Assembly (NCBI RefSeq): GCF_000172155.1
Contig: NZ_ABIZ01000001.1
Span: 2,885,105-2,949,104 of the forward strand
Origin: Verrucomicrobium spinosum DSM 4136 = JCM 18804
GTDB taxonomy: Bacteria > Verrucomicrobiota > Verrucomicrobiia > Verrucomicrobiales > Verrucomicrobiaceae
Direction of reading: 5' to 3'
DNA: 64,000 nucleotides
Position numbers and translations under genes: made by a program. Position 1 is the stretch's first letter. Each line of letters opens with the position of its first letter. Below are positions 1 through 64,000 of the stretch, piece after piece. The notes under the pieces are model-generated. The model did no database searches. It worked only from the letters and a program-made list of their open reading frames with translations, and was not told the origin of the DNA.

Positions 1-25
1 TGGAAAGGTGCCTCAGAATGGGAAA

Positions 26-118
26 ATTCAAACTTCAAATACCAAACTTCAAGAGCGAACGGGTGCCGCTAGGCAGCTGGGAGCCAGCTTGAAGTTTGAT
101 TTTTGGGATTTGAAGTTT
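26..118. repeat. AT-rich inverted repeat upstream of the ABC-F gene
   Basis: Words of the type AAACTTCAAA and CCAAACTTCAAG at 26-53 recur as their reverse complement at 88-118 (CTTGAAGTTT, TTTGAAGTTT). A short GC hairpin, AGCTGGGAGCCAGCT, lies at about 75-89 between the arms. The same vocabulary returns at 2161-2198 before the next gene. No function can be assigned; it belongs to the intergenic word-array class described in the findings. Confidence 0.6.
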
Positions 119-178
119 CCCCGCCGGGGCGTTCGGCATTTGCTTTTCGGCTATTTTGACGGACATAGACGGTCCGCC

Positions 179-1786
179 ATGCTGACCCTGCGCAACGTTA
201 CCAAGTCCTTCAACAATCGTGTCCTGTTCAAGGATGCCTCCATGACCATCAACTATGCCGAGCGTGTGGCATTGGTGGGGCCGAACGGGGCGGGGAAGTC
301 CACGTTGTTCTCCCTAATCCTGAAAAATGATACGCCGGATGCAGGTGAGATTGAGCGTGATGAGTGGACGACGATTGGCTACCTGCGCCAGGAAGCGGAG
401 CCGACCGGGAATGAAACCATCCTCGACGTCGCTACCGGCAAAGCCGGGGAGATGGAGCGTCTGGAAGCGATTCTGAAGAAGTGCGAGGCGTCAGGCGACG
501 TGAGCTCCATGGAGTATCTGGAGGCTCACTCCCAGCATGAGGCACTGCACAACCCCCAGGCGGAGGCCAAGGCGAAGAAAATTCTGAAGGGCTTTGGGTT
601 TAAGGACGTCGATCAAGACCGCCCAGCCAGGGAACTGTCCGGCGGCTGGATCATGCGCGCCCACCTGACCCGCCTGCTGGTGATCGAGCCCGATCTCCTG
701 CTCCTGGACGAACCTACGAACCACCTCGATCTCATGTCGCTCTTGTGGTTCCGCAATTACCTGAAGAACTATCCCGGCGCGATCCTCCTGATTTCCCACG
801 ACCGGGATTTCATGGATGAGATCATCGAGACCACGTATGACATCGATGAGGGCAAGCTGATCGCGTACACGGGGAACTACTCCGACCACGTGAAGCAAAA
901 GGAGGAAGCCTGGGAACGGGCGACCCAGGCGTACCGCAATCAGCAGAAGGAGATTGAACACATTCAGGAGTTCATTGACAAGTTCCGCTCCGTGGCCTCC
1001 AAGGCGTCCCAGGCGCAGAGCCGTGAGAAGCAACTTGCGAAGATGGAAAAGCTCGAGAAGCCCAAGCCGCTTCGCAAGGCCTTCCGTTTCAACTTCCCCC
1101 AACCCACCCGTATCGGCCAGCGCGCCATCGGGCTGGAAGGCATCCACCAGGCCTACGGTGAGAAGAAAGTGTACAATGGCCTTGATCTCGACATTGAGCG
1201 TGGTGAGCGCACCGTGCTGGTGGGGCCGAACGGCGCAGGTAAATCCACGCTGCTGAAGATCATGGCCGGAGTGGTGCCATTCCAAAAGGGCGAGCGCCGT
1301 TTGGGGGCCAACGCCAAGCTGGGCTATTTCTCCCAGCACCGCGCTGATACACTGGACCCGGAGAAGACCATTCTCGACGAGGTGCGTGACTCTGCCGCGG
1401 ATCTGAGGGATGACGACATTCGAGCCATTTTGGGCAGTTTCCTCTTCAAGCGTGAGGATGTGTTCAAGAAGACCAAGGTACTGAGCGGGGGCGAAAAGAG
1501 CCGTCTGAATCTGGTGAAGTTCCTCGTGAACCCGCCCAACCTCCTGCTCATGGACGAGCCCACGACGCACTTGGACATCTGGAGCATCGAGGGTCTGATT
1601 CTCGCCCTTCAGCGGTTCGAGGGAACGCTCGTCTTCATCAGCCATGACGTGCACTTCATCCGCACTTTGGCGACGAAGGTGCTGCACATCAACGCCGGCC
1701 AAGTCACCGCCTTTGCGGGTGATTATGACTACTACCTGGAGAAGAGCGGCATGGAGGAAGATGCGAGGGCCGCGGCCGTTCTATAG
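179..1786 (+). CDS. ABC-F family ATPase (ribosome-associated type)
   Basis: This is a soluble protein of 535 aa with two ABC ATPase domains and no membrane segments, the ABC-F layout. Such proteins bind the ribosomal E site and act in translation or antibiotic protection. Domain 1 has Walker A GPNGAGKST (about residues 34-42), signature LSGGW (about 154) and Walker B LLLLDEPTNHLD (about 172-183). Domain 2 has a second GPNGAGKST (about 348), LSGGEKSR (about 434) and LLLMDEPTTHLD (about 455). A charged helical linker rich in K, E and Q (about 230-310) separates them, as expected for the tRNA-contacting arm. The start MLTLRNVTKSF was chosen because ABC homology begins there; the open frame reaches back to 8 but that part is repeat-like sequence. 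Which ABC-F subtype it is cannot be settled by eye. Confidence 0.93.
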   Translation: MLTLRNVTKSFNNRVLFKDASMTINYAERVALVGPNGAGKSTLFSLILKNDTPDAGEIERDEWTTIGYLRQEAEPTGNETILDVATGKAGEMERLEAILKKCEASGDVSSMEYLEAHSQHEALHNPQAEAKAKKILKGFGFKDVDQDRPARELSGGWIMRAHLTRLLVIEPDLLLLDEPTNHLDLMSLLWFRNYLKNYPGAILLISHDRDFMDEIIETTYDIDEGKLIAYTGNYSDHVKQKEEAWERATQAYRNQQKEIEHIQEFIDKFRSVASKASQAQSREKQLAKMEKLEKPKPLRKAFRFNFPQPTRIGQRAIGLEGIHQAYGEKKVYNGLDLDIERGERTVLVGPNGAGKSTLLKIMAGVVPFQKGERRLGANAKLGYFSQHRADTLDPEKTILDEVRDSAADLRDDDIRAILGSFLFKREDVFKKTKVLSGGEKSRLNLVKFLVNPPNLLLMDEPTTHLDIWSIEGLILALQRFEGTLVFISHDVHFIRTLATKVLHINAGQVTAFAGDYDYYLEKSGMEEDARAAAVL

Positions 1787-1836
1787 ACAGGATTAAAAAG
1801 ATTGGGTCTTGGGTCTTGGGTGGCGCGTTATCTCAT

Positions 1837-2102
1837 GAACCCGGAGGGTTCGCCATGCGTAGCCATGGGTCGGCCGAGCGTAGCGAGGACTACCCATGGA
1901 ATACTGGACGAGGTATTCTACCGCGGAGCGGTAGGCCCATAGCGGCCAAGAGACGAACTGGGTCCATCGCGGATTGACCTTGGCGGTCGGCAACACGATG
2001 GGCCTACCGCTCCGCGGTAGAGGATGTGGGGGCGCGCATCCATGGGTTTCACTCGCTTCGCTCGCTGCACCCAAGGCTACTCATGGTGAACCCTTCGGGT
2101 TC
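1837..2102. repeat. 266-bp nested palindromic element
   Basis: The stretch folds on itself. The inner arms at 1917-1940 and 1998-2021 are a perfect 24-bp inverted repeat with core CCGCGGAGCGGTAGGCCCAT. The outer arms at 1837-1864 and 2075-2102 match at 25 of 28 positions (GAACCCGGAGGGTTC against GAACCCGAAGGGTTC). Between inner and outer arms, CGAGCGTAGCGAG pairs with a copy of CGAGCGAAGCGAG. It occupies most of the gap between the ABC-F gene and the next gene. No transposase is encoded, so a MITE-like or REP-like element is the best description. Confidence 0.8.
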
Positions 2103-2160
2103 GTCGTGGGAGGAGGTGATCCTGTGATTCGCAAGGGCAGATGCCGCCCAAGAGCACCCC

Positions 2161-2198
2161 TTGAAAATTGAAGTTTGAGGTTTGAATTTTGAAGTTTC
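2161..2198. repeat. TTGAAGTTTGA word array
   Basis: Repeated short words (TTGAAAATTGAAGTTTGAGG, then TTTGAATTTTGAAGTTT) lie immediately upstream of the small gene at 2216. They resemble the arms at 26-118. There is no recognisable promoter or RNA motif. Confidence 0.5.
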
Positions 2199-2215
2199 CT
2201 CTTTGATCTTCTCCC

Positions 2216-2449
2216 ATGGCCCTCGGAACCAAGAACCGTCTGCAGCAAACGGCCCAGGAATGCCGGCAGTACCTTCGTGAAACTCATGCCGACCAGCGGG
2301 AGCTTGTGGAGGAATACATCCTTGAGATCGAGGGGCCTGAACATGCGGCGGATCCCGCCCAGTGGAACCAGTTCGTCGATATCAAGCGCAGCAGGGCGGA
2401 GATGCTCCTGCGCCTGGACGCGGCGTTTCGGCAGTGGTTGAATGGTTGA
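2216..2449 (+). CDS. Small hypothetical protein, 77 aa
   Basis: This is an ATG-started, highly charged, probably helical protein (MALGTKNRLQQTAQECRQYL at the N-terminus, AFRQWLNG at the C-terminus). There are no cysteine clusters, signal peptide or membrane segments, and I do not recognise the family. It sits 90 bp before the DUF4126 gene on the same strand. The amino acid composition looks like a real soluble protein and not a frame shadow, but coding status rests on that impression only. Confidence 0.55.
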   Translation: MALGTKNRLQQTAQECRQYLRETHADQRELVEEYILEIEGPEHAADPAQWNQFVDIKRSRAEMLLRLDAAFRQWLNG

Positions 2450-2538
2450 CTGGAGTCTTCCCTGGCCGGTTCATCCCGCCCGGTCTTTGAACACAGGTGC
2501 TGGCGCTTCGTCAGAGGTCGTGATAGCTTGGCTCCAAC

Positions 2539-3975
2539 ATGCACATCCTGGAACAACTTGGTGTCGCGCTCGGGCTCGCCTCGCTGGCGGGGGTAAACCT
2601 GTACCTTACCGTGCTGCTGGCCGGTCTTGCGGTGCGGTTTGACTGGCTGCATATTGCCGCTCAGCACCAGAATCTAGAAGTGCTGGGGCATCCCGTGGTG
2701 CTGTTCGTCGCGGGACTGCTCTTCTGCCTGCAGTTCTTTGCCGACAAGGTGCCGTGGGTGGACTCACTGTGGGACAGCGTGCACACCTTCATTCGCCCGG
2801 TGGGCGGCGTTTTGTTGGGCGTGGAAGCGGTGGGCGACATGCCACTCTACGTGAAGGTAGCGGCTGCGTTCCTGGCAGGAGGGGCTGCGCTCACCGCTCA
2901 TGGGGCCAAGGCCGGTACGCGCCTCCTCGTCAATCAATCCCCGGAACCAGTGAGCAATGTGGCGGTAAGTGTGTCCGAAGATGTGGCCGTGGCTGGAGGC
3001 GTAGCGCTGACGCTGCTCAATCCCATGGTGGCACTGATCACGTTTGGCAGCATCCTCATCATCCTGTGGTTGTTGTTGCCCCGTCTCTGGCGTGCTTCCA
3101 AGGCAGCATTGTGGCTGGTGTGGAGGAAGCTGCGCATGCCGGGCATGCGGCGGACACTGGCCCAGCCTTTGGAACTAGAAAGGCGGGTCAGCGATGACCT
3201 GAAGGATCTGCTTCTGCTTCAGGTGGGCCTTGATGAAAATGACGTGGTGGCCACCGTGCGCTGCCTCAGTGGTAAAGGCCGGGGCGTGCGGGGACTCAGC
3301 AGCAATCTGCCAGGTTTGCTGGTGCTGACCCGACAGAAGGATCACGTTTACTTTGCCGCAAGCAAAGGTCTGAGCGACCGGGTTTTTCGGCTGCCGCTGG
3401 AAGGTGTGGAGATCCAGACGGACTCCCGTTTTTTAAGTGAAAATCTGTCGCTGGAAGGGGCCGCCTTTCGCGCTGTCTTCCGCTTCCCCAGAGGGGAGGG
3501 CGACGTGGTCGAGACGCTGGCTCTCCGCTTGCGGGACAATCCCTTGCCTCAAGACAAAGTGGCGGAGGCTCCGGTGGTTTCAGGAAGCAAACAGGTCCGG
3601 ATCAAGCCGGGAACGGGGCAGTTGCCCGCTGTTGGTGTGGATGCACCGACTTCGCCAATCATGCGCCCCATTCCAGGCCTTGCCGGGGTTTTAGAATCGC
3701 CACCACGATCTGCTGCCGCGTCCGCACCAGAGCAGGTCGGTGCGCCAGATTTGAAAGGGCCCGAGTCTGCCAGCTTGAAGCCGCTGGTCCTCCCGCGGCC
3801 CAGTGTGAGCAGTGAGGTGGTCTTGCGCCCCCTGGATGATCCACCCGCGATCAGTGAGCCCCAAGCGGACCTTCCTCTCCCGGCGGATTCCCCGTCAAAT
3901 GAGGAGTCTGACAAGCCGGCTGAGGGAGCAGAGCCCAAGAAAGAGGCCCTGCCCGCGTTCCCTGCGTTGCCGTAA
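2539..3975 (+). CDS. DUF4126 family membrane protein
   Basis: The protein has 478 aa. The N-terminal part (about residues 1-200) is strongly hydrophobic with about five membrane segments and matches DUF4126: a start like MHILEQLGVALGLASLAGVN, then a DKVPWVDSLWDSVHTFIRP segment and TAHGAKAGTRLLVN. The middle (about 215-340) is a soluble domain that may be PH-like. The last 110 residues are rich in Pro, Ser, Ala and Glu and look disordered. DUF4126 proteins have no established function. The long soluble extension is more than the core family needs. Confidence 0.8.
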   Translation: MHILEQLGVALGLASLAGVNLYLTVLLAGLAVRFDWLHIAAQHQNLEVLGHPVVLFVAGLLFCLQFFADKVPWVDSLWDSVHTFIRPVGGVLLGVEAVGDMPLYVKVAAAFLAGGAALTAHGAKAGTRLLVNQSPEPVSNVAVSVSEDVAVAGGVALTLLNPMVALITFGSILIILWLLLPRLWRASKAALWLVWRKLRMPGMRRTLAQPLELERRVSDDLKDLLLLQVGLDENDVVATVRCLSGKGRGVRGLSSNLPGLLVLTRQKDHVYFAASKGLSDRVFRLPLEGVEIQTDSRFLSENLSLEGAAFRAVFRFPRGEGDVVETLALRLRDNPLPQDKVAEAPVVSGSKQVRIKPGTGQLPAVGVDAPTSPIMRPIPGLAGVLESPPRSAAASAPEQVGAPDLKGPESASLKPLVLPRPSVSSEVVLRPLDDPPAISEPQADLPLPADSPSNEESDKPAEGAEPKKEALPAFPALP

Positions 3976-4133
3976 AGTCGGGCCGTTTTGGGGGCTTGTG
4001 ACTTTTTTGTTGCACAATAGTGCCGCCTCTTCTGCGGCACCTTCCTATATGAAGGGGGATATCAGCGCTGCGGAGTATTGACGGTGGTGGACTCTCGTCC
4101 GTCGGTCCGACGGCCGACTGATCTCTGCCAGTC

Positions 4134-6353
4134 ATGTCTCACCCCCAACGCTCCAAGTCTTCTGCGGCCGCGCCGCCTGTCGTTTCCCGCAAGCTGCCGC
4201 ATCCCTCAGAGTTTCTAGCTGGGTTTGTGACCTCCCTGGTGGGCTTGGTTTACAGCATCTCTTGCGCCGCCCTCGTTTATTCCGGGAACCTCACGCCCTG
4301 GCTGGGTTATGGGCTGGTCAGTTCACTGGTGACGGCGGTCGTGCTGGGGCTCGCAGTGGCGTGGCGCAGTTCTCTGCCGTTTGCCGTGGCAGGACCGGAT
4401 ACCCGGGCCGCTGCCATCCTTGCTGTGGCAGTCTCTGCGGTGGCGGCTAGGGTTGGAGGAACCAATCCCATGACGGCGCTGTGGCTGACGGTGATGACCA
4501 GCGGCCTGAGCACCGGTGTCATTCTCTTTCTCCTGGGGCGGTTCAAGGCCAGCCGCTTCATTCGCTTTATTCCCTACCCTGCGGTGGGCGGCTTCCTGGC
4601 AGGCACGGGCTGGCTGCTGGTGACGGGGGCGTACAAGGTGATGACAGGGCAGATCCTGACCTCACAATCTTTGGCGGCTCTCATGAACAGCCCCTCCACT
4701 CCCATTTGGATGGCGGGGCTGGGTTATGCACTGGTGGTGCTGGTGGCCACGCGCCTGATTTCGCACTATCTGACGCTGCCGTTGTTGGTGATTTGCGGGG
4801 TGGGGGTGGCCTACGCTGTTGCATGGGGCAGTGGGATAGGCGTGTCGCAAGCCCGGGAGATGGGGTGGTTTTTTGACATGCCGGCTCCGGTCTCCCTATG
4901 GGAGCCGTGGCAGCAACTCCGACTCGATCCCGGTCTGGGACCTCTCATTGCTTCCCAGGCAGGAAACTTCGTGGCGCTCGCGATGGTGATGGCCATCACC
5001 ATCCTCCTCTCTGCCACAGGGCTGGAACTGAAGACCCGTAGGGATGCCAATCTGGATCTGGAACTGGAGGTCAATGGGTGGGGCAACGTGCTTTCTGGCA
5101 TGGCGGGTGGCATGGCGGGGTGCCTCTCCATCAACCGCACCCTTCTGAACCACCAAGCCGGTGCCCGCACCCGGCTCGCGGGCGTACTGGTGGCGCTGGT
5201 GTGCGCCGTCGTTCTGGTGTTTCGGTGGCCTCTTCTGTCCTACACCCCCAAGCCCTTGCTGGGTGGGCTTTTGCTCTATCTCGGTCTGAGTCTCCTGCAT
5301 GAGTGGCTCATTCTCAACTGGAGCCGTCTCTCCCGGGTGGACTACGGCATCGTGGTGGTCATTCTGTTGGCGGTTGCGAGCTTTGGCTTCCTGCCGGGTA
5401 TGTTGCTGGGAGTGGTGATTGCGGCCATCTCCTTCGCCGTCAACTACAGTCGCATCAATGTGGTCAAACACGCCCTCACCGGCTCCCAGCATCGCAGTAA
5501 TGTGGAGAGATCTCCTGCCGCAGAGCGGTATCTCCAGGAGCATGGGCGGGAGGTTCAGATCTTCTGGCTGCATGGATACCTTTTCTTCGGCACGGCCAAC
5601 CGGCTGGTGGACGATGTTCGGCGGAAGATTCGCGGTGCCGATGGCAAGGCGCCGGTGAAGTACCTCATCCTCGACTTTGCCCGGGTGAGCGGCATGGACT
5701 CCTCTTCCGTGCTGAGCTTTGCCAAGATGCGGCAGACCGCCCGTCAGCATGACGCGGTGATCCTGTTCTGCCGTGTGCCAGAGGCTCTTTCTGAGAAGCT
5801 GCATGGGGAGACTCCCAGCAGTGAACGGACGCGCGCGTTTCACGATGTGGACCGGGCGCTGGAATGGTGTGAAGACCAACTGCTGGAGCACGCGGACCGG
5901 GAGCGGACACAGTACAACGGCCTGCTGGATCTGGTGAATCAGCAGTTCGGCAGCAGTACCATGGCACGGGCGTTTGTCGGGTATCTGGAGCGTCTAGATG
6001 TCACGGCTGGTACTTACCTGTGCCGGGAAGGGGAGGCCTCCACGAGTCTCTACTTTGTGGAACGAGGCCGCATCTCCGTGACTGTGGAGCTGGCCAACGG
6101 GCAACAGAAGCGGCTTCGCTCCATGGGGGCGGGGACGGTGGTGGGAGAGATGGGCTTGATTCTGGGGACGCCACGGTCTGCAGCTGTCGTGGCCGATCTG
6201 GACAGCCGGGTCTATCGCCTCTCCGCAGAGTCCTTGCGACAGATTCAGCTGGAGGTGCCAGAGATTGCCACAGCCTTCCAACAGTTCCTCCTGCGCCTGC
6301 TGGCGAGACGGCTCGTGGCGGCGAATGGTGAAATCAAAGCTCTACTCGATTGA
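4134..6353 (+). CDS. SulP/SLC26 anion permease with STAS and cyclic-nucleotide-binding domains
   Basis: The protein has 739 aa in three parts. A SulP transmembrane domain with 10-14 hydrophobic segments spans about residues 25-440. A STAS domain follows at about 470-585 (VKYLILDFARVSGMDSSSVL, the typical strand-helix around the regulatory Ser). A Crp-type cNMP-binding domain lies at about 615-735 (GTYLCREGEASTSLYFVERG, then GTVVGEMGLILGTPRSA). SulP proteins carry sulfate, bicarbonate or other anions; the substrate here is unknown. The cNMP domain suggests allosteric gating by a nucleotide, which is an inference. The region 3976-4133 upstream holds no gene. Confidence 0.9.
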   Translation: MSHPQRSKSSAAAPPVVSRKLPHPSEFLAGFVTSLVGLVYSISCAALVYSGNLTPWLGYGLVSSLVTAVVLGLAVAWRSSLPFAVAGPDTRAAAILAVAVSAVAARVGGTNPMTALWLTVMTSGLSTGVILFLLGRFKASRFIRFIPYPAVGGFLAGTGWLLVTGAYKVMTGQILTSQSLAALMNSPSTPIWMAGLGYALVVLVATRLISHYLTLPLLVICGVGVAYAVAWGSGIGVSQAREMGWFFDMPAPVSLWEPWQQLRLDPGLGPLIASQAGNFVALAMVMAITILLSATGLELKTRRDANLDLELEVNGWGNVLSGMAGGMAGCLSINRTLLNHQAGARTRLAGVLVALVCAVVLVFRWPLLSYTPKPLLGGLLLYLGLSLLHEWLILNWSRLSRVDYGIVVVILLAVASFGFLPGMLLGVVIAAISFAVNYSRINVVKHALTGSQHRSNVERSPAAERYLQEHGREVQIFWLHGYLFFGTANRLVDDVRRKIRGADGKAPVKYLILDFARVSGMDSSSVLSFAKMRQTARQHDAVILFCRVPEALSEKLHGETPSSERTRAFHDVDRALEWCEDQLLEHADRERTQYNGLLDLVNQQFGSSTMARAFVGYLERLDVTAGTYLCREGEASTSLYFVERGRISVTVELANGQQKRLRSMGAGTVVGEMGLILGTPRSAAVVADLDSRVYRLSAESLRQIQLEVPEIATAFQQFLLRLLARRLVAANGEIKALLD

Positions 6354-6500
6354 TTTTCCGTGGAGGCAAAGAGGTTTGTTTGTAGTTGATAATCAATTGG
6401 TTATGAGCGTGTGTGCAGGTTGCCTCTTGCGAAAATCATGCTTCGGTGCATAGGTGGTCTCCCCGTATCATGGGTCGCGGCAACGCGCGAAACCCCTCCA

Positions 6501-8375
6501 ATGTCACAACATAAATCTTCGAGCTGGACGCTGGCGTTGCTTGCCCTAGGGGTGGTGTACGGAGACATTGGGACGAGCCCGCTGTATGCCTTGCGGGAGT
6601 GTCTTCATGGTCGCTATGAGGCCGGGAATGCGCTCACCGTTCTGGGTCCTGTATCGCTGATGATCTGGTCGCTGACCATCATCGTGATGATCAAATACCT
6701 GTTCCTCCTGAGCAAGGCGGACAATCAAGGCGAGGGAGGGATCTTTGCCTTGTACTCCCTGCTGCGTCAGCAAAAAGCGGGCTTGAGCAAGCGGGCGGTG
6801 GGCGTGCTGAGTCTGATCGCTCTCGTGGGGGCGGCTTTGTTATATGGAGACGGCATCATCACTCCGGCCATTTCCGTTTTGGCAGCGGTGGAGGGGATCG
6901 AGCGGGTCAGCCCGGGATTGCCGCATTGGGTGATTCCTGTCATTGCGGCTTGTATTCTTCTGGGGCTGTTTCTCGTGCAGCGGCACGGCACAGGGCGCAT
7001 CGGTGGCAGTTTTGGTCCGGTGATGCTGGTCTGGTTTTCGACTCTGGCCGCGCTTGGGCTCTGGCATCTGCTCCGCGATCCAAGCGTCCTCTGGGCGCTT
7101 TCCCCTCACTACGGGGTGCAGTATCTCTGGTATGAAGGAGGGCAGGCCTTCCAGATCATGGGGACGGTGCTGCTGGCGGTCACGGGCTGTGAGGCCTTGT
7201 ACGCGGACATCGGCCACTTTGGCCGGGAGGCCATGAAGCGCTCTTGGATTTATGTCGCCTATCCGGCGCTCGTGCTGAACTATCTGGGACAGGGAGCGCT
7301 CCTCATGAACAATCCCAAGGCGGTAGAGCACCCCTTTTACAGCATGGTGGAAGGCAATCTCCTGATCCCGCTGGTCATCCTGGCGACCCTGGCCACCATC
7401 ATCGCCTCCCAGGCCATGATCACGGGAGTGTTCTCCCTCACCCAGCAGGCGGTGCAGTTGGGCTTTGTGCCCCGGCTCAAGATCGTCCACACCTCTCCAG
7501 ACGTCCGCGGCCAGATCTACATGCCGCAGATCAACACCCTGTTGTGCGTGGCGTGTCTCGGTTTGGTGCTGTACTTCAAGGAATCATCCGCGCTGGCCTC
7601 GGCCTACGGTCTTTCCGTCGCCTCTGACATGGTGCTCAGCAGCATCTTGCTGTTTATGGTGATGACCCGGCTGTGGAAGTGGGAGACTTGGAAAGCAGCC
7701 ATTCCAATCACTCTCTTTCTGCTGCTGGAGAGTGGGTACTGGCTGGGCAGCATCTTCAAGCTCTTCCACGGGGCATGGATTCCGCTTATCATCACGGGCC
7801 TGCTCTGGATGCTGATGAAAACCTGGCGGGACGGCCGCGCCATCCTCATCAAGCGGGTCACCCGCAGCCTGGTGCCGGTGGTGCATCTGGTGGATGAGAT
7901 CAAGCGTGGCAAGATTCATCGCGTGCAGGGCATTGGTGTGTTCATGTCATCCTCTGGCGATGGCCTTCCTCTGGTGCTGTTGCATCACCTGAAGCACAAC
8001 AAGGTGCTGCATGAGGTGGCGGTGTTGCTGACGGTGAAGTTCGAGGAGGAGCCCTTCATCGCCTCAGAGCGCCGTGTGGAGGTGGTGGACTTGCACGAGA
8101 GCTTCTTTCGTGTGATCCTGCACTACGGCTACAGCGAATCCCCTGAGGTCATGCGTGACATGTGCCGCGCGCTGAAGGATCGTGGGATCACCAAGCTCAA
8201 CGACATGAGCTTTTACCAGAGCCGCGAGCTGTTGCTGACCGATGGCAACGGTCGCATGGCAACATGGCGCAAGAAGCTCTTCGTTTTTCTCTCCCGTGTG
8301 GCGCGTCCCGCCACCGGCTACTTCCAGCTGCCTTCCCGGCAGGTGATTGAACTCGGTATTCAACTCGAACTCTGA
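6501..8375 (+). CDS. kup: Kup/HAK family potassium transporter, copy 1
   Basis: The protein has 624 aa. The N-terminus carries the family hallmark GDIGTSPLYALREC, followed by about twelve membrane segments to about residue 440 and a cytosolic C-terminal domain. These carriers import K+ with protons. The ATG at 6501 was chosen because family homology begins a few residues later; the frame is open back to 6411 but the extra 30 residues do not look like protein. A closely related second copy follows 109 bp downstream, and both end in nearly the same peptide (QVIELGIQLEL here). Confidence 0.94.
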   Translation: MSQHKSSSWTLALLALGVVYGDIGTSPLYALRECLHGRYEAGNALTVLGPVSLMIWSLTIIVMIKYLFLLSKADNQGEGGIFALYSLLRQQKAGLSKRAVGVLSLIALVGAALLYGDGIITPAISVLAAVEGIERVSPGLPHWVIPVIAACILLGLFLVQRHGTGRIGGSFGPVMLVWFSTLAALGLWHLLRDPSVLWALSPHYGVQYLWYEGGQAFQIMGTVLLAVTGCEALYADIGHFGREAMKRSWIYVAYPALVLNYLGQGALLMNNPKAVEHPFYSMVEGNLLIPLVILATLATIIASQAMITGVFSLTQQAVQLGFVPRLKIVHTSPDVRGQIYMPQINTLLCVACLGLVLYFKESSALASAYGLSVASDMVLSSILLFMVMTRLWKWETWKAAIPITLFLLLESGYWLGSIFKLFHGAWIPLIITGLLWMLMKTWRDGRAILIKRVTRSLVPVVHLVDEIKRGKIHRVQGIGVFMSSSGDGLPLVLLHHLKHNKVLHEVAVLLTVKFEEEPFIASERRVEVVDLHESFFRVILHYGYSESPEVMRDMCRALKDRGITKLNDMSFYQSRELLLTDGNGRMATWRKKLFVFLSRVARPATGYFQLPSRQVIELGIQLEL

Positions 8376-8484
8376 TCGACGTAAAACGCCGCCCTGCTGG
8401 CATGAACCCTGTTCACAAACCACCCTGCCAAAGTTGAGGGAGAAAATTCTCCCGGACCCGAAATTCTTGAGGGCCGGGAATGCT

Positions 8485-10362
8485 ATGCAACACAACGACA
8501 CGTCAAAAAGCTGGCCCCTGGCGCTCGCCGCCTTGGGGGTAGTGTATGGGGACATCGGAACCAGCCCGCTGTACGCACTGCGGGAGTGTTTGGGAGAGGG
8601 GAGATTCCTTTCGACCGATCCGGTGACGGTGCTTGGGCCTGTGTCGCTGATGCTGTGGTCCTTCATTCTGATCGTCTCAGTGAAGTATCTGCTCATGCTC
8701 ACCCGGGCGACGAACCAGGGAGAGGGCGGGGTGTTTGCTCTGCTGTCCATCCTCAAACAACCGGTGGCCGGGCTCAGTTCCAAGGCCATCTCGTGGCTGG
8801 GGCTCTTTGCCATCCTCGGGGCGGCGCTCATGTACGGGGACGGCGTGATCACGCCCGCCATTTCTGTGCTCTCGGCCGTGGAGGGGTTAAAGGAAATCGA
8901 CCCCCACTTTGAGCAGTACATTGTGCCGGTGGCGGTGGTGATCCTGCTGGGGGTGTTTTTCGTGCAAAGGCACGGCACCCATCGCATCGGGGCCAGCTTT
9001 GGCCCGGTCATGGTGGTGTGGTTTCTCGTGCTGGCCGGGACTGGGATGGTGAATGTGGTGGAGCATCCGGCGGCTCTGAAGGCTCTATCCCCACACTATG
9101 GGGTGCGCTACATCCTGGAGCATGGTCACCATGGGGTGGGCATCATGGGCTCGGTGCTGCTATGTGTGACCGGGTGTGAGGCTCTCTATGCAGACATCGG
9201 CCACTTTGGGGCCACGGCCATGCGTCGCTCCTGGTTCCTCCTGGCGGGACCGGCGCTTTCCCTGAACTATATGGGTCAGGCGGGCCTGGTGCTGGCGAAT
9301 CCGGAGGCGCACGGCAACCCTTTCTACCGCATGGTGCCCGGCGGCTGGCTGGTTCCCATGGTGATCCTGGCGACCATGGCGACCATCATCGCCTCCCAAG
9401 CGATGATCACTGGTGTCTTCTCCCTCACGCAGCAGGCGGTGCAGCTTGGCTACCTGCCGCGGCTCAAGATCAAGCACACCAACCCCGATCTTCGCGGTCA
9501 AATCTACATGCCGCAAATCAACACCCTGCTGTGCGTGGCCTGTCTGGCGCTGGTGGTGGGCTTCGAAAGCTCTGGCGCCCTCGCCGCCGCCTATGGGTTG
9601 TCCGTTTCAGCCAACATGGTGCTGAGCACCATCCTCTTTTACGCCGTAGCGGTGCGCGTCTGGAAGTGGTCGCTCTGGAAGGCTCTTGTCCCGGTGGTCG
9701 CCTTCCTGCTGCTGGAGTGCTCGTATGTGGCGGGCAGCCTGACGAAGTTGTTCCACGGGGCTTGGATGCCGGTGCTGGCCACCGTCGTGCTGTGGATCGT
9801 GATGAAAACCTGGCAGGATGGGCGGGCTATTCTCTGGCGGCTGGTCAAGCAGGGGCAATTGCCGACGGAACACCTCATCGCTGAGCTGGAGAACAACCGG
9901 ATCACTCGCGTGAAGGGGACAGGCGTTTTCATGAGTGGTACCGCTGATGGTCTGCCGCTGGTCCTGCTCCACCACCTGAAGCACAACAAAGCCCTCCATG
10001 AACGGGTGGTACTGCTGACCATCCAGTTCCATGAGGAGCCGTATGTGAAGGAAGAGAAACGGGTGTCTGCCATTGAGCTGGCTCCCAAGTTCCACCGGGT
10101 GGTGCTGCACTACGGCTTTGTGGAGTCACCAGACGTGATGCGGGACCTCTGCCATGCGTTGCAATTCAAGAAGATCCACGAAATGAGCAATATCAGCTTC
10201 TACCAGGCGAGAGAGCTTCTCCTGCCTACGGGGCGGGGGAAAATGGCCGAGTGGCGCAAGAAGCTTTTTGTCTCCCTGTCCCGCGCTGCCCGTCCGGCTA
10301 CCGGCTACTTTGACCTGCCCTCCCGGCAGGTGATTGAGCTGGGGATTCAGATGGAACTGTGA
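8485..10362 (+). CDS. kup: Kup/HAK family potassium transporter, copy 2
   Basis: The protein has 625 aa with the same architecture as the preceding gene, including GDIGTSPLYALREC, GVFFVQRHGTHRIGASFGPV and the conserved run from TIIASQAMITGVFSLTQQAV into a P-R-L-K motif. The ATG at 8485 is preferred because an upstream start at 8347 would overlap the first kup gene and add 46 non-homologous residues. Tandem arrangement and clear similarity indicate local duplication. Divergence is greatest near the N-terminus and in the C-terminal domain, so affinity or regulation may differ; that is an inference. Confidence 0.94.
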   Translation: MQHNDTSKSWPLALAALGVVYGDIGTSPLYALRECLGEGRFLSTDPVTVLGPVSLMLWSFILIVSVKYLLMLTRATNQGEGGVFALLSILKQPVAGLSSKAISWLGLFAILGAALMYGDGVITPAISVLSAVEGLKEIDPHFEQYIVPVAVVILLGVFFVQRHGTHRIGASFGPVMVVWFLVLAGTGMVNVVEHPAALKALSPHYGVRYILEHGHHGVGIMGSVLLCVTGCEALYADIGHFGATAMRRSWFLLAGPALSLNYMGQAGLVLANPEAHGNPFYRMVPGGWLVPMVILATMATIIASQAMITGVFSLTQQAVQLGYLPRLKIKHTNPDLRGQIYMPQINTLLCVACLALVVGFESSGALAAAYGLSVSANMVLSTILFYAVAVRVWKWSLWKALVPVVAFLLLECSYVAGSLTKLFHGAWMPVLATVVLWIVMKTWQDGRAILWRLVKQGQLPTEHLIAELENNRITRVKGTGVFMSGTADGLPLVLLHHLKHNKALHERVVLLTIQFHEEPYVKEEKRVSAIELAPKFHRVVLHYGFVESPDVMRDLCHALQFKKIHEMSNISFYQARELLLPTGRGKMAEWRKKLFVSLSRAARPATGYFDLPSRQVIELGIQMEL

Positions 10363-10398
10363 CAGACCCTGATGCGGGTTGAAGCCGAGACTGTTGGA

Positions 10399-10435
10399 CC
10401 GGGTCAGGTGGGGAGCACGTCTGCCCCCTGACCGG
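10399..10435. terminator. Possible hairpin after the kup pair
   Basis: CCGG-G-TCAGG at 10399-10408 pairs with CCTGACCGG at 10427-10435, with G/C runs continuing into the loop. It is followed by ATTTAAAATC and not by a clean T-run. It lies 36 bp after the second kup stop. It could end transcription on the plus strand, but the missing T-tract keeps this weak. Confidence 0.35.
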
Positions 10436-10570
10436 ATTTAAAATCAAAAATCACAATTTCAAAATTTTCCCTTCACCCCAGCGGCAGAACTCCGGCGTGA
10501 AATATTCCCTTTGCACCGGGGGTTTTCCTTCTATGTTCCGCCGCTCGCCCCAGCAACCATCACCTATTTA

Positions 10571-12109
10571 ATGAGCATTCAACGAGCGCTTCTCTCTGTA
10601 TCCGACAAGACCGGTCTTGCGGATTTTGCCAAAGGTCTGTCTTTGATGGGGGTGGAACTCCTCTCCAGCGGTGGCACGGCCAAGTTCCTGGCAGCGGAGG
10701 GCATCGAGGTGAAGGAAGTCTCTGAGTTCACCGGCTTCCCTGAGCTCTTCGACGGGCGGGTGAAGACCTTGCACCCCAAGATTCACGGTGGTCTCCTCCA
10801 GCGTCGCGATCTGCCAGAGCACAAAAAACAGGCGGAAGAGCACAACATTCCCTGCATCGATCTCGTGGTGGTGAATCTCTATCCGTTTGAAGAGACCATC
10901 TCCAAGCAAGATGTGACCTTGGAAGACGCTATTGAGAACATTGACATCGGTGGCCCCTCCATGCTGCGCTCAGCCGCCAAGAACTACCAGAGCGTGACGG
11001 TCATCACCGATCCGGCGGACTACTCGACGGTGCTCAAGGAAATGAACCACAACAAGGGGGACACGAAGCTGTCCACCCGCGAGCGTCTGGCCACCAAGGT
11101 CTTCCAGCGTACGGCTGCTTACGACGCCGCCATTGCCCGCTACTTGAACAAGGAGCAGGAGACGGCCAAGAGCTTCAACCTCAGCCTGCCACTCTACAGC
11201 GAGCTGCGCTACGGTGACAACCCGCACCAGGAAGCCGCTCTATACGGCAACTTCGGCGACTATTTCGTGAAGCTGCACGGCAAAGAACTTAGCTACACGA
11301 ACGTGCTCGACATCGAGAGCGCGGCGGGGATTGCCCTTGAGTTCCGTCGTCCTACGGTGGCCATCCTCAAGCACACCAATCCGTGTGGCGTAGGCTGTGC
11401 GGACGGGGACCTGCGCGAAGCGTGGGAAAAGGCTTTCGAAACCGACAAGCAGGCGCCATTTGGCGGCGTGATCGTCACGAACCGTCCCATGACCCTTGGC
11501 CTTGCCAAGATCATCGGAGAGATCTTCACCGACGTGATCATCGCTCCTGACTACGAGGCGGATGCCCGCGCCCTGCTTCAGAAGAAGAAAAATCTGCGCC
11601 TCATCCAGATGCTGCCGAACGTGGCGGAAGCCCTGGCTCAACCAGTGCTGCGCTCCGCTCCCGGCGGACTCATGGTGATGGACAGTGATCCCAAGGCCCT
11701 CGGTCTCGACAATATCGAAAGCAAGGTCAAGACCAAGCGTCCTCCGACGACAGAGGAGATCGAAGCCATGCGCTTTGCCTGGCGCGTGGTGAAGCATGTG
11801 AAATCCAACGCCATCGTCTTCGCTTCCAGCGACCGGACCCTCGGTATCGGTGCCGGCCAGATGAGCCGGGTGGACTCCTGCCGCATTGCGGTGTGGAAGG
11901 CCAAGGAAGCGGGCTTGTCCCTTCAGGGCAGTGCCGTGGGCAGCGATGCCATGTTCCCCTTCGCCGATGGGCTCATCGCCTGTGCGGACGCCGGTGCCAC
12001 CTGTGCGATCCAGCCGGGCGGATCCATGCGGGATGAAGAAGTCATCGCCGCTGCCAACGAGCGGGAAATGGCAATGGTCTTCACCGGTTCACGGCATTTT
12101 AAACACTAG
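10571..12109 (+). CDS. purH: Bifunctional AICAR transformylase/IMP cyclohydrolase
   Basis: PurH carries out the last two steps of IMP synthesis: formyl transfer from 10-formyl-THF to AICAR, then ring closure. At 512 aa it matches the usual length. The N-terminal cyclohydrolase (MGS-like) domain shows [19 protein letters not shown] and [15 protein letters not shown]. The C-terminal transformylase domain shows [26 protein letters not shown] and FGGVIVTN. The ATG at 10571 gives the standard N-terminus. The frame extends upstream to 10511 but that part is AT-rich spacer. It is a single gene with no other purine genes nearby. Confidence 0.96.
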
Positions 12110-12237
12110 GGGCAGAAAAGTTATGAGTTGAGCGTCAGGAGTTAGGAGAGGGGACATCTCCTCCTGACTCCATAATGACAGACGGTACGACGGCGTGACT
12201 CATAATTCCTTCCTCATAACACCTACCTCCTGTATTC

Positions 12238-12984
12238 ATGCTCTCCCTCGGTGTTAACATCGATCACGTGGCGACGCTGCGTCAGGCGCGGTATGCCACC
12301 ATGCTGGATTCACCCAATGCCGAGCCCGTGCTGCTGGAAGCCGCGCGGGAGTCGGAGGCAGCGGGGGCTCATTCCATCACGGTGCATCTGCGGGCGGATC
12401 GTCGGCACATCCAGGATGCGGATGTCTGGCTGCTGAAGCGTGAGCTGAAGGTGAAGCTGAATCTGGAGATGGGCAACACGCCGGAAATTCTGGACATTGC
12501 CCTGGAGGTGAAGCCTGACTTCGCCTGCCTCGTGCCGGAGAACCGCCAGGAGATCACCACCGAAGGCGGTCTGGATGTGCCAGGGTACGCCAAGTCCCTC
12601 AAGGCAACTACCACCCGGCTCAAGGAGAACGGCACCCTGGTCAGTTTCTTCGTGGATCCCGTGCTGGATCACATCTATGCCGCGGCCGACTGCGGGGCAA
12701 ACATGGTGGAGCTGCACACCGGCACCTTTGCCAACGCCACCGGGGAAGCCCGTGCGGTGGAGGTTTCCCGTCTGGTGGCGGCTGCCGCGCTGGCCAGGGA
12801 TCTCGGGCTACAGGTCAACGCCGGCCATGGGTTGACGACGCGCAATCTGCCCGACCTCTTCACAGTTCCGCATCTGGCGGAGCTCAACATTGGGCACAGC
12901 CTCGTGGCCCGTGCCATCACCGTGGGCTTGCGCAGGGCTGTGGAAGAAATGCTGGAAGTGATGGCTGCCTACGGGAAGCATTGA
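12238..12984 (+). CDS. pdxJ: Pyridoxine 5'-phosphate synthase
   Basis: PdxJ condenses 3-amino-2-oxopropyl phosphate with deoxyxylulose 5-phosphate in the DXP-dependent vitamin B6 pathway. The 248-aa protein begins with the family signature LGVNIDHVATLRQAR. Other expected parts are present: ITVHLRADRRHIQDADV, KLNLEMGNTPEILDIAL, CLVPENRQEITTEGGLDV and VNAGHGLTTRN. It is followed 19 bp later by acpS, a common bacterial pairing, so the two are probably cotranscribed. Confidence 0.97.
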   Translation: MLSLGVNIDHVATLRQARYATMLDSPNAEPVLLEAARESEAAGAHSITVHLRADRRHIQDADVWLLKRELKVKLNLEMGNTPEILDIALEVKPDFACLVPENRQEITTEGGLDVPGYAKSLKATTTRLKENGTLVSFFVDPVLDHIYAAADCGANMVELHTGTFANATGEARAVEVSRLVAAAALARDLGLQVNAGHGLTTRNLPDLFTVPHLAELNIGHSLVARAITVGLRRAVEEMLEVMAAYGKH

Positions 12985-13003
12985 TCACGTTAAACTTTAC
13001 TGG

Positions 13004-13387
13004 ATGACACCCTTTTCCACCGGCCTGGACCTGGTCGAGGTGCCCCGCATCCGGGCGCTGCTGGCGAAGCACGGCAATCGGTTTAAGGAAAGAACGTTCA
13101 CCGCCGGCGAGATTGCCTACTGCGATGCCTGCGCGGATCCCGCCATCCACTATGCCGCCCGTTTTGCGGCCAAGGAGGCTGTGGCCAAGGCGCTGGGAAC
13201 AGGCTTTGCCGATGGGGTGAGCTGGCAGGATATCGAGGTTCTGAGGGACGGGCGGGGGTGTCCATCGATTGAGCTGCATGGTGGAGCCGTGCATGTGGCG
13301 GAGTTGTCCGGGATCAAGAAGGTATTGCTGAGCCTCACCCACACCAAGGAGATGGCTGCGGCCAGTGTGGTGGCCTGTTCAAGCTGA
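13004..13387 (+). CDS. acpS: Holo-[acyl-carrier-protein] synthase
   Basis: AcpS transfers phosphopantetheine from CoA to a serine of apo-ACP. The 127-aa protein has the Mg-binding start TGLDLVEVPRI and the central helix RFAAKEAVAKALGTG, both diagnostic. The C-terminus (LSLTHTKEMAAASVV) matches the usual LSISH-type segment with Thr in place of Ser. It lies directly after pdxJ on the same strand with a 19-bp gap. Confidence 0.96.
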   Translation: MTPFSTGLDLVEVPRIRALLAKHGNRFKERTFTAGEIAYCDACADPAIHYAARFAAKEAVAKALGTGFADGVSWQDIEVLRDGRGCPSIELHGGAVHVAELSGIKKVLLSLTHTKEMAAASVVACSS

Positions 13388-13504
13388 GCCTGGTGGTCTT
13401 CGAGGTTCATAGCCGAGTGAAGTCTGCTGGGTGAATTCACTTATGGTGTGGAGAAACAAGGGGCGGGTGCCAATTGATGGCCCGGTTTTCAGCCTCAAGA
13501 ATCG

Positions 13505-14770
13505 ATGGGTCTGTGTGTGATTTCTCATTTGCCCTCCCGGGGAGAACGGCAAGAATGGGCGATGCTCCCTCGCGAAGACATTGATCAACTGGCTGCGGAT
13601 ACAGTCCAGCGGGCGCCCCATGAGGCTGCCGAACTCCTCACCGGCCACAAGGACGAGGACGTGATCGCGGTGTTGGAGCTGGTGAACCCATTGGTCTGTC
13701 AGCAGATCCTGCGTGAACTGGATGATCGCCGTCGGTCGGAACTGCTGGCTTCTGCACCTGTGGAAAAGGCCCGGCAGTGGATGCGGAACCAGGAGTACCC
13801 AGAGGACAGCGTGGGCTGGCTCATGGAACCTCCCGTGGCGGTGTTCCGCGCGCACATGACGGTGCGCGAGACCATCGAGGCCATGCGGAAGCTCACCAAG
13901 AAGGCCTTCATCACCTATGGCTATGTGACCGATGGCCACAATAAACTTATTGGGGTGCTGGTCTTCCGTGACCTCATGCTGGCCGAGGCGGACAAGAAGC
14001 TGAGTGAGGTGATGTACACCAATCTCTTCTGGCTCAACCCCCAGATGGCGTTGACCGACGCCATGAAGAGCACCCTGAACCGGCACTTCCCAGTTTATCC
14101 GGTCTGCGACGAGGATGGGCACCTGATGGGCCTCGTGCGCGGGCAGGCTATTTTCGAGGCCCGTGCCATGGAGCTCTCCGCCCAGCCGGGTACCATGGTG
14201 GGGGTGAATGAGGAGGAACGTCTCTCCACTCCCATGCCGCGCAGCCTCTGGATGCGCCACCCTTGGCTCCAGTTCAACCTCCTCACCGCCTTCATCGCCG
14301 CCGCGGTTGTTGGCGTGTTCCAGAAGACCTTAGACGAGATCGTGATTCTCGCCGCGTTTCTCCCGGTGCTCGCTGGTCAGAGTGGCAACACAGGCTGTCA
14401 GGCCCTGGCGGTGTGCCTGCGTGGCCTGACGCTGGGTGACCTCAAGCCCGGTGATGAAAAAATCCTCTTTGCCAAAGAAGGCGTTCTGGGACTCCTGAAC
14501 GGCGCGCTGGTCGGCGTGGTCGCCGGGGTGGGCATGTACGTCTTTGCCCGCATGCAGGGCAACGAACACGCCTTCATGCTGGGCGTGGTCGTGTGGATCT
14601 CCATGATCGCAAGTTGCGTCATCAGCGGATTGTCCGGGGCGTTGATTCCGCTCACGCTTCGTCGTTTCGGGGCCGATCCTGCCACCGCGTCCAGCATCTT
14701 CCTGACTACCGCGACTGATGTCGTGAGCATGGGGACCTTCTTGGGGTTGGCGACGTGGTTGATTCGGTAG
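13505..14770 (+). CDS. mgtE: MgtE-type magnesium transporter
   Basis: The protein has 421 aa with the MgtE order: an N-terminal cytosolic helical domain (about 25-120, VNPLVCQQILRELDDRRRSELL), two CBS domains (about 120-245) and a C-terminal membrane domain of about five segments (about 265-421) with the conserved pore segment AAFLPVLAGQSGNTGCQ. Mg2+ bound between the domains normally closes the channel. The start is uncertain: the ATG at 13562 (MLPREDIDQ) would shorten it by 19 residues and fits homology at least as well. No Mg2+-sensing leader was recognised upstream. Confidence 0.93.
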   Translation: MGLCVISHLPSRGERQEWAMLPREDIDQLAADTVQRAPHEAAELLTGHKDEDVIAVLELVNPLVCQQILRELDDRRRSELLASAPVEKARQWMRNQEYPEDSVGWLMEPPVAVFRAHMTVRETIEAMRKLTKKAFITYGYVTDGHNKLIGVLVFRDLMLAEADKKLSEVMYTNLFWLNPQMALTDAMKSTLNRHFPVYPVCDEDGHLMGLVRGQAIFEARAMELSAQPGTMVGVNEEERLSTPMPRSLWMRHPWLQFNLLTAFIAAAVVGVFQKTLDEIVILAAFLPVLAGQSGNTGCQALAVCLRGLTLGDLKPGDEKILFAKEGVLGLLNGALVGVVAGVGMYVFARMQGNEHAFMLGVVVWISMIASCVISGLSGALIPLTLRRFGADPATASSIFLTTATDVVSMGTFLGLATWLIR

Positions 14771-14921
14771 GGGGGGACGTTAGGGGTTAAGGGTTAGAAG
14801 TTGGATGTTCTGAGCCGTGGGAGACTGTCTCGTTACGACTGAGGGGATCTGGCGGTGTAGTCCGACGGTCTCCGACGGTCAGGCAGCGGAGGGATTGCAC
14901 GTGAAATACCAGGTGGCGCGG

Positions 14922-14980
14922 CCACCAAACAAAGAGGGCGGCCGGAGCCGCCCTCTGGGGATTTGGTGGGGTGTTTTTTA
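14922..14980 (+). terminator. Rho-independent terminator
   Basis: A perfect 10-bp stem AGAGGGCGGC/GCCGCCCTCT (14933-14942 and 14947-14956) has loop CGGA and an outer clamp CCACCAAA/TTTGGTGG (14922-14929 and 14962-14969). A T-run (TTTTTT at 14973-14978) follows. The orientation fits termination of plus-strand transcripts from mgtE, 150 bp upstream. In the other direction the T-run is missing. Confidence 0.75.
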
Positions 14981-15032
14981 TTGGGGAGGAGTGGCCATTG
15001 GGGTTCAGTATCCACTCACAGGGGGCAGGGGC

Positions 15033-15353
15033 TCAGGCACTGGTGGGCGCCGGAGTGCAATGAAGCGACCGACGCTGCGACAAAGCGCGTGGCACGGAAA
15101 AGCCGAGGGCATTCGCCAGGCCGATGCCATAGGAGGGATCGGTCCGAAAGAGGTCACAAATTTGTCGAAGCTGTACCTCGCGCGGCAGCTCTCCCATGAG
15201 TCGGGCAATGTTGCCGAAGAGACGCTTCTGAAGATCCGCCGTCATGAACCGGAAAAGATGACCGGGCTGGCTGAATACTTCATTCTCCCCGACGGCAGCT
15301 ACCGTCGCGGACTTCGGCAGGGGAGCGAACTTGAGTGCAAGAGTGGGTGACAT
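15033..15353 (-). pseudogene. Catalase remnant (C-terminal catalase-related domain only)
   Basis: This 106-aa frame starts with ATG. From about residue 26 it matches the C-terminal catalase-related (immune-responsive) domain of monofunctional haem catalases: FSQPGHLFRFM, then QKRLFGNIARLMGELPREVQ, LRQICDLFRTDPSYGIGLAN. The whole haem-binding barrel (about 400 residues, with catalytic His, Asn and proximal Tyr) is missing. There is no room for it, because oxyR begins 93 bp upstream in the opposite direction. Residues 15-25 (ATVAAVGENEV) faintly recall the catalase N-terminus, so an internal deletion joining the two ends is possible. It cannot be an active catalase; whether the short protein is made is unknown. 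Confidence 0.72.
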
Positions 15354-15400
15354 GACGGGAAGATCTTGTCGTTGAATAACCCATTCTTGTTCAGAACTTG

Positions 15401-15437
15401 CTATAGTTAAAATACTATGTTCCTATTGCGACTATAG
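15401..15437. promoter_or_regulatory. Candidate OxyR/LysR operator
   Basis: The divergent spacer holds CTATAG at 15401-15406, CTAT at 15415-15418, CTAT at 15423-15426 and CTATAG at 15432-15437. These ATAG/CTAT words are the elements of the OxyR consensus, although the spacing differs from the classic four-word ATAG-N7-CTAT array. CTATTGCGACTATAG also fits the general LysR T-N11-A box. Position between the catalase remnant and oxyR suggests autoregulation and former control of the catalase; this is inferred. Confidence 0.5.
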
Positions 15438-15446
15438 ATACAGCCT

Positions 15447-16319
15447 ATGGAATTGCATCAGCTCCGTTACATGGTGGCCGTGGCACGGACCGGAAATTTT
15501 AGCCGGGCGGCGCAAACCTGCCATGTGTCCCAACCCTCTCTGAGCCAGCAGATTCAGAAGCTGGAGGATGAGCTGGGCGAGCGGCTTTTTGACAGGTTGC
15601 GCCGACATGCCAAGCTGACCCAGGCAGGTGAGCGGTTCCTGCCCAGGGCGGTGCGAATTTTGGAGGAGATGGATGCCGCGACCCGGGAAGCGCGGGCTGC
15701 CAACGATCTGGATCAGGGCCGGATCACGGTGGGCGTGCTGCCCACCATCGCTCCCTATTTATTGCCAAAGCTCATCGCTGCCTTCAGCGCGAAGTATCCT
15801 GGTGTGCAGGTCGTCGTGCATGAAGACACCACGGCCCGTCTCCGGGAGCTGACCGCCGCCTGTGAGGTGGATATCGCGATTGCCAGCCTGCCGCTGCAGG
15901 ATGAGCGGTTTGAGGTGCGGGAGCTGTTTGACGAGGAGCTGCTGCTGGCCCTTCCGAACAACCACCGCCTGGTGGACCAAAAGAAGATCATTCCAGAGGA
16001 CTTGCTGGAGGAGAAATTCATCCTCATGAAGGAAGGGCATTGCCTGGGCGATCAGGTTTTGCACTTCTGCCATCGCCAGGATTTTCACCCTCAAGTGAGC
16101 TGTCGAAGCGCGCAAATGGAGACGGTGCAGTCGCTGGTCCAGTCCGGCATGGGCATCACCCTTGTGCCCAGGATGGCGCTACAGGAGGATAGATCCGTGA
16201 AGCCGGTGTATCGCTCCTTAAGTGACCCCTCGCCAAAGCGCACCATTGTGGCCTTCTGGCCCAGACAGCGCCCTCTGGGAAAGGCGGCGGCCGCCTGGCT
16301 GAAGTTGATGGAGGAGTGA
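15447..16319 (+). CDS. oxyR: OxyR-type hydrogen-peroxide-sensing LysR regulator
   Basis: The protein has 290 aa. The winged HTH occupies about residues 1-60 (MELHQLRYMVAVARTGNFSR, then SQPSLSQQIQKLEDELGERL) and the LysR substrate-binding domain follows. The decisive feature is the redox loop GHCLGDQVLHFC, whose two cysteines fall at positions 199 and 208, the same numbers as the disulfide-forming pair of E. coli OxyR. It should sense H2O2 and activate peroxide defence genes. Divergently next to it lies only a fragment of a catalase. The gene ends 12 bp from the convergent cupin gene. Confidence 0.92.
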   Translation: MELHQLRYMVAVARTGNFSRAAQTCHVSQPSLSQQIQKLEDELGERLFDRLRRHAKLTQAGERFLPRAVRILEEMDAATREARAANDLDQGRITVGVLPTIAPYLLPKLIAAFSAKYPGVQVVVHEDTTARLRELTAACEVDIAIASLPLQDERFEVRELFDEELLLALPNNHRLVDQKKIIPEDLLEEKFILMKEGHCLGDQVLHFCHRQDFHPQVSCRSAQMETVQSLVQSGMGITLVPRMALQEDRSVKPVYRSLSDPSPKRTIVAFWPRQRPLGKAAAAWLKLMEE

Positions 16320-16331
16320 GGGGGGCGCTGG

Positions 16332-16856
16332 TTATTCCTCGCCCCGGTAATAGTCGTCGTCTTCACCCCGCACCATGCGGCGCTCCGGGGATCGGACCAG
16401 CCATTTGTTGCTGTCCGGATAGTGGCACGATTCGCCGATCGGATTGTCCGCCACCACGTAGATCAGGAGGTCGGTATCTCCATTGTTGATGAGTTGGTGA
16501 GGCTCACCCGGCTTGAAGACAAAGGCATCGCCCGATTCAACGGGCTCGATCCCTGCCTCGTGACGTACGGTGCCGACGCCGGAGATCACGTGGTAAAATT
16601 CCCACTGGGCACTGTGAGAATGATAGGGGTACGGTGTGGCTCCAGGCGGAATGCGCAGGATCTCCACATCGAATGGGTGCCGAGTGAGTAGATCTGTGGA
16701 CTGGGCATCCCGTCCCAGGGCGATGGAAAGTGATTTGCTGGAGCCGAGGAACCGGCCTTTGGGAGCGGAGGAATGGCGCGTGGAATACGACGCCCGTAGT
16801 GAACGATCATTGCTCCGAGGAAGGGTGCGAGCCGCAGTTGCGCCAGACCGCCACAA
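16332..16856 (-). CDS. Cupin domain protein
   Basis: A single cupin domain occupies the C-terminal two thirds of this protein. Motif 1 is PYPYHSHSAQWEFYHVISG with the His-X-His and Glu metal ligands; motif 2 is GDAFVFKPGEPHQLIN with the third His. Such small cupins bind a metal and act as isomerases, dioxygenases or sugar epimerases; the substrate cannot be read here. The longest frame starts with TTG and the first 40 residues look non-homologous, so the true start is probably internal and is not resolved. It is convergent with oxyR. Confidence 0.8.
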   Translation of the reverse strand: MWRSGATAARTLPRSNDRSLRASYSTRHSSAPKGRFLGSSKSLSIALGRDAQSTDLLTRHPFDVEILRIPPGATPYPYHSHSAQWEFYHVISGVGTVRHEAGIEPVESGDAFVFKPGEPHQLINNGDTDLLIYVVADNPIGESCHYPDSNKWLVRSPERRMVRGEDDDYYRGEE

Positions 16857-17026
16857 CTCCTTCGAGGTAGTCTCTCATCTCACCCATACCCAACGTAGCA
16901 TCGCTCAAGGCTCGTCAAAGTTGGGCTTGTAGCAGTATCCTCTTCAAGGAAGAGCTTCGCCTGATGTGAAGGGGGGACGCTGAAAGGCAATCTGACGATC
17001 AAGCCCCCATGGACTTTCAACACGTG

Positions 17027-17213
17027 ATCCCGACTTGTCGGGATTTTGGGAGTGCGGCGAGAATCGCCGCTTTGGGGAGTCCTGTGTAGGTGGAAATGCC
17101 GGATGAAGGGAGCGGAGGATGTGGGCTTCGGTGGGGAACGAAGGGTTCAAGTAAATCACAAGGCCCGGCGAAGGCGGTGATTCTCACCGCAGTCCCAAAA
17201 GCGCTGCGCGCTC
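17027..17213. repeat. Palindromic repeat element, copy A
   Basis: A core of about 157 bp (17044-17200) is bounded by inverted arms. The left arm is TTTGGGAGTGCGGCGAGAAT followed by CGCCGC; the right arm is GCGGTGATTCTCACCGC followed by AGTCCCAAAA. Outside each arm sits a short hairpin: ATCCCGACTTGTCGGGAT at 17027-17044, and AGCGCTGCGCGCT after the right arm. The same architecture occurs at 63169-63355 with the arms and the word GGAGTCCTGTGT conserved but different outer hairpins. No protein is encoded. Confidence 0.8.
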
Positions 17214-17266
17214 AGGCGGAGGAGGCGGTGAGGGGGCTTGGGGCCTTTGATCGGCTTGCGATGCTT

Positions 17267-17449
17267 GAGGGCTGAAAGCCCGGCCTCATAGGAGCCTTGG
17301 GCAACGCCCAAGGTTGGCGTTGGTTTAAGATGTTGAGGGCTGTAGGCCCGGGGTTATTCAGGGATGCTCTTCGTGGGCAGGCTCGATGAGGCCTGGCCTT
17401 CAGCCCTCTATGAATATTGAGATGCACACCTTGGGCGTTGCCCAAGGCT
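17267..17449. repeat. Second palindromic element with nested arms
   Basis: Two nested inverted pairs are present. 17267-17289 against 17386-17408 (GAGGGCTGAA...GGCCTCAT) has 21 of 23 positions paired. 17293-17314 against 17428-17449 is a perfect 22-bp pair built on CCTTGGGCAACGCCCAAGG, which is itself a palindrome. It fills the spacer after the repeat at 17027 and before the end of ureD. No coding potential was seen. Confidence 0.78.
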
Positions 17450-17508
17450 GTGATGATGCCGGACCTTTGGTCCTTCTGAGGCAGAGCTTCTGCATTGGCA
17501 GCCTCCTC

Positions 17509-18324
17509 TCAATACCTTCCCAGGGTCGGTTGGGCCTTTCCGCGTGCTTGGTAGATCACGGTGCGCAGGTCTTTGAGCAGCTTACGGGTGACCAGGGAGT
17601 CCCGGCAGATGGCCTTCACGGTCCAGGCATTCACGTTGCCAGCAAGCGGGGCGGATCCCAGATAGACGGAACTCACATCTCCTCCGAGGGCCTCGACCTC
17701 CGCTTGGGGAAAGGGCACGCCCTCTGGCAGGATGACGAAACACCCGAGGTAGTGGGCGAGATCAAACGGGAGGCGAAGGGACTTGAGGCTGGCGTCGTCT
17801 GGACGAAGCCGGTAACGCTCCCGGGCAATCAAGACGTCGCCTGACCACACGTCGGTATCCCAGCAGAGCTCCTCGAACTCAAAGGCCTCGCCGCGAGCGA
17901 CGCGTCCCGGGGAGAGCCACTCAAAGAAGAGAAGTTCGCCGCCGGGCGCGACCTGGATCACATTGTGCTGGCGGTAACGGGCACCGGCGTGGGGAATGAA
18001 GGGTTCCGGGTAAAACTCAAGGAAGCCTCCGGCACCCACGGTCATGGTCTGGCGGACCAGGGCGGTATCACCCTTGCGGGAGCGGTACACGCGGCTGGAA
18101 CTGGGCGTGGTCAGGACCAGAGAGGCCCCTGGATCGACGGTGAAATTCAAATTGATCTCGTCGTTGTCAAAGATGCCCGCAGTGGGATTGACGAGATTGG
18201 TCACCAGTGCACCTGCATCCACATGCGGCTTGCTCAGATGCATCGGGGCACAGAAGGACTGCTCCCGTAGGTACGGGATGCTGCCGTCCCGGAGGGCGCA
18301 AGCGAGGTGAAGGTGGCCTTTCAA
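17509..18324 (-). CDS. ureD: Urease accessory protein UreD
   Basis: UreD (UreH) is the scaffold that binds apo-urease and recruits UreF and UreG for nickel insertion. The 271-aa protein has the family features NPTAGIFDNDEINLNFTV, LTTPSSSRVYRS, GFLEFYPEPFIPHAGARY and the C-terminal CRDSLVTRKLLKDLRTVIY. The frame begins with TTG, 18 bp after ureG; homology starts almost at the first residue, so this unusual start is plausible. It is the last gene of the urease cluster, whereas in many bacteria ureD comes first. Confidence 0.92.
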   Translation of the reverse strand: MKGHLHLACALRDGSIPYLREQSFCAPMHLSKPHVDAGALVTNLVNPTAGIFDNDEINLNFTVDPGASLVLTTPSSSRVYRSRKGDTALVRQTMTVGAGGFLEFYPEPFIPHAGARYRQHNVIQVAPGGELLFFEWLSPGRVARGEAFEFEELCWDTDVWSGDVLIARERYRLRPDDASLKSLRLPFDLAHYLGCFVILPEGVPFPQAEVEALGGDVSSVYLGSAPLAGNVNAWTVKAICRDSLVTRKLLKDLRTVIYQARGKAQPTLGRY

Positions 18325-18342
18325 GGGAGGGAGGGCGGACGC

Positions 18343-19005
18343 TTACACGAAGAGATACTCACGCTTCAGCCAGCCGATGAGATCGTCTTTGCCCTTCTCC
18401 GACTTGAGGTCGGCAAACAGGAACGGCCGGTTGCCGCGCATCAGCTTGGCATCGCGATCCATCACCGCCAGATCTGCGCCCACATACGGGGCAAGGTCGG
18501 TCTTGTTGATGAGTAGCAGGTCGCTGGTGCGGATGGCCGGGCCGCCTTTGCGCGGGATCTTGTCTCCTTCGGCGACATCGATCACGTAGATGTACGCATC
18601 CACCAACTCAGGGGAGAAGGTGGCGGAAAGGTTGTCGCCGCCGCTTTCAATGAGGATCAACTGCAAATCGGGATGGCGCTTCTCCAGCTCGATGACCGCA
18701 GCCATGTTCATGCTGGTGTCATCGCGGATGGCGGTGTGAGGGCAACCGCCGGTCTCCACGCCCATGACGCGATCTGCGGTGAGGACGTTTTGCCTGATCA
18801 TGAACTCGGCGTCTTCACGGGTGTAGATGTCATTGGTGATGACCGCCATGGAGTACTCCTCCTTGAGCCACTGGCTGAGGCGCAGCACGCACATGGTTTT
18901 ACCAGAGCCCACCGGGCCGCCCACTCCGATGCGGATGGGGCGCTTGGACTCAAACTCGGACCCGTCGCTGGCAGCGGCGGGAGAAGGGGAGGCGGGGAGA
19001 GACAT
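18343..19005 (-). CDS. ureG: Urease accessory GTPase UreG
   Basis: UreG is the SIMIBI-class GTPase that delivers nickel to urease. The 220-aa protein has the P-loop GGPVGSGKT, the metal-binding [10 protein letters not shown], the switch segment [17 protein letters not shown] and the guanine-recognition NKTDL. There is no His-rich N-terminus beyond a short Ser/Ala/Pro leader of about 20 residues. It lies 18 bp after ureF and 18 bp before ureD. Confidence 0.97.
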
Positions 19006-19023
19006 GTGAGGAAGGAATGGAGT

Positions 19024-19698
19024 TTAGGAAATAAAGAGACGTTCCTGCGCTCGGGCATGGCGCATGGAGGAGATTTCCAGGAGCGGATTGAACCAGCCAA
19101 TATGGGAATTGTCCTCCACACGCATTGCGGACTCGATGTGTGGAGCCAGCGTGGCCATGGCGTGCCGTACGATGAGCTGGCAACGCTCCTGGCCCATGCG
19201 CATGAGTTTCATGGAGGCGGTGGCATAGCCGCTGAGGGTCTGCAGGCCGAAGGCGCAGCCCGCAGCAGCGGCAGGCAGGGTGCGCAATTCCAACGCACAG
19301 ATGATGAGGTGATGACAGGGGGCGTCGCGCTTGGCGTACTGCTCCAGCAGCGCGCTGTTTTCCAGCTTGTGGGCCATGACGAGGCGCCGCGATCCGAGCT
19401 GCCGGCTCGCCTGCCGCAGTTCCGCCGCGAGCTTCCAGGCTTCCAATTCGTCGTCCAGCGCGCGGACTGTATTGAGGTCTTCGGCGGCTGCTGCGGCGTG
19501 GGCGCGGGCGAGAAAGGGGAGCTCAAAGGCCTTCAAGCTGGGGATGATCTGCTCGTGCAGAAACTTCTCCAGATCTTCCGGTTTGCGGATGTAGTCGCGC
19601 TGGGTGAGCTCCTCCAGACCCATGGAATGCGCATAGGCTCCGCTGGGGAACTGGGAGTCATTGACCTGGAGCAGCCAGGGGAGCCATTCAGGAAGCAT
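19024..19698 (-). CDS. ureF: Urease accessory protein UreF
   Basis: UreF is the helical partner that couples UreG GTP hydrolysis to urease activation. The 224-aa protein begins MLPEWLPWLLQVNDSQFPSG, the conserved UreF N-terminus, continues with AYAHSMGLEEL and ends with MRHARAQERLFIS, equivalent to the usual HETQYSRLFRS-type tail. The ATG at 19698 overlaps the end of ureE by 11 bp, suggesting translational coupling. The same frame stays open upstream to 20010, but that part is the antiparallel shadow of ureE. Confidence 0.94.
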   Translation of the reverse strand: MLPEWLPWLLQVNDSQFPSGAYAHSMGLEELTQRDYIRKPEDLEKFLHEQIIPSLKAFELPFLARAHAAAAAEDLNTVRALDDELEAWKLAAELRQASRQLGSRRLVMAHKLENSALLEQYAKRDAPCHHLIICALELRTLPAAAAGCAFGLQTLSGYATASMKLMRMGQERCQLIVRHAMATLAPHIESAMRVEDNSHIGWFNPLLEISSMRHARAQERLFIS

Positions 19699-20119
19699 GG
19701 GGCACCACGCGCATGGGGTTGAAGATGGCCATCGCTTCCACGACCTTCCATTTCTCACGCTCAAAGAGCTGGGTGATGGCGGAGTCGTGGAGGATGCGAA
19801 CGCGATCCGGCAGAACCTGGATGGGGAAGTGCAGGTTGCCCACCTTCCAGCCCACCAGGGCGGCAAATTCAGGCGTGGGCGTTTCGATTTCGTAGATGAG
19901 TTCGGGCTGCTGCAGGACGACGTAGTCGTGAGTGCCGGTCTGATGGATGACGCACCCGTGATTGAGGCGGGTTTCCAGATCAAAGCCGAACTCTGTGCCG
20001 TCGGGTGCACTGATGCGCCAACGCCTCTTCAAGAACATGGCGCGCTCCACCAAGAGGTGGACCTGTTCCGCAACGGGTCTCACGGATTGGGGGGCAAGTT
20101 TGTTCTTGATGAGGATCAT
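19688..20119 (-). CDS. ureE: Urease accessory nickel metallochaperone UreE
   Basis: UreE carries nickel to the UreDFG complex. The 143-aa protein has the N-terminal peptide-binding part and the C-terminal domain segment ALVGWKVGNLHFPIQVLPDRVRIL, which contains the conserved GNxH metal-site histidine. The C-terminus ends in HAS, so the His-rich tail of enterobacterial UreE is absent, as in many species. Its stop overlaps ureF by 11 bp. The 116-bp gap to ureC on the other side contains an AGACACAAGAC word array. Confidence 0.92.
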   Translation of the reverse strand: MILIKNKLAPQSVRPVAEQVHLLVERAMFLKRRWRISAPDGTEFGFDLETRLNHGCVIHQTGTHDYVVLQQPELIYEIETPTPEFAALVGWKVGNLHFPIQVLPDRVRILHDSAITQLFEREKWKVVEAMAIFNPMRVVPHAS

Positions 20120-20235
20120 GGAAAAGACACAAGACTTGGAGACACAAGACGCAAGACCTGAGTCAGAAGGCGTTGAGGCCCGGACTGGTCAGGAAAACTT
20201 GGCATGCGCCAGGCGTGGATACCGGGGAGTGGCCT

Positions 20236-21957
20236 TTAGAACAGGAAATAACGCTGGGCCATCGGGAGGACGGCGGCAGGTTCGCAGCGGAGTTCCCGAC
20301 CGTCGGCCTTCACGGTGTAAGTCTCGGGATCCACTTCGATCTTGGGCAGGGCGTCGTTCCACAGCATGTTCGTTTTGCCGATGTTGCGGCAGTTCTTCAC
20401 GGCGCTGAGCATCTTGTTCAGGCCGAGCTTCTGGACGTTGCCGTGGGCGAGGGAGGCCTCGCTGACGAAGGTAATGTTCGTCTTGTACTTGGCGCGACCG
20501 TGAGCGGCGAACTGGGGCCGGTAGAACATGGGCTGCGGAGTGGGGATGGAGGCATTGGGATCGCCCATGTTGGCCATGGCAATCATGCCGCCCTTCAGCA
20601 CCACTTCAGGCTTCACGCCAAAGAACATCGGCTTCCACACCACGAGGTCGGCGAGCTTGCCCACCTCAATAGAACCCACCTCATGGGAGAGGCCATGGGC
20701 GATGGCGGGGTTGATCGTGTACTTGGCCACATAGCGCATGGCCCGGAAGTTGTCCGCTGCGCCGTGGGCGGGGCCGTCCAGCTTGCCAAACTGGGTCTTC
20801 ATCTTGTGTGCCGTCTGCCAGGTGCGGGTGATGACCTCACCGAGGCGGCCCATGGCCTGGCTGTCGCTGGACATCATGGAAATGGCACCCAGATCATGCA
20901 GCAGATCTTCTGCGGCGATGGTCTCCGGCCGGATGCGAGATTCGGCAAAAGCGACGTCCTCCGGAATGCGGGAATCCAGGTGGTGGCACACCATGAGCAT
21001 GTCCAGATGCTCGTCGATGGTGTTGACAGTAAAGGGGCGAGTCGGATTGGTGGAGGAGGGGAGGACATTGGCTTCTCCGCACACACGAATGATGTCCGGA
21101 GCGTGGCCACCGCCAGCGCCCTCTGAGTGAAAGGTGTGGATGGTGCGGCCCTTGAAGGCATTGAGTGTGCTTTCAACGAACCCGGCTTCATTCAGAGTGT
21201 CCGTATGGATGGCCACCTGCACGTCCAGTTCCTCCGCGACACCCAGGCAGGTGTCGATGGCGGCGGGGGTGGTGCCCCAGTCTTCATGCAGTTTCAGACC
21301 TACGGCACCCGCCAGCACCTGTTCCCGGAGGGGCGGTGCGGTGGAGCAGTTCCCCTTGCCCAAGAACCCAAGGTTCATGGGGTACTCATCGGCCGCCTCC
21401 AGCATGCGCTGCATGTACCAGATGCCGGGAGTGCACGTGGTGGCATAGGTGCCGTGGGCCGGACCGGTGCCACCGCCGATCATGGTGGTGATGCCGCTGG
21501 CCAGAGCGTGGTCAATCTGCTGCGGGCAGATGAAATGAATGTGGGTGTCGATGCCGCCAGCGGTGATAATGCAACCCTCGCCAGCAATGACTTCCGTGCC
21601 CGCGCCGATCACCATGTCGATGCCGTCCTGGAGCAGGGGGTTCCCGGCGTGACCAATGCCGACGATGCGGCCATGCTTCACACCGATGTCCGCTTTGATG
21701 ACGCCCTGCACGGCATCGATGATCAAGGCGTTGGTGATGACGAGGTCGAGACTGTCGGCATCCAGCGCCAGGGAGGACTGGGCCATGCCATCGCGGATCA
21801 CTTTGCCGCCGCCAAATTTCACCTCGTTCCCGTAGCCGCCTTTTTCAGCGATGAGGTCGCGCTCGACCTGCACAAAGAGCTCGGTGTCGGCCAGGCGCAC
21901 CTGGTCACCCGTAGTGGCACCGAACATGCTGGCGTGTTGTTTGCGAGTGATCTTCAT
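20236..21957 (-). CDS. ureC: Urease subunit alpha
   Basis: UreC is the catalytic subunit of the dinickel enzyme that hydrolyses urea to ammonia and carbamate. The 573-aa length is standard. All active-site parts are visible: [11 protein letters not shown] (two His ligands), the carbamylated lysine in GLKLHEDWG (Lys222), [16 protein letters not shown] (His ligands), the mobile-flap cysteine in MVCHHLD (Cys324) and the Asp ligand in [11 protein letters not shown]. The ATG overlaps the ureB stop by 4 bp. The enzyme should be active if nickel and the accessory proteins are supplied, and both are encoded in this cluster. Confidence 0.98.
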
Positions 21958-22283
21958 GCGTTGGCGGGAGCGGGCAGGGGACCGTTGACGAGGTTGTTGA
22001 GGCCATAGACCTCGCGTTTGCCGGCGAATGCGACGAGCTCCACCTCACGGGTGTCACCGGGCTCGAACCGCACGGCAGTGCCCGCCGCAATGTTGAGGCG
22101 GAAGCCGAGCGATGCCGGGCGGTCGAAGTGGAGGGAGGTGTTCACCTCAAAGAAGTGAAAGTGACTGCCTACCTGAATGGGTCGGTCGCCGGTGTTGGAA
22201 ACCGCTACAGTCACCGTGGCCAGGCCGACATTGGCCTCCAGGTCACCGGCACCTTCGGGATGGATGATTTCTCCGGGGATCAT
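21954..22283 (-). CDS. ureB: Urease subunit beta
   Basis: This is the 109-aa structural subunit. Diagnostic segments are [11 protein letters not shown] at the start, [21 protein letters not shown] in the middle and [21 protein letters not shown] near the end. It is separate from ureA and ureC, the usual bacterial three-subunit form. It overlaps ureC by 4 bp and follows ureA after 25 bp. Confidence 0.97.
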
Positions 22284-22308
22284 GAGGATGGGAGAGGAGC
22301 TCGACCAG

Positions 22309-22611
22309 CTAGCGGACGGGGTGGTGGACGGTGACGAGTTTGGTGCCGTCCGGGAAGGTGGCTTCCACCTGGATGTCGTGGATCATTTCCGCGACCCCTT
22401 CCATGACTTCATCCCGTTTCACAATGGTGGTGCCATAGCTCATGAGCTCTGCGACAGACCTGCCGTCGCGGGCACCTTCGAAGATCTCCGCCGTGATGAG
22501 CGCGATGGTCTCAGGATGATTGAGCTTCACGCCACGGTCACGGCGACGACGGGCCACATCGGCCGCCACTACCACCAAGAGCTTCTCCTGTTCGCGAGGG
22601 GAAAGGTGCAT
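22309..22611 (-). CDS. ureA: Urease subunit gamma
   Basis: This is the 100-aa smallest structural subunit. It starts [20 protein letters not shown] and contains [21 protein letters not shown] and the terminal segment [15 protein letters not shown], all typical of UreA. It is the first structural urease gene and lies 24 bp after hupE, within the same minus-strand run. Confidence 0.97.
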
Positions 22612-22635
22612 GTGTCTATGAGGAGGCGGTGGAAA

Positions 22636-23247
22636 TCAGACGAAGTGAGTGGCGCAGAAGACGCAGCCAGCAGTGCCCACGGCGAGACCTGCATAACGCC
22701 AGGGGCTGGCGGTGATCTGGGCGAAAGGCAGGGTGATGATAGCCCCAAGGCTGACCACCAACAGCGTGCCCAACCACAGGCCCATGGCGAAGAGTCCGCC
22801 GGCGTTTTCCAAGCCATGCGCGTTTCCGTGCCAGAATCCGATGGCGGCGACGATGCCGAGTCGGAGAGCCTGGCTGGAGTTTTTGTACAACATCAACATC
22901 ACACCAAGGCCTAGAACGGAAAGCGCGAGACCCTGCTCAAGAAAAGGGACGCCAAGACCAGCACGGCCCACGGCAGAACCGATCGCCAGCATGCCGAGGA
23001 AGCTGGCCGCAAGAGCCAGGCCCATGCGCCTCCCCATGGCATAAGCCAGGAAGCCGATTGCGATAGCGGCCACCAAGTGGTCCAGTCCAGTAAAGGGGTG
23101 GGCGATGGCGCTGAAGAAAGACTCGGTGTCAAACTCATCCACTTGATCGCCTTCCGGATGATAGTGACCGGGGTGGGCGGAGAGGCTTTGGACGAGGGTG
23201 AGAGTGGCGAGGGGGACGGTTGTCTTGGTGAGATCGCGAAAGGTCAT
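22636..23247 (-). CDS. hupE: HupE/UreJ family nickel transporter
   Basis: The protein has about 203 aa. An N-terminal signal-like segment is followed by the family motif HPFTGLDHLVAAIAIG and about six membrane helices, including GFWHGNAHGLE with metal-ligating histidines. HupE/UreJ proteins import nickel for urease or hydrogenase; the position directly before ureABC supports urease. The ATG at 23247 (MTFRDLTKT) was preferred to an open TTG start at 23325 because it places the hydrophobic signal at the N-terminus. It lies 95 bp after urtE. Confidence 0.9.
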   Translation of the reverse strand: MTFRDLTKTTVPLATLTLVQSLSAHPGHYHPEGDQVDEFDTESFFSAIAHPFTGLDHLVAAIAIGFLAYAMGRRMGLALAASFLGMLAIGSAVGRAGLGVPFLEQGLALSVLGLGVMLMLYKNSSQALRLGIVAAIGFWHGNAHGLENAGGLFAMGLWLGTLLVVSLGAIITLPFAQITASPWRYAGLAVGTAGCVFCATHFV

Positions 23248-23342
23248 GCGAGGCAGGGATGGGAGTCTGCGGGAGTTTGAGAGATGGACTGGCGGGAGCT
23301 TGATGTGGAACGGCGCAAAAGGCAAGACCGACTGGGGCCGGG

Positions 23343-24044
23343 TCAGACGGTGAGAAACTCCTTGATCATCTCCTCGCTGAGATCCGACATTTTCCCGGCA
23401 GCAGCCACCGTGCCACGCTCCAGGATGGTGAAGACGTCGCCCAGTTCCTTGCAGAAATCGAGGTACTGCTCCACGAGCAAAATGCTCATCTGGCCCTCGG
23501 CCCGCAACATCTTGATGGCGTCGCCAATCTGGTCGATGATGTTGGGCTGGATGCCTTCTGTGGGCTCATCCAGGATGAGCAATTTGGGATTGGTGAGCAG
23601 GGCGCGACCAATGGCGAGTTGTTGCTGTTGACCACCGGAGAGCATGCCGCCCTTGCGCGGGAGGAACTCTTTGAGGATGGGAAAGAGCGTGTAAATGCGA
23701 TCCAGTTCACCATTGAGCTTCTTGCCACGGGCGATGGGGCCGATGTGGAGATTCTCCTCCACGGTCATGTGGGGGAAAATGTCGCGACCTTGTGGGACAT
23801 AAGCCAGACCCAGGTGGGCGCGTGCCTCGGGACGCATGCCCTTGAGCTCCGTGCCGGTGAGGTTGATCTGGCCCTTTTCCGCAGCCAGGAGGCCCATGAT
23901 GGACTTGAGCGTGGAGGTCTTGCCCACGCCGTTGCGTCCCATGAGGCAGAAGACGGACTTTTCCGGGATGGTGAGGTCGATGCCACGCAGGATGCGGCTG
24001 CCACCAATGGAGGCTTGAAGGCCGCTGACTTCGAGAACGTTCAT
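23343..24044 (-). CDS. urtE: Urea ABC transporter ATP-binding protein UrtE
   Basis: The protein has 233 aa and belongs to the LivF-like branch. It shows Walker A GRNGVGKT, the Q-loop region YVPQGRDIFPHMTVEENL, signature LSGGQQQQLAIGRALL and Walker B LLILDEPTEGIQPNI. The QGRDIFPHMTV and EGIQPNII wording is typical of UrtE. It should pair with UrtD to power urea uptake through UrtB and UrtC. It lies 42 bp after urtD. Confidence 0.93.
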   Translation of the reverse strand: MNVLEVSGLQASIGGSRILRGIDLTIPEKSVFCLMGRNGVGKTSTLKSIMGLLAAEKGQINLTGTELKGMRPEARAHLGLAYVPQGRDIFPHMTVEENLHIGPIARGKKLNGELDRIYTLFPILKEFLPRKGGMLSGGQQQQLAIGRALLTNPKLLILDEPTEGIQPNIIDQIGDAIKMLRAEGQMSILLVEQYLDFCKELGDVFTILERGTVAAAGKMSDLSEEMIKEFLTV

Positions 24045-24086
24045 GAAGGTGAGGGAGGAGTTCGTTCGGATGTTTGGGCTTTGGCG

Positions 24087-24854
24087 TCAGGCGGCCTTCG
24101 ACTTGCGACCGAGGTACACTTCGATCACGCGCTCGTTGCTCTGGACGAAATCCACCGAGCCTTCGCAGAGCACCGAGCCCTGGTGGAGCACCGTCACGCG
24201 GCGGTCTTTGGAGATCTGGCGCACGAAGGTCATGTCGTGCTCGATCACCACGATGGTGTGCTTGCCGGCGAGGGAGAGGAGGAGCTCCCCCGTGCGGTGT
24301 GTTTCCTCGTCCGTCATGCCGGCGGCGGGCTCATCCACCAGGAGCAGCTTTGCGTTCTGGGCCAGGAGCATGCCGATCTCCAACCACTGCTTTTGGCCGT
24401 GGGCAAGCGCACCGGCCTTCCAGTGGGCGCGGTCGGTGAGGTTGATCGTCTTGAGGATGCTCTCAATGCGGTCCTTGTCCTCGGACTTGAGCCGGTAGAA
24501 GAGGCTCTTCCACACACTGCGGGAGCCACCCAGGCTGAGCAGCAGGTTTTCAAAGACGGAGTGGTCCGTGTACACTGTGGGGGTCTGGAACTTGCGACCA
24601 ATGCCGAGGCGGTAGATCTCGTACTCGTTCTTGTGCAGCAGGTCGTGTGTTCCCTCAAACTGGAGCGTGCCCGTGTCCGGCTTGGTGCGTCCGGTGATCA
24701 GGTCCAGGAAGGTGGTCTTGCCGGCACCGTTGGGGCCGATGACGGTGCGTAGCTCACCTTCATCCAGGTAGAAAGAGAGATCGGTGATGGCCTTGAATCC
24801 AGAGAAGCTCTTGTTCAGGCCTTCGGCGGCGAGGAGGAAAGGTTTCTGGCTCAT
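24087..24854 (-). CDS. urtD: Urea ABC transporter ATP-binding protein UrtD
   Basis: The protein has 255 aa and belongs to the LivG-like branch. It shows Walker A GPNGAGKTTFLDLITG, the UrtD-like RKFQTPTVY segment, ALAHGQKQWLEIGMLLAQ in place of a canonical LSGGQ signature (usual for UrtD), and Walker B LLLVDEPAAGMTDEET. The ATG overlaps the urtC stop by 4 bp, so coupled translation is likely. Confidence 0.94.
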   Translation of the reverse strand: MSQKPFLLAAEGLNKSFSGFKAITDLSFYLDEGELRTVIGPNGAGKTTFLDLITGRTKPDTGTLQFEGTHDLLHKNEYEIYRLGIGRKFQTPTVYTDHSVFENLLLSLGGSRSVWKSLFYRLKSEDKDRIESILKTINLTDRAHWKAGALAHGQKQWLEIGMLLAQNAKLLLVDEPAAGMTDEETHRTGELLLSLAGKHTIVVIEHDMTFVRQISKDRRVTVLHQGSVLCEGSVDFVQSNERVIEVYLGRKSKAA

Positions 24855-26017
24855 TCAGCGCTGGGTGAGGAGGGGGTGCTGGGAGTGGGCTTGACCGTGA
24901 TGGCGGCGGCGGGGATCTGCGGGGCGTCTTCGTCAGCAGCCGAGCGGGACTTGTACTTCACAAAGGCATTGCGCAGTTGGAGAGGGAGACCCACCAGCCC
25001 TTTGGGCATGAAGAGCACCGCCAGGGTGAAGCCTGCGCCCAGGAAAAGCAGCCAGTAGTCCGGCATCGCACGGGTGGCCCAGCTCTGCAGGGAGTTCACC
25101 CCGATGGCACCGAGGATGGGGCCGATCAAAGTGCCGCGTCCGCCGACAGCGACCCAGACCACTGCCTCCAACGACTTTTGTGTGGTCATCTCACTGGGGT
25201 TGATGATGCCCACTTGAGTCACGAAAAGGGAACCGCCAAGCGAGGCGATGATGGCGCACAGTACGAACACGAAAAGCTTGTAGTTCGCCGCAGCGTAGCC
25301 GGAGAAAAGCACACGATTCTCGCTGTCACGCACGGCCCGTTGAATGAGTCCGAACTTGGTGGTGGTGAGCCAGCGGCAGCCCGCATAGACGCCCAGCAGC
25401 ACGATGGCGGTAACGATGAACAACGTCCGCTTCGTGCCGTCACTCCGGATGTCGGCCCCCAAGATGAATCGGAAGTCAGTGAAGCCGTTGTTGCCGCCCA
25501 TGTTCAAGTCATTGCGGAAGAACATCAGCGCCGCGCCGTAGGTCAGTGCCTGCGTGAGGATCGAGAAATAGACGCCCTTGATCCGGGAGCGGAACGCGAG
25601 GTAACCGAAGATGAAGGCAAGAATGCCTGGAATCACCACCACCATGAGCAGCGCAAACGGGAAGGAGTAGAAAGGCTTCCAGATGGCGGGAAGTTGGGTG
25701 TGGCCAAGGAACACCAGGAAGTCTGGCAAATCACTCTTGTACTGCCCCAGCTTGCCGATCATGAGCATGAGGTACATGCCCATCATATAGCCGCCCAGGG
25801 AGAAGAAGAGGGCCTGACCAAGACTCAAGAGACCTGTGTAACCCCAGAGCAAATCCACGGCGATGGCCAGGATGGCGTAGGAGAGGTACTTGCCCCAGGT
25901 GTTGAGCGTGAAGGGGCTGATCCAACCGATGGAACTGGCCAGCGGCAGGATGACGACGAGGAGGAGGGCAAAAGCAAAGAAGATGATGCTTTCGCGGCGT
26001 TGGAAGGAGCGGTTCAT
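24851..26017 (-). CDS. urtC: Urea ABC transporter permease UrtC
   Basis: The protein has 388 aa, a LivM-like permease with about ten membrane segments. Typical segments are LLWGYTGLLSLGQALFFSLG, FRSRIKGVYFSILTQALTYG, GGNNGFTDF and WVAVGGRGTLIGPILGAIGV. The ATG at 26017 (MNRSFQRRES) shares one base with the urtB stop (TGATG), which favours it over an upstream in-frame start at 26068. The last 40 residues are rich in Pro, Ser and Thr. Confidence 0.94.
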   Translation of the reverse strand: MNRSFQRRESIIFFAFALLLVVILPLASSIGWISPFTLNTWGKYLSYAILAIAVDLLWGYTGLLSLGQALFFSLGGYMMGMYLMLMIGKLGQYKSDLPDFLVFLGHTQLPAIWKPFYSFPFALLMVVVIPGILAFIFGYLAFRSRIKGVYFSILTQALTYGAALMFFRNDLNMGGNNGFTDFRFILGADIRSDGTKRTLFIVTAIVLLGVYAGCRWLTTTKFGLIQRAVRDSENRVLFSGYAAANYKLFVFVLCAIIASLGGSLFVTQVGIINPSEMTTQKSLEAVVWVAVGGRGTLIGPILGAIGVNSLQSWATRAMPDYWLLFLGAGFTLAVLFMPKGLVGLPLQLRNAFVKYKSRSAADEDAPQIPAAAITVKPTPSTPSSPSAE

Positions 26018-27771
26018 CAGGATTCGAGGCTGCGGCTGCGGGTGACGAAGATGCCCTGCGGTCTCCACTGCAGGAACAGGATGATGGTGCCCAGCACGAG
26101 GATCTTCCCGAGCACCGGGTTGCCGAGGATTTGCTGGAGAGACTGGTCAACGACCCCGATGCCGAGGGCGCTGATGACGGTGCCGATCATGTTGCCGACG
26201 CCGCCCACGACCACCGTCATGAAGGAGTCCACGATGTAATTCTGACCGGTGTAGGGACCGACGTTGTCGATCTGGGAGATGAACGCGCCTGCCAGACCTG
26301 CCAGGCCACTGCCGAAGCCGAAGGTGAGCATGTTCACGCGCTCCGTTCGCACGCCCATGCAGGCGGCCATGTCGCGGTTTTGCATTACGGAGCGGATGAG
26401 GAGACCCAGCGGCGTCTTGTTCAGCACTGCCCAGGTGAGCACGATGATGATGACCGCAAAGCCAATCACAAAGAGACGGTTCCAGTTGAACGCGATGTCA
26501 TTCACCACCCAGCTGCCAGAGAGCCACGCAGGGCTTTCCAGGGCCACGTTTTGCGGGCCGAAGATGAGGCGCAGCAACTGCTGCATGACAATGGAGACGC
26601 CCCAGGTGGCGAGCAGGGACTCCAGCGGGCGCTTGTAGAGGAAGCGGATGATACCGCGCTCCAGGCCGATGCCTACGAGGGCTGCCATGAGGAAACTACA
26701 GGGCAGTGCGACGAGGAAGTACACGCTGAACGTGGCCCCTGTGGCATGCATGCCGGGGATGGTGAACGTCAGCGAACTCTGGCTGAATGGCGCGAGCGTG
26801 AGCCCGGCACCGAAGATGCACTGCACCACATAAGTCGTGTAGGCACCGACAACGAGCAGTTCACCGTGGGCCATGTTGATCACGCCCATGAGGCCGAAAG
26901 TGATGGCCAGACCGATGGCGACCACGAGCAGGATGGAACCGGTGGAAAGGCCGCGGAACATGGTGCCAGCGGTGTTCACCACCTTTACGTGGGCGGCGAT
27001 CTTCTCCAAGGCGGCAGTGGCTGCGGCGGCGACCTCCTTTTTGCCTTCCTTTGTGGCTTCAGACGCGAGCGTCTTCAGTGCATCCTGGCTGGGGATGGAC
27101 CCCATGGCCCCGAGGGCGGCGCAAGCCTTGATGCGTTCGGCATCATCGGGCGACTTGAGCTGGGTCAGTGCGATGGATTGTTCGAGGGCCTTTTTCACTC
27201 CCGGATGCGTCTCCACCTTTTGACGTTCGAGAAGAGCAGGCAGCTTTTCGAGATTCAACTCCAGGCCCACATCACTGACGGCACGAAGGCGGATCTTGAG
27301 ATCCGGATTGGAGAGGGCCGCCATGTCTGTGAGATCCTTCATGGCACGGCGGATGTTGGAGTCCGTCTCTGCACCGCTGACCTCGGCCGGGTCAATCAAG
27401 ATAGGTTTGCCCTCAGCATCCTTGAAAGGGGACTTGTCGAGGACGAGCAGGGCGGCCTGTTTGCCGTCGGCATCCTTCTCGCCGGTGAGAGTCACTGGGG
27501 TAATCTTGCCCTCGTCGTCCTCGTGAAGATAGATGCCGCCTTCTTTCCAGAGCGTCAGGAGCTCTGTCGCGATCGGACCTGCATCGGCAGGGATCTTGCG
27601 GATCGCAGCCACTTGCTCGGCGCTCTCTTGTTTTGTGAGTGCCTCCACCACCGCGGCTCGCACCGTGGCCTCAGAGGTGGCGGGGCCGTCTGCCGCCAGT
27701 GTGCTGGACCTCATCAAGGAGGCCAAGCCCAGTGCGAGCAGGGCACATGTAAAAGTGTTTCGCAAAAGCAT
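26017..27771 (-). CDS. urtB: Urea ABC transporter permease UrtB
   Basis: The protein has 584 aa. A signal peptide (about 1-27) is followed by a periplasmic region of about 240 residues with HEAT-like helical repeats (AERIKACAALGAMGSIPSQD is one). The LivH-like permease domain begins about residue 275 (GLAITFGLMGVINMAHGELL). The long N-terminal extension is a known feature of UrtB proteins. It is the first gene of the twelve-gene minus-strand urea cluster. The usual urtA gene for the binding protein is not upstream. A candidate sigma-54 promoter lies 19 bp before the ATG. Confidence 0.93.
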   Translation of the reverse strand: MLLRNTFTCALLALGLASLMRSSTLAADGPATSEATVRAAVVEALTKQESAEQVAAIRKIPADAGPIATELLTLWKEGGIYLHEDDEGKITPVTLTGEKDADGKQAALLVLDKSPFKDAEGKPILIDPAEVSGAETDSNIRRAMKDLTDMAALSNPDLKIRLRAVSDVGLELNLEKLPALLERQKVETHPGVKKALEQSIALTQLKSPDDAERIKACAALGAMGSIPSQDALKTLASEATKEGKKEVAAAATAALEKIAAHVKVVNTAGTMFRGLSTGSILLVVAIGLAITFGLMGVINMAHGELLVVGAYTTYVVQCIFGAGLTLAPFSQSSLTFTIPGMHATGATFSVYFLVALPCSFLMAALVGIGLERGIIRFLYKRPLESLLATWGVSIVMQQLLRLIFGPQNVALESPAWLSGSWVVNDIAFNWNRLFVIGFAVIIIVLTWAVLNKTPLGLLIRSVMQNRDMAACMGVRTERVNMLTFGFGSGLAGLAGAFISQIDNVGPYTGQNYIVDSFMTVVVGGVGNMIGTVISALGIGVVDQSLQQILGNPVLGKILVLGTIILFLQWRPQGIFVTRSRSLES

Positions 27772-27789
27772 GATTGGACGCCCGTCAAA

Positions 27790-27805
27790 AGCAGCGTCCG
27801 TGCCA
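27790..27805 (-). promoter_or_regulatory. Candidate sigma-54 (-24/-12) promoter for the urt-ure cluster
   Basis: On the minus strand the sequence is TGGCACGGACGCTGCT. It matches the RpoN consensus TGGCACG-N4-TTGCT with one mismatch (C for the first T of TTGC), and GG and GC are exactly ten bases apart. The predicted start lies only about 8-10 nt before the urtB ATG, which is tight. Nitrogen control through RpoN would suit a urea uptake and hydrolysis cluster; that link is inferred. Confidence 0.5.
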
Positions 27806-27873
27806 GATTTAGGAGATCGCTGGCATAAAAATCTCGCACTGTGCCCAAAAGGGGTATTGGGGGATTAGGATTG

Positions 27874-28333
27874 GACAGAATTAACAGAATTAACGGAATT
27901 GGTGTATAGAGCAGGAGGGCTTAAGATGAGTTTGAGCCCTGCACGCGAGATGCGAGTCTCGAGTCCCGGAGGGACTCTGGAGTGGAGCCGGTGGTGAAGG
28001 GCCTGTACTCAGGCCGGGAACCACCGGACGACGGGGCATTAGATCATTCCGTCCCGGATGGGACGGCGGACAGTGAGGCGTCGAGTCGTTGATTGGTGCC
28101 GACAGGGCGGGCGCATGATCCGGCGTCCCTTCCGGGACGCATGGATAGCGGTATGCAATGTCCGGTGGTTGTCACCACCGGCTCCATTCCGCCGTCCCTC
28201 CGGGACGAGTTGCCTGGGCTCTTTGTCCCCTCGGCAACTGCATTGCTTACGCCGACATCAACCCGGGATCCCAAGTGAAAATCACCGCGTCCCTCAGTCA
28301 AAACCCAATTCTGTAAATTCCGTTAATTCTGTC
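27874..28333. repeat. Inverted pair of a 27-nt GACAGAATTAACGGAATT-type repeat
   Basis: The copy at 27874-27900 reads on the plus strand and the copy at 28307-28333 on the minus strand; 24 of 27 positions agree. A second inverted pair of the same motif occurs at 34706-34732 and 34787-34813. Here the arms enclose about 400 bp of hairpin-rich sequence. The right side continues into a GCCTCTGTGCCCTCTGCG segment that resembles the outer arms of the second element. Confidence 0.75.
27961..28207. repeat. Cluster of GC-rich hairpins between urtB and the PLP gene
   Basis: Hairpins in order are GAGTCCCGGAGGGACTC (27961-27977), nested CCGGTGG/CCACCGG around GGCCTGTACTCAGGCC (27988-28027), CCGTCCCGGATGGGACGG (28049-28066), GCGTCCCTTCCGGGACGC (28123-28140), CCGGTGGTTGTCACCACCGG (28162-28181) and CGTCCCTCCGGGACG (28193-28207). 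Most share the word GTCCC-GGGAC. No coding frame here looks real. Confidence 0.75.
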
Positions 28334-28394
28334 TAAAAAATCAGCCTCTGTGCCCTCTGCGTCTCTGTGGTTTATTCCACATTCACTCGCTCAC

Positions 28395-29891
28395 TCACTC
28401 CGCTTTCGCCAGCGCCTGTTTCATCCGCTCGATGATGACTTCCGCAGGCTCCAGACCCACAGAGACGCGGATGAGGGAGCGGTCCACACCGCAGGTCTCA
28501 GCCCAGTCCAGCTCATCATAGTGGGCGAGCAGGGTGTAGGGGCATACCAGGGTGTAGTTAGTGCCGAGGCTGGGGCCTTTGCAGAACTTCATCGCATCGT
28601 ACACTGCGGGCGCTTTGGAAGGATCCTTGAGGACAAAGGAAAGCAGGCAACCGTGGCCGCCATCATCACGCTGGAGGTGATCGTAGATGCCGCTCTCATC
28701 GACCAGGCTATGATACACCTTGGCGACCGCAGGGTGCTCAGAAAGGTATTCAAAGAGGGCGACGCCGTTGCGGCTTACTGACTTTACGCGGTCCACGTAG
28801 TCGCGGGAGTTCTCCTCCAGCACCACGGCATCGCCGCGCCAGAGCTCGTGATCGGCGTGCTTGTTCAGGAACTCGGCAAACTCGTCGTGGAAAGGGGAGT
28901 CGCTGTTCAGGATCACGGATCCCGCCAGGACGTCACCCACGCCTGAGAAAGCCTTGGTGAGGCTGGTGGTGACCACGTCAGCGATGAGGAAGGCGTCCAC
29001 ATTGACATTCGTGGCCACGGTATCGTCCACGATGATGGGGATATCCTTCTCCTCAAGGAATAGCATCTCACTCACCCGGCGCAGGTCCACGGTCTTGAGC
29101 TGCGGGTTGCTGGGGACCTCGGCAAAGATGCCAGCCAAGGGTTCGGCTTTGATGATATCGCGAAGCTTATCGTAGTCCGCCTCCCCAGTGAAAGGCAGGA
29201 AGTGTGCCCCGGTGCCGAACTTTTCCTGGAGCTTCAGCACATCCACATAGGGAAAGTCGAGCTGCACCGTGCGACGCTCGGGCAGCAGGGTGGTGAGCAT
29301 GCGGTGCACGGCATAGTTTGCAGCCATGCCGGAAGGGAAAAGAAAAACATCCTCTGGACGCTGCCCGGTGATCTCCGCCAAGCGCTCCTTGATAGCTTGA
29401 TTGGCCCGGGCACCCGCCTCAACGGTGTACTGCTGGCAACCAGCCCCGGTGGCAAACTCCGCCTGACGGATGCTCACCACCTCACCGGCAAAGCGCCAGA
29501 ATTGCCGGGCCAAATCGTAGGCGGCTCCTGGGAAAAACGTCACTCCCAGGGCTTCCGGCCCATACTCCAACGTGCGAGCGGCATCGACGCGATGGCGACG
29601 CAGGTAGTTGGCGCAGCGCTCTGCGTGCACGAGGCGCGGGAAAACCAAGGCCCGCTCGCCCGGTTGGGCGTGTTCCTTCTCCACCTTGTCAAAAAGGGCT
29701 GCGATGGCTGGCGGCACAAAGAAGCGGGGATACCCGCTGCGGAACTGACCCACCACGGCCGGATCCTTCTCCTCATACCCGATCACATGCGACCAGAGCG
29801 GCAGGCAAACCGAGATCCCATACGGCGTGGGCGGAATGGGCGAGCCGAGGTCTTCGGGTTTGCAGAGGGGGTCGGTCAGAAGGTTGCGCAC
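28395..29891 (-). CDS. PLP-dependent cystathionine gamma-synthase-like protein (long form)
   Basis: The protein has 498 aa. An N-terminal region of about 130 residues precedes a Cys/Met-metabolism PLP fold (about 150-498). The PLP lysine lies in SLTKAFSGVGDVLAGS, with DDTVATNVNVDAF upstream (cofactor Asp) and RVSVGLEPAEVIIERM at the end. The extended N-terminus and SLTKAFSG wording recall the long cystathionine gamma-synthases of fungi more than E. coli MetB. It should act in sulfur amino acid synthesis; the acyl-homoserine substrate is unknown. The frame begins with GTG 23 bp from an IS element that separates it from a second PLP gene. Confidence 0.82.
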   Translation of the reverse strand: MRNLLTDPLCKPEDLGSPIPPTPYGISVCLPLWSHVIGYEEKDPAVVGQFRSGYPRFFVPPAIAALFDKVEKEHAQPGERALVFPRLVHAERCANYLRRHRVDAARTLEYGPEALGVTFFPGAAYDLARQFWRFAGEVVSIRQAEFATGAGCQQYTVEAGARANQAIKERLAEITGQRPEDVFLFPSGMAANYAVHRMLTTLLPERRTVQLDFPYVDVLKLQEKFGTGAHFLPFTGEADYDKLRDIIKAEPLAGIFAEVPSNPQLKTVDLRRVSEMLFLEEKDIPIIVDDTVATNVNVDAFLIADVVTTSLTKAFSGVGDVLAGSVILNSDSPFHDEFAEFLNKHADHELWRGDAVVLEENSRDYVDRVKSVSRNGVALFEYLSEHPAVAKVYHSLVDESGIYDHLQRDDGGHGCLLSFVLKDPSKAPAVYDAMKFCKGPSLGTNYTLVCPYTLLAHYDELDWAETCGVDRSLIRVSVGLEPAEVIIERMKQALAKAE

Positions 29892-29914
29892 GTCGAAAAA
29901 TGATGAATTAGGAA

Positions 29915-31340
29915 CACAGCCGTCCCACAGCGAAACAAAAAGGTGACTGGCGGCCTACCCCACACAGGGTAGGCCTGAGATGAAATTCAAACCAGCCAAA
30001 GTCATTGGAAGCGTTCTGGGGCAGCTTTGCAAGCTCATTCCCGGGCACTTGGTCGCGAACCTCTGCGCTCAACACCACCACGGCAGCCAGCCGCGCACCT
30101 TCAGTTCCTGGAGTCACGTGGTCAGCCTGCTCTACGCGCAACTGACACACTCCATCAGTCTCAACGATGTGTGCGACAGCTTGAGGCATCATGCCGGGGC
30201 CCTCGCTGCCATCCGCGGAGCGACACCGCCAGCCCGCAACACCCTGTCCCATGCCAATAAGAATCGGGACAGCGACCTGATGGAGACCCTCTTTTGGAAG
30301 ATGTTGGATCATCTCCAGCATCGGCACCCCGGGTTTGGCCTGCGCTATGAAGGACTGCCCCGGCGGTTTAGACGGGCCATCTACGCCATCGACTCCAGCA
30401 CCATCGCCCTGGTGGCCAACTGTATGAGTTGGGCCAAGCACCGGCAGCGCAAGGCGGCGGCCAAGCTCCATTTGCGTCTCAACCTGCAAACCTTCCTGCC
30501 AGCCTTTGCCATCATCGAAGAAGCCTCTCATCATGATGACTCGCGCTCCCGCGCGCTTTGTGCCAGCCTCAAAGACGGGGAAATTGCCTTGTTTGACAAG
30601 GCTTACATCAACTTTGCCCACCTCTGGGAGTTGACCGGGCGGGGCATCTTCTGGGTCACCCGTGCCAAGGACAACATGAGCTACCGGGTGACGCGCAAGC
30701 TCCAGGCACGGCCGCAAGGCAAGGTGCTGCGCGATGACCTCATTGTGCTCAAAGGAGCCAGGAGCCTTTCGCAACATCCCGGCCCGCTGCGCCGGGTGGA
30801 GATGCTCGTGGAGCTTGACGGCAAGGAAGTGCGCATGGCCTTTATCACCAACCAGACAGAATGGGCCGCCAGCACGGTAGGAGAACTCTACCAGAGCCGC
30901 TGGGGCATTGAAGTGTTCTTCAAGCAGATCAAGCAAACGCTCTGCATCTGTGATTTTTTGGGACATAGCAAAAACGCGATCCGCTGGCAGCTCTGGGCGG
31001 CCCTGTTGCTCTATGTGCTGCTGCGGTTCCTGGCACAAGTATCGGGCTGGCCGCACAGCTTCACCCGCCTCTTCACGATGATCCGAGGGGTGACTTGGAG
31101 CCGGGTGGATCTGCTCAGATTGCTGGCGTTCTATGGGACAGCAGGCGGTCCATGGAAGATGCGAGCCAGCCCGCAAAGCGTGTATCTGCCTGGGCTGGAG
31201 CCCCCCGTCTATGGGACAGCAGGCGTCGCATAACGGAGCAGGACCGCCCCGTTTGAGAAATCACTTTCGCAAAAGGCACTTCAAAACATCACCAACTCAA
31301 GCCTCTGGCGCTGCTTTTGCAGGGCTATGGGATGACTGTG
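29915..31340 (+). mobile_element. Complete IS4-type insertion sequence, 1426 bp
   Basis: The terminal inverted repeats are CACAGCCGTCCCACAGC (29915-29931) and GCTATGGGATGACTGTG (31324-31340), pairing at 14 of 17 positions. A 9-bp target duplication AATTAGGAA lies directly outside both ends (29906-29914 and 31341-31349). One transposase gene fills the element. The identical duplication indicates a simple, fairly recent insertion. Confidence 0.9.
29980..31233 (+). CDS. IS4 family transposase
   Basis: The protein has 417 aa and is uninterrupted. A DUF4372-like N-terminal region (about 1-80) precedes an RNase H-like DDE domain. The acidic triad is visible as Asp138 (AIDSSTIAL), Asp206 (LFDKAYINF) and Glu311 in YQSRWGIEVFFKQIK, the YREK-type signature of IS4. 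It performs cut-and-paste transposition by acting on the element's terminal repeats. All key residues are present, so the element could be active. Confidence 0.95.
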   Translation: MKFKPAKVIGSVLGQLCKLIPGHLVANLCAQHHHGSQPRTFSSWSHVVSLLYAQLTHSISLNDVCDSLRHHAGALAAIRGATPPARNTLSHANKNRDSDLMETLFWKMLDHLQHRHPGFGLRYEGLPRRFRRAIYAIDSSTIALVANCMSWAKHRQRKAAAKLHLRLNLQTFLPAFAIIEEASHHDDSRSRALCASLKDGEIALFDKAYINFAHLWELTGRGIFWVTRAKDNMSYRVTRKLQARPQGKVLRDDLIVLKGARSLSQHPGPLRRVEMLVELDGKEVRMAFITNQTEWAASTVGELYQSRWGIEVFFKQIKQTLCICDFLGHSKNAIRWQLWAALLLYVLLRFLAQVSGWPHSFTRLFTMIRGVTWSRVDLLRLLAFYGTAGGPWKMRASPQSVYLPGLEPPVYGTAGVA

Positions 31341-31387
31341 AATTAGGAATTAGGAATGATAAATGGGGAGCGACCAGATAGTTCCCT

Positions 31388-32617
31388 TCACCCCAGCGCC
31401 TGCTCGACGTCCGACCACAGGTCCTCGATGTGCTCGATGCCCACGGAGAAGCGAACGACGCCATCAGTGATGCCCACCGATTCGCGGACCTCACGGGGGA
31501 TGCTGGCGTGCGTCATGCTGGCGGGGTGGCAAATAAGGCTCTCGATGCCGCCCAGGCTTTCGGCTTTGGTGAAATAGCGGGAGCGCTGCATGAATGCCAT
31601 CGTTTCCTCCAGGTTCAGCCCTAGATCAGCAGTGATGATGCCGCTGCCGCCGCGCATTTGCTTCTTGGCAAGTTCGTACTGGGGGTGAGAGGGGAGGAAG
31701 GGGTAACGCACCCAGCGGATGCCGCTGCGCTGCTCCAGCCGCTCGGCAAAGGTGAGCGCGTTGGAGTTGTGTCGCTCCATGCGGATGGCCTCGGTCTTGA
31801 GACCACGGGAGGTGAGCCAGGCGTCGAACGGAGACGGCTGCAGTCCCAGAGCCTTCTGGGCAAAGATCATCTTGTCCTGCCACTCATCGCTATCGGTGCA
31901 GACGGCACCGCCGAGGGCGTCAGAGTGGCCGTTGGAGTACTTGGTGGTGCTGAGCAGGGAGAGCGTAGCCCCCAGGGCGATGGGCTGCTGCACGTAACTG
32001 GAGGCAAAGGTGTTGTCCACCAGCACCGGGGCGTTCACGCTCTTGGCTACCTCGCTGATGGCGGCGATGTCCAGCACCTTGAGCATGGGATTGGTGGGGG
32101 ACTCGATCCACACCAGCGCCGGCTTGAGCTCGGTGATCTTGCTGTAGTTGGCCGGATCGCTCAGGTCGAAGTAGCAGGGCTTCACGCCAAACTTCTCGAA
32201 CACCCGGGCGAAGAGGCGGTAGGTGCAGCCATAGACGTTCTCTTCCAGCACCACCACGTCGCCCGACTTCAGTGTGGAGACGACGGCGGTGATGGCGGAC
32301 ACGCCGCTGGCGAAGACGCAGGCGTGGCGGCAGCCCTCCAAGGCGGCGAGGGTCTGCTGGAGGTTCCGGAAATTCGGGTTGCCGGAGCGGGTGTAGTCGA
32401 AGCCGCCCTCATTGCCGTACTCAAACGTGCTGGTGAGGTACACCGGCGGGATGACCGCACCCGTTTGATCCCGCCAGTCGTGGCCAACATGGATGGCGGC
32501 GGTTTCAAACTGTTGAGAGGGTGAACCGGAGGGAGAGGAGGGCGAGGACTGGGACACGGGAGGCGGACACTGGCACAGGGGGATACGAAGTGCAACCGGG
32601 GGACAGATGTCCGCCAA
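31388..32617 (-). CDS. Cystathionine gamma-synthase/lyase family PLP enzyme
   Basis: The protein has 409 aa and the classical Cys/Met-metabolism fold. Landmarks are the N-terminal substrate loop TAAIHVGHDWRDQTGAVIPP, DYTRSGNPNFRNLQQ, cofactor Asp in VLVDNTFASSY, PLP lysine in STTKYSNGHSDALGG and C-terminal VRFSVGIEHIEDLWSDVEQAL. It could be a MetB synthase or a lyase; sequence inspection cannot decide. The longest frame starts with TTG; the first 30 residues are Pro/Ser-rich and a GTG at 32557 is an alternative. It follows the esterase gene by 14 bp. Before IS insertion the next PLP gene lay only about 60 bp downstream. Confidence 0.9.
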   Translation of the reverse strand: MADICPPVALRIPLCQCPPPVSQSSPSSPSGSPSQQFETAAIHVGHDWRDQTGAVIPPVYLTSTFEYGNEGGFDYTRSGNPNFRNLQQTLAALEGCRHACVFASGVSAITAVVSTLKSGDVVVLEENVYGCTYRLFARVFEKFGVKPCYFDLSDPANYSKITELKPALVWIESPTNPMLKVLDIAAISEVAKSVNAPVLVDNTFASSYVQQPIALGATLSLLSTTKYSNGHSDALGGAVCTDSDEWQDKMIFAQKALGLQPSPFDAWLTSRGLKTEAIRMERHNSNALTFAERLEQRSGIRWVRYPFLPSHPQYELAKKQMRGGSGIITADLGLNLEETMAFMQRSRYFTKAESLGGIESLICHPASMTHASIPREVRESVGITDGVVRFSVGIEHIEDLWSDVEQALG

Positions 32618-32631
32618 GGGTGGGGCGGGGG

Positions 32632-33522
32632 CTATTTTTCCTTCAGATGCTTGTCAAAAAACGCCAGCACCAGGGGGCGGAGGTCCTTCTGCTTCGGCTG
32701 GAGGTGGAAGGTGTGCGGGGCACCCTCGATGATCTCGATCTGGTGCTCCACGCCGACCTTCTCCAGAGCCCGGGCAAAAAGGCGGGACTGCTCCACATCC
32801 ACCGTGGTATCGGCGGTGCCGTGCAGGATGAGGAAGGGTGGGGCGTTCTTGTCCAGGTACGTGGTCACGGAGAACTGCTTGTACAGGTCCGGGGCCTGGG
32901 CGCGAGACTTGCGCAGGGCGGCGACGTCTTTCCAGGACAGGAATTCAATGGGCCCGTACAGGTCCACGGCGCACTTGATGTCGCAGGGGTACTCGCCATA
33001 GGGCCCCTTTGGATCAAGCCCGTCCTTGGCCTGGGTGACTGCCAGCATGGAGGTGAGGTGGCCTCCGGCGGAGCCACCGATGGCCCCGATGCGCTTGGGA
33101 TCAATGTGAAGGCGTTCGGCGTTCTTGTGCAGCCAGCGCACAGCCGTCTTGCAGTCGTGCAGGTTCTGCGGCCAGCAGATCTGGTCCGGCGGGCTCTTGG
33201 GATCGTGGAGCTTGTAGTCGATGCTGAGTGCCACGTAGCCGTGGGTGGCCAGGGTGTTGCCGATGTTCTCCTCGCGGGCGGCGTTCTTCACTCCGCCGGT
33301 CCAGCCGCCGCCGTGGATGATGACCACTGCCGGATAGAGCGTGCCGGATGGGGGAGGGGTGGCAGGCTGGTAGAGATCGGCCTTCTCCTTCCGGTCGGGT
33401 TCAAGGTAGGTGATGTCTTTCTCCAGCGTGACGCCCGGGGCGGCCTTCTGGGCATGAAGAGGGCCCGCCAGAGCCGCGGTGAGGAGGATCGACGCAAGAA
33501 CGGGAGTTGGGGAGAGTTTCAT
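32632..33522 (-). CDS. Secreted alpha/beta hydrolase (BD-FAE/esterase type)
   Basis: The protein has 296 aa. A Sec signal peptide (MKLSPTPVLASILLTAALAG, cleavage near LHA-Q) precedes an alpha/beta hydrolase domain. The oxyanion motif HGGGW lies at 70-74, the nucleophile Ser151 in GGSAGG, the acid Asp238 in HGTADTT, and His270 or His273 in APHTFH. This family includes acetyl-xylan and feruloyl esterases and carboxylesterases. It probably acts in the periplasm on plant polymer esters; the substrate is a guess. Its ATG shares a CATG with the divergent oxidoreductase start. Confidence 0.9.
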   Translation of the reverse strand: MKLSPTPVLASILLTAALAGPLHAQKAAPGVTLEKDITYLEPDRKEKADLYQPATPPPSGTLYPAVVIIHGGGWTGGVKNAAREENIGNTLATHGYVALSIDYKLHDPKSPPDQICWPQNLHDCKTAVRWLHKNAERLHIDPKRIGAIGGSAGGHLTSMLAVTQAKDGLDPKGPYGEYPCDIKCAVDLYGPIEFLSWKDVAALRKSRAQAPDLYKQFSVTTYLDKNAPPFLILHGTADTTVDVEQSRLFARALEKVGVEHQIEIIEGAPHTFHLQPKQKDLRPLVLAFFDKHLKEK

Positions 33523-34657
33523 GTACCTGATGATGAAAGAGAACGGGAACTTGGAGTCACCCAGCACACGGGTGTGGGGATCAGAGAAAACTGAGCTGTC
33601 ACGCCGGTCCTTTCACCGGGTGATGATGGGGGCTGGGCTGGCGGTGGGACTGGGGACGAGCTCCGCTCGCGCAGCCGCCGGGGCGGGGCGTCTCAAGATT
33701 GGCCAGATTGGTACCAAGCATGCTCACGCCGGAGGCCAGTTGGCGGCGGTGCGATCCTGTGCTTACTTTGAAGTGGTGGGGGTGGTGGAGCCGGATGAAG
33801 CCCAGCGGCTGAAGGTCAAAGATCACCCAGACTATGCCGGGTTGCCCTGGCTGACGGAGGAGCAGCTCTTCAACACCCCCGGGCTGCAAGCGGTGGCGGT
33901 GGAGACGGATGTGGCCGGGCTGCTGGATGCAGCCGAGAAGGTGGTGAAGGCGGGGCTGCACCTGCATCTGGACAAGCCGGCGGGCGAATCCCTGCCGCAG
34001 TTCCAGCGCATCCTGGAGACAGCCACCCAGCACAAGAAGCTCGTGAAGATGGGCTATATGTTCCGGTGCAATCCCGCCTTTCAGCTCATGATCCAGGCCG
34101 TGCGGGAAGGCTGGCTCGGTCGGGTCTTCGCCATCCATGCCGAGATGAGCAAGCTCCTCAGCGATGGTGAGCGTCAGGGGCTGGTGCAGTACAAAGGCGG
34201 TTCCATGTTTGAACTGGGCTGCCACCTCATCGATTCCGTAGTGCGTGTCCTGGGCAAACCGGAGGCGGTGATGCCGCATGTGCGCAAGACGCGCTCAGAC
34301 AACTGGCCGGACAACATGCTGGCCGTGCTGGACTACAAGGAAGCCACCGTGAGCCTGCGCAGCAGCATGGTGGAGGTGGATGGCGGCTCCCGGCGTCAGT
34401 TCGTGGTCTGTGGTGAATACGGCACGGTGGAGATCCGCCCTCTGGAGCCCGCCGGCATGATCCTCACTCTCGATCGCCCGCGCGGCCCTTACAAAAAAGG
34501 CCGCCAGGAAGTGAAGTTTGAAAAAGCCCCGCGCTATCTGGCCGACTGGGTGGACTTCGCCAAAGCCATCCGCGGTGAGGTGAAATGGGAGTTTACCGCC
34601 GAGCACGATTTGATCGTGCAGGAGACGGTGTTGAGGGCGGCGGGGTTGATGGAGTAA
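33521..34657 (+). CDS. Gfo/Idh/MocA family oxidoreductase with TAT-like signal
   Basis: The protein has 378 aa. A twin-arginine segment SRRSFHRVMMGAGLAVG lies near the N-terminus. The Rossmann part begins about residue 60 (KIGQIGTKHAHAGGQLAAV), with the family motif HLDKPAGES, and the C-terminal substrate domain includes MFELGCHLIDSVVRVLG. Such exported oxidoreductases are NAD(P)-dependent sugar or inositol dehydrogenases; the substrate is unknown. The ATG at 33521 has GGAGAG four bases upstream and was chosen for that; ATGs at 33530 and 33533 or a GTG at 33572 are alternatives. It is divergent from the esterase with no spacer. Confidence 0.88.
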   Translation: MYLMMKENGNLESPSTRVWGSEKTELSRRSFHRVMMGAGLAVGLGTSSARAAAGAGRLKIGQIGTKHAHAGGQLAAVRSCAYFEVVGVVEPDEAQRLKVKDHPDYAGLPWLTEEQLFNTPGLQAVAVETDVAGLLDAAEKVVKAGLHLHLDKPAGESLPQFQRILETATQHKKLVKMGYMFRCNPAFQLMIQAVREGWLGRVFAIHAEMSKLLSDGERQGLVQYKGGSMFELGCHLIDSVVRVLGKPEAVMPHVRKTRSDNWPDNMLAVLDYKEATVSLRSSMVEVDGGSRRQFVVCGEYGTVEIRPLEPAGMILTLDRPRGPYKKGRQEVKFEKAPRYLADWVDFAKAIRGEVKWEFTAEHDLIVQETVLRAAGLME

Positions 34658-34663
34658 TTTCAA

Positions 34664-34860
34664 TTAACCGCAGAGGCACAGAGAACACAGCGGGATGACT
34701 TTTTAGACAGAATTGACGGAATTAACAAAATTAAGGTTCAAGCTTCAGACCAGGGAGCTCTGACACGTTAGTCAGAAGCTAAATCTAATTCCGTAAATTC
34801 TGTTAATTCTGTCTAAATCTCAGCTTCATTCCTCTGTGTTCTCTGTGCCTCTGTGGTTAA
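34664..34860. repeat. 197-bp nested palindromic element
   Basis: The outer arms 34664-34690 and 34834-34860 pair at 26 of 27 positions (core GAGGCACAGAGAACACAG). The inner arms 34706-34732 and 34787-34813 carry the GACAGAATT-type 27-nt motif also found at 27874 and 28307. It fills the spacer between the oxidoreductase and the convergent DUF1080 fusion gene, so it could also serve as a bidirectional transcription barrier. No coding potential was seen. Confidence 0.82.
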
Positions 34861-34868
34861 ACTTATTC

Positions 34869-36641
34869 TCATTTTGCCTTCGGTGCCTGAAGTAGCAACT
34901 TCTCCAGCGCCGCCTCCACGGCGCGATCGCTCAACACGCCGTCTTTGTTTTTCTTCTTGAGGAGATAAGCCTGGCGGCTGTCGGGTTGGGCTTCCCAGGT
35001 GAAGGTCATGTCTGGCTTCAGGGCCATGTGGCCCTGGTCTTGGATGTCCCAGAACTCTCCCCGGCCGCGCACGGCGTGGAGCACGCTCGCAAGGTCTGCC
35101 ACGTGGCGGTTCTTCAGCTCGCCGCCGAAGTAGAGCTCATAAGCGACTCGCACGGGGTGATCTGCCGGTACGTCGCGAAGGCATTCGCCCACGGCCACGC
35201 CGCTCGGTACGGAGCAAACTTCCCGGCCGGCAAAAACCAGATCGCCGGGCCAGTTCTGAATCGCGTACAGGGTGGCGGGGGCGTCATAGGTAAAGTTCAC
35301 ATTGCCGAGCTTCAGATCATCCCGGGCGGGTGTGCCGATGAAATTACCTCCCATGCACACCCAGGTGCGGACTTTCTGCTTCACGAGGTCGAGGCCGCTG
35401 GGCTTGCCGTCTTGGGCGGGGGCTTTGAGCAGGTTGGCGACATTGGTCAGGTAGCCGACGGTCACCAGCACCACGGACTGGTCGGGCTGCGCCTCCAGGA
35501 TCTGGCGATACACTTGAAGCGCATCGGGGGCGGCATCGCTGGATTTCACGTCATGGGGGAAGCGTTCGGCCACGCCCTTGGTGTACACGGACTTGCGCAG
35601 CACTCCCTTCCCTTTGACGGTGCCAAGCGGGACGTCTGGGCGGCCGTAGTAGGTGTTGATGGCATCGATGGTGGGCACGGCCCAGGGATCCAGGGTGCTG
35701 CACAGCATGGCCAGGATCTCGCATTCCCCATAGTCCGCCAGGGCATGCAGCACTCCCAGGGCACCGGCGTCATCGCAGTCGGTGTGCATGTCCGTATCGA
35801 AGATGATCTTCACTGGGCCGGCGGCTTCGGCGGCATCGGCCTTGGTAGGGGCGGCGGTCGCGGCGGGTGCTGAGGGCTTGGCTGGAGCTTTTTTCAGCAT
35901 CTGTTGCACGCGCTCGTTTTCCTTTTGCAAGGCGGCGGCTGGAATGGGCAGGGGTTGGAAATCGAGCCGAGTGAGCTTTTCATCTTTGGGCACGGTGCGG
36001 AGGCGCAGATGGCGGAACCACACGTCGGCTCCGTGGTCCTGTAGTTTGATCCGGCCTCCACGGGCATTGAGGTTGGCTCCGCGAATCCGCAGCAGCTCCA
36101 CCTGCTGTGCCCACTTGGGGTCGGTGTAGTCGAAGTCCAGGACGAGCTCGCCATTCAGCCAGTGCTGAATCAGTGTGCCCTGGCAGAGGACGCGGCCCTC
36201 ATTCCATTCGCCCAAGGGGCGCGTGGCGTCTTTGTTCGGGGCCATGCAGAAGAAGAGGGAGGCAGCACTCTGCCGGGGATTCTCGCCATACGGGCTGTTC
36301 ACGTTGTCCAGCACCTGGTACTCGTACTGGCCTGGGCGGTAGTAAACGCCGCTGTTGCACCCTTTGGAGACCTTCCACTCAAACCGGAGTTCAAAGTCGT
36401 CTGGCACCGTGCTGGCGGTATAGGTCAGGTCGCCGCCTTTGGCTTTCCGGTAAAAGGTGCCATCCTCCTCGATCACCCAGTTGCCCTTTTGATCCCAGCC
36501 CTGGAAGGTCTGGCCATCCGAGAGGGGCTTGAACCCCAGCTTTTGTTCTTGATCGGAGAGCGCCGGGCCTGCGTGGAGCAGGGAGGTGCAGAGCAGCGCC
36601 AGCAAGGGACCGAGGCAGCGGGTGAGGGGGGTGGGATTCAT
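34869..36641 (-). CDS. Secreted DUF1080 domain fused to a nucleoside hydrolase-like domain
   Basis: The protein has 590 aa. A signal peptide (about 1-25) precedes a DUF1080 (3-keto-disaccharide hydrolase) lectin-like domain at about 35-215 (LSDGQTFQGWDQKG, NSGVYYRPGQYEYQVLDN, HWLNGELVLDF). An Ala/Pro/Lys linker of about 60 residues leads to an inosine-uridine nucleoside hydrolase fold from about 285 (FDTDMHTDCDDAGALGVLHA, the DxDxxxDD calcium site). DUF1080 proteins are abundant in Verrucomicrobiota and Planctomycetota and linked to glycan breakdown. Joining one to a ribohydrolase-type domain suggests a dual-site extracytoplasmic hydrolase; the substrate is unknown. Confidence 0.88.
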   Translation of the reverse strand: MNPTPLTRCLGPLLALLCTSLLHAGPALSDQEQKLGFKPLSDGQTFQGWDQKGNWVIEEDGTFYRKAKGGDLTYTASTVPDDFELRFEWKVSKGCNSGVYYRPGQYEYQVLDNVNSPYGENPRQSAASLFFCMAPNKDATRPLGEWNEGRVLCQGTLIQHWLNGELVLDFDYTDPKWAQQVELLRIRGANLNARGGRIKLQDHGADVWFRHLRLRTVPKDEKLTRLDFQPLPIPAAALQKENERVQQMLKKAPAKPSAPAATAAPTKADAAEAAGPVKIIFDTDMHTDCDDAGALGVLHALADYGECEILAMLCSTLDPWAVPTIDAINTYYGRPDVPLGTVKGKGVLRKSVYTKGVAERFPHDVKSSDAAPDALQVYRQILEAQPDQSVVLVTVGYLTNVANLLKAPAQDGKPSGLDLVKQKVRTWVCMGGNFIGTPARDDLKLGNVNFTYDAPATLYAIQNWPGDLVFAGREVCSVPSGVAVGECLRDVPADHPVRVAYELYFGGELKNRHVADLASVLHAVRGRGEFWDIQDQGHMALKPDMTFTWEAQPDSRQAYLLKKKNKDGVLSDRAVEAALEKLLLQAPKAK

Positions 36642-36774
36642 GGTGCGATGCAGATAAAACGCAAAAAAGTTGGACGACTACGAGCGGTAAGCGTATTCTC
36701 CATCATCAGACGGAGCCCATGATGTGCTCCAGATACCCTCCGGCCAATGATCCGGAATTGTGCGATAGTTAGTT

Positions 36775-39600
36775 ATGGAAAGTGATATTCTCGAATTGCT
36801 CGGAAGGTCCGAGTATGTGCCCGCTAATGTACCCGGCCTGTTGGCTGCCCTCGATTGGGCTCCCAATCGTCAACAGGAGCTACAGGCCTTCTTGCAGGAA
36901 CTGGAAACCCGAGGACGGGTAGTCCGCACCAAGGGCAACCGCTATATCCTCGCGGATGAAGCCGACCTGGTGGCTGGAGTCATCCAGATCACCCGCAGTG
37001 GCAAAGGCTTCCTGCTGCCCTCGGCAGCAGGGGTGCATGAAATCGTGATCCCGGAGAGTGCCACCGGTACTGCCATGCATGGCGACCGGGTGCTGGTGCG
37101 CCGTGATGTGAGGCCGCAGGGCTACAGCAAGGTCCGGCCTGAGGAAACGACGGGTACGGTGATCCGAATTTTGGAACGCAAGCGGTCCACCATCGTGGGT
37201 ACTCTGCAGAAGGGGAAACAGTTCCTCTACGTGGTGCCTGATGACCCGCGCCTGCCGCGCGACATCTTTGTGCCGCCGCCCAAGGATGTGGGCCGCCGTC
37301 CCAATGTGGGCGACAAGGTGGTGGTGGAGATGGTGCAGTGGGAATCCCGCCACACCAACCCCGAAGGCGAGATCGTGGAAGTACTGGGCCCGCCGGATGA
37401 GGAGGGCGTGGACATGCTCTCGGTGCTGCGCCACTACGATCTGCCCCTGCGCTTCCCCAAAGAGGTGCTGGACGAGGCCAACACCATTGCCAAGTCGCGG
37501 CCAGACAATCAACCCTCTCCCGATGAAGTCGCGGAGCGGGTGGACTGCCGGGAACACCTGGTGGTGACGATTGACCCGGATGACGCCAAGGATTTCGACG
37601 ATGCCATCTGCCTGAAGCGCGAGGGCAAGGATCGCTGGCGGTTGTGGGTGCACATCGCGGATGTGTCCCACTATGTGAAGCCTGGCGGGGAACTGGATAG
37701 AGAAGCCCGGAAACGTGGCAACTCTACGTACCTGGTGGATCGCGTGATCCCGATGCTGCCTGAGGCGCTCAGCAATGAGCTGTGCTCGCTGAAGCCGGGG
37801 CTGGACCGCCTCACGAAGTGCGTTGAATTTCTGCTCAATCCCGATGGCCGGGTGCTGGAGACAAAGTTCTATCCCGCCGTCATCCACTCCAAGAGACGCT
37901 TCACCTACCGGGAAGCACTGGCGGTGATTGAGAACGGAGCCAAGAAGGATGATGCCATTGAGCGCATGATCCTCGATGCTCACGAGATGGCTCAGGCCAT
38001 CCGTCGCGCCCGGTTCAAGGCCGGCTCGCTGGACATGGATTTTCCGGAGTCAAAGATCCGCCTGGATGAGGAGGGCAAGGTGGCCCGCATCGAGAAGATC
38101 GACAACGACGTCTCCCACCAGCTCATTGAGGAGTACATGCTCCTGGCCAATGAAGCGGTGGCCTCCCGGCTCATGCACCTGAACCGACCTGCGGTGTACC
38201 GGGTGCACGAGCCGCCCAAGGAGAAAAAGCTCAAGGACTACCGCGAGGATGTGCTGGCTCACAAGGTGGAGTGCGGCAATCTGACCAAGCGCTCTGAGGT
38301 GCAAAAGCTCCTGGAACTGCTGGGCACCCTGCCGATTGGCGCGGCGCTCAAGATCGGGTTCCTGCGCTCCATGATGAGGGCGCGTTATGCCATGGAACCC
38401 CTGGGACACTACGGCCTGAACAAGGCCAAGTACACCCACTTCACCTCGCCCATCCGCCGCTATGCGGACTTGGTGGTGCATCGGGTGCTGTTTGAGAATC
38501 AGGCCATCCAGGCCTCTCGTATCCAGGAGATTGCTGACCATATCACCGCCACGGAACGCAATTCTTCGGATGCGGAGCGCGACAGCAAGGATGTGAAACT
38601 CTACGCCTACCTGAAGGCGCAGATCAAGTCTGGCAAACTCGTGACTTACCCGGGTCTGGTGACTGATGTGAGGAACTTCGGCTTCTTTGTGGATGTGAGT
38701 GACCTGGGTCTTAGTGGCATGGTGCACCTGTCCTCCGTGCCGGATGACTTTTTCACCTTTGATCCCGTGCGGGCTCGCCTTGTGGGTCGTCACAGTGGCA
38801 GGATCATCCGTCTGGGTGACAAACTGCCTGTGCAGGTCTATCGGGTGGATGACTTCAAGAAACAGGTGGACTTCCGCATCGCGTCCGAGCGGTCCGAAGG
38901 AGCGCGTGAACAGGAACCTGCGCGCGAGCGGGGGGGCTGGCGACCGGACCGCGGTGGTCGGTTCCGTCCTGGTCCCAAATCAGGCGACAGACAGGACTTG
39001 CGCGACCGCGGCAAAGGCAAGCCCGCATGGGACAAAACTAAGCGCCAAGATGGGCCAAGGAAAACAGCTCCTACCGCAGGCCAAGAGAAAGGCAAAGAAG
39101 AGTCTGACAAGCCGTTCTGGCAGAAACGTCAGGATGCCCAACCCGCCTCCAAGACCAAGTCCAATTCGGCTCCCAAGCCGAACAAGGGGCGTCGTCGGGA
39201 AAAGGACCGTGACTGGGAGATCATCAAGCCTGAAGGGAAGGTGAGTGTGAAAGGACCGGTGAAAAGGAAAGAAGGCCCGATTCCACGGCGCGCTGAGCCG
39301 CAACCGCAGGCCCCTCAAGGGAAGCCCAATTTCGGCAAGAAGGCGAAAGGCATGGGGACGAACCAGGAAGTGCCAAAGCCGACGTTCCGTCCTGAGGTGG
39401 CTCGCGCGGACAAACCTCAGCCGCCACCGCAGTTCGTCAGGAAGGACAAGACCAAACCAGCGCCCTCGGCGAAGCCCACCGAGAAATCCAAGGGCAAGCC
39501 GGAACGTTCATCCTCCAAGCCTTCAAACCCCGCAGATTCCACCAAGCCCACCGAGAAATCGAAGCCGGGCAAAGTGGCAATAAGCAAGCGGAGCCGGTAA
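36775..39600 (+). CDS. rnr: Ribonuclease R with long basic C-terminal tail
   Basis: The protein has 941 aa. In order it has an N-terminal winged-helix-like part, cold-shock/OB domains (about 75-230), the RNB catalytic domain (about 255-600) with the Asp cluster DPDDAKDFDDAI near residue 265 and THFTSPIRRYADL, and an S1 domain (about 625-710). RNase R is a processive 3'-5' exoribonuclease that degrades structured RNA. The last 230 residues are Lys/Arg/Pro/Gln-rich low-complexity sequence with repeated words (PTEKSKGKPE, PTEKSKPGKV), longer than the basic tail of E. coli RNase R. It is a single gene. Confidence 0.95.
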   Translation: MESDILELLGRSEYVPANVPGLLAALDWAPNRQQELQAFLQELETRGRVVRTKGNRYILADEADLVAGVIQITRSGKGFLLPSAAGVHEIVIPESATGTAMHGDRVLVRRDVRPQGYSKVRPEETTGTVIRILERKRSTIVGTLQKGKQFLYVVPDDPRLPRDIFVPPPKDVGRRPNVGDKVVVEMVQWESRHTNPEGEIVEVLGPPDEEGVDMLSVLRHYDLPLRFPKEVLDEANTIAKSRPDNQPSPDEVAERVDCREHLVVTIDPDDAKDFDDAICLKREGKDRWRLWVHIADVSHYVKPGGELDREARKRGNSTYLVDRVIPMLPEALSNELCSLKPGLDRLTKCVEFLLNPDGRVLETKFYPAVIHSKRRFTYREALAVIENGAKKDDAIERMILDAHEMAQAIRRARFKAGSLDMDFPESKIRLDEEGKVARIEKIDNDVSHQLIEEYMLLANEAVASRLMHLNRPAVYRVHEPPKEKKLKDYREDVLAHKVECGNLTKRSEVQKLLELLGTLPIGAALKIGFLRSMMRARYAMEPLGHYGLNKAKYTHFTSPIRRYADLVVHRVLFENQAIQASRIQEIADHITATERNSSDAERDSKDVKLYAYLKAQIKSGKLVTYPGLVTDVRNFGFFVDVSDLGLSGMVHLSSVPDDFFTFDPVRARLVGRHSGRIIRLGDKLPVQVYRVDDFKKQVDFRIASERSEGAREQEPARERGGWRPDRGGRFRPGPKSGDRQDLRDRGKGKPAWDKTKRQDGPRKTAPTAGQEKGKEESDKPFWQKRQDAQPASKTKSNSAPKPNKGRRREKDRDWEIIKPEGKVSVKGPVKRKEGPIPRRAEPQPQAPQGKPNFGKKAKGMGTNQEVPKPTFRPEVARADKPQPPPQFVRKDKTKPAPSAKPTEKSKGKPERSSSKPSNPADSTKPTEKSKPGKVAISKRSR

Positions 39601-39633
39601 GAGTGGACTCGTATTCTTCTGGTAACGGGTAGC

Positions 39634-39650
39634 GCCGATTGGCAATCGGC
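39634..39650. repeat. Short perfect hairpin after rnr
   Basis: GCCGATT-GGC-AATCGGC lies 34 bp after the rnr stop. No T-run follows, so terminator function is uncertain. The rest of 39601-39845 shows no gene I can support. Confidence 0.4.
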
Positions 39651-39845
39651 ATCAGTTGGTGGCAGATTGGAAGGTGCCGGATTTGGTCTCACACAATGGC
39701 GCGCAGCACTGTAGAAGAGCTGTCCCGGCTCTTGGTAGGCGTTTGTGCTGGGTGATACTGGAACAAGAACCGAGACGGTTCTTCCACATTTCCTTGTGCC
39801 ACGCCAAAGCGGAGACTTCTTTTCTCCCATCCACGACGGGGCCCC

Positions 39846-39915
39846 AAGCACTAAGAACTAAGCACTAAGAACTAAGCACTAAGAACTAAGCACTAAGAAC
39901 TAAGCACTAAGAACT
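39846..39915. repeat. Five perfect tandem copies of a 14-bp unit
   Basis: The unit AAGCACTAAGAACT is repeated five times without a mismatch. The array overlaps the 3' end of the minus-strand DUF1501 gene: on that strand the repeat encodes the last residues (VLSA) and the TAG stop. The first part is intergenic. Confidence 0.95.
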
Positions 39916-41354
39916 TGCTTCACCACGTGCCCATGCACATCCGTCAACCGGAACTGGCGCCCCTGGAACCGGAAGGTGAAGCGCTCGTGATCAATCCCCA
40001 TGAGATGCATGAGTGTGGCCTGGAAGTCGTGCACGTGCACCTTGTCCTCCACTGCGTTGAAGCCAAATTCATCGCTCGCACCGTGGCTTATGCCAGGTTT
40101 GATCCCGCCGCCTGCCATCCAGAGGGTGAACGCGTAGGGATGGTGGTCCCGGCCCCATTGTTTGGTGTCGGCGATCTTTCCTTGAAGGAACGGGGTGCGG
40201 CCGAATTCACCGCCCCAGATGACCAGTGTGTCGTCCAGCAGACCCCGTTGTTTAAGATCCTTCACCAAGGCGGCTGAGGGGGCATCAGTATCCTGGCACT
40301 GGATCTTGAGCTGGCTGTTGAGGTTGCGGTGTTGATCCCAGCCCGCGTGCATGATTTGCGTGAAGCGGACGCCGCGCTCGGCCAGTCGGCGGGCCATGAG
40401 GCAGTTGTAAGCATAGCTGCCCTGGCGATGTACCTCAGGGCCGTACATATCCAGGATGTGCTGCGGTTCCTTGCTGAAATCGGTGAGCTCCGGCACGCTG
40501 GCCTGCATACGGTAGGCCATCTCATACTGGGAGATGCGCGTGGCGATTTCCGGATCGCCTTGTTCCCGCAGTTTGATCTCATTGAGCCTGGCCAGATCAT
40601 CCAGCACTCCACGGCGCACACTGCGGCTCATCCCGTCAGGATTGCTGAGGTAGAGCACCGGGTCACCACTGCCGCGGAACTTCACCCCCTGATACTTGGA
40701 GGGGAGGAAACCGCTGCCCCAGTAGAAGTCATAGAAGATCTGCCCACAGGATGCTTCCTTATCCCGCGAGGTCATGACGACGAAGGAAGGCAATTCATTG
40801 GAATCGCTGCCCAGGCCGTAACTCAACCAAGCGCCGATGCTGGGGCGTCCGGCCTGTTCGCCTCCAGTGAGAAAGTAAGTGATGGCTGGCGCGTGATTCA
40901 CCGGCTCGGTGTGCATGGACTTGATGAAGCACAAGTCGTCCGCGATGGCGGCGGTGTGAGGCAGGAAGTCGCTCACCCAGGCACCACTCTGACCATGCTG
41001 GCTGAACTTGGAGATCTCACCCAGCACAGGCCGGTCGGTCTGCCCGCCTGTCATGGTGCTGAAGCGTTTCCCGCCTGCCACCTCATCCGGGATCTGCTTG
41101 CCGTGCCACTCCCTCAGCTTGGGCTTGTAGTCAAAGAGGTCCACATGGGATGGAGCCCCGTTTTGCAGCAGGTAGATGATCCGCTTGGCCTTCGGTGCAA
41201 AGTGGGGCAGCACCGGAGCCAGCTTGTCCGGCGGCAGGGCCAGCCCATCCCGTGTGAACAATGACCCCAACGCCATCGCGCCCAATCCCATGGCCGATTT
41301 CCCAAAGAGGGCGCGGCGGGTGAGGTGGAGTGGGTGATCGGTGAAAGGGGGCAT
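39900..41354 (-). CDS. DUF1501 family secreted protein
   Basis: The protein has 484 aa. The N-terminus has a twin-arginine-like segment (LTRRALFGKSAMGLGAMALG). Landmarks of DUF1501 (alkaline-phosphatase/sulfatase-like fold) are IIYLLQNGAPSHVDLFDYKP, GRPSIGAWLSYGLG, RGVRFTQIMHAGWDQH, WGGEFGRTP and GRDHHPYAFTLWMAGGG. In Planctomycetota and Verrucomicrobiota these usually sit beside a DUF1549/DUF1553 cytochrome-like partner. None is present here: the neighbours are rnr and an M56 gene. The C-terminus and stop codon lie inside a 14-bp tandem repeat. Function is not established. Confidence 0.88.
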   Translation of the reverse strand: MPPFTDHPLHLTRRALFGKSAMGLGAMALGSLFTRDGLALPPDKLAPVLPHFAPKAKRIIYLLQNGAPSHVDLFDYKPKLREWHGKQIPDEVAGGKRFSTMTGGQTDRPVLGEISKFSQHGQSGAWVSDFLPHTAAIADDLCFIKSMHTEPVNHAPAITYFLTGGEQAGRPSIGAWLSYGLGSDSNELPSFVVMTSRDKEASCGQIFYDFYWGSGFLPSKYQGVKFRGSGDPVLYLSNPDGMSRSVRRGVLDDLARLNEIKLREQGDPEIATRISQYEMAYRMQASVPELTDFSKEPQHILDMYGPEVHRQGSYAYNCLMARRLAERGVRFTQIMHAGWDQHRNLNSQLKIQCQDTDAPSAALVKDLKQRGLLDDTLVIWGGEFGRTPFLQGKIADTKQWGRDHHPYAFTLWMAGGGIKPGISHGASDEFGFNAVEDKVHVHDFQATLMHLMGIDHERFTFRFQGRQFRLTDVHGHVVKQVLSA

Positions 41355-41477
41355 TCAGAACGGGGCTTTGTAAAATCGAAGCAGGTCCGGCCCGTGCAGG
41401 CAACGTCGGTTTGCGTGAGTATCCGGCGACTTGGATGGAGTATCTTCGCTCCCCAGTCTGGCTTGTCCGGGCCATAG

Positions 41478-44003
41478 TCACTTCACGGCTTCGAAGGAGA
41501 GCAGCACAACTTCGCTCAACTGTGACTGAGCGTCGCCATCCGCACCTGGCATGAGGCGGCCCATCACGACGGTCTGTTTGTCCCAGATCGTTACACTCGT
41601 GGTGACTGCTTTAGAGGCATTCCTGTTCTCAGACTTGATGTTGATGTCCAGGGCGAATTCCTCGGGGCCGACCACCGGACTCACAAGCAAGTCCGAGGGC
41701 GTCGTGCCCTTGAAATCGAAGGGCAGATCCGGACGCTCCTTCGTGGCAGTTTCGTTCTGCTGCGTCATCTGCCCGGCTGCTGCATGAAGTTTGACCTCCT
41801 TTATCAGGCTATCTGTCTGTTCCGGCGTCATGACGCCCAATAGGAAAAACTCATCGGTCGCGGGTTGCATTGATGCTAAGGCGGGAATGGCATTTTCCAC
41901 GGTGGTAGCAACCTCTCTATCACTGGGAATCGGTGGCCAGAATACGGTGAACAAATCCTGTAGCTTCCTGTTTCCTTCTGAAGGGTTGAACTTGAGTGCG
42001 AGGCCTGAGACGGCTACGGGTTTGGCTCGTGAAGCGCCAGGGTGTTCGCGCCCGGGAGTGCTCTGGCGATTCAACTCGCGCTCCAAGTCTTCTGGCTTTG
42101 TGAGAGCTTCTGCCGGTTTTACTATTTTTGATGTGACAAAAAGGAGGAGCCGACGGTGGTCTTCGGCGGTGCCGATATCCATGCAGACGGTTTCTCCGTC
42201 AGTGAGCGAGACTTCCGCTGAGTTTGTGAATGCAAGTATCCGTTCTCCGGCAGGGAGGATGCCATCTTTAATGAGGGCGTTGCTCTCAGCGATGCTTCTG
42301 CCTGCAAGACGTCGCAGTTTTGCAGTCATACTGACTTGGACTTTCTTTCCGTCAGCAGTGCGCACAGGCTCGAATGAATTCTGAATGCCGACAAAATGGT
42401 CGTCGTTGAGGCCCTTGGCTGCCTCACCAGGACGGCGCACTTCTCGGATAACCTCGACCACTGCCTTCTGGCCCATTCGTGTGGTGACAGAGGGGTTGCT
42501 GACCAGATGGACGCCTTTCTGCTGACTGAAGAGACGTATGATGTTCTGGTAGTCGGGATCACTGAGAATCGCTTCATTGGCCCGACCATTCGCAGTGCGT
42601 TTTTCCTGGAGCGTCGCCAGGGCGGTGCTGACTGGGCCTCCTTCTTCAGGTGGGGCGAGCAATTCAATCCAACGGGTTTCCAGTAACACTTGGAGGGGGG
42701 CGTGGGCGGAGAGTTGATCGAGCAGTTGGTCCACGCGGTACAATTCTGCGATCGTGGACTTCACGATAAGCATTGAGGACTTCGGAATGAAGACAGCGCT
42801 GCCTCCTTCTGGGAAGGAAATGCCAAGAAACTCGAGGATTTCTTTGGCAGTCTTGCCTTTGAAGTCCTCTCTGGCGGTCATGAAATCAGGCCGTACCCGG
42901 TAGGTGCGAATCTGAATTTTGCCGTCCCCAGATTTTGTGTCGTTCGGGGTTGCTGACTTAGGTGTCACCTCGGCTGTCTTTCCTTGCGAAAGAGGCTCCG
43001 CAAAACCCATCTGGGCCAGCAGCACCATCAGCCCTGCTCCCACCAGAGAATAGCCACCCATGAACCAGCGGCTGGTGCGCACTGAGACCGGGTGCCCATT
43101 GAGCAAGGCGTGGATCCTGGCGCGCAGGTGCCGTGCGGGTCGGGAAGTCGCCATGGCGGATGATGCCATGGGCAGAGGTGCGGCAATGGATTGCGCCGCC
43201 ACCGTCAAAAGCAGGTCTGCATAGTCGCTCGCTTCAGCCGGGGATTGGAGCGCGGCGTGATCGCAAATTTCTTCCCTTGCCTGCGCCCATTGAAGGGTGA
43301 GAGCGTGGAGGAAAGGATTCCACCAGAAGATGGCCCGCAGCACTCCCAGGATGGCTGCCACCATCGTGTCGCCTCCTAAGCGGTGTTGCTCCTCGTGCCG
43401 CAGCACCCAGTTCCATTGGGCGGCGCTCCAGTCGCGCATGGACTCTTCTGGAACCGCGATGACGGGATGCCACCATCCCGCGACGCAAGGGCTGCCTTTG
43501 CCTTTGAAAAATCGGATCGGGAAGACGTTCGTATCTCGAGGGAGGGTTTCCCACTCGGCGGCATCAGGCCGCCGAAGCCGTCTTTGCCAAGAGATGGCTC
43601 GCAGGGTGCTCATCAGGTGATGGGTCGAGCCCAATGCTGCTCCGGCTACCCACAGCATGCTTAAGAGTTTCATCCCATCCGCCAGAGTCCAGTTTTGCGA
43701 GGGCAAGGTGGTCGGTTGCAGCGGGGGGTTGGAGGAGAGAGTAGCTACCGAAGTCGTTGTTACCTGAATCTTCCAGGTTCCCTGTGGAGATGTGTCAGGT
43801 GCACTTGCCGTCGTTGCAGGCTTTGGGAGGGCCATGGGAAGCAGAGGCCCGATCCAGGGCGACATTATTCCCAGACTGATGGATGCCAGGGCTGTCCATG
43901 TACGAAACCGGGCGTCACGGAGAAACCACCGCACGAGTACCCAGCCCATGGCCGTGAAGGCGAGCAGATGGAGGGCGAGATTCCACCAAAGGATCGTGTT
44001 CAT
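41478..44003 (-). CDS. BlaR1-like M56 metallopeptidase with large C-terminal secretin-like region
   Basis: The protein has 841 aa. The N-terminal part (about 1-340) is a BlaR1/MecR1-type M56 membrane peptidase with several membrane segments, zinc motif HEEQH at 203-207 and a following ARAQAREEICDHAAL-like segment. A membrane helix near 315-335 leads to about 500 extracytoplasmic residues. Within these, SSMLIVKSTIAELYRVDQLL resembles the N-domains of type II/III secretins, and the section near 480-600 recalls secretin-like beta repeats; a penicillin-binding sensor is absent. It overlaps the BlaI-type repressor gene by 4 bp, so it probably senses a signal and triggers repressor cleavage. Confidence 0.82.
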   Translation of the reverse strand: MNTILWWNLALHLLAFTAMGWVLVRWFLRDARFRTWTALASISLGIMSPWIGPLLPMALPKPATTASAPDTSPQGTWKIQVTTTSVATLSSNPPLQPTTLPSQNWTLADGMKLLSMLWVAGAALGSTHHLMSTLRAISWQRRLRRPDAAEWETLPRDTNVFPIRFFKGKGSPCVAGWWHPVIAVPEESMRDWSAAQWNWVLRHEEQHRLGGDTMVAAILGVLRAIFWWNPFLHALTLQWAQAREEICDHAALQSPAEASDYADLLLTVAAQSIAAPLPMASSAMATSRPARHLRARIHALLNGHPVSVRTSRWFMGGYSLVGAGLMVLLAQMGFAEPLSQGKTAEVTPKSATPNDTKSGDGKIQIRTYRVRPDFMTAREDFKGKTAKEILEFLGISFPEGGSAVFIPKSSMLIVKSTIAELYRVDQLLDQLSAHAPLQVLLETRWIELLAPPEEGGPVSTALATLQEKRTANGRANEAILSDPDYQNIIRLFSQQKGVHLVSNPSVTTRMGQKAVVEVIREVRRPGEAAKGLNDDHFVGIQNSFEPVRTADGKKVQVSMTAKLRRLAGRSIAESNALIKDGILPAGERILAFTNSAEVSLTDGETVCMDIGTAEDHRRLLLFVTSKIVKPAEALTKPEDLERELNRQSTPGREHPGASRAKPVAVSGLALKFNPSEGNRKLQDLFTVFWPPIPSDREVATTVENAIPALASMQPATDEFFLLGVMTPEQTDSLIKEVKLHAAAGQMTQQNETATKERPDLPFDFKGTTPSDLLVSPVVGPEEFALDINIKSENRNASKAVTTSVTIWDKQTVVMGRLMPGADGDAQSQLSEVVLLSFEAVK

Positions 44004-44413
44004 GGGCGGGTGTCCTTTCCAGCTGGCTTCTTCGCCTGAGCCACCATCTCTTTGATCTCAGTCAGTTCCTTTTCTGAGATTTCCCCGTTCTCCACCAGGC
44101 ACCGCACCAGGGCCAGGCTGCTGCCTCCAAAGAAGCGCTCCTTCAGTGCGGCCAAGACACTGCGGCGGCCGTGGGACTCGGCGACGGCGGGCGCATAGAT
44201 GTGGGCCCGGCTGGTGTCGTCGCGCTTCACCCAGCCCTTGGCCTCCAGGCGGGTGAGTTGGGTTTGCAAGGTGGCCCGGGAGATGGGCTCCTGCCGGTCC
44301 GCATTCACGGCTTCCAGCAGATCATTGAGCGAAGTCGGAGCCAGCCGCCAGAGCTGATCCATGATGGCCTGCTCCGAAGAGGATAGCGCCGCTGGTGCCG
44401 ATTTTTTGGACAT
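44000..44413 (-). CDS. BlaI/MecI/CopY family repressor
   Basis: The protein has 137 aa. A winged-helix domain (SSSEQAIMDQLWRLAPTSLN, then TLQTQLTRLEAKGWVKRDD) is followed by a C-terminal dimerisation helix region (RRSVLAALKERFFGGSSLAL, then LVENGEISEKELTEIKEMV). These repressors bind dyad operators and are cleaved by the M56 partner, here the overlapping gene downstream. The ATG at 44413 (MSKKSAP) is preferred over a start at 44449, which would extend through a candidate operator. Confidence 0.93.
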   Translation of the reverse strand: MSKKSAPAALSSSEQAIMDQLWRLAPTSLNDLLEAVNADRQEPISRATLQTQLTRLEAKGWVKRDDTSRAHIYAPAVAESHGRRSVLAALKERFFGGSSLALVRCLVENGEISEKELTEIKEMVAQAKKPAGKDTRP

Positions 44414-44428
44414 GCGGCGATTCTTGCC

Positions 44429-44471
44429 GACAAATGTAAGAGTATGCAAGATTAAAAGTGAGACAAATGTC
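44429..44471 (-). promoter_or_regulatory. Two candidate BlaI-type operators and promoter
   Basis: GACAAATGTA (44429-44438) and GACAAATGTC (44462-44471) are GACA-N2-TGTN dyads like BlaI/MecI operators, 33 bp apart centre to centre. On the minus strand a possible -35 TTGTCT and -10 TACTCT with a 16-bp spacer lie between or over them. Repressor binding here would shut off the blaI-M56 pair. From 44472 to 44617 no further gene is seen. Confidence 0.5.
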
Positions 44472-44617
44472 GGATGTTGTGGCTACGCCAGACAATTTCG
44501 GAGGCCTTTGCTTGTGATGGGTGAGAGATGCTCTAGAGCTCGACTGTAGTCCGACCCATGAAATTGACGGGGGAAACCGGGTGAAGATGCGCCTCATCTC
44601 AGAACGGCCTGATCACG

Positions 44618-45205
44618 TCACTCGTAATTCTGCCCGCACCATGAGAACTCGGAGATCATCTCCCAAGTGACTTGGAATATTTCAACTGGCTCGCGATCAA
44701 GGTCCCTCGGATCAGCAGAGGTGAGCGAGCCATCTGGGGCAATACAGACAACTGGTCCTGGCACGTAGCTACGTCCAGTGTCATCCCCCTCGGCCCAGCC
44801 GCCCAGTGCCCCTGTGGTGCCGCACTCGATGTACGTGCATGGATCGAAATTGTACCAGTATCGTCCGCTGGGAGCGGAGATGCCGAAATACCGCTGTTCA
44901 TCCTTCAGTTGACCATTCTGGTCCATTTGCTGCAGGTCTTCAATTTGTCGTCCTACCTCACTCTTCCATTTCAGGTAGCCAGCATTTGCGTCGACATCAA
45001 TAGCGTGCCCGGGACCTTGGAATGCGTCTCGTAACAAGGAAAAGAACTCGCTTAAGGTTAGACTCTCGTTGCTGGCAAATTTTCCAGCACGCCTGATCAA
45101 AGCAGAGAGATAGATCTCAAGGGGAGGCATGGCTTTGTCCTGCTTCTCCTTGATGAGAGTTGCGATGTGTTTGTAAAAGTCCCGGTTCGTGTTCACAGAA
45201 TGCAA
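44618..45205 (-). CDS. Hypothetical protein, 195 aa
   Basis: I do not recognise this family. The protein is soluble, acidic and lacks a signal peptide. The C-terminal half has SGRYWYNFDPCTYIECGTTG and VTWEMISEFSWCGQNYE, suggesting a compact domain such as those of immunity or SMI1-like proteins, but this is only an impression. The longest frame starts with TTG; GTG at residue 4 is equally possible. It stands alone with spacers on both sides (45206-45441 holds only a CCGGCG-GTA-CGCCGG hairpin near 45230). Confidence 0.6.
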   Translation of the reverse strand: MHSVNTNRDFYKHIATLIKEKQDKAMPPLEIYLSALIRRAGKFASNESLTLSEFFSLLRDAFQGPGHAIDVDANAGYLKWKSEVGRQIEDLQQMDQNGQLKDEQRYFGISAPSGRYWYNFDPCTYIECGTTGALGGWAEGDDTGRSYVPGPVVCIAPDGSLTSADPRDLDREPVEIFQVTWEMISEFSWCGQNYE

Positions 45206-45441
45206 ACAGGTAATTTTAAAGTGAAGGTGACGCCGGCGGTACGCCGGGCATCAGGGCTGTTTAGCTTCCGTCTTGCGGGCCAAGTATGCCAGAGCTCCCG
45301 CTACCGCCAGTGAAAAGGGACGAGAAGCATGATGGATCCCGAATAGACGGCTGCTGTTGCGATTCCCCATTTGTTTCTACTTTGATGAATGGCGGCATCG
45401 ATAGCATTCGCAAGGGTGCAGGGAGGCCCGAGTGCGAGGCT

Positions 45442-46032
45442 TTAGGCGTCCCATAGTCCGCGACTGGCCCGTTGGATTTCCACCGTATAGCCCAAATCGA
45501 TGAGTCGTTGAGCAAGGCTGTCGGCCTGCTCCTGGTAGGAAAGCGGAAACTCAAACGTGCTGCCTTGTTGGCACGACTCGAATCCTGATCGTGTATTCTT
45601 TTCTGGTATGAAGATGGAAAGCCGGGAAACGAGATGGGCAGCTGTTGCGACGTGTGGTGCGTCAACCTTTCCTGTGACTTGCAATATCAACGGTGGAGAA
45701 ATGTGCGCGTCCAACGGAGCAAGAAAGGACGGGAATTTCTCGTGAGGTTCGGATGAAAGAGGAGTCCTTTCGCAAATGAGATTTTGTCGAATAAAGTCAT
45801 TGGCGATCCGGTGAGCATCCTTGTCATCTTTCACACCGAGTTCCAGCACGGCGTCGTTTTGCAAAAGATTCAGTGGATCGTCTTGGTTGTCGGGCGAGGT
45901 GCCAAAGTGGCGCTTGAGAAGCTCCCTGACGCCTTCAATGTCGAATGCGGGGGGATCGCCCGCTTCGACTGAAAGTTTCCACGAAGCTCCCCACAACGAG
46001 GGGTGGGAAAATGTTGGCTTTGATTGATTCAT
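45442..46032 (-). CDS. Hypothetical protein, 196 aa
   Basis: This is an ATG-started soluble protein with no recognised domain. It has segments such as FDIEGVRELLKRHFGTSP and FPLSYQEQADSLAQRLIDLG that read like real amphipathic helices. Base composition looks less GC-rich than the housekeeping genes. There is no operon partner: 46033-46169 is spacer without visible signals. Confidence 0.6.
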   Translation of the reverse strand: MNQSKPTFSHPSLWGASWKLSVEAGDPPAFDIEGVRELLKRHFGTSPDNQDDPLNLLQNDAVLELGVKDDKDAHRIANDFIRQNLICERTPLSSEPHEKFPSFLAPLDAHISPPLILQVTGKVDAPHVATAAHLVSRLSIFIPEKNTRSGFESCQQGSTFEFPLSYQEQADSLAQRLIDLGYTVEIQRASRGLWDA

Positions 46033-46169
46033 GAAACTTTGAGGGTGTGGGCTGGAGTTTGGTGAGACAGAGATTGGTGCATTGGGGATCTGTCGGGCGA
46101 ATCTCGAAATAGCAGTTGGCGATTGGCGTTGTGATCGTGTGTTGCAACTAACACAAGCAGTTGGACCAG

Positions 46170-46541
46170 TTAGCCAAGCTCGGTCCTGAGAGCCTCCAGC
46201 AGCTCGGCCTGTGAATGGAGTACTGATGCCTCCACTTCACGACCAAGTTTCGAGTATTCATTGGCTGCATCCCTGCGCTCTCGAATCTCGCGTTCAATGA
46301 TCGTTGCCACAGCCTCTAGGCTAAGCAGGAGAGGTGTGACTTCGCCTGCTCCGAGTCCATTCACGCTGCCAGCAATGAGGTGGTCCGTATGTATCGGGGC
46401 GGAGGTAGCTGGTGGGGCCTCAGCATTCTCGATGGCGGCCAGAGTCTCGCGGAGGACTGCTATGACGTGACGCTGCCGTGCCCCAAGAGCCTCCCGCAGT
46501 TTGATGCGGAGCAATGTCTTCCAATCATCGACCATCTTCAT
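46170..46541 (-). CDS. GatB/YqeY domain protein
   Basis: The protein has 123 aa. The pattern KLREALGARQRHVIAVLRET, ENAEAP, GLGAGEV and EREIRERRDAANEYSKLGRE matches the compact YqeY-like proteins related to the tRNA-binding tail of GatB. Their function is unclear; they are small stand-alone helical proteins. It is a single gene between hypotheticals, which fits the accessory character of this region. Confidence 0.75.
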   Translation of the reverse strand: MKMVDDWKTLLRIKLREALGARQRHVIAVLRETLAAIENAEAPPATSAPIHTDHLIAGSVNGLGAGEVTPLLLSLEAVATIIEREIRERRDAANEYSKLGREVEASVLHSQAELLEALRTELG

Positions 46542-46641
46542 GAGCGCAATCTAGCCCCTGCGCGAATGTCGGGTCAAACTGAAGATTTCAGGCTGGATGT
46601 GCAGGAGTCTTTGAAGGCATGCTATCTGCTCCCAGACGGGG

Positions 46642-46866
46642 CTACTTGCGCCAGAATGCCCACCAGCGTTTGGGGGTTACGTCAAGGCAGTCAGGAGCGT
46701 CCTGAAAAAGGTCCCGATACCGCCTATTGTGCTCGTCGGCGGAGTTGCCAAAGCCCGTGGTCTCAAACAGATCCCTCCAATGCCGCTTGGCGAGTTCAAA
46801 AATGAGGTCTTCGTCAGTATCGGACCTGGAGACTAGCTTCATGATGGCAAACCGAATGCGGTCCAT
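46642..46866 (-). CDS. Small hypothetical protein, 74 aa
   Basis: The protein is ATG-started, charged and helical (FELAKRHWRDLFETTGFGNS), ending KRWWAFWRK. The family is not recognised. Trp-rich ends of this kind occur in small membrane-associated proteins but no helix is long enough to span a membrane. The stretch 46867-47100 upstream contains an overlapping frame that I do not believe and no clear signal. Confidence 0.45.
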   Translation of the reverse strand: MDRIRFAIMKLVSRSDTDEDLIFELAKRHWRDLFETTGFGNSADEHNRRYRDLFQDAPDCLDVTPKRWWAFWRK

Positions 46867-47100
46867 TCCTGCGGAGTCACTGTTCTCGTGAAATGGAATG
46901 TTCTCTGATGCCTCGGCAAGCGGCCGATTTTTGACATGGACGTATGGGTGTCCTTCGAAAATTCGGGCCGCGATTTTTTAGCATCGTCATGACAAGGGGA
47001 GCGGCATGAGGGGAATCGCAAATAGGCTGGAGAAAGCGTTTTCGGTACGGGTGATTCAGAAGGACTCAAGTGTTCGCGTCAGTGCGTAGGGGCACTTAGA

Positions 47101-47700
47101 TCATTTGGGCGAAACAAAAAACGGGTAGAGACGGCGCACCTCGTCGATCTCATCGGTCTTCACCTCGGGCTCCCCGCCGCGCTTGCCTGACCATATTGGG
47201 CCGTATGAGGCGAAGCCACGCAAGCCGACGATGACGGATGGGGAGTTGGTGCTGAATTGAAGTTCCTTTGCAGCCTGATCGGCGGCTGTCCAGGCGAGCT
47301 TTGCCAGCGTTTCCCGCGTCTGCGCATCTTTGTAGCTTTTCAGTTTGGGCACCTGGACGATGAAGGCAATCGAGTCGGGATTGTGACGGCAGTAGGTGAA
47401 AAAATCTGCACCCCCTAAGAAGGACCCTCCGCTGCCTCCAGTGAAGCGGTCAGCGTGGAGTGTCTTGATGATCGAGGCGAATTTTTCCGCTGCCCGTTTG
47501 GCTGGTATCGAATTACCGTGAGCCACACCATCGGAACCGGTAGAGATCAGTGAATTTGGCTCCTGAAATTCCGTCTTGCCCGGGTAGTCCTTGCGGTCGC
47601 TTACGAAATAACCGATGACCAGGCAAACGGCGAGAAAGGTGGCACCAGAGACGAGTTTGTTGACGAGTATGGATGCGAGTTTCCTAAGAATGGTTGCCAT
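47101..47700 (-). CDS. Hypothetical membrane-anchored protein, 199 aa
   Basis: One N-terminal membrane helix (about 12-30, VNKLVSGATFLAVCLVIGYF) anchors an extracytoplasmic domain with a Gly-rich stretch GGSGGSFLGGADFF and a C-terminal FASYGPIWSGKRGG. No family was recognised. It has its own ATG and 228 bp of spacer upstream (47701-47928) without visible promoter or repeat. Confidence 0.6.
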   Translation of the reverse strand: MATILRKLASILVNKLVSGATFLAVCLVIGYFVSDRKDYPGKTEFQEPNSLISTGSDGVAHGNSIPAKRAAEKFASIIKTLHADRFTGGSGGSFLGGADFFTYCRHNPDSIAFIVQVPKLKSYKDAQTRETLAKLAWTAADQAAKELQFSTNSPSVIVGLRGFASYGPIWSGKRGGEPEVKTDEIDEVRRLYPFFVSPK

Positions 47701-47928
47701 TGCGAGGGTGAGGTCTGACGTTCAGAGTGAATAGGGCTGCTGAGCCGCCTCCATCGCCTTGTGCTGCCTTGGATTCATGATCAGTCTTTGACCCATGACA
47801 CTGTTTCAGTTCGCCCGCCAACGTTATTGATTCGATGTATCTATGCCGGAGCGTTCACCGGGGACCGTTGCAAGGGCAGGGTAACTCAGAGTCAACCTTT
47901 CATGCCCGAGTCATTTTGATGCATCCCG

Positions 47929-48603
47929 TTAGAACGCGTCCTTGGGAGGTGTCGTCGGCGATTCAAGTGGCGTCTTGGATCGGTGTCGTTCGGGGAGCTG
48001 AAAAGACTTCAAGTCATCATCCTGGGGGAAGGACGCTTGGGCAAGATTGAAGATGGCCTTTTCCAGTTCCGGTGACATCCCGAGCTCCGAAACGTGCGGC
48101 ATAGGATGGGTCGCAGTCGGGCGACGGACCACGTGGAGATCGTGACAACGGAAGCAGCAGACGATGATGAACTCCGGCTCATCATCACCGATGAAGATCG
48201 CCAGCCCCGGCTCAAAGGCGCAAAGAGAAGCGTCTCCAAAGTGCTCGATATCGAGTAGCTGCTTCAACAGTGGCTTGTACTGGACATCTTTGAGCTCAGT
48301 CGCTTTTGCTCCAGCGTCAAGTTTTGGCAGCACTGGCCCTTTTCTCTCAAAATCCCAGTATCCAAGAGTGCCAATCGCTGCGTCAGTTGGACAGCGGAAC
48401 AAGCGGACGCGCTTCGCAGCCGCCAGTTGTTTTGCGATGTCTGTTCGATCAAAGATGTCATCTGCGCTTTCCTCATCGTCCCGAGGGGTGATGCCTATCG
48501 TTCGCCACTCTCGAATGGAATGGAAGCCGCCATCGTCCTCGGCTTGCGAGCTGCAGGTGAAGACAATGATGAGCAGGGCAGCTAGAAGTGCAGGAAAGAT
48601 CAT
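47929..48603 (-). CDS. Hypothetical secreted protein, 224 aa
   Basis: A clear signal peptide (MIFPALLAALLIIVFTCSSQ, then A-E) precedes a soluble domain with scattered cysteines (VRLFRCPTD, FIIVCCFRCHDLHVV). The CxxC-like CFRCHDLH might bind metal or haem, but a true CxxCH would read CFRCH; this motif is present once, so a c-type haem site is possible yet unproven. It is not recognised as a family. Confidence 0.62.
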   Translation of the reverse strand: MIFPALLAALLIIVFTCSSQAEDDGGFHSIREWRTIGITPRDDEESADDIFDRTDIAKQLAAAKRVRLFRCPTDAAIGTLGYWDFERKGPVLPKLDAGAKATELKDVQYKPLLKQLLDIEHFGDASLCAFEPGLAIFIGDDEPEFIIVCCFRCHDLHVVRRPTATHPMPHVSELGMSPELEKAIFNLAQASFPQDDDLKSFQLPERHRSKTPLESPTTPPKDAF

Positions 48604-48669
48604 AAAAATCTGGTTTGCCTGGCGTGGTTGTTGGCGATGGATGGTCCGACATGACAGCTAGTGCGACGA

Positions 48670-49023
48670 TCAAACCCGCAAGATCTTCTCCATCGCTTTG
48701 CCCTTTGCCAGTTCGTCCACCAGCTTGTCCAGATTGCGGATCTCCCGCATGAGCGGCTCTTCGATGTCTTCCACCCGGATGCCGCAAACCACGCCTTTGA
48801 TGAGATTGCGTGAGGGATTCATCCTGGGAGCCTCATTGAAGAACGTTTCGAAGTCCTTCTGGGCTTCCAGCAGCGCATCCAGCTCTTGCTGGCTATAGCC
48901 GGTCAGCCAAAGAATGATGGCATCAACTTCCTGCTTGGTCCGTCCCTTCTTTTCTGCCTTGGCGACGTAGAGAGGGTAGACACTCGCGAAGCTGGTCGTG
49001 TAAATACGATGCTTGGTGCTCAT
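48670..49023 (-). CDS. DUF2200 family protein
   Basis: The protein has 117 aa and begins [20 protein letters not shown], continuing [20 protein letters not shown] and [20 protein letters not shown]; this is the DUF2200 signature over the full length. Function is unknown. The ATG at 49023 was chosen; the longer open frame to 49287 is the shadow of the next gene. DUF2200 genes are commonly found as single mobile accessory genes. Confidence 0.9.
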
Positions 49024-49136
49024 GCGGAATGAAAGTTGGTGGGCGTTGAGCAAAAGCAATGTGCGACACTTTTGGAGGGTATCCAGTACTTCGAGGCAGA
49101 AGTGAAGGCCTGGAACTAAAATCACCGACCGTCCCT

Positions 49137-49520
49137 TCAGGATGACTGAAGCGCCGTGGGAAGTGGAGCGACCTCCATGGCTTTGATCAAGCCGTTTGCA
49201 ACGGTGAAACGATGGGCCACCACGTTGTCCGCAAGCACCGTCCCAGACAAGTCGAGTACGACCTGATGAACCTGCACCAGAATGCAATCGTCGTCTTCCT
49301 CATGAAAGGCGACCGGTTCGACGTGAGGATCAATCTCACTCCACTGTTCTGACCAGTAAGCCCGAACTTCCTCGGGGCCCTGGACAAATCCGCCCTTGAA
49401 AGCTTTCGGCCAGGTCACATCAGACGTCATGAGGGCGAGGGCGGAATCAATGTTGCGTGCGTTGAATGCCGCATAGGCGGCGCGAAGCACTCCGATTTTC
49501 GACGGGGATAGGTCAGGCAT
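49137..49520 (-). CDS. SnoaL-like/NTF2-fold protein
   Basis: The protein has 127 aa. The pattern [28 protein letters not shown], then [10 protein letters not shown] and [18 protein letters not shown] is typical of SnoaL-like proteins, small cone-shaped alpha+beta folds that bind hydrophobic ligands or act as isomerases. No catalytic assignment is possible. It is a stand-alone gene. Confidence 0.85.
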
Positions 49521-49616
49521 GGGGATGGGGAGCTTAAGGAGAGAGGGTTTTTACACGTGCCCGTATACATTAGGAGAAAGTTGGGTGGACTAGTCGCAGG
49601 GGGGCGAGGTGCATCC

Positions 49617-50099
49617 TCAGTCGTTTGGATCCCTCTCAGGGCAGTCTGGAGTCAGGTCGAGGTTCAGGGGTAAGTTTCGCCGGACAAGGCCGCGCATGAG
49701 CGAAACGGGAAGCTCGAACGAGCAGGACTTCGGAGGGACTGCAAATTCGCAAAAGATGTCCGCCTGATATTTGGTTGTGAGACGTTGCCACAGATCCGGG
49801 TCGTCAGGCAGCCTGCTTAGCATGTACTCGACGCCTTCGTGCCAAAGCGAATCGGGAGCTCCTCGGATAACCCACAACCAGGAACCATGCCGGCTGGTCA
49901 TTTCGGTACCATCGGGCAGTGTGAGGATTGAATTGGGGGCGTTCGATGAGGTCGGCTCAATGCCTAGCAATTCTGTCAATTCGGTCGGATGCTCATCAGT
50001 GCTGAAGAAGCGCAGCGAAATCTCTGGCGCAGGAGGTGGGCCACCGAAAAATGCCTGCTCGATGAAGGTGCCGAATGTTTGGGAAACTGTATCACTCAT
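49617..50099 (-). CDS. DUF4279 domain protein
   Basis: The protein has 160 aa from the ATG at 50099 (MSDTVSQTFG). The core ISLRFFSTDEHPTELTELLG, IEPTSSN, WLWVIRGAP and TTKYQADIFCEFAV matches DUF4279, a family of unknown function found beside toxin-immunity and accessory genes. Upstream in-frame residues to 50303 look non-coding. It is a single gene with a 145-bp spacer before it. Confidence 0.82.
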   Translation of the reverse strand: MSDTVSQTFGTFIEQAFFGGPPPAPEISLRFFSTDEHPTELTELLGIEPTSSNAPNSILTLPDGTEMTSRHGSWLWVIRGAPDSLWHEGVEYMLSRLPDDPDLWQRLTTKYQADIFCEFAVPPKSCSFELPVSLMRGLVRRNLPLNLDLTPDCPERDPND

Positions 50100-50244
50100 G
50101 GGGTGCTTTGGGGTGAAGTGGAAAGCAGGGGCGCTCAGGTTGTGTAAACATCGCCAGCACCGCTTTATTTGAAGACGGGACGCCTTGGAATTTAGTCGTG
50201 GTGATGAGATTGTCGGCGAATTAGTCATTGCCTCCACAGCCACG

Positions 50245-50694
50245 TCAAGCCAACGGCCCATCATGCTTGGCAATTTGATCTGCGGGCGCAAACCAAGGAG
50301 CATGCTCCGCCCAACAGATGTTCGCCTGAGGCCTCATGCCTGGATCCGAGTCTAATGTTCCGCTCGGCACGACCCAGAACTGCCGATTGCGGCTCAACTT
50401 GGGCACAGGTGAGCCACAGTTCTTGCAAAAGCACCTCGGGAACCCCGGGTTCTCATTGGTGTCCACAAACATCTCGATGAGGTCTTCGCCCTGGGTCCAT
50501 GTCACTGAACCTTCGGGAAATGCCAGGTTCGCGGCATGTATGGAGCCACTCGATTTTTGGCATGAACGGCAGTGGCAATAGAGAAACTTAAGCGGTACTC
50601 CTTTAACCTCGAAGGCTACCTTGCCGCAGAGACACGACCCTGTGATTGGAGCCGCCTCTGTGTTGGGTCCTGTTGATTCCAGCTTTGTGCTCAT
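50245..50694 (-). CDS. GFA (Gfa-like zinc) family protein
   Basis: The protein has 149 aa from the ATG at 50694. The Cys pattern of the GFA family is present: GSCLCGKVAFEV, YCHCRSCQKSSGS and RCFCKNCGSPV, which together bind zinc. Family members are annotated as glutathione-dependent formaldehyde-activating enzymes, but that activity is disputed. It is a stand-alone gene. The region 50695-50942 has no gene I can support. Confidence 0.9.
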   Translation of the reverse strand: MSTKLESTGPNTEAAPITGSCLCGKVAFEVKGVPLKFLYCHCRSCQKSSGSIHAANLAFPEGSVTWTQGEDLIEMFVDTNENPGFPRCFCKNCGSPVPKLSRNRQFWVVPSGTLDSDPGMRPQANICWAEHAPWFAPADQIAKHDGPLA

Positions 50695-50942
50695 CGGATG
50701 TGGGTGAGTTCTACGGTGTTTAGCAAATCCAAAAGCCTCCGGATGTCGACTCCTGTAGGCATTGGAATGGCTCCGTTTCAAGGATTGGCGATAGATAAGT
50801 TCGATTGGAGGCCCCGGTGGTTGTCTCTGGCGCATTGTCCGTCCCCTAAAGTCTGGTTAGACTTCTTTTCTTGGGGTGCCTTGTCCATTTTTACCAGACC
50901 AGTGCTGAGGTCCAGCTGCGAGTGGCCAAGCTCTGCGACGAT

Positions 50943-51347
50943 CTATGCTTGGGGGTGTTGCCAGCTCTTGTAGACCGCTTCCAGGCTGTAGCCGTCGGGA
51001 TCAAAAACGTTCGCAGCGTAGTAGCGGGGATCGTAGTACAAGCGAGCGGCAGGTTTACCATTGTCGGTGGCGCCCGCAGCCATTGCCGCATCGTAGAAGC
51101 CGTTTACCTCGGCCTGACTCTTGGCGACAAAACCGACGTGCGCAGCCTTGGCGTCTGCTTCGCCCTGCCTGAGCCAGAAGAAGACGCGGCCATCCCGTCC
51201 GAAGCCCTTAAGATCGGGGTGGCCGGGTGGGCCATCCTTACCGTCGTAGGCGATCACATGCTCGATGCCGAGCGGATTGAGCGCCGCTTCGTAAAAGGCA
51301 ACGGATCGATCGATATCCCTGACCGTTATGAAGACGTGGTCGAGCAT
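50943..51347 (-). CDS. VOC family protein (glyoxalase/dioxygenase fold)
   Basis: The protein has 134 aa from the ATG at 51347. It begins MLDHVFITVRDIDRSVAFYE, has HVGFVAKSQAEVNGFYDAAM and YAANVFDPDGYSLEAVY, the two beta-alpha-beta-beta-beta modules of the vicinal oxygen chelate fold. Candidate metal ligands are His4, His in AAHVGF and Glu in SLEAV. The substrate is unknown. From 51348 to 51567 I see only spacer. Confidence 0.9.
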   Translation of the reverse strand: MLDHVFITVRDIDRSVAFYEAALNPLGIEHVIAYDGKDGPPGHPDLKGFGRDGRVFFWLRQGEADAKAAHVGFVAKSQAEVNGFYDAAMAAGATDNGKPAARLYYDPRYYAANVFDPDGYSLEAVYKSWQHPQA

Positions 51348-51567
51348 AGGTCCGTGTTTTTGTTGATGGATTGTAAGACGTTGTGGTGACGTCTGTCGAT
51401 AGGGGCGTTGCAGATACTCAGGTGAGCATGCAAATGGACGTCGCTGGCATTCCATCCGGGATGCAATTACCCTTTTTGATCATCCGAAACAATATTTCTA
51501 CTTCCCAGTGGAGAGATGCCCCCCTCGCACATGCGGTTTGTAGATAGCTTGCCGAACAGACCAGAAA

Positions 51568-52833
51568 CTACACCTTCGCCACCACCAAGCTCGAATCCAC
51601 GCCGCCGAAACCAAAGGAGTTCAGCAGCGCGGCTCGCACCTCCGCCTCGCGCCCATGATAGGGCACGTAGTCCAGCGGGGCGCAGTTCGTCTTTTCTAAG
51701 TGGAGGGTGGGCGGGAGCCAGCCGTTTTCCATCCCCAGCAGGGTGATGGCACACTCCATGGCCCCGGCAGCGCCGAGGGCGTGACCGGTGTAGGGCTTGG
51801 TGCCGGAGGTGGGGGGCGTGTCCGGGCCGAAGAGGGCGGCGATCTGTGCGGCCTCATTCACATCGTTCTGGGGCGTGCTGCTGGCGTGGGCGCTGACGTA
51901 GGCGATGTCGGAGGCGTTGAGCCGCGCGTCATCCAGCGCCATCTGCATGGTGCGGTAGAGCGGCTCGCCATCCGGACGGGGGATGGTCATGTGGTGGGCC
52001 TCGCTGGTAAGGCTGAAGCCCACCAGCTCTGCATAGATCCTCGCGCCACGGCGGGTGGCGTGGTCGTAGCTCTCGACCACAAAGCAGGCGGCACCTTCGC
52101 CCATGACAAAGCCGTCGCGGCCCACATCGAAGGGGCGGCAGGCGTGGGCGATAGGATCGCCCTGCCAGCGGCTCATGGTGTGGATGAGATCAAATGCTGT
52201 AAACGTCAGCGGGCTGAGCGGGGCCTCTGAAGCTCCGGCGATGATGACATCCGCGTGGCCTTCGCGAATCAGCCGCAGCGCATCGCCCAGAGCCACATTG
52301 CCGCTGGCGCAGCTGTTCGAGTGGGTGGTAGCCGGTCCTTGCAGGCCGAAGTGGATGGAAATGTTGCTGTGCGTGGAGCCGCCGTAGATCTGCAGGGCAA
52401 GAGCCCGGGGCACGCTCTTGACACCTTCGGAGAGAAACTTGGCGTGATGGCGTTCGGCATCGGCGATGCCGCCCAAGGCGCTGCCAAAGCTCACGCCGAT
52501 GCGGGGATACTTGGAGCCGGGAGCGAGATCCAGGCCGGCATCTTCAATGGCAAGCTTCGTCCCCACCATGGCAAACTGGGTGCAGCGGTCCCAGCGTTTG
52601 GCCTCGTGGGAGGGGAACCACTGGTTGACATCGAAATCCAGCATTTCCGCTGCGCACTGGGCCTTGTTGGCGCTGGCGTCGAAGCTGCGAACGCGGGCAA
52701 TGGGGCTCTTCTCTGCCAGCAGGCCCTGCCAGAAGGCGGACTTGCCCGTGCCGATGGGCGTAACAGGGCCGATACCGGTGATGACCGCGCGGCGTGGGTC
52801 GGGATAGCGGGGGATGTCTCGGCTCACGGGCAC
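51568..52833 (-). CDS. Beta-ketoacyl-ACP synthase (FabF/KAS II type)
   Basis: The protein has 421 aa and a thiolase fold. The catalytic triad is present: Cys175 in HSNSCASGN, His316 in SAHASSTPQND and His351 in KPYTGHALGAAGAME, with Lys346. The C-terminal NSFGFGGVDSSLVV is canonical. It condenses malonyl-ACP with acyl-ACP. The active-site wording (SCASG for TACATG) differs from housekeeping FabF, so a role in a specialised lipid or polyketide-like pathway is possible. It starts with GTG, 3 bp after the gtrA stop, so the two are an operon. Confidence 0.9.
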   Translation of the reverse strand: MPVSRDIPRYPDPRRAVITGIGPVTPIGTGKSAFWQGLLAEKSPIARVRSFDASANKAQCAAEMLDFDVNQWFPSHEAKRWDRCTQFAMVGTKLAIEDAGLDLAPGSKYPRIGVSFGSALGGIADAERHHAKFLSEGVKSVPRALALQIYGGSTHSNISIHFGLQGPATTHSNSCASGNVALGDALRLIREGHADVIIAGASEAPLSPLTFTAFDLIHTMSRWQGDPIAHACRPFDVGRDGFVMGEGAACFVVESYDHATRRGARIYAELVGFSLTSEAHHMTIPRPDGEPLYRTMQMALDDARLNASDIAYVSAHASSTPQNDVNEAAQIAALFGPDTPPTSGTKPYTGHALGAAGAMECAITLLGMENGWLPPTLHLEKTNCAPLDYVPYHGREAEVRAALLNSFGFGGVDSSLVVAKV

Positions 52834-52836
52834 GGA

Positions 52837-53358
52837 TCAGCCTTTGAAGATCACAAACTTGCGCATGGCGTAGTTCACCATGAAGGAGGTGAAGACGAAC
52901 GCGAGCTGCGCCACGGAACTGGGGACTGCATAGCGGCCCACGAGGAAGTCAATGACCCACAGACCTGGGAAGAATCCGCAGGCGGCCACGCCGAAAAAGA
53001 GGGCCATCTCCTTCCATTTGCTGTGGCGACCAGGGGTGAAGACAAACAGGATGTTCGTAAAGTAGGCGGCCACCGCGCCAAAGGGGAAGGCAATGATGTT
53101 GTTCAACAGCAGGTTGTGCTTCCGCGCTTCCTCCGTGAGCGCCACGCCGTCCACCAACATCCCTTTCAGCGCGGGGAAGGCGGTCAAGGAAAGAACCGCG
53201 ACCAGGCCCTGATGGATGACGGTGGCAATGACGCCACAGGTGGCGTACACCATGAACTGGACGAAAGGGGGCACATCGCGGTTTCGCACCCGGATTAGAA
53301 TGGTTTTCAGGTCATTCTTGAGCAGGAACGTAAACGTCTCAGAGAGGGCGGAAGTCAT
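52837..53358 (-). CDS. GtrA family membrane protein
   Basis: The protein has 173 aa with four membrane helices; FVQFMVYATCGVIATVIHQG is the first and NIIAFPFGAVAAYFTNILFV the second, with terminal FMVNYAMRKFVIFKG. GtrA-like proteins help move polyprenyl-phosphate sugars across the membrane. The ATG at 53358 is preferred; in-frame residues to 53430 look non-coding. It lies between a TIM-barrel gene (68 bp upstream) and a ketosynthase (3 bp downstream). Confidence 0.9.
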   Translation of the reverse strand: MTSALSETFTFLLKNDLKTILIRVRNRDVPPFVQFMVYATCGVIATVIHQGLVAVLSLTAFPALKGMLVDGVALTEEARKHNLLLNNIIAFPFGAVAAYFTNILFVFTPGRHSKWKEMALFFGVAACGFFPGLWVIDFLVGRYAVPSSVAQLAFVFTSFMVNYAMRKFVIFKG

Positions 53359-53426
53359 GTGGCGGCAGGGGATGTAGCCCAATCCAGCGCGGCAGCAAGG
53401 GAATGCGGAGGCGTGAGTCTGAACTT

Positions 53427-54344
53427 TCACTCACCGAAGCGGGATTTCCACTCCACCAGGCGCTCCTGCACGTGGGCGCGGCGCTGGCCGGGGCTGAGCT
53501 CCCAGACCAGCGGGGTGCCCTTGGGAACGAGGGGGAGGAGCGTGTCAAAATCCACTCCGCCGCCGGTGAAGGGGATGCGGTGGTCCCGGGCGGGCCACTC
53601 CACGTCATGCACATGGCAGCCCAGCAGTCGGGGGGCGATTTCCCCCAGAAGCTCGGCGTGATTCAAAAGACCCAGGTTCGCCTTCCGCTGGACGTGGCCG
53701 AAGTCATGCCAGAAGCCGATCCACGGGCAATCCCGGTAGTGGTCTAGCAGTCCCAGCATCTCAGGCTCATTTGGCACCTGCTCGAAGTGACTGCGGGTCT
53801 CGACCCCGAGGACGATCTGGTATTGCTCACACTTGGGCAGCAGTTCATCCAGCGCGGCGCGAGCGAGGTCGAGGTAGGGTTGGGAGAGCTTGGTCCGCTT
53901 CTCCACGAACTCAAGTTTCAGTGCGGTGTACTCCCGGGAATAGATCTTTCCGGCCAGCGTGAGAGCCTCCAGTTTGGCGGTGTAGCTCTTCATCGGCACA
54001 GTGCCCAAATGCAGGACCACCCGACGGGCGCCAAGCCTGGCCGTCATCTCGAGAGTGGCCTCCGTGAGATTCAGCGCGCGGAAGCGCTCCGTCTCGCGGT
54101 GGGACGTGAATTCAAACGCATCCGGGGCGTCCATCAGCACCTCCACCGGCGGGGGGCAGAAGTTGTGCACACTGGAGATCTGGATGACCTTCTGATCCAC
54201 CGCCTGGAGGAGCCCCGGGAGGTGGGTCACCTTCAGCCCATGGCTGACTTCGATGTGATCGAAGCCCAGCATCCGTGCCTCCATGGCAAGCTGCATGCCG
54301 TCCTCATGGCGGTGGCTGTTCCAGCAAGTGGAAAGGGAGAGCAT
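53427..54344 (-). CDS. Xylose-isomerase-like TIM barrel (sugar phosphate isomerase/epimerase family)
   Basis: The protein has 305 aa. Barrel strands with likely metal ligands can be read: LGFDHIEVSHG, VVLHLGTVPMK, IVLGVETRSH (Glu), WIGFWHDFGHV (His/Asp) and LLGCHVHDVEW (His). This is the AP_endonuc_2/xylose-isomerase-like family, with sugar epimerases and isomerases. The substrate is unknown. It is probably the first gene of a three-gene run with gtrA and the ketosynthase. Upstream, 54345-54479 holds an AAGTTAAAAGTTAAG word array. Confidence 0.87.
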   Translation of the reverse strand: MLSLSTCWNSHRHEDGMQLAMEARMLGFDHIEVSHGLKVTHLPGLLQAVDQKVIQISSVHNFCPPPVEVLMDAPDAFEFTSHRETERFRALNLTEATLEMTARLGARRVVLHLGTVPMKSYTAKLEALTLAGKIYSREYTALKLEFVEKRTKLSQPYLDLARAALDELLPKCEQYQIVLGVETRSHFEQVPNEPEMLGLLDHYRDCPWIGFWHDFGHVQRKANLGLLNHAELLGEIAPRLLGCHVHDVEWPARDHRIPFTGGGVDFDTLLPLVPKGTPLVWELSPGQRRAHVQERLVEWKSRFGE

Positions 54345-54479
54345 GGGGGAAAGTTAAAAGTTAAGAGTGAGAAGCTAAAAGTTCAGAGAAGCGGGCCATA
54401 TTCAGAGGGCTGTTGAACAGGGGCCTCGTGCTTGGTGGTTGTCTCATCACTCATCACATCTAACGCTTAACCGCTCGCG

Positions 54480-55745
54480 CTATTCCTTCACGCGCTCAGT
54501 GACAGCACCCAGCATGCTCAGCTTTTCATCCAGGTGCTCATAGCCACGATCAATGTGATAGAGGCGGTGGATCTCAGTGGTGCCTTTGGCGGCGAGGCCG
54601 GCCAGCACGAGGGCGGCGGAGGCGCGCAGATCACTGGCCATGACTGGGGCACCACTGAGGGTTTCGACGCCCGTGATGCGGGCGGTGTCGCCATCGAGCT
54701 CGATGTTGGCGCCCATGCGCTTCAACTCAGACACGTGCATGAAGCGCTGGGGGAAGATGGTTTCCTTGATGCTGCTCAATCCGGGGATGAGGCAGGCCAG
54801 GGCGCAGAACTGGGCCTGCATGTCCGTGGGGAAGCCCGGGTACACCCGCGTGGTGAGGTGGAAGCCCTTGGGCGCACCGCTGCCGGGCATGATGGTCACG
54901 CTGTCCTTCGTGGAGGTCACCTCGTACCCCGAAGCCAGGAGGGTGTCTGTCACATTCTTCAGGTGCGCGGGAACGACCCTCTTCACCATCACGCCGTCAC
55001 CAAAGATGGCGCCGGCAACGAGGAAAGTACCCGCCTCGATGCGGTCCGGAATGACGGTGTGTTCCGCACCATGCAGTTCTTTGACGCCTTCGACGACGAT
55101 GCGCGTCGTGCCAGCACCCTCGATCTTGGCCCCCATCTTGATCAGGAAGTTGGCCAGGTCTTCCACCTCGGGTTCTGCGGCAGCGCCTTCGATGATGGTG
55201 GTGCCCTTGGTGAGCACGGCGGCCATGAGCACGTTGTCCGTGCCCAGCACCGTGGAGCCGAACTTGCCCAGCAGGTTCATGGTACAACCCTTGAGCGGCT
55301 TCTTGGCCTCAATGTGGATGTTGCCCCCGTCCATCTGCACCTTGGCGCCCAGATACTCCAGGCCCTTCAGGTGGAGGTCCACAGGGCGGTCACCAATGAC
55401 GCAGCCTCCGGGCATGGAGACGACGGCCTTGCGCAGGCGGCCCGTGAGCGGGCCCATCACGCAGATGGAGGCGCGCATCTTCCTCACCAGGTCATAAGGG
55501 GTGTCGGGGATGATTTTCTCCGCCTTGATGTTCACCGTGCCGCTGGCGCGCTCCACTTCCGCCCCCAGGGCACGGAGGATCTGCAGCATGTAGTTCGTAT
55601 CGCTCAGGTCAGGCACCTGGCGGATCACGCAATCATCCTTGGTCAGCAGCGTGGCCGCCAGGATGGGCAGGGAGGAGTTCTTGGAGCCGCTGATGAGAAC
55701 CTTGCCGCGCAGACGGTTGCCGCCGTGAACGATGAGCTTTTCCAT
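54480..55745 (-). CDS. murA: UDP-N-acetylglucosamine 1-carboxyvinyltransferase
   Basis: MurA adds enolpyruvate from PEP to UDP-GlcNAc, the first committed step of peptidoglycan synthesis. At 421 aa it has the expected length. GSKNSSLPILAATLL is the substrate-binding start, the catalytic loop PGGCVIGDRP places the reactive cysteine at residue 115 exactly as in E. coli, and GYEHLDEKLSMLGA closes the protein. A Cys at 115 predicts fosfomycin sensitivity of the enzyme. It lies 24 bp after prmC, so the pair is probably cotranscribed. Confidence 0.97.
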   Translation of the reverse strand: MEKLIVHGGNRLRGKVLISGSKNSSLPILAATLLTKDDCVIRQVPDLSDTNYMLQILRALGAEVERASGTVNIKAEKIIPDTPYDLVRKMRASICVMGPLTGRLRKAVVSMPGGCVIGDRPVDLHLKGLEYLGAKVQMDGGNIHIEAKKPLKGCTMNLLGKFGSTVLGTDNVLMAAVLTKGTTIIEGAAAEPEVEDLANFLIKMGAKIEGAGTTRIVVEGVKELHGAEHTVIPDRIEAGTFLVAGAIFGDGVMVKRVVPAHLKNVTDTLLASGYEVTSTKDSVTIMPGSGAPKGFHLTTRVYPGFPTDMQAQFCALACLIPGLSSIKETIFPQRFMHVSELKRMGANIELDGDTARITGVETLSGAPVMASDLRASAALVLAGLAAKGTTEIHRLYHIDRGYEHLDEKLSMLGAVTERVKE

Positions 55746-55769
55746 GAGAGAGGAGTTAGGGGAGAGGGG

Positions 55770-56693
55770 TCAGGATGGAATTGAAGAGGAGTCGTCCGCA
55801 GTGCTTGCTTCATCCGGTGAGGCCGGTGGAGCGGGCGGCAGGGGAGGGCGACGGGCAAAGACGAACCGGGGAATGCCCGCGAGATCCTCGGCCGACTGGA
55901 TGGCCTGAAATCCGAGTTTCTGCAAGCGTTCGCTGACGGCAGATGCTTGATCGTAGTGGAGCTCAAGGGCCAGCAGGCCGTTTTCCGTAAGGTGCTCTGG
56001 AGCCGTTTCCAGCAGTCGATCCACGATAACCAGCCCGTCTGGGCCACCATCGAGCGCCAGATTCGGGTCATGCGCGACCTCACGGCTGATCTCCTTGAGT
56101 TCGGCCGTGGGGATGTACGGGAGATTGGCCACGATCAGGTCAAACGCTCCATCCGCATGCTCCAGCAGGTCGCTGCGCACCAGGCGAACTTTTTGCCCAT
56201 TGAGACCGAGCCGTCCGGCATTCAGTCGGGCCAGTTCCAGGGCATCTTCCGAGATGTCCACCAGGAGCACTTCGGCGGCAGGCCAGGCCTTGGCAAGGGA
56301 AAGGCCGATGCATCCTGATCCGGTGCCGACATCCAGAAGGCGATGCGGAGGCTCACTTTTGGGGAACCATTTGTCCACCAGCAGATGCACGAGATGCTCC
56401 GTCTCCGGCCGGGGAATGAGGGCGCGATGATCGCAGACAAACTCGCTGTCGTGGAACTCCACCGTGCCGAGCAGGTGTTGCAGGGGCTCACCCTCGCCGC
56501 GACGCTTCAGAAGCACGCGCAGCGGCTGTAGTTCTGGCTCAGCGAGCGTCTGGTCAAACCGGAGATACAGATCCAGCCGACGGCAGCCCAGCACATGCGC
56601 CAGGAGGTGCTCCATGTTCAGTCGCGCGTCTTCCACCCCGCGTTTGGCGAGGTAGTCCGCGCCAGATTGCAGGGTCTCCAGAAGCAGCTTCAT
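55770..56693 (-). CDS. prmC: Peptide chain release factor N5-glutamine methyltransferase
   Basis: PrmC methylates the GGQ glutamine of release factors. The 307-aa protein has an N-terminal helical domain (about 1-85) and a SAM-binding domain with LLDVGTGSGCIGLSLA. The substrate motif is NLPYIP, where the classical form is NPPY; NLPY occurs in some families and keeps the Asn, Pro and Tyr. RPETEHLVH precedes the SAM domain as usual. A Pro/Ala/Ser-rich tail of about 25 residues is extra. It lies upstream of murA. Confidence 0.93.
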   Translation of the reverse strand: MKLLLETLQSGADYLAKRGVEDARLNMEHLLAHVLGCRRLDLYLRFDQTLAEPELQPLRVLLKRRGEGEPLQHLLGTVEFHDSEFVCDHRALIPRPETEHLVHLLVDKWFPKSEPPHRLLDVGTGSGCIGLSLAKAWPAAEVLLVDISEDALELARLNAGRLGLNGQKVRLVRSDLLEHADGAFDLIVANLPYIPTAELKEISREVAHDPNLALDGGPDGLVIVDRLLETAPEHLTENGLLALELHYDQASAVSERLQKLGFQAIQSAEDLAGIPRFVFARRPPLPPAPPASPDEASTADDSSSIPS

Positions 56694-56789
56694 GAACTGC
56701 GTTCCGTAGCAGGGAATGCAAGTCAGTAAAAAGTAAAAAGTGAAAACTGAAAAGTTTCCAGGGAGCCTGAGTACTCAGGGCCCAGTCTT

Positions 56790-57146
56790 TCAGCCTCCTT
56801 CATCCACACTGCGGAGGCGACGGCTCAGGCCGCGCATGACGTGGAGGGCGAAGTTCGGCACCTCGTGCACCATGAACTCAAACCGCTTTTCGTTGATGGG
56901 GATGAGCTCGCAGTCCACACTGGCGACGGCGGTGGCGGTGCGTGGGCCGTTCTCGATGATGGCCATCTCGCCAAAGAAGCCATCCGCCTTCACCACCTCC
57001 ACGAGGCGGCCTTTGACCTTCAATTCCACCTCTCCCTCTTTGACGACATACAGGGAATCGCCGTCTTCGCCCTCGGTGAAAATGACTGTGCCAGCAGGAA
57101 ATGGAACAGGCGGGGTGTCTGCTTCAAAAATGTTAGGTAGTCTCAT
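56790..57146 (-). CDS. Stand-alone cyclic-nucleotide-binding domain protein
   Basis: The protein has 118 aa and consists of just one Crp-like beta-barrel: PFPAGTVIFTEGEDGDSLYV, then DGFFGEMAIIENGPRTATAV with the phosphate-binding cassette (GEMA...RTA). There is no HTH or other output domain, so it probably acts by protein interaction. It sits 142 bp after the kinase-like gene on the same strand. The stretch 56694-56789 contains an AAAAAGTAAAAAGTG word array. Confidence 0.9.
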   Translation of the reverse strand: MRLPNIFEADTPPVPFPAGTVIFTEGEDGDSLYVVKEGEVELKVKGRLVEVVKADGFFGEMAIIENGPRTATAVASVDCELIPINEKRFEFMVHEVPNFALHVMRGLSRRLRSVDEGG

Positions 57147-57288
57147 GGAGGTGGCGGGAGAAGGTGCTGGGTGCGGGCAAGTGCCCGTGCTGGAGCCATT
57201 AAAACAGTGTTTTCAAATGCTGCCAGAACGGGTTGATGGCAAAAATGCGCCCTCCCTCCACCGCAGGAATCGGGCCTTTGTGCTGCTG

Positions 57289-58353
57289 TCAGTGAGGATG
57301 GGGGGACGTTTTTTCCCCGAGTTGCTTGCCCAACATGAATTCGATATGCCTCTCCACGATGTCGCCCATGCTCAAGCAGTCGTCGAAGACGTCGGTACCG
57401 TGGTACTCGCCGAGTTCCGTCTTGAGTTGCACCACCTTGGGCGGCGGCTCGGCAGGGTGGTGTTTCATAGCGCGGAAGAGGGAGCGGAGGCGGGACTTCT
57501 CTGAGAGGTACCTACGAGCGATGAGGCTGCGCTCCTCCTGCTGGTACTGCTGCATGGTGGCGTAGTTCAGGTACTTCGTGCAGAGTTTCACCACAGGGAG
57601 GTTCTCCTTGTAGAACTGGGGCAGGTACACGCTCTTGGCGCCCTCGTAGCTCTGTTGGTCAAAGTCGATGGCCCGCACGCGGTACTGCGTCTCCTCAAAG
57701 TCCGGCGTCATGTCCACCACGTAGTTGTAGCTGCGCATGTCCCCCAGCAGGCGGATGAAGCAACGCTCGCTGAACTTCACGAACTCCTTGGCGATACGGA
57801 CGCGGTTCACGTCAGAGCGCTCGAAGTACTCGCTGATGAAGACGTCCCCTGGCACGCCGGCGATGTGCTCCTCGATCAAGGTGTCCTCATGCACGAGGTA
57901 GTTGATTCGGTTGGGGGAGAGGAGGTGCTCCAGTTCCAGTCCATACACGCGGGAGGCATCCGCCACCTTGATGTAGAAGTGGTCGTAGTTGTCGTTGTAC
58001 TCGTTGACCACGCGGATGCGGAAGGGCTTGCTGTTGCCGAAACCGCAAAAATCCACCCGCTCCACATAGAGGTGGGGCACCGCTTTCAGGTCGCCTGTCT
58101 TGAGCAGGGAGTAGATGCTGGTGAGGCGTGGCCACAGGTCCTTCAGCTGGGAGCGCTCATACACCACGGTGTCCCAGAGGGTGCTGCGCCCCTCCTTGTC
58201 CATCAGCGGGTAGGCGCTCATGAAGCTCTGGAGATCCCGATAGAGCGCAGGAAGGGCCGCGAGCCGGCCATAATGCCGGAGGTAGGTTCTGAGCTCGTCA
58301 CTGATGGTGATGAACTCTTTGCGACGCGTGATGGTGGGAGCTTCGTCCGGCAT
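57289..58353 (-). CDS. Unknown protein with kinase-like motifs, 354 aa
   Basis: I do not recognise a named family. The order of motifs recalls the protein-kinase/aminoglycoside-kinase fold: a lysine in HFYIKVADA (Lys129), a catalytic-loop-like GDMRSYN (204-210, compare HGDxxxxN) and AIDFDQQSYEG (Asp230 and Asp232, compare DFD/DFG). The N-terminal 100 residues and the basic C-terminal part are unlike kinases. There is no signal peptide. It may phosphorylate a small molecule or protein, or be a degenerate kinase; this is inference. The cNMP-binding gene follows on the same strand. Confidence 0.72.
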   Translation of the reverse strand: MPDEAPTITRRKEFITISDELRTYLRHYGRLAALPALYRDLQSFMSAYPLMDKEGRSTLWDTVVYERSQLKDLWPRLTSIYSLLKTGDLKAVPHLYVERVDFCGFGNSKPFRIRVVNEYNDNYDHFYIKVADASRVYGLELEHLLSPNRINYLVHEDTLIEEHIAGVPGDVFISEYFERSDVNRVRIAKEFVKFSERCFIRLLGDMRSYNYVVDMTPDFEETQYRVRAIDFDQQSYEGAKSVYLPQFYKENLPVVKLCTKYLNYATMQQYQQEERSLIARRYLSEKSRLRSLFRAMKHHPAEPPPKVVQLKTELGEYHGTDVFDDCLSMGDIVERHIEFMLGKQLGEKTSPHPH

Positions 58354-58424
58354 GGGAAATTTTTGAGGAGTCTAGCCTGAAAGAGTCTTGTCAGCACGCA
58401 GCAAACCTGCCATTAAATGCCGCC

Positions 58425-59135
58425 GTGAATTTTTGGCAGCTAATTCCGTGCCTCCTCGCCACCTCCAGTCTCGCACTGGCGGAGGACGAACTGCCGTTGC
58501 CGGTGTTCGGTCCGCTGCCGGAGCGTGCGCCCGAGGTCCAGAGCCAGGGGCTGCTCAGCCCCACCGCCGTCATCAAGCCGCCCACCATGGGGCCTGTCTT
58601 GGTGACGCCCGACATGTCCCGGCCGACCGTGGTGATCAAGCCGCCTACCGGGGATGCTCCCGTGGCGGTGGCCCCGGTGCAGGCTGAAAAAGAGATTCTC
58701 CCGCATGTCACCATTGGTGGCGTGTACACCCCTGGTAAAACGCCGCGGGAGCTTGCCCAGGCGGAGATCGAGCGTCGCAATCAGGAGAAGGCCATCCGCC
58801 AGCAAATTGCGGAGGCTCACGTGAATGGCAGCACCACCCAGCTCCGTCAGGTGATCGTCATGAGCGGTCCCGTGGATACAGCGGTGGGCCGCTCTCCCAC
58901 GCCTCCTGGCGGGGGTGTGCAGGGGACAAAGGTGACCTTGATTGGCATTGCGGGCAATGACGCGGTAATCAAGAACTTGGAGCCCTTCTTTGGCTCGCCA
59001 GTCACTCCGGACAGTGAGAAACGTCTTATTGAAGCCGTGAAGACGGAGATCGCAGGGAAGGGCATGGAGGTCCGGATTGCCGGATGGTGGCCCCAGGAAG
59101 GCGTGATGGCCGTGAGCGTGGTGCCTAAAGGCTAA
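58425..59135 (+). CDS. Secreted Pro-rich protein with POTRA-like C-terminal domain
   Basis: The protein has 236 aa and starts with GTG. A signal peptide (about 1-19) is followed by a Pro/Val-rich region with two KPPT copies (TAVIKPPTMGP, TVVIKPPTGDA), a charged helix (RELAQAEIERRNQEKAIRQQ) and a C-terminal domain. The latter (TLIGIAGNDAVIKNLEPFFG, SPVTPDSEKRLIEAVKTEIA, then GMEVRIAGWWPQEGVMAVSV) resembles POTRA domains of ShlB/FhaC-type secretion porins. No beta-barrel follows, so it may be a periplasmic adaptor. The match is by eye. Confidence 0.65.
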   Translation: MNFWQLIPCLLATSSLALAEDELPLPVFGPLPERAPEVQSQGLLSPTAVIKPPTMGPVLVTPDMSRPTVVIKPPTGDAPVAVAPVQAEKEILPHVTIGGVYTPGKTPRELAQAEIERRNQEKAIRQQIAEAHVNGSTTQLRQVIVMSGPVDTAVGRSPTPPGGGVQGTKVTLIGIAGNDAVIKNLEPFFGSPVTPDSEKRLIEAVKTEIAGKGMEVRIAGWWPQEGVMAVSVVPKG

Positions 59136-59257
59136 GCTGGTAGTTCGGTGATTCAGTCGTTCAGCGAACTGGTCGAGGGATTTGCTCCGAAGGGGGCCCG
59201 ATAGATGGTCTTGAGACTATTGGTTGCTGAGTGGCGGGGTTGTTGAATGTTCGGCTC

Positions 59258-59557
59258 ATGATTCGCCCGCTCAACATCGCCGCCATTGGAAACGAGATCG
59301 CCATCGCTTGGGAGGACGGCAGGGAGAGCTTCCTCCCCATGGAGAAGCTGCGCGCGGCATCGCCGAGTGCGGAGAATATTGGCGAGCGGGATTTGCTGGG
59401 GAAGCTGTACGGTGGCACGAACCAGAAGGAATACCCGGGGGTGAGTGTGACCGGGTGGAAGTCTGTGGGGGGGTATGCGCTGCTGTTTGAATTCAGCGAT
59501 GGGCACTGCACCGGGATCTACCCGTTTGACTATCTTCGTCGTTTGGCCGACGAATGA
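59258..59557 (+). CDS. DUF971 (GBBH-like N-terminal) domain protein
   Basis: The protein has 99 aa from the ATG at 59258 (MIRPLNIAAIGNEIAIAWED). The segment DGRESFLPMEKLRAASPSAE and the C-terminal GYALLFEFSDGHCTGIYPFD-Y-L-R-R-L are typical of DUF971, the small domain also found at the N-terminus of gamma-butyrobetaine hydroxylases. Stand-alone forms are linked to iron-sulfur or cofactor metabolism in some genomes, without firm proof. An in-frame GTG at 59231 is a possible earlier start. Confidence 0.87.
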   Translation: MIRPLNIAAIGNEIAIAWEDGRESFLPMEKLRAASPSAENIGERDLLGKLYGGTNQKEYPGVSVTGWKSVGGYALLFEFSDGHCTGIYPFDYLRRLADE

Positions 59558-59581
59558 TGGAACAGGAAAAAGGAGATGCCC

Positions 59582-60241
59582 ATGCCTCTAGCAGTTGATG
59601 TGCCCCCCGTGCTTAATCACCGTCTCGTCGGCAAGACGCAGGGGGCGGGTTTAGGATGTTCACTCATCGCCGCCATCGTCTTGCTGGGTTTGGGGAGTTC
59701 GATTCTCTTTTACGGCTCCACCGGTGCGGACAAGAGGTGGCTGGCTTGGCTGGTGGGTGGCGGCATGTGTTTCCTGGGCACGCTTTTCATCTGGTCATGG
59801 ATCACCCAGCTCTTTGCGGTGGGAACGATGGCCACATTGGTGGAGGTCTCTGAGCTGCCGATACGACCAGGCTCCGAGTTCAAAATGGCGCTGATCCAGC
59901 CCGGTCCGGCCGCTCTCCGCTCTGTGAAGGTGAAGGTGATCTGTCGGGAGACTACCAGCCGGGTGGTAACCAAGCACATGGGTAAGGGCCGAGCTCCTCG
60001 CCGTGATCGGATGGTGAGCGAGAAATTTCTCCATGAACAGGTGCTGGCAGAGGCCAGAGACCTTCGGGTCACGGCGGGCGACGCCTGGCAACAGACCTAT
60101 GATGTCGCCCTCCCGGCAGGACTGCCAGGGTCGGAGCTGATGAAAACGCCCCAGGTCCGGTGGACGGTGGAACTCACGGGCAAGCTCCATGGACTGGGCC
60201 GGTTTTATCGTGTGCATGAGTTGGATGTGGCAGAAGGTTGA
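59582..60241 (+). CDS. Hypothetical membrane protein, 219 aa
   Basis: Two membrane helices (about 25-45 and 55-80) are followed by a soluble beta-rich domain (SELPIRPGSEFKMALIQPGP, then VRWTVELTGKLHGLGRFYRV) that resembles arrestin-like or immunoglobulin-like folds of DUF3592-type proteins. The ATG at 59582 is preferred over 59576 because AGGAG at 59571-59575 gives normal spacing to the second one. It lies 24 bp after the DUF971 gene and may be cotranscribed with it. Confidence 0.7.
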   Translation: MPLAVDVPPVLNHRLVGKTQGAGLGCSLIAAIVLLGLGSSILFYGSTGADKRWLAWLVGGGMCFLGTLFIWSWITQLFAVGTMATLVEVSELPIRPGSEFKMALIQPGPAALRSVKVKVICRETTSRVVTKHMGKGRAPRRDRMVSEKFLHEQVLAEARDLRVTAGDAWQQTYDVALPAGLPGSELMKTPQVRWTVELTGKLHGLGRFYRVHELDVAEG

Positions 60242-60273
60242 CGCTTTTAACGACCTTTTCCGGGCGCGGCGGC

Positions 60274-63063
60274 ATGTCTTGTGCTTGGTTGGGAGACAAG
60301 ACCTTGGAAACGAAGCCTGCCTCAACACTGATCGAACATGGATTTAAACTCCTTGATAAGGAGTTGTCCTTTCTCATGGAAGCCTTTGCTGCGGCCCTGC
60401 GCCGGATTGGCGAGCCTGAACTGGCGGATCGCATGCCCTGGACGGGGCAGCCTCTGCCGGAGCAATCCGGGCCCAATCGACCGCTCTGCCAGGCATACTC
60501 CACCGCATTCCAGTTGCTGAACCTAGTCGAGGAGCGCGTCGCCCTACAGGTGCGACGCCTGCGCGAGAAGGAACTCGGACCCCTGGCTGAGCGGGGGCTG
60601 TGGCCAGACAAGCTGGCCGCCATGCGGGAACTGGATCTGGATGCCCGCGCCATGGTGGAAATCATGAAGTCCGTGCGCGTGGAGCCAGTGCTCACGGCGC
60701 ACCCCACGGAAGCCAAGCGGGACAGCGTGCGCGAACGGCATCGCGAGATCTACGACCTCCTGGAGCGCAGGGAGAACCCTGCCTTTACCCCTCGCGAGCA
60801 AGAGCGTGTCCGGGGTTTCTTGGAGGCCCAGTTGGAATCCCTTTGGCGCACGGGAGAAATTCACGTCACCCGACCCAGCATCGCTGAGGAACTGGAGAAT
60901 GCCCTCTTCTTCTTGCGCGAGGTCTTTCCTGAGGCGGTCACCCGGACCCGGACCCATTTGCGCGAGGCCTGGATTGCGGCGGGGCTTGACCCCGTAGCGT
61001 TGAAGGAGCTTCCGCCTTTAATCCGCTTTGGCACCTGGATCGGTGGCGACCGCGACGGGCATCCGTTTGTGACTGCCGAGGTCACGAAGTCTTCTCTCCA
61101 GTCACTGCGCAATAATGCGCTCCGGCTCTTTGCCCGCAAATTAAACCGGCTCGCCTACAACCTCCCGCTGAGCAAACACTTCCAGGAAGTGCCTGCCTCA
61201 CTGGGGGAACTGGTGACTCGTCTGGTAAAGGAGCTGGAAGGCTACGAGGTGGTGGATGTGCCAGCCCTGCTGGATCACCACGATGAGGAACCCTGGCGTC
61301 TGGCCGCTTCTTTGATGCGCGGAAAGCTGTTGCTGACGCGTGATCATCCGGATGCCGCCACGATCTATGCCGCTCCTGCGGCACTGGATGCTGACCTCCT
61401 TCTCCTGGCGGAATGTCTGAGTGCGGTCGGCGCAGAGCATCTGGTGCAGGATTATGTGGATCCTCTTCGCCATCAGCTTGCGGCCTTTGGCTTCCATTCG
61501 GCGATCCTGGATGTGCGGCAGAATTCTGCCTTCCATGAGAAGGCGCTCACGCAGCTCCTGGTGAAGGCGGGTGTGCCCAATGCCGCCAGCTTCCCAAGCT
61601 GGTCGGAAGGGGAAAAACGGACGCTGCTGGACCATGAACTGGCGTCGCCCCGGCCGTTTCTTTCCCCTGGTCTCTCGGCGGGACCTGAGGCCGATGCGGT
61701 GCTGGAGTGTTATCGCGTGCTGGCCGAGTACCGTGCCCGCCACGGCGGGGCAGGTCTCGGTTCGTTGATCGTTTCCATGACCCGCGGGGTGAATGACCTC
61801 CTCACGGTTTATGTGCTGGCGCGGGAAGCGGGCCTGATCGAGCTCACCGCTCAGGGCCTGCGTAGCCCGCTGCCAGTGGTGCCCCTGTTTGAGACCATGG
61901 ACGACCTCGCCCATGCGCCGTCGGTGGTGGATGATTTCCTCAGCCACCCGGTCACCCGCATCAGCTTGACGGGGGAGGGCGGTAGCAACACGCCCGACTT
62001 CCAGATGATGCTGGGCTACTCGGATTCCAACAAGGACTGCGGCATCTTTGCCAGCCAGTGGGGCCTTCATCGTGCCCAGGAGGCCTTGTTTGAGGTGACG
62101 CGTCGTCACGGTGTGCGTCCGGTGTTCTTCCATGGGCGTGGTGGGACAGTGGGCCGCGGAGCCGGTCCGACCCATTGGTTCATGGAGGCTCTGCCTCATG
62201 GATCGCTGGGCGGCTCGTTCCGCATGACGGAGCAGGGGGAGACCATCTCCCAAAAATACTCACACCTTGGCTCTGCCACCTACCAAGTGGAGACCCTCAC
62301 CGCTTCCGTATCCGCCGCCACGGCCAAGCACCGCCATGCGTCCAAGCCTGCTGATCCTTGCCGCGAGATCCTGGACCGGCTCGCCGGCTGGAGTATCGAG
62401 GCCTACCGCGGCCTGCTGCATGCACCGGACTTCATCACCTTCTACCGCGAGGCTACGCCAATTGACGCGCTGGAGAACTCCCGCATTGGTTCGCGTCCCT
62501 CGCGTCGCACGGGACGCGCCAGTCTGGAGGATCTTCGGGCCATCCCCTGGGTCTTTTCCTGGACGCAGTCCCGCTTTTATCTGCCGGGTTGGTTTGGGGT
62601 CGGCTCCGCCTTTGAGCGGCTCAAGGTGGAGGCTCCGGATGACTATGCAGCTTTGGAAGGCAGCATCTCAGAGTCCAGCTTCCTCCGCTACGTGCTGACC
62701 AACATGGACGGTTCCATCGTCAGTGCGAATGAGGAGATCATGCTGGCCTACGGGTCCCTCGTCACCGACGAGGCCGTCCGGACGCGGTTCATGGAACTGA
62801 TCATCGCCGAGTTTCATCGTACCCGCGAGCATCTGGGCACCATCCTGCACGGCGGCGGCTTCGGCTCCCGCCGACCCCGCATGGCCCGCACCCTTCAGGT
62901 TCGTGAGGCTCCGCTCAAGGTGCTGCACCACCAGCAGGTCGCCCTGCTGAAGGAGTGGCGGAGGCTTACAGCCGCCGGAGACACTGCCGCTGCGGAGGCC
63001 ATGATCCCGGACCTGTTAATCTCGATCAACGCCATTGCTTCGGGGTTGAGGACCACGGGTTAG
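60274..63063 (+). CDS. ppc: Phosphoenolpyruvate carboxylase
   Basis: Ppc makes oxaloacetate from PEP and bicarbonate, refilling the TCA cycle. The 929-aa protein has all signatures: VLTAHPTEAKR with catalytic His143, GGDRDGHPFVT, MLGYSDSNKDCGI, FFHGRGGTVGRGAGP (the Arg/Gly catalytic loop) and SWTQSRFYLPGWFGVGSA. The C-terminus ends RTTG where NTG is usual. The ATG at 60274 was chosen; an in-frame TTG at 60238 would overlap the previous stop. The gene is intact and stands alone. Confidence 0.97.
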   Translation: MSCAWLGDKTLETKPASTLIEHGFKLLDKELSFLMEAFAAALRRIGEPELADRMPWTGQPLPEQSGPNRPLCQAYSTAFQLLNLVEERVALQVRRLREKELGPLAERGLWPDKLAAMRELDLDARAMVEIMKSVRVEPVLTAHPTEAKRDSVRERHREIYDLLERRENPAFTPREQERVRGFLEAQLESLWRTGEIHVTRPSIAEELENALFFLREVFPEAVTRTRTHLREAWIAAGLDPVALKELPPLIRFGTWIGGDRDGHPFVTAEVTKSSLQSLRNNALRLFARKLNRLAYNLPLSKHFQEVPASLGELVTRLVKELEGYEVVDVPALLDHHDEEPWRLAASLMRGKLLLTRDHPDAATIYAAPAALDADLLLLAECLSAVGAEHLVQDYVDPLRHQLAAFGFHSAILDVRQNSAFHEKALTQLLVKAGVPNAASFPSWSEGEKRTLLDHELASPRPFLSPGLSAGPEADAVLECYRVLAEYRARHGGAGLGSLIVSMTRGVNDLLTVYVLAREAGLIELTAQGLRSPLPVVPLFETMDDLAHAPSVVDDFLSHPVTRISLTGEGGSNTPDFQMMLGYSDSNKDCGIFASQWGLHRAQEALFEVTRRHGVRPVFFHGRGGTVGRGAGPTHWFMEALPHGSLGGSFRMTEQGETISQKYSHLGSATYQVETLTASVSAATAKHRHASKPADPCREILDRLAGWSIEAYRGLLHAPDFITFYREATPIDALENSRIGSRPSRRTGRASLEDLRAIPWVFSWTQSRFYLPGWFGVGSAFERLKVEAPDDYAALEGSISESSFLRYVLTNMDGSIVSANEEIMLAYGSLVTDEAVRTRFMELIIAEFHRTREHLGTILHGGGFGSRRPRMARTLQVREAPLKVLHHQQVALLKEWRRLTAAGDTAAAEAMIPDLLISINAIASGLRTTG

Positions 63064-63168
63064 GGCGGTTCGGTGCGTCAGTGCGTCGGTTGGGGGTTCG
63101 AGGTATCTTGAGCCTCCAGCGTGATGCTGGCCTGCAGTGGGTCCTTCTTCGGGGGGGGAGCAACACCT

Positions 63169-63355
63169 GGATGCGGAGCATCTTTGGGACTGCGGCGAGA
63201 ATCGCCGCTTTTGGGAGTCCTGTGTGGGGCAAGTAGCCTGTGTGTGCAGCGGAGTTCGTGAGTTTTTGCGGGGACCAACAGGTAGGAGTACCTCATAAGG
63301 CCCTGCCAAAGCGGTGATTCTCACCGCAGTCCCAAAATCCTGCTTCGCAGGATCA
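63169..63355. repeat. Palindromic repeat element, copy B
   Basis: The core 63183-63337 begins TTTGGGACTGCGGCGAGAAT and ends GCGGTGATTCTCACCGC plus AGTCCCAAAA, the same arms as copy A at 17044-17200, with the word GGAGTCCTGTGT shared just inside the left arm. The outer hairpins differ: GATGCGGAGCATC at 63169-63181 and TCCTGCTTCGCAGGA after the right arm. It lies in the 690-bp gap between ppc and the EamA gene, in which I see no gene. Confidence 0.8.
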
Positions 63356-63754
63356 GGTGGTGGATGCAGTGGGTAGTTGGGTGTGTGTTCGGCTTCCCGT
63401 GTCGTGGGGTGGGGGGCTGAACCGCTGGAAGCCGGTGGCACTTTTCATTTCACTTGCACTCCGCCTCTTCAGCCGTATCCAGTGGCCAGTTTATCTCCTT
63501 AATGTCTCTCCTCGTCACACGCCCTAAATGGCAACACCTCTGGCTTTGGCTGCTCAAGCCAAAGGGCGCGGTGATCGAGTGACGCGCTGGATGATTGAAA
63601 CGCAAGCCCTTAAGTGGCGCGATTTTCCCGGATCCAGCAGCAGGCTAGGTGCCTGCCAGGCTTCTCTCTTCACTACCCGCCCGACGCTCCCAGCCTCGGG
63701 CGTTTATGTTTCCATGCCTCGGTTTCGCTTTGCCTTCCCTTGTCCCCCTGACCC

Positions 63755-64000
63755 ATGTCCCGCAGTTTCAAATCCTCGCTCGTTACCTTTCTCATCGTTG
63801 CTGGCAGTTCGCTGTTCTTCTGCTCCAAAGCTGTGTTCGTAAAACTGGCCTACCGCTATGGGTTGGATGCCGTGACGACGCTGGCACTGCGCATGGCCAT
63901 GGCGTTTCCGTTCTTTTTGATCGGCGGGATTTGGGCCTCGTCTGGCAAGCAGGTTCACCCGCTCACGAGCCGTGACTGGGCGAGGCTGGCCTTGCTGGGA
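63755..64000 (+). CDS. EamA/DMT family transporter, 5' part only
   Basis: The frame is open from the ATG at 63755 to the window edge (82 codons). It begins MSRSFKSSLVTFLIVAGSSL, continues FFCSKAVFVKLAYRYGLDAV, then ALRMAMAFPFFLIGGIW. Two membrane helices and the KxxFVKLAYRYG-TxxxLR pattern are typical of the drug/metabolite transporter superfamily (EamA repeat 1). The gene is cut by the window end, so substrate and length cannot be judged. Confidence 0.8.
   Translation, partial: MSRSFKSSLVTFLIVAGSSLFFCSKAVFVKLAYRYGLDAVTTLALRMAMAFPFFLIGGIWASSGKQVHPLTSRDWARLALLG

Follow-up and report, generated by a model that had tools for sequence, protein, structure and literature searches.

Inverted-arm dimers with rarely exchanged outer hairpins and an associated RAYT gene in Verrucomicrobium spinosum

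Elements in the window and their copies in the genome

The window analyzed here, a stretch of 64,000 nucleotides of Verrucomicrobium spinosum DSM 4136 (contig NZ_ABIZ01000001.1, positions 2,885,105 to 2,949,104), harbors two elements built on one plan: the tag CACCTG, an outer hairpin (hp1), the linker TTTGGGA(C/G)T, a second hairpin (hp2; GCGGYGA-GAA-TCRCCGC) and a spacer, followed by the mirror image of everything (Table 1). Each of the four outer hairpins has a sequence of its own, and all are paired without mismatch. Both the shared inverted TTTGGGA arms and the unlike small hairpins on both sides of both copies had been described in an earlier note on this DNA and are indeed present; the limits given there are off by about one base and omit the constant outer CACCTG tag. 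Folding as single-stranded DNA gave z-scores of -4.9 for element 1 and -7.8 for element 2, with none of 200 shuffles as good for either. The hp1 types of both elements are kept in the congeneric genomes G001 and G003 as far as these were recovered, which for G003 excludes the left arm of element 1. The sole Rfam match in the window is a 5′ ureB sRNA (RF02514, 110 bits) at 21507-21795 in the urease region.

Table 1. Features of the two window elements (window positions) and of the RAYT loci (genome positions). hp1, outer hairpin; hp2, second hairpin.
Feature	Position	Strand	Remark
Element 1, dimer of two inverted arms, tag to tag	17021-17218	.	198 bp; orthologous in two congeneric genomes
Core TTTGGGA...TCCCAAA, element 1	17045-17199		
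Left outer tag, element 1	17021-17026	+	CACGTG (family consensus CACCTG)
Left hp1, element 1	17027-17044	+	ATCCCGAC-TT-GTCGGGAT; fold; identical in G001
Left linker, element 1	17045-17053	+	TTTGGGAGT; contains GGAG head of the RAYT-linked REP
Left hp2, element 1	17054-17070	+	GCGGCGA-GAA-TCGCCGC; fold
Right hp2, element 1	17174-17190	-	GCGGTGA-TTC-TCACCGC; fold
Right linker, element 1	17191-17199	-	AGTCCCAAA, reverse complement of TTTGGGACT
Right hp1, element 1	17200-17212	-	AGCGC-TGC-GCGCT (GCA loop on own arm strand); identical in G001 and G003
Right outer tag, element 1	17213-17218	-	CAGGCG (consensus CAGGTG)
Element 2, dimer, tag to tag	63164-63359	.	196 bp; orthologous in two congeneric genomes
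Core TTTGGGA...TCCCAAA, element 2	63183-63336		
Left outer tag, element 2	63164-63169	+	CACCTG
Left hp1, element 2	63170-63182	+	GATGC-GGA-GCATC; fold
Left linker, element 2	63183-63191	+	TTTGGGACT
Left hp2, element 2	63192-63208	+	GCGGCGA-GAA-TCGCCGC; fold
Right hp2, element 2	63311-63327	-	GCGGTGA-TTC-TCACCGC; fold
Right linker, element 2	63328-63336	-	AGTCCCAAA
Right hp1, element 2	63337-63353	-	ATCCTGC-TTC-GCAGGAT; fold
Right outer tag, element 2	63354-63359	-	CAGGTG
RAYT gene (P0001), 194-aa ORF	2874766-2875347 (genome)		about 10 kb left of the window
Dimers flanking P0001	2874427-2874649 and 2875395-2875612 (genome)		both with the same pair of end types
Second RAYT copy	7194653-7195198 (genome)		62% identical; TAG stop; between two dimers

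Within the window the elements form the two-copy family that the earlier note described, but a search of the whole genome (8,220,857 bases in one contig, G000) with the arms revealed many more copies. BLAST returned 64 matches to element 1, and the arm pattern occurred at 42 places with at most three mismatches (none for the reversed pattern). A covariance model, with which the best 146 first-look candidates were scored, detected at least 89 arms at E<=0.001, a modest count beside the hundreds of classical REPs. At E<=0.5, 100 matches were obtained in 50 stretches, and 97 of these arms were used in further work. They include 28 convergent arm pairs with a near-constant, REPIN-like spacing of arm starts of mostly 192 to 241 bp. 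Almost all groups of neighboring arms (55 of 58) lie outside called ORFs of at least 120 aa, the other three inside. For 52 groups with an ORF on each side, a crude caller based on length and GC3 placed 29 between convergent, 23 between tandem and none between divergent ORFs; convergent placement is thus more frequent than among element-free ORF pairs (17 of 126; Fisher p 2.4e-8).

Two further sequence features were noticed around the arms. A palindrome close to GCCTCCGAYATCGGAGGC lies 33 to 50 nt outside many tags (e.g. between positions 3362 and 3434 of L140), and divergent arm pairs share one such palindrome at their midpoint. A sister arm family with GGAGTGCGTGCGGCTCGACGCCGCTTT and without the CACCTG tag is found in L125, L143, L152 and L154 (e.g. 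L154, 4596-4648) and at about a dozen more places.

The earlier note had proposed a check whether the outer hairpins vary across copies while keeping their pairing, and this is the case. For 50 arms picked by linker and hp2 alone, including a few spurious pattern matches, the sequence immediately upstream forms an exact stem of 5 bp or longer in 43; a control stretch lying another 70 nt away does so for 1 of 50 arms, and shuffled sequences in 1.4% of cases. We rely on this test instead of covariation counts, which are biased because the alignment had been chosen for perfect 13-nt hairpins. The stem types are few, namely GATGC, GCGGC, AGCGC, GCGAC, ATCCTGC, and ATCCCGC with its relatives. A GNA loop is present in 77 of the 91 outer hairpins of this genome with a readable hairpin. 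According to the available part of one study, DNA mini-hairpins are unusually stable if they have a GNA or GNNA loop with closing G-C pairs (PMC4686876), and the predominance of GNA loops suggests that single-stranded DNA is the acting form. None of 20 typed dimers has the same hp1 type at both ends, against an expectation of 3.7 (shuffling gives P 0.016, with copies that are not independent), and like-typed ends occur in one of eight divergent arm pairs; these counts weakly suggest a rule of unlike types within a dimer. A coding origin of the flanks, considered for a codon-like pattern beyond the tag, was dropped because differences in stem length break any frame.

A RAYT gene between dimers and the repeats beside its relatives in other species

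No RAYT gene is present in the window, in agreement with the earlier note: neither a search with Pfam Y1_Tnp (PF01797) nor one with the RAYT protein gives a match there. The note had also suggested looking for a RAYT gene with these arms on its flanks, and one does exist to the left of the window, where P0001 is encoded between two full dimers (Table 1). This protein matches the NCBIfam family of REP-associated tyrosine transposases (NF047646; E 8.8e-22) with a score of 77.6 bits, slightly short of the curated cut-off of 80, and its sole PDB match of note is TnpA_REP (4er8, E 2e-4); a Pfam search of the protein matched no family. H73, H75 (in the motif H73-Y-H75) and Y143 are invariant in all 75 in-frame relatives, P0001 included, and Y74 is found in 99%; by its position, Y143 would be the catalytic tyrosine.

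The genome contains 39 matches to PF01797, many from a multi-copy group of Y1 genes (351-391 aa) whose units measure about 1.37 kb and bear the ends AGACAGGCTATTAC / GTATAGCCTGTCT (e.g. L054, L060 and L064 of G000). As cognate enzyme this group was dropped, since its ends lack the arms; the PF01797 search itself had missed the P0001 RAYT. Unstructured terminal inverted repeats, a trait of IS200/IS605 elements or TIRtrons, are absent at the P0001 locus and present in the other Y1 group.

Scanning 84,980 genomes for the RAYT yielded 161 relatives, of which the best 80, mostly from Verrucomicrobiota to judge by their record titles, were kept. The sequence TTTGGAGTGCGG (at most three mismatches), followed by a hairpin and a T-rich end or TTT, lies within 450 bp of the gene at 67 of these 80 loci (best 80 of 161) and on both sides of it at 56. 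The density of such linker-hairpin units is 3.1 per kb within 450 bp of the RAYT and 0.09 per kb beyond 1 kb, and each of five rearranged control motifs gave no or one match. The sequence of hp2 varies between species. Just before the linker, a mini-hairpin with a GNA or GNNA loop and a stem of at least 3 bp was found in 84 of 205 repeats at 34 of 80 loci. The corresponding figures were 5 of 205 at a control position farther from the linker and 1% for shuffled sequences; this test was devised after the cross-species sequences had been viewed. Stems of at least 4 bp in this position showed no excess across species (28 of 210, with 25 of 210 in a control stretch). Searches for (C/T)A(C/T)CTG plus hairpin in the flanks of the PF01797 loci and of the first set of relatives gave nothing useful, and the CACCTG tag is accordingly not common to other species. 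The clade-wide repeat is thus GGA(G/C)T plus hp2, often preceded by a mini-hairpin, and the long typed hp1 with its CACCTG tag developed in this genus and its close relatives. In place of the usual GT(A/G)G head of REPs, hp2 is preceded by GGA(G/C)T and hp1 by CCTG.

With the same covariance model, 111 and 132 arms were found in two congeneric drafts and 85 and 24 in two members of a different genus in the family. Among 38 related genomes, 13 gave at least one match to the model and 19 contain a RAYT; both occur in 8, the RAYT alone in 11, the model match alone in 5 and neither in 14, so that the two do not track each other closely. The 11 genomes with a RAYT only may carry repeats of other sequence. 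G003, the draft with 132 arms, has no RAYT at the cut-off used and consists of about 210 contigs.

Outer hairpins and element numbers at orthologous sites

For the comparison of orthologous sites, arm-bearing regions of G003 (40 stretches) and G001 (32 stretches) were compared with this genome. They comprise 60 orthologous arm pairs (34 with G003, 26 with G001), with several arms of this genome counted against both species, so that the pairs are not independent. The hp1 type is the same in 53 pairs, some with single changes, while the whole hairpin is replaced in five and chimeric in two. In 13 of the 60 pairs, at least one of the two 60-nt flanks shows less than 50% identity or contains too little sequence; the remaining 47 better-flanked pairs comprise 5 swaps and 42 unchanged hairpins. 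Pairs with unclear position or flanks (L110 right arm, L114, L115, L117, L120 second arm, L121, L136, L137 and L142) and extra tandem arms were omitted from the count.

All five replacing hairpins are fully paired, and each swap is contained in a single BLAST alignment (81-91% identity). The cleanest is GCGAC to GATGC (L145/L315), where both neighborhoods are alike and both strands of the stem have changed. In the first tandem copy of L146/L320, GTCCCGC (loop TT) is replaced by GCGAC (loop GAA), which alters the stem length. The others are GCGAC to AGCGC in the right arm of L109/L294, where hp2 has changed as well, GCGAC to ACGGC in the left arm of L150/L301 and GCGAC to GCCCCGC in L151/L327; the flanks of the L109 and L150 swaps are weaker, with 57 to 62% identity on the poorer side. 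The swaps altered two to seven pairs together, giving a type that is frequent at other sites of the genome, and left the adjacent bases unchanged, except that the change extends slightly into the linker in L145 and L146. Chimeric outer hairpins consist of the 5′ half of one type followed by a whole TCCCGA-N4-TCGGGA hairpin (L151 at 3888, L156 at 2501, L328 at 4501); two of these three enter the count of 60 pairs. The end hairpins are thus exchangeable, but rarely so, and a locus normally passes on the type it has. The variable terminal hairpins of the earlier note therefore stand as exchangeable parts, yet as heritable types that seldom change.

Element numbers are unequal at some orthologous sites, with one arm opposite four (L138/L291) or two opposite four (L150/L301). 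The RAYT unit occupies different loci in different species: at the L129 locus, where this genome carries it, G003 has 0.4 kb of other sequence, and at the L127 locus, where this genome has a single dimer only, two contig ends of G001 join, each with a dimer and part of a RAYT gene. Such differences could result from insertion or from loss through recombination between dimers. At the orthologous sites of the congeneric genomes, neither a clean empty site nor a target duplication was found, and no excision of dimers was seen. Two candidates for an empty site were rejected, as the stretch of G003 without the element at L155/L308 is otherwise rearranged and L129/L358 is rearranged as well.

Interpretation and comparison with known REP systems

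Given the observed anatomy and copy number, the RAYT gene between dimers, the cross-species link and the swaps, we consider it probable that these elements are non-autonomous, REPIN-like dimers, most likely moved in trans by the flanked RAYT, with an occasionally replaced hp1. Each dimer would consist of two inverted REP-type arms around a spacer and would be mobilized as folded single-stranded DNA by the Y1 HUH transposase encoded between the two dimers. The part belonging to the RAYT clade across species would be TTTGGA(G/C)T plus hp2, in front of which hp1, usually with a GNA loop, would have grown in this genus into interchangeable stem types framed by CACCTG. Its type would be inherited with the locus and sometimes the whole hairpin replaced by that of another element, most likely via ectopic recombination, gene conversion or template switching between elements. 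The earlier note had proposed a REPIN-type mobile element with a modular end, and the copies, the paired hp1 and the flanked RAYT bear this out, while the GT(A/G)G head is absent and mobility is what we infer. As this head alone is lacking among the tested REPIN/RAYT features, the others being present or undecided, the element is a variant, and its behavior would be that of a RAYT-driven REPIN or BIME.

The same elements might instead be mainly a host feature, a two-way terminator or hairpin of mRNA 3′-ends that was duplicated and kept by selection without being mobile. Their accumulation between convergent ORFs and absence between divergent ones, crude as the ORF caller is, fits this idea, as do the G+C-rich hp2 followed by TTT and the conservation of both window elements in two congeneric genomes. 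Convergent gene pairs are, however, also the places where mobile repeats persist best, and the T runs are not long. The RAYT between dimers, its link with the repeats across species and the unequal dimer numbers at orthologous sites likewise speak against this explanation, which is unlikely. Mobility could also be due to a different transposase, the dimers being MITEs of, for example, the TIR-flanked Y1 group (351-391 aa) and the RAYT lying next to them by chance. That group supplies many of the PF01797 matches, and arms are found close to two of its copies (L086, L088); yet it has its own ends without arms, the cross-species repeats accompany the P0001 clade, and both P0001-type copies of this genome have dimers on each side. 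We regard such a MITE as very unlikely.

As to the replaced hairpins, stepwise compensatory mutation at each site would make any exchange superfluous, and single mismatches in hp1 do occur (e.g. L118/L312, L119/L298, L131/L277). It is a quite improbable source of the swaps, which change several pairs together into a common type, sometimes with another stem length, beside unchanged neighbors. More speculatively, and with little confidence on our part, hp1 could be a cassette that is cut on both sides by the RAYT, or by replication stalled at the arms, and joined to the hairpin of another element. TnpA_REP of E. coli cuts at CT beside the REP, as stated in the part of the report available (PMC8266576), and CT is present in CACCTG and at most joints of hp1 and linker here; enzyme-driven swapping is thereby allowed, though not demonstrated. 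Recombination fits better with the changes that reach into the linker in L145 and L146. If hp1 were such a cassette, one transposase clade would have an exchangeable recognition tip, swapping would keep the dimer ends unlike and so spare the instability of a perfect long palindrome, and the chimeric hairpins would be by-products.

REP/RAYT systems have mostly been described from Proteobacteria, with GT(A/G)G heads. The RAYT clade considered here occurs mainly in Verrucomicrobiota, and its repeats have another head and a second small hairpin with a GNA or GNNA loop. Compared with the available parts of published descriptions, the dimers resemble the REPINs of Pseudomonas fluorescens SBW25 (Bertels and Rainey 2011, PMC3116915) in their inverted REP arms around a spacer, the single-stranded DNA hairpin, many extragenic copies, a RAYT beside copies, and singlets and clusters besides doublets. 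They differ in having two hairpins per arm, another head and always unlike hp1 types within one dimer, and excision, reported for SBW25, was not seen here. With the BIMEs, TnpA_REP and REPtron of E. coli (PMC6006769, PMC8266576), they have in common the mosaic pairs of REP subtypes (Y with Z1/Z2 in E. coli), the REPtron layout and the HUH-Y1 enzyme, in line with the PDB match to 4er8. REPs of E. coli carry GTAG and a bulged single hairpin, in contrast to the GGA(G/C)T before a straight hp2 and the GNA-loop mini-hairpin found here. By description, REPs of TnpA_REP subclass 2.8 have GT(A/G)G and those of class 3 a CnGA foot, and next to TnpA_REP genes of the atypical classes 2.6 and 3, structures that lack GTAG are known (Quentin et al. 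2018, PMC6006769). A preference for heterodimers, as observed here, occurs in several REP families of Di Nocera et al. (2013, PMC3733652), who include a verrucomicrobium, Opitutus terrae; those REPs bear GTAG or CGTC tags, unlike ours, and the accessible portion of that paper makes no mention of whole-hairpin replacement at orthologous sites. In the open-licence literature, which leaves out most subscription papers, no account of REPs from the genus Verrucomicrobium was found.

The replacements at orthologous sites turn modular REP ends, so far a vague idea, into something countable between sister species, and the natural hairpin variants are ready substrates for finding out what a RAYT reads, be it the head, hp1 or hp2.

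Two repeats of other kinds lie close to element 1. One of about 120 bp (window about 16840-16965) has many matches in G001 and few in this genome. Another of about 215 bp adjoins the element (window about 17266-17480) and recurs at about 40 further places in the genome; it is absent at the orthologous site of G001, where the flanks join within a couple of bases, a cleaner empty-looking site than any seen for the hairpin-tipped element.
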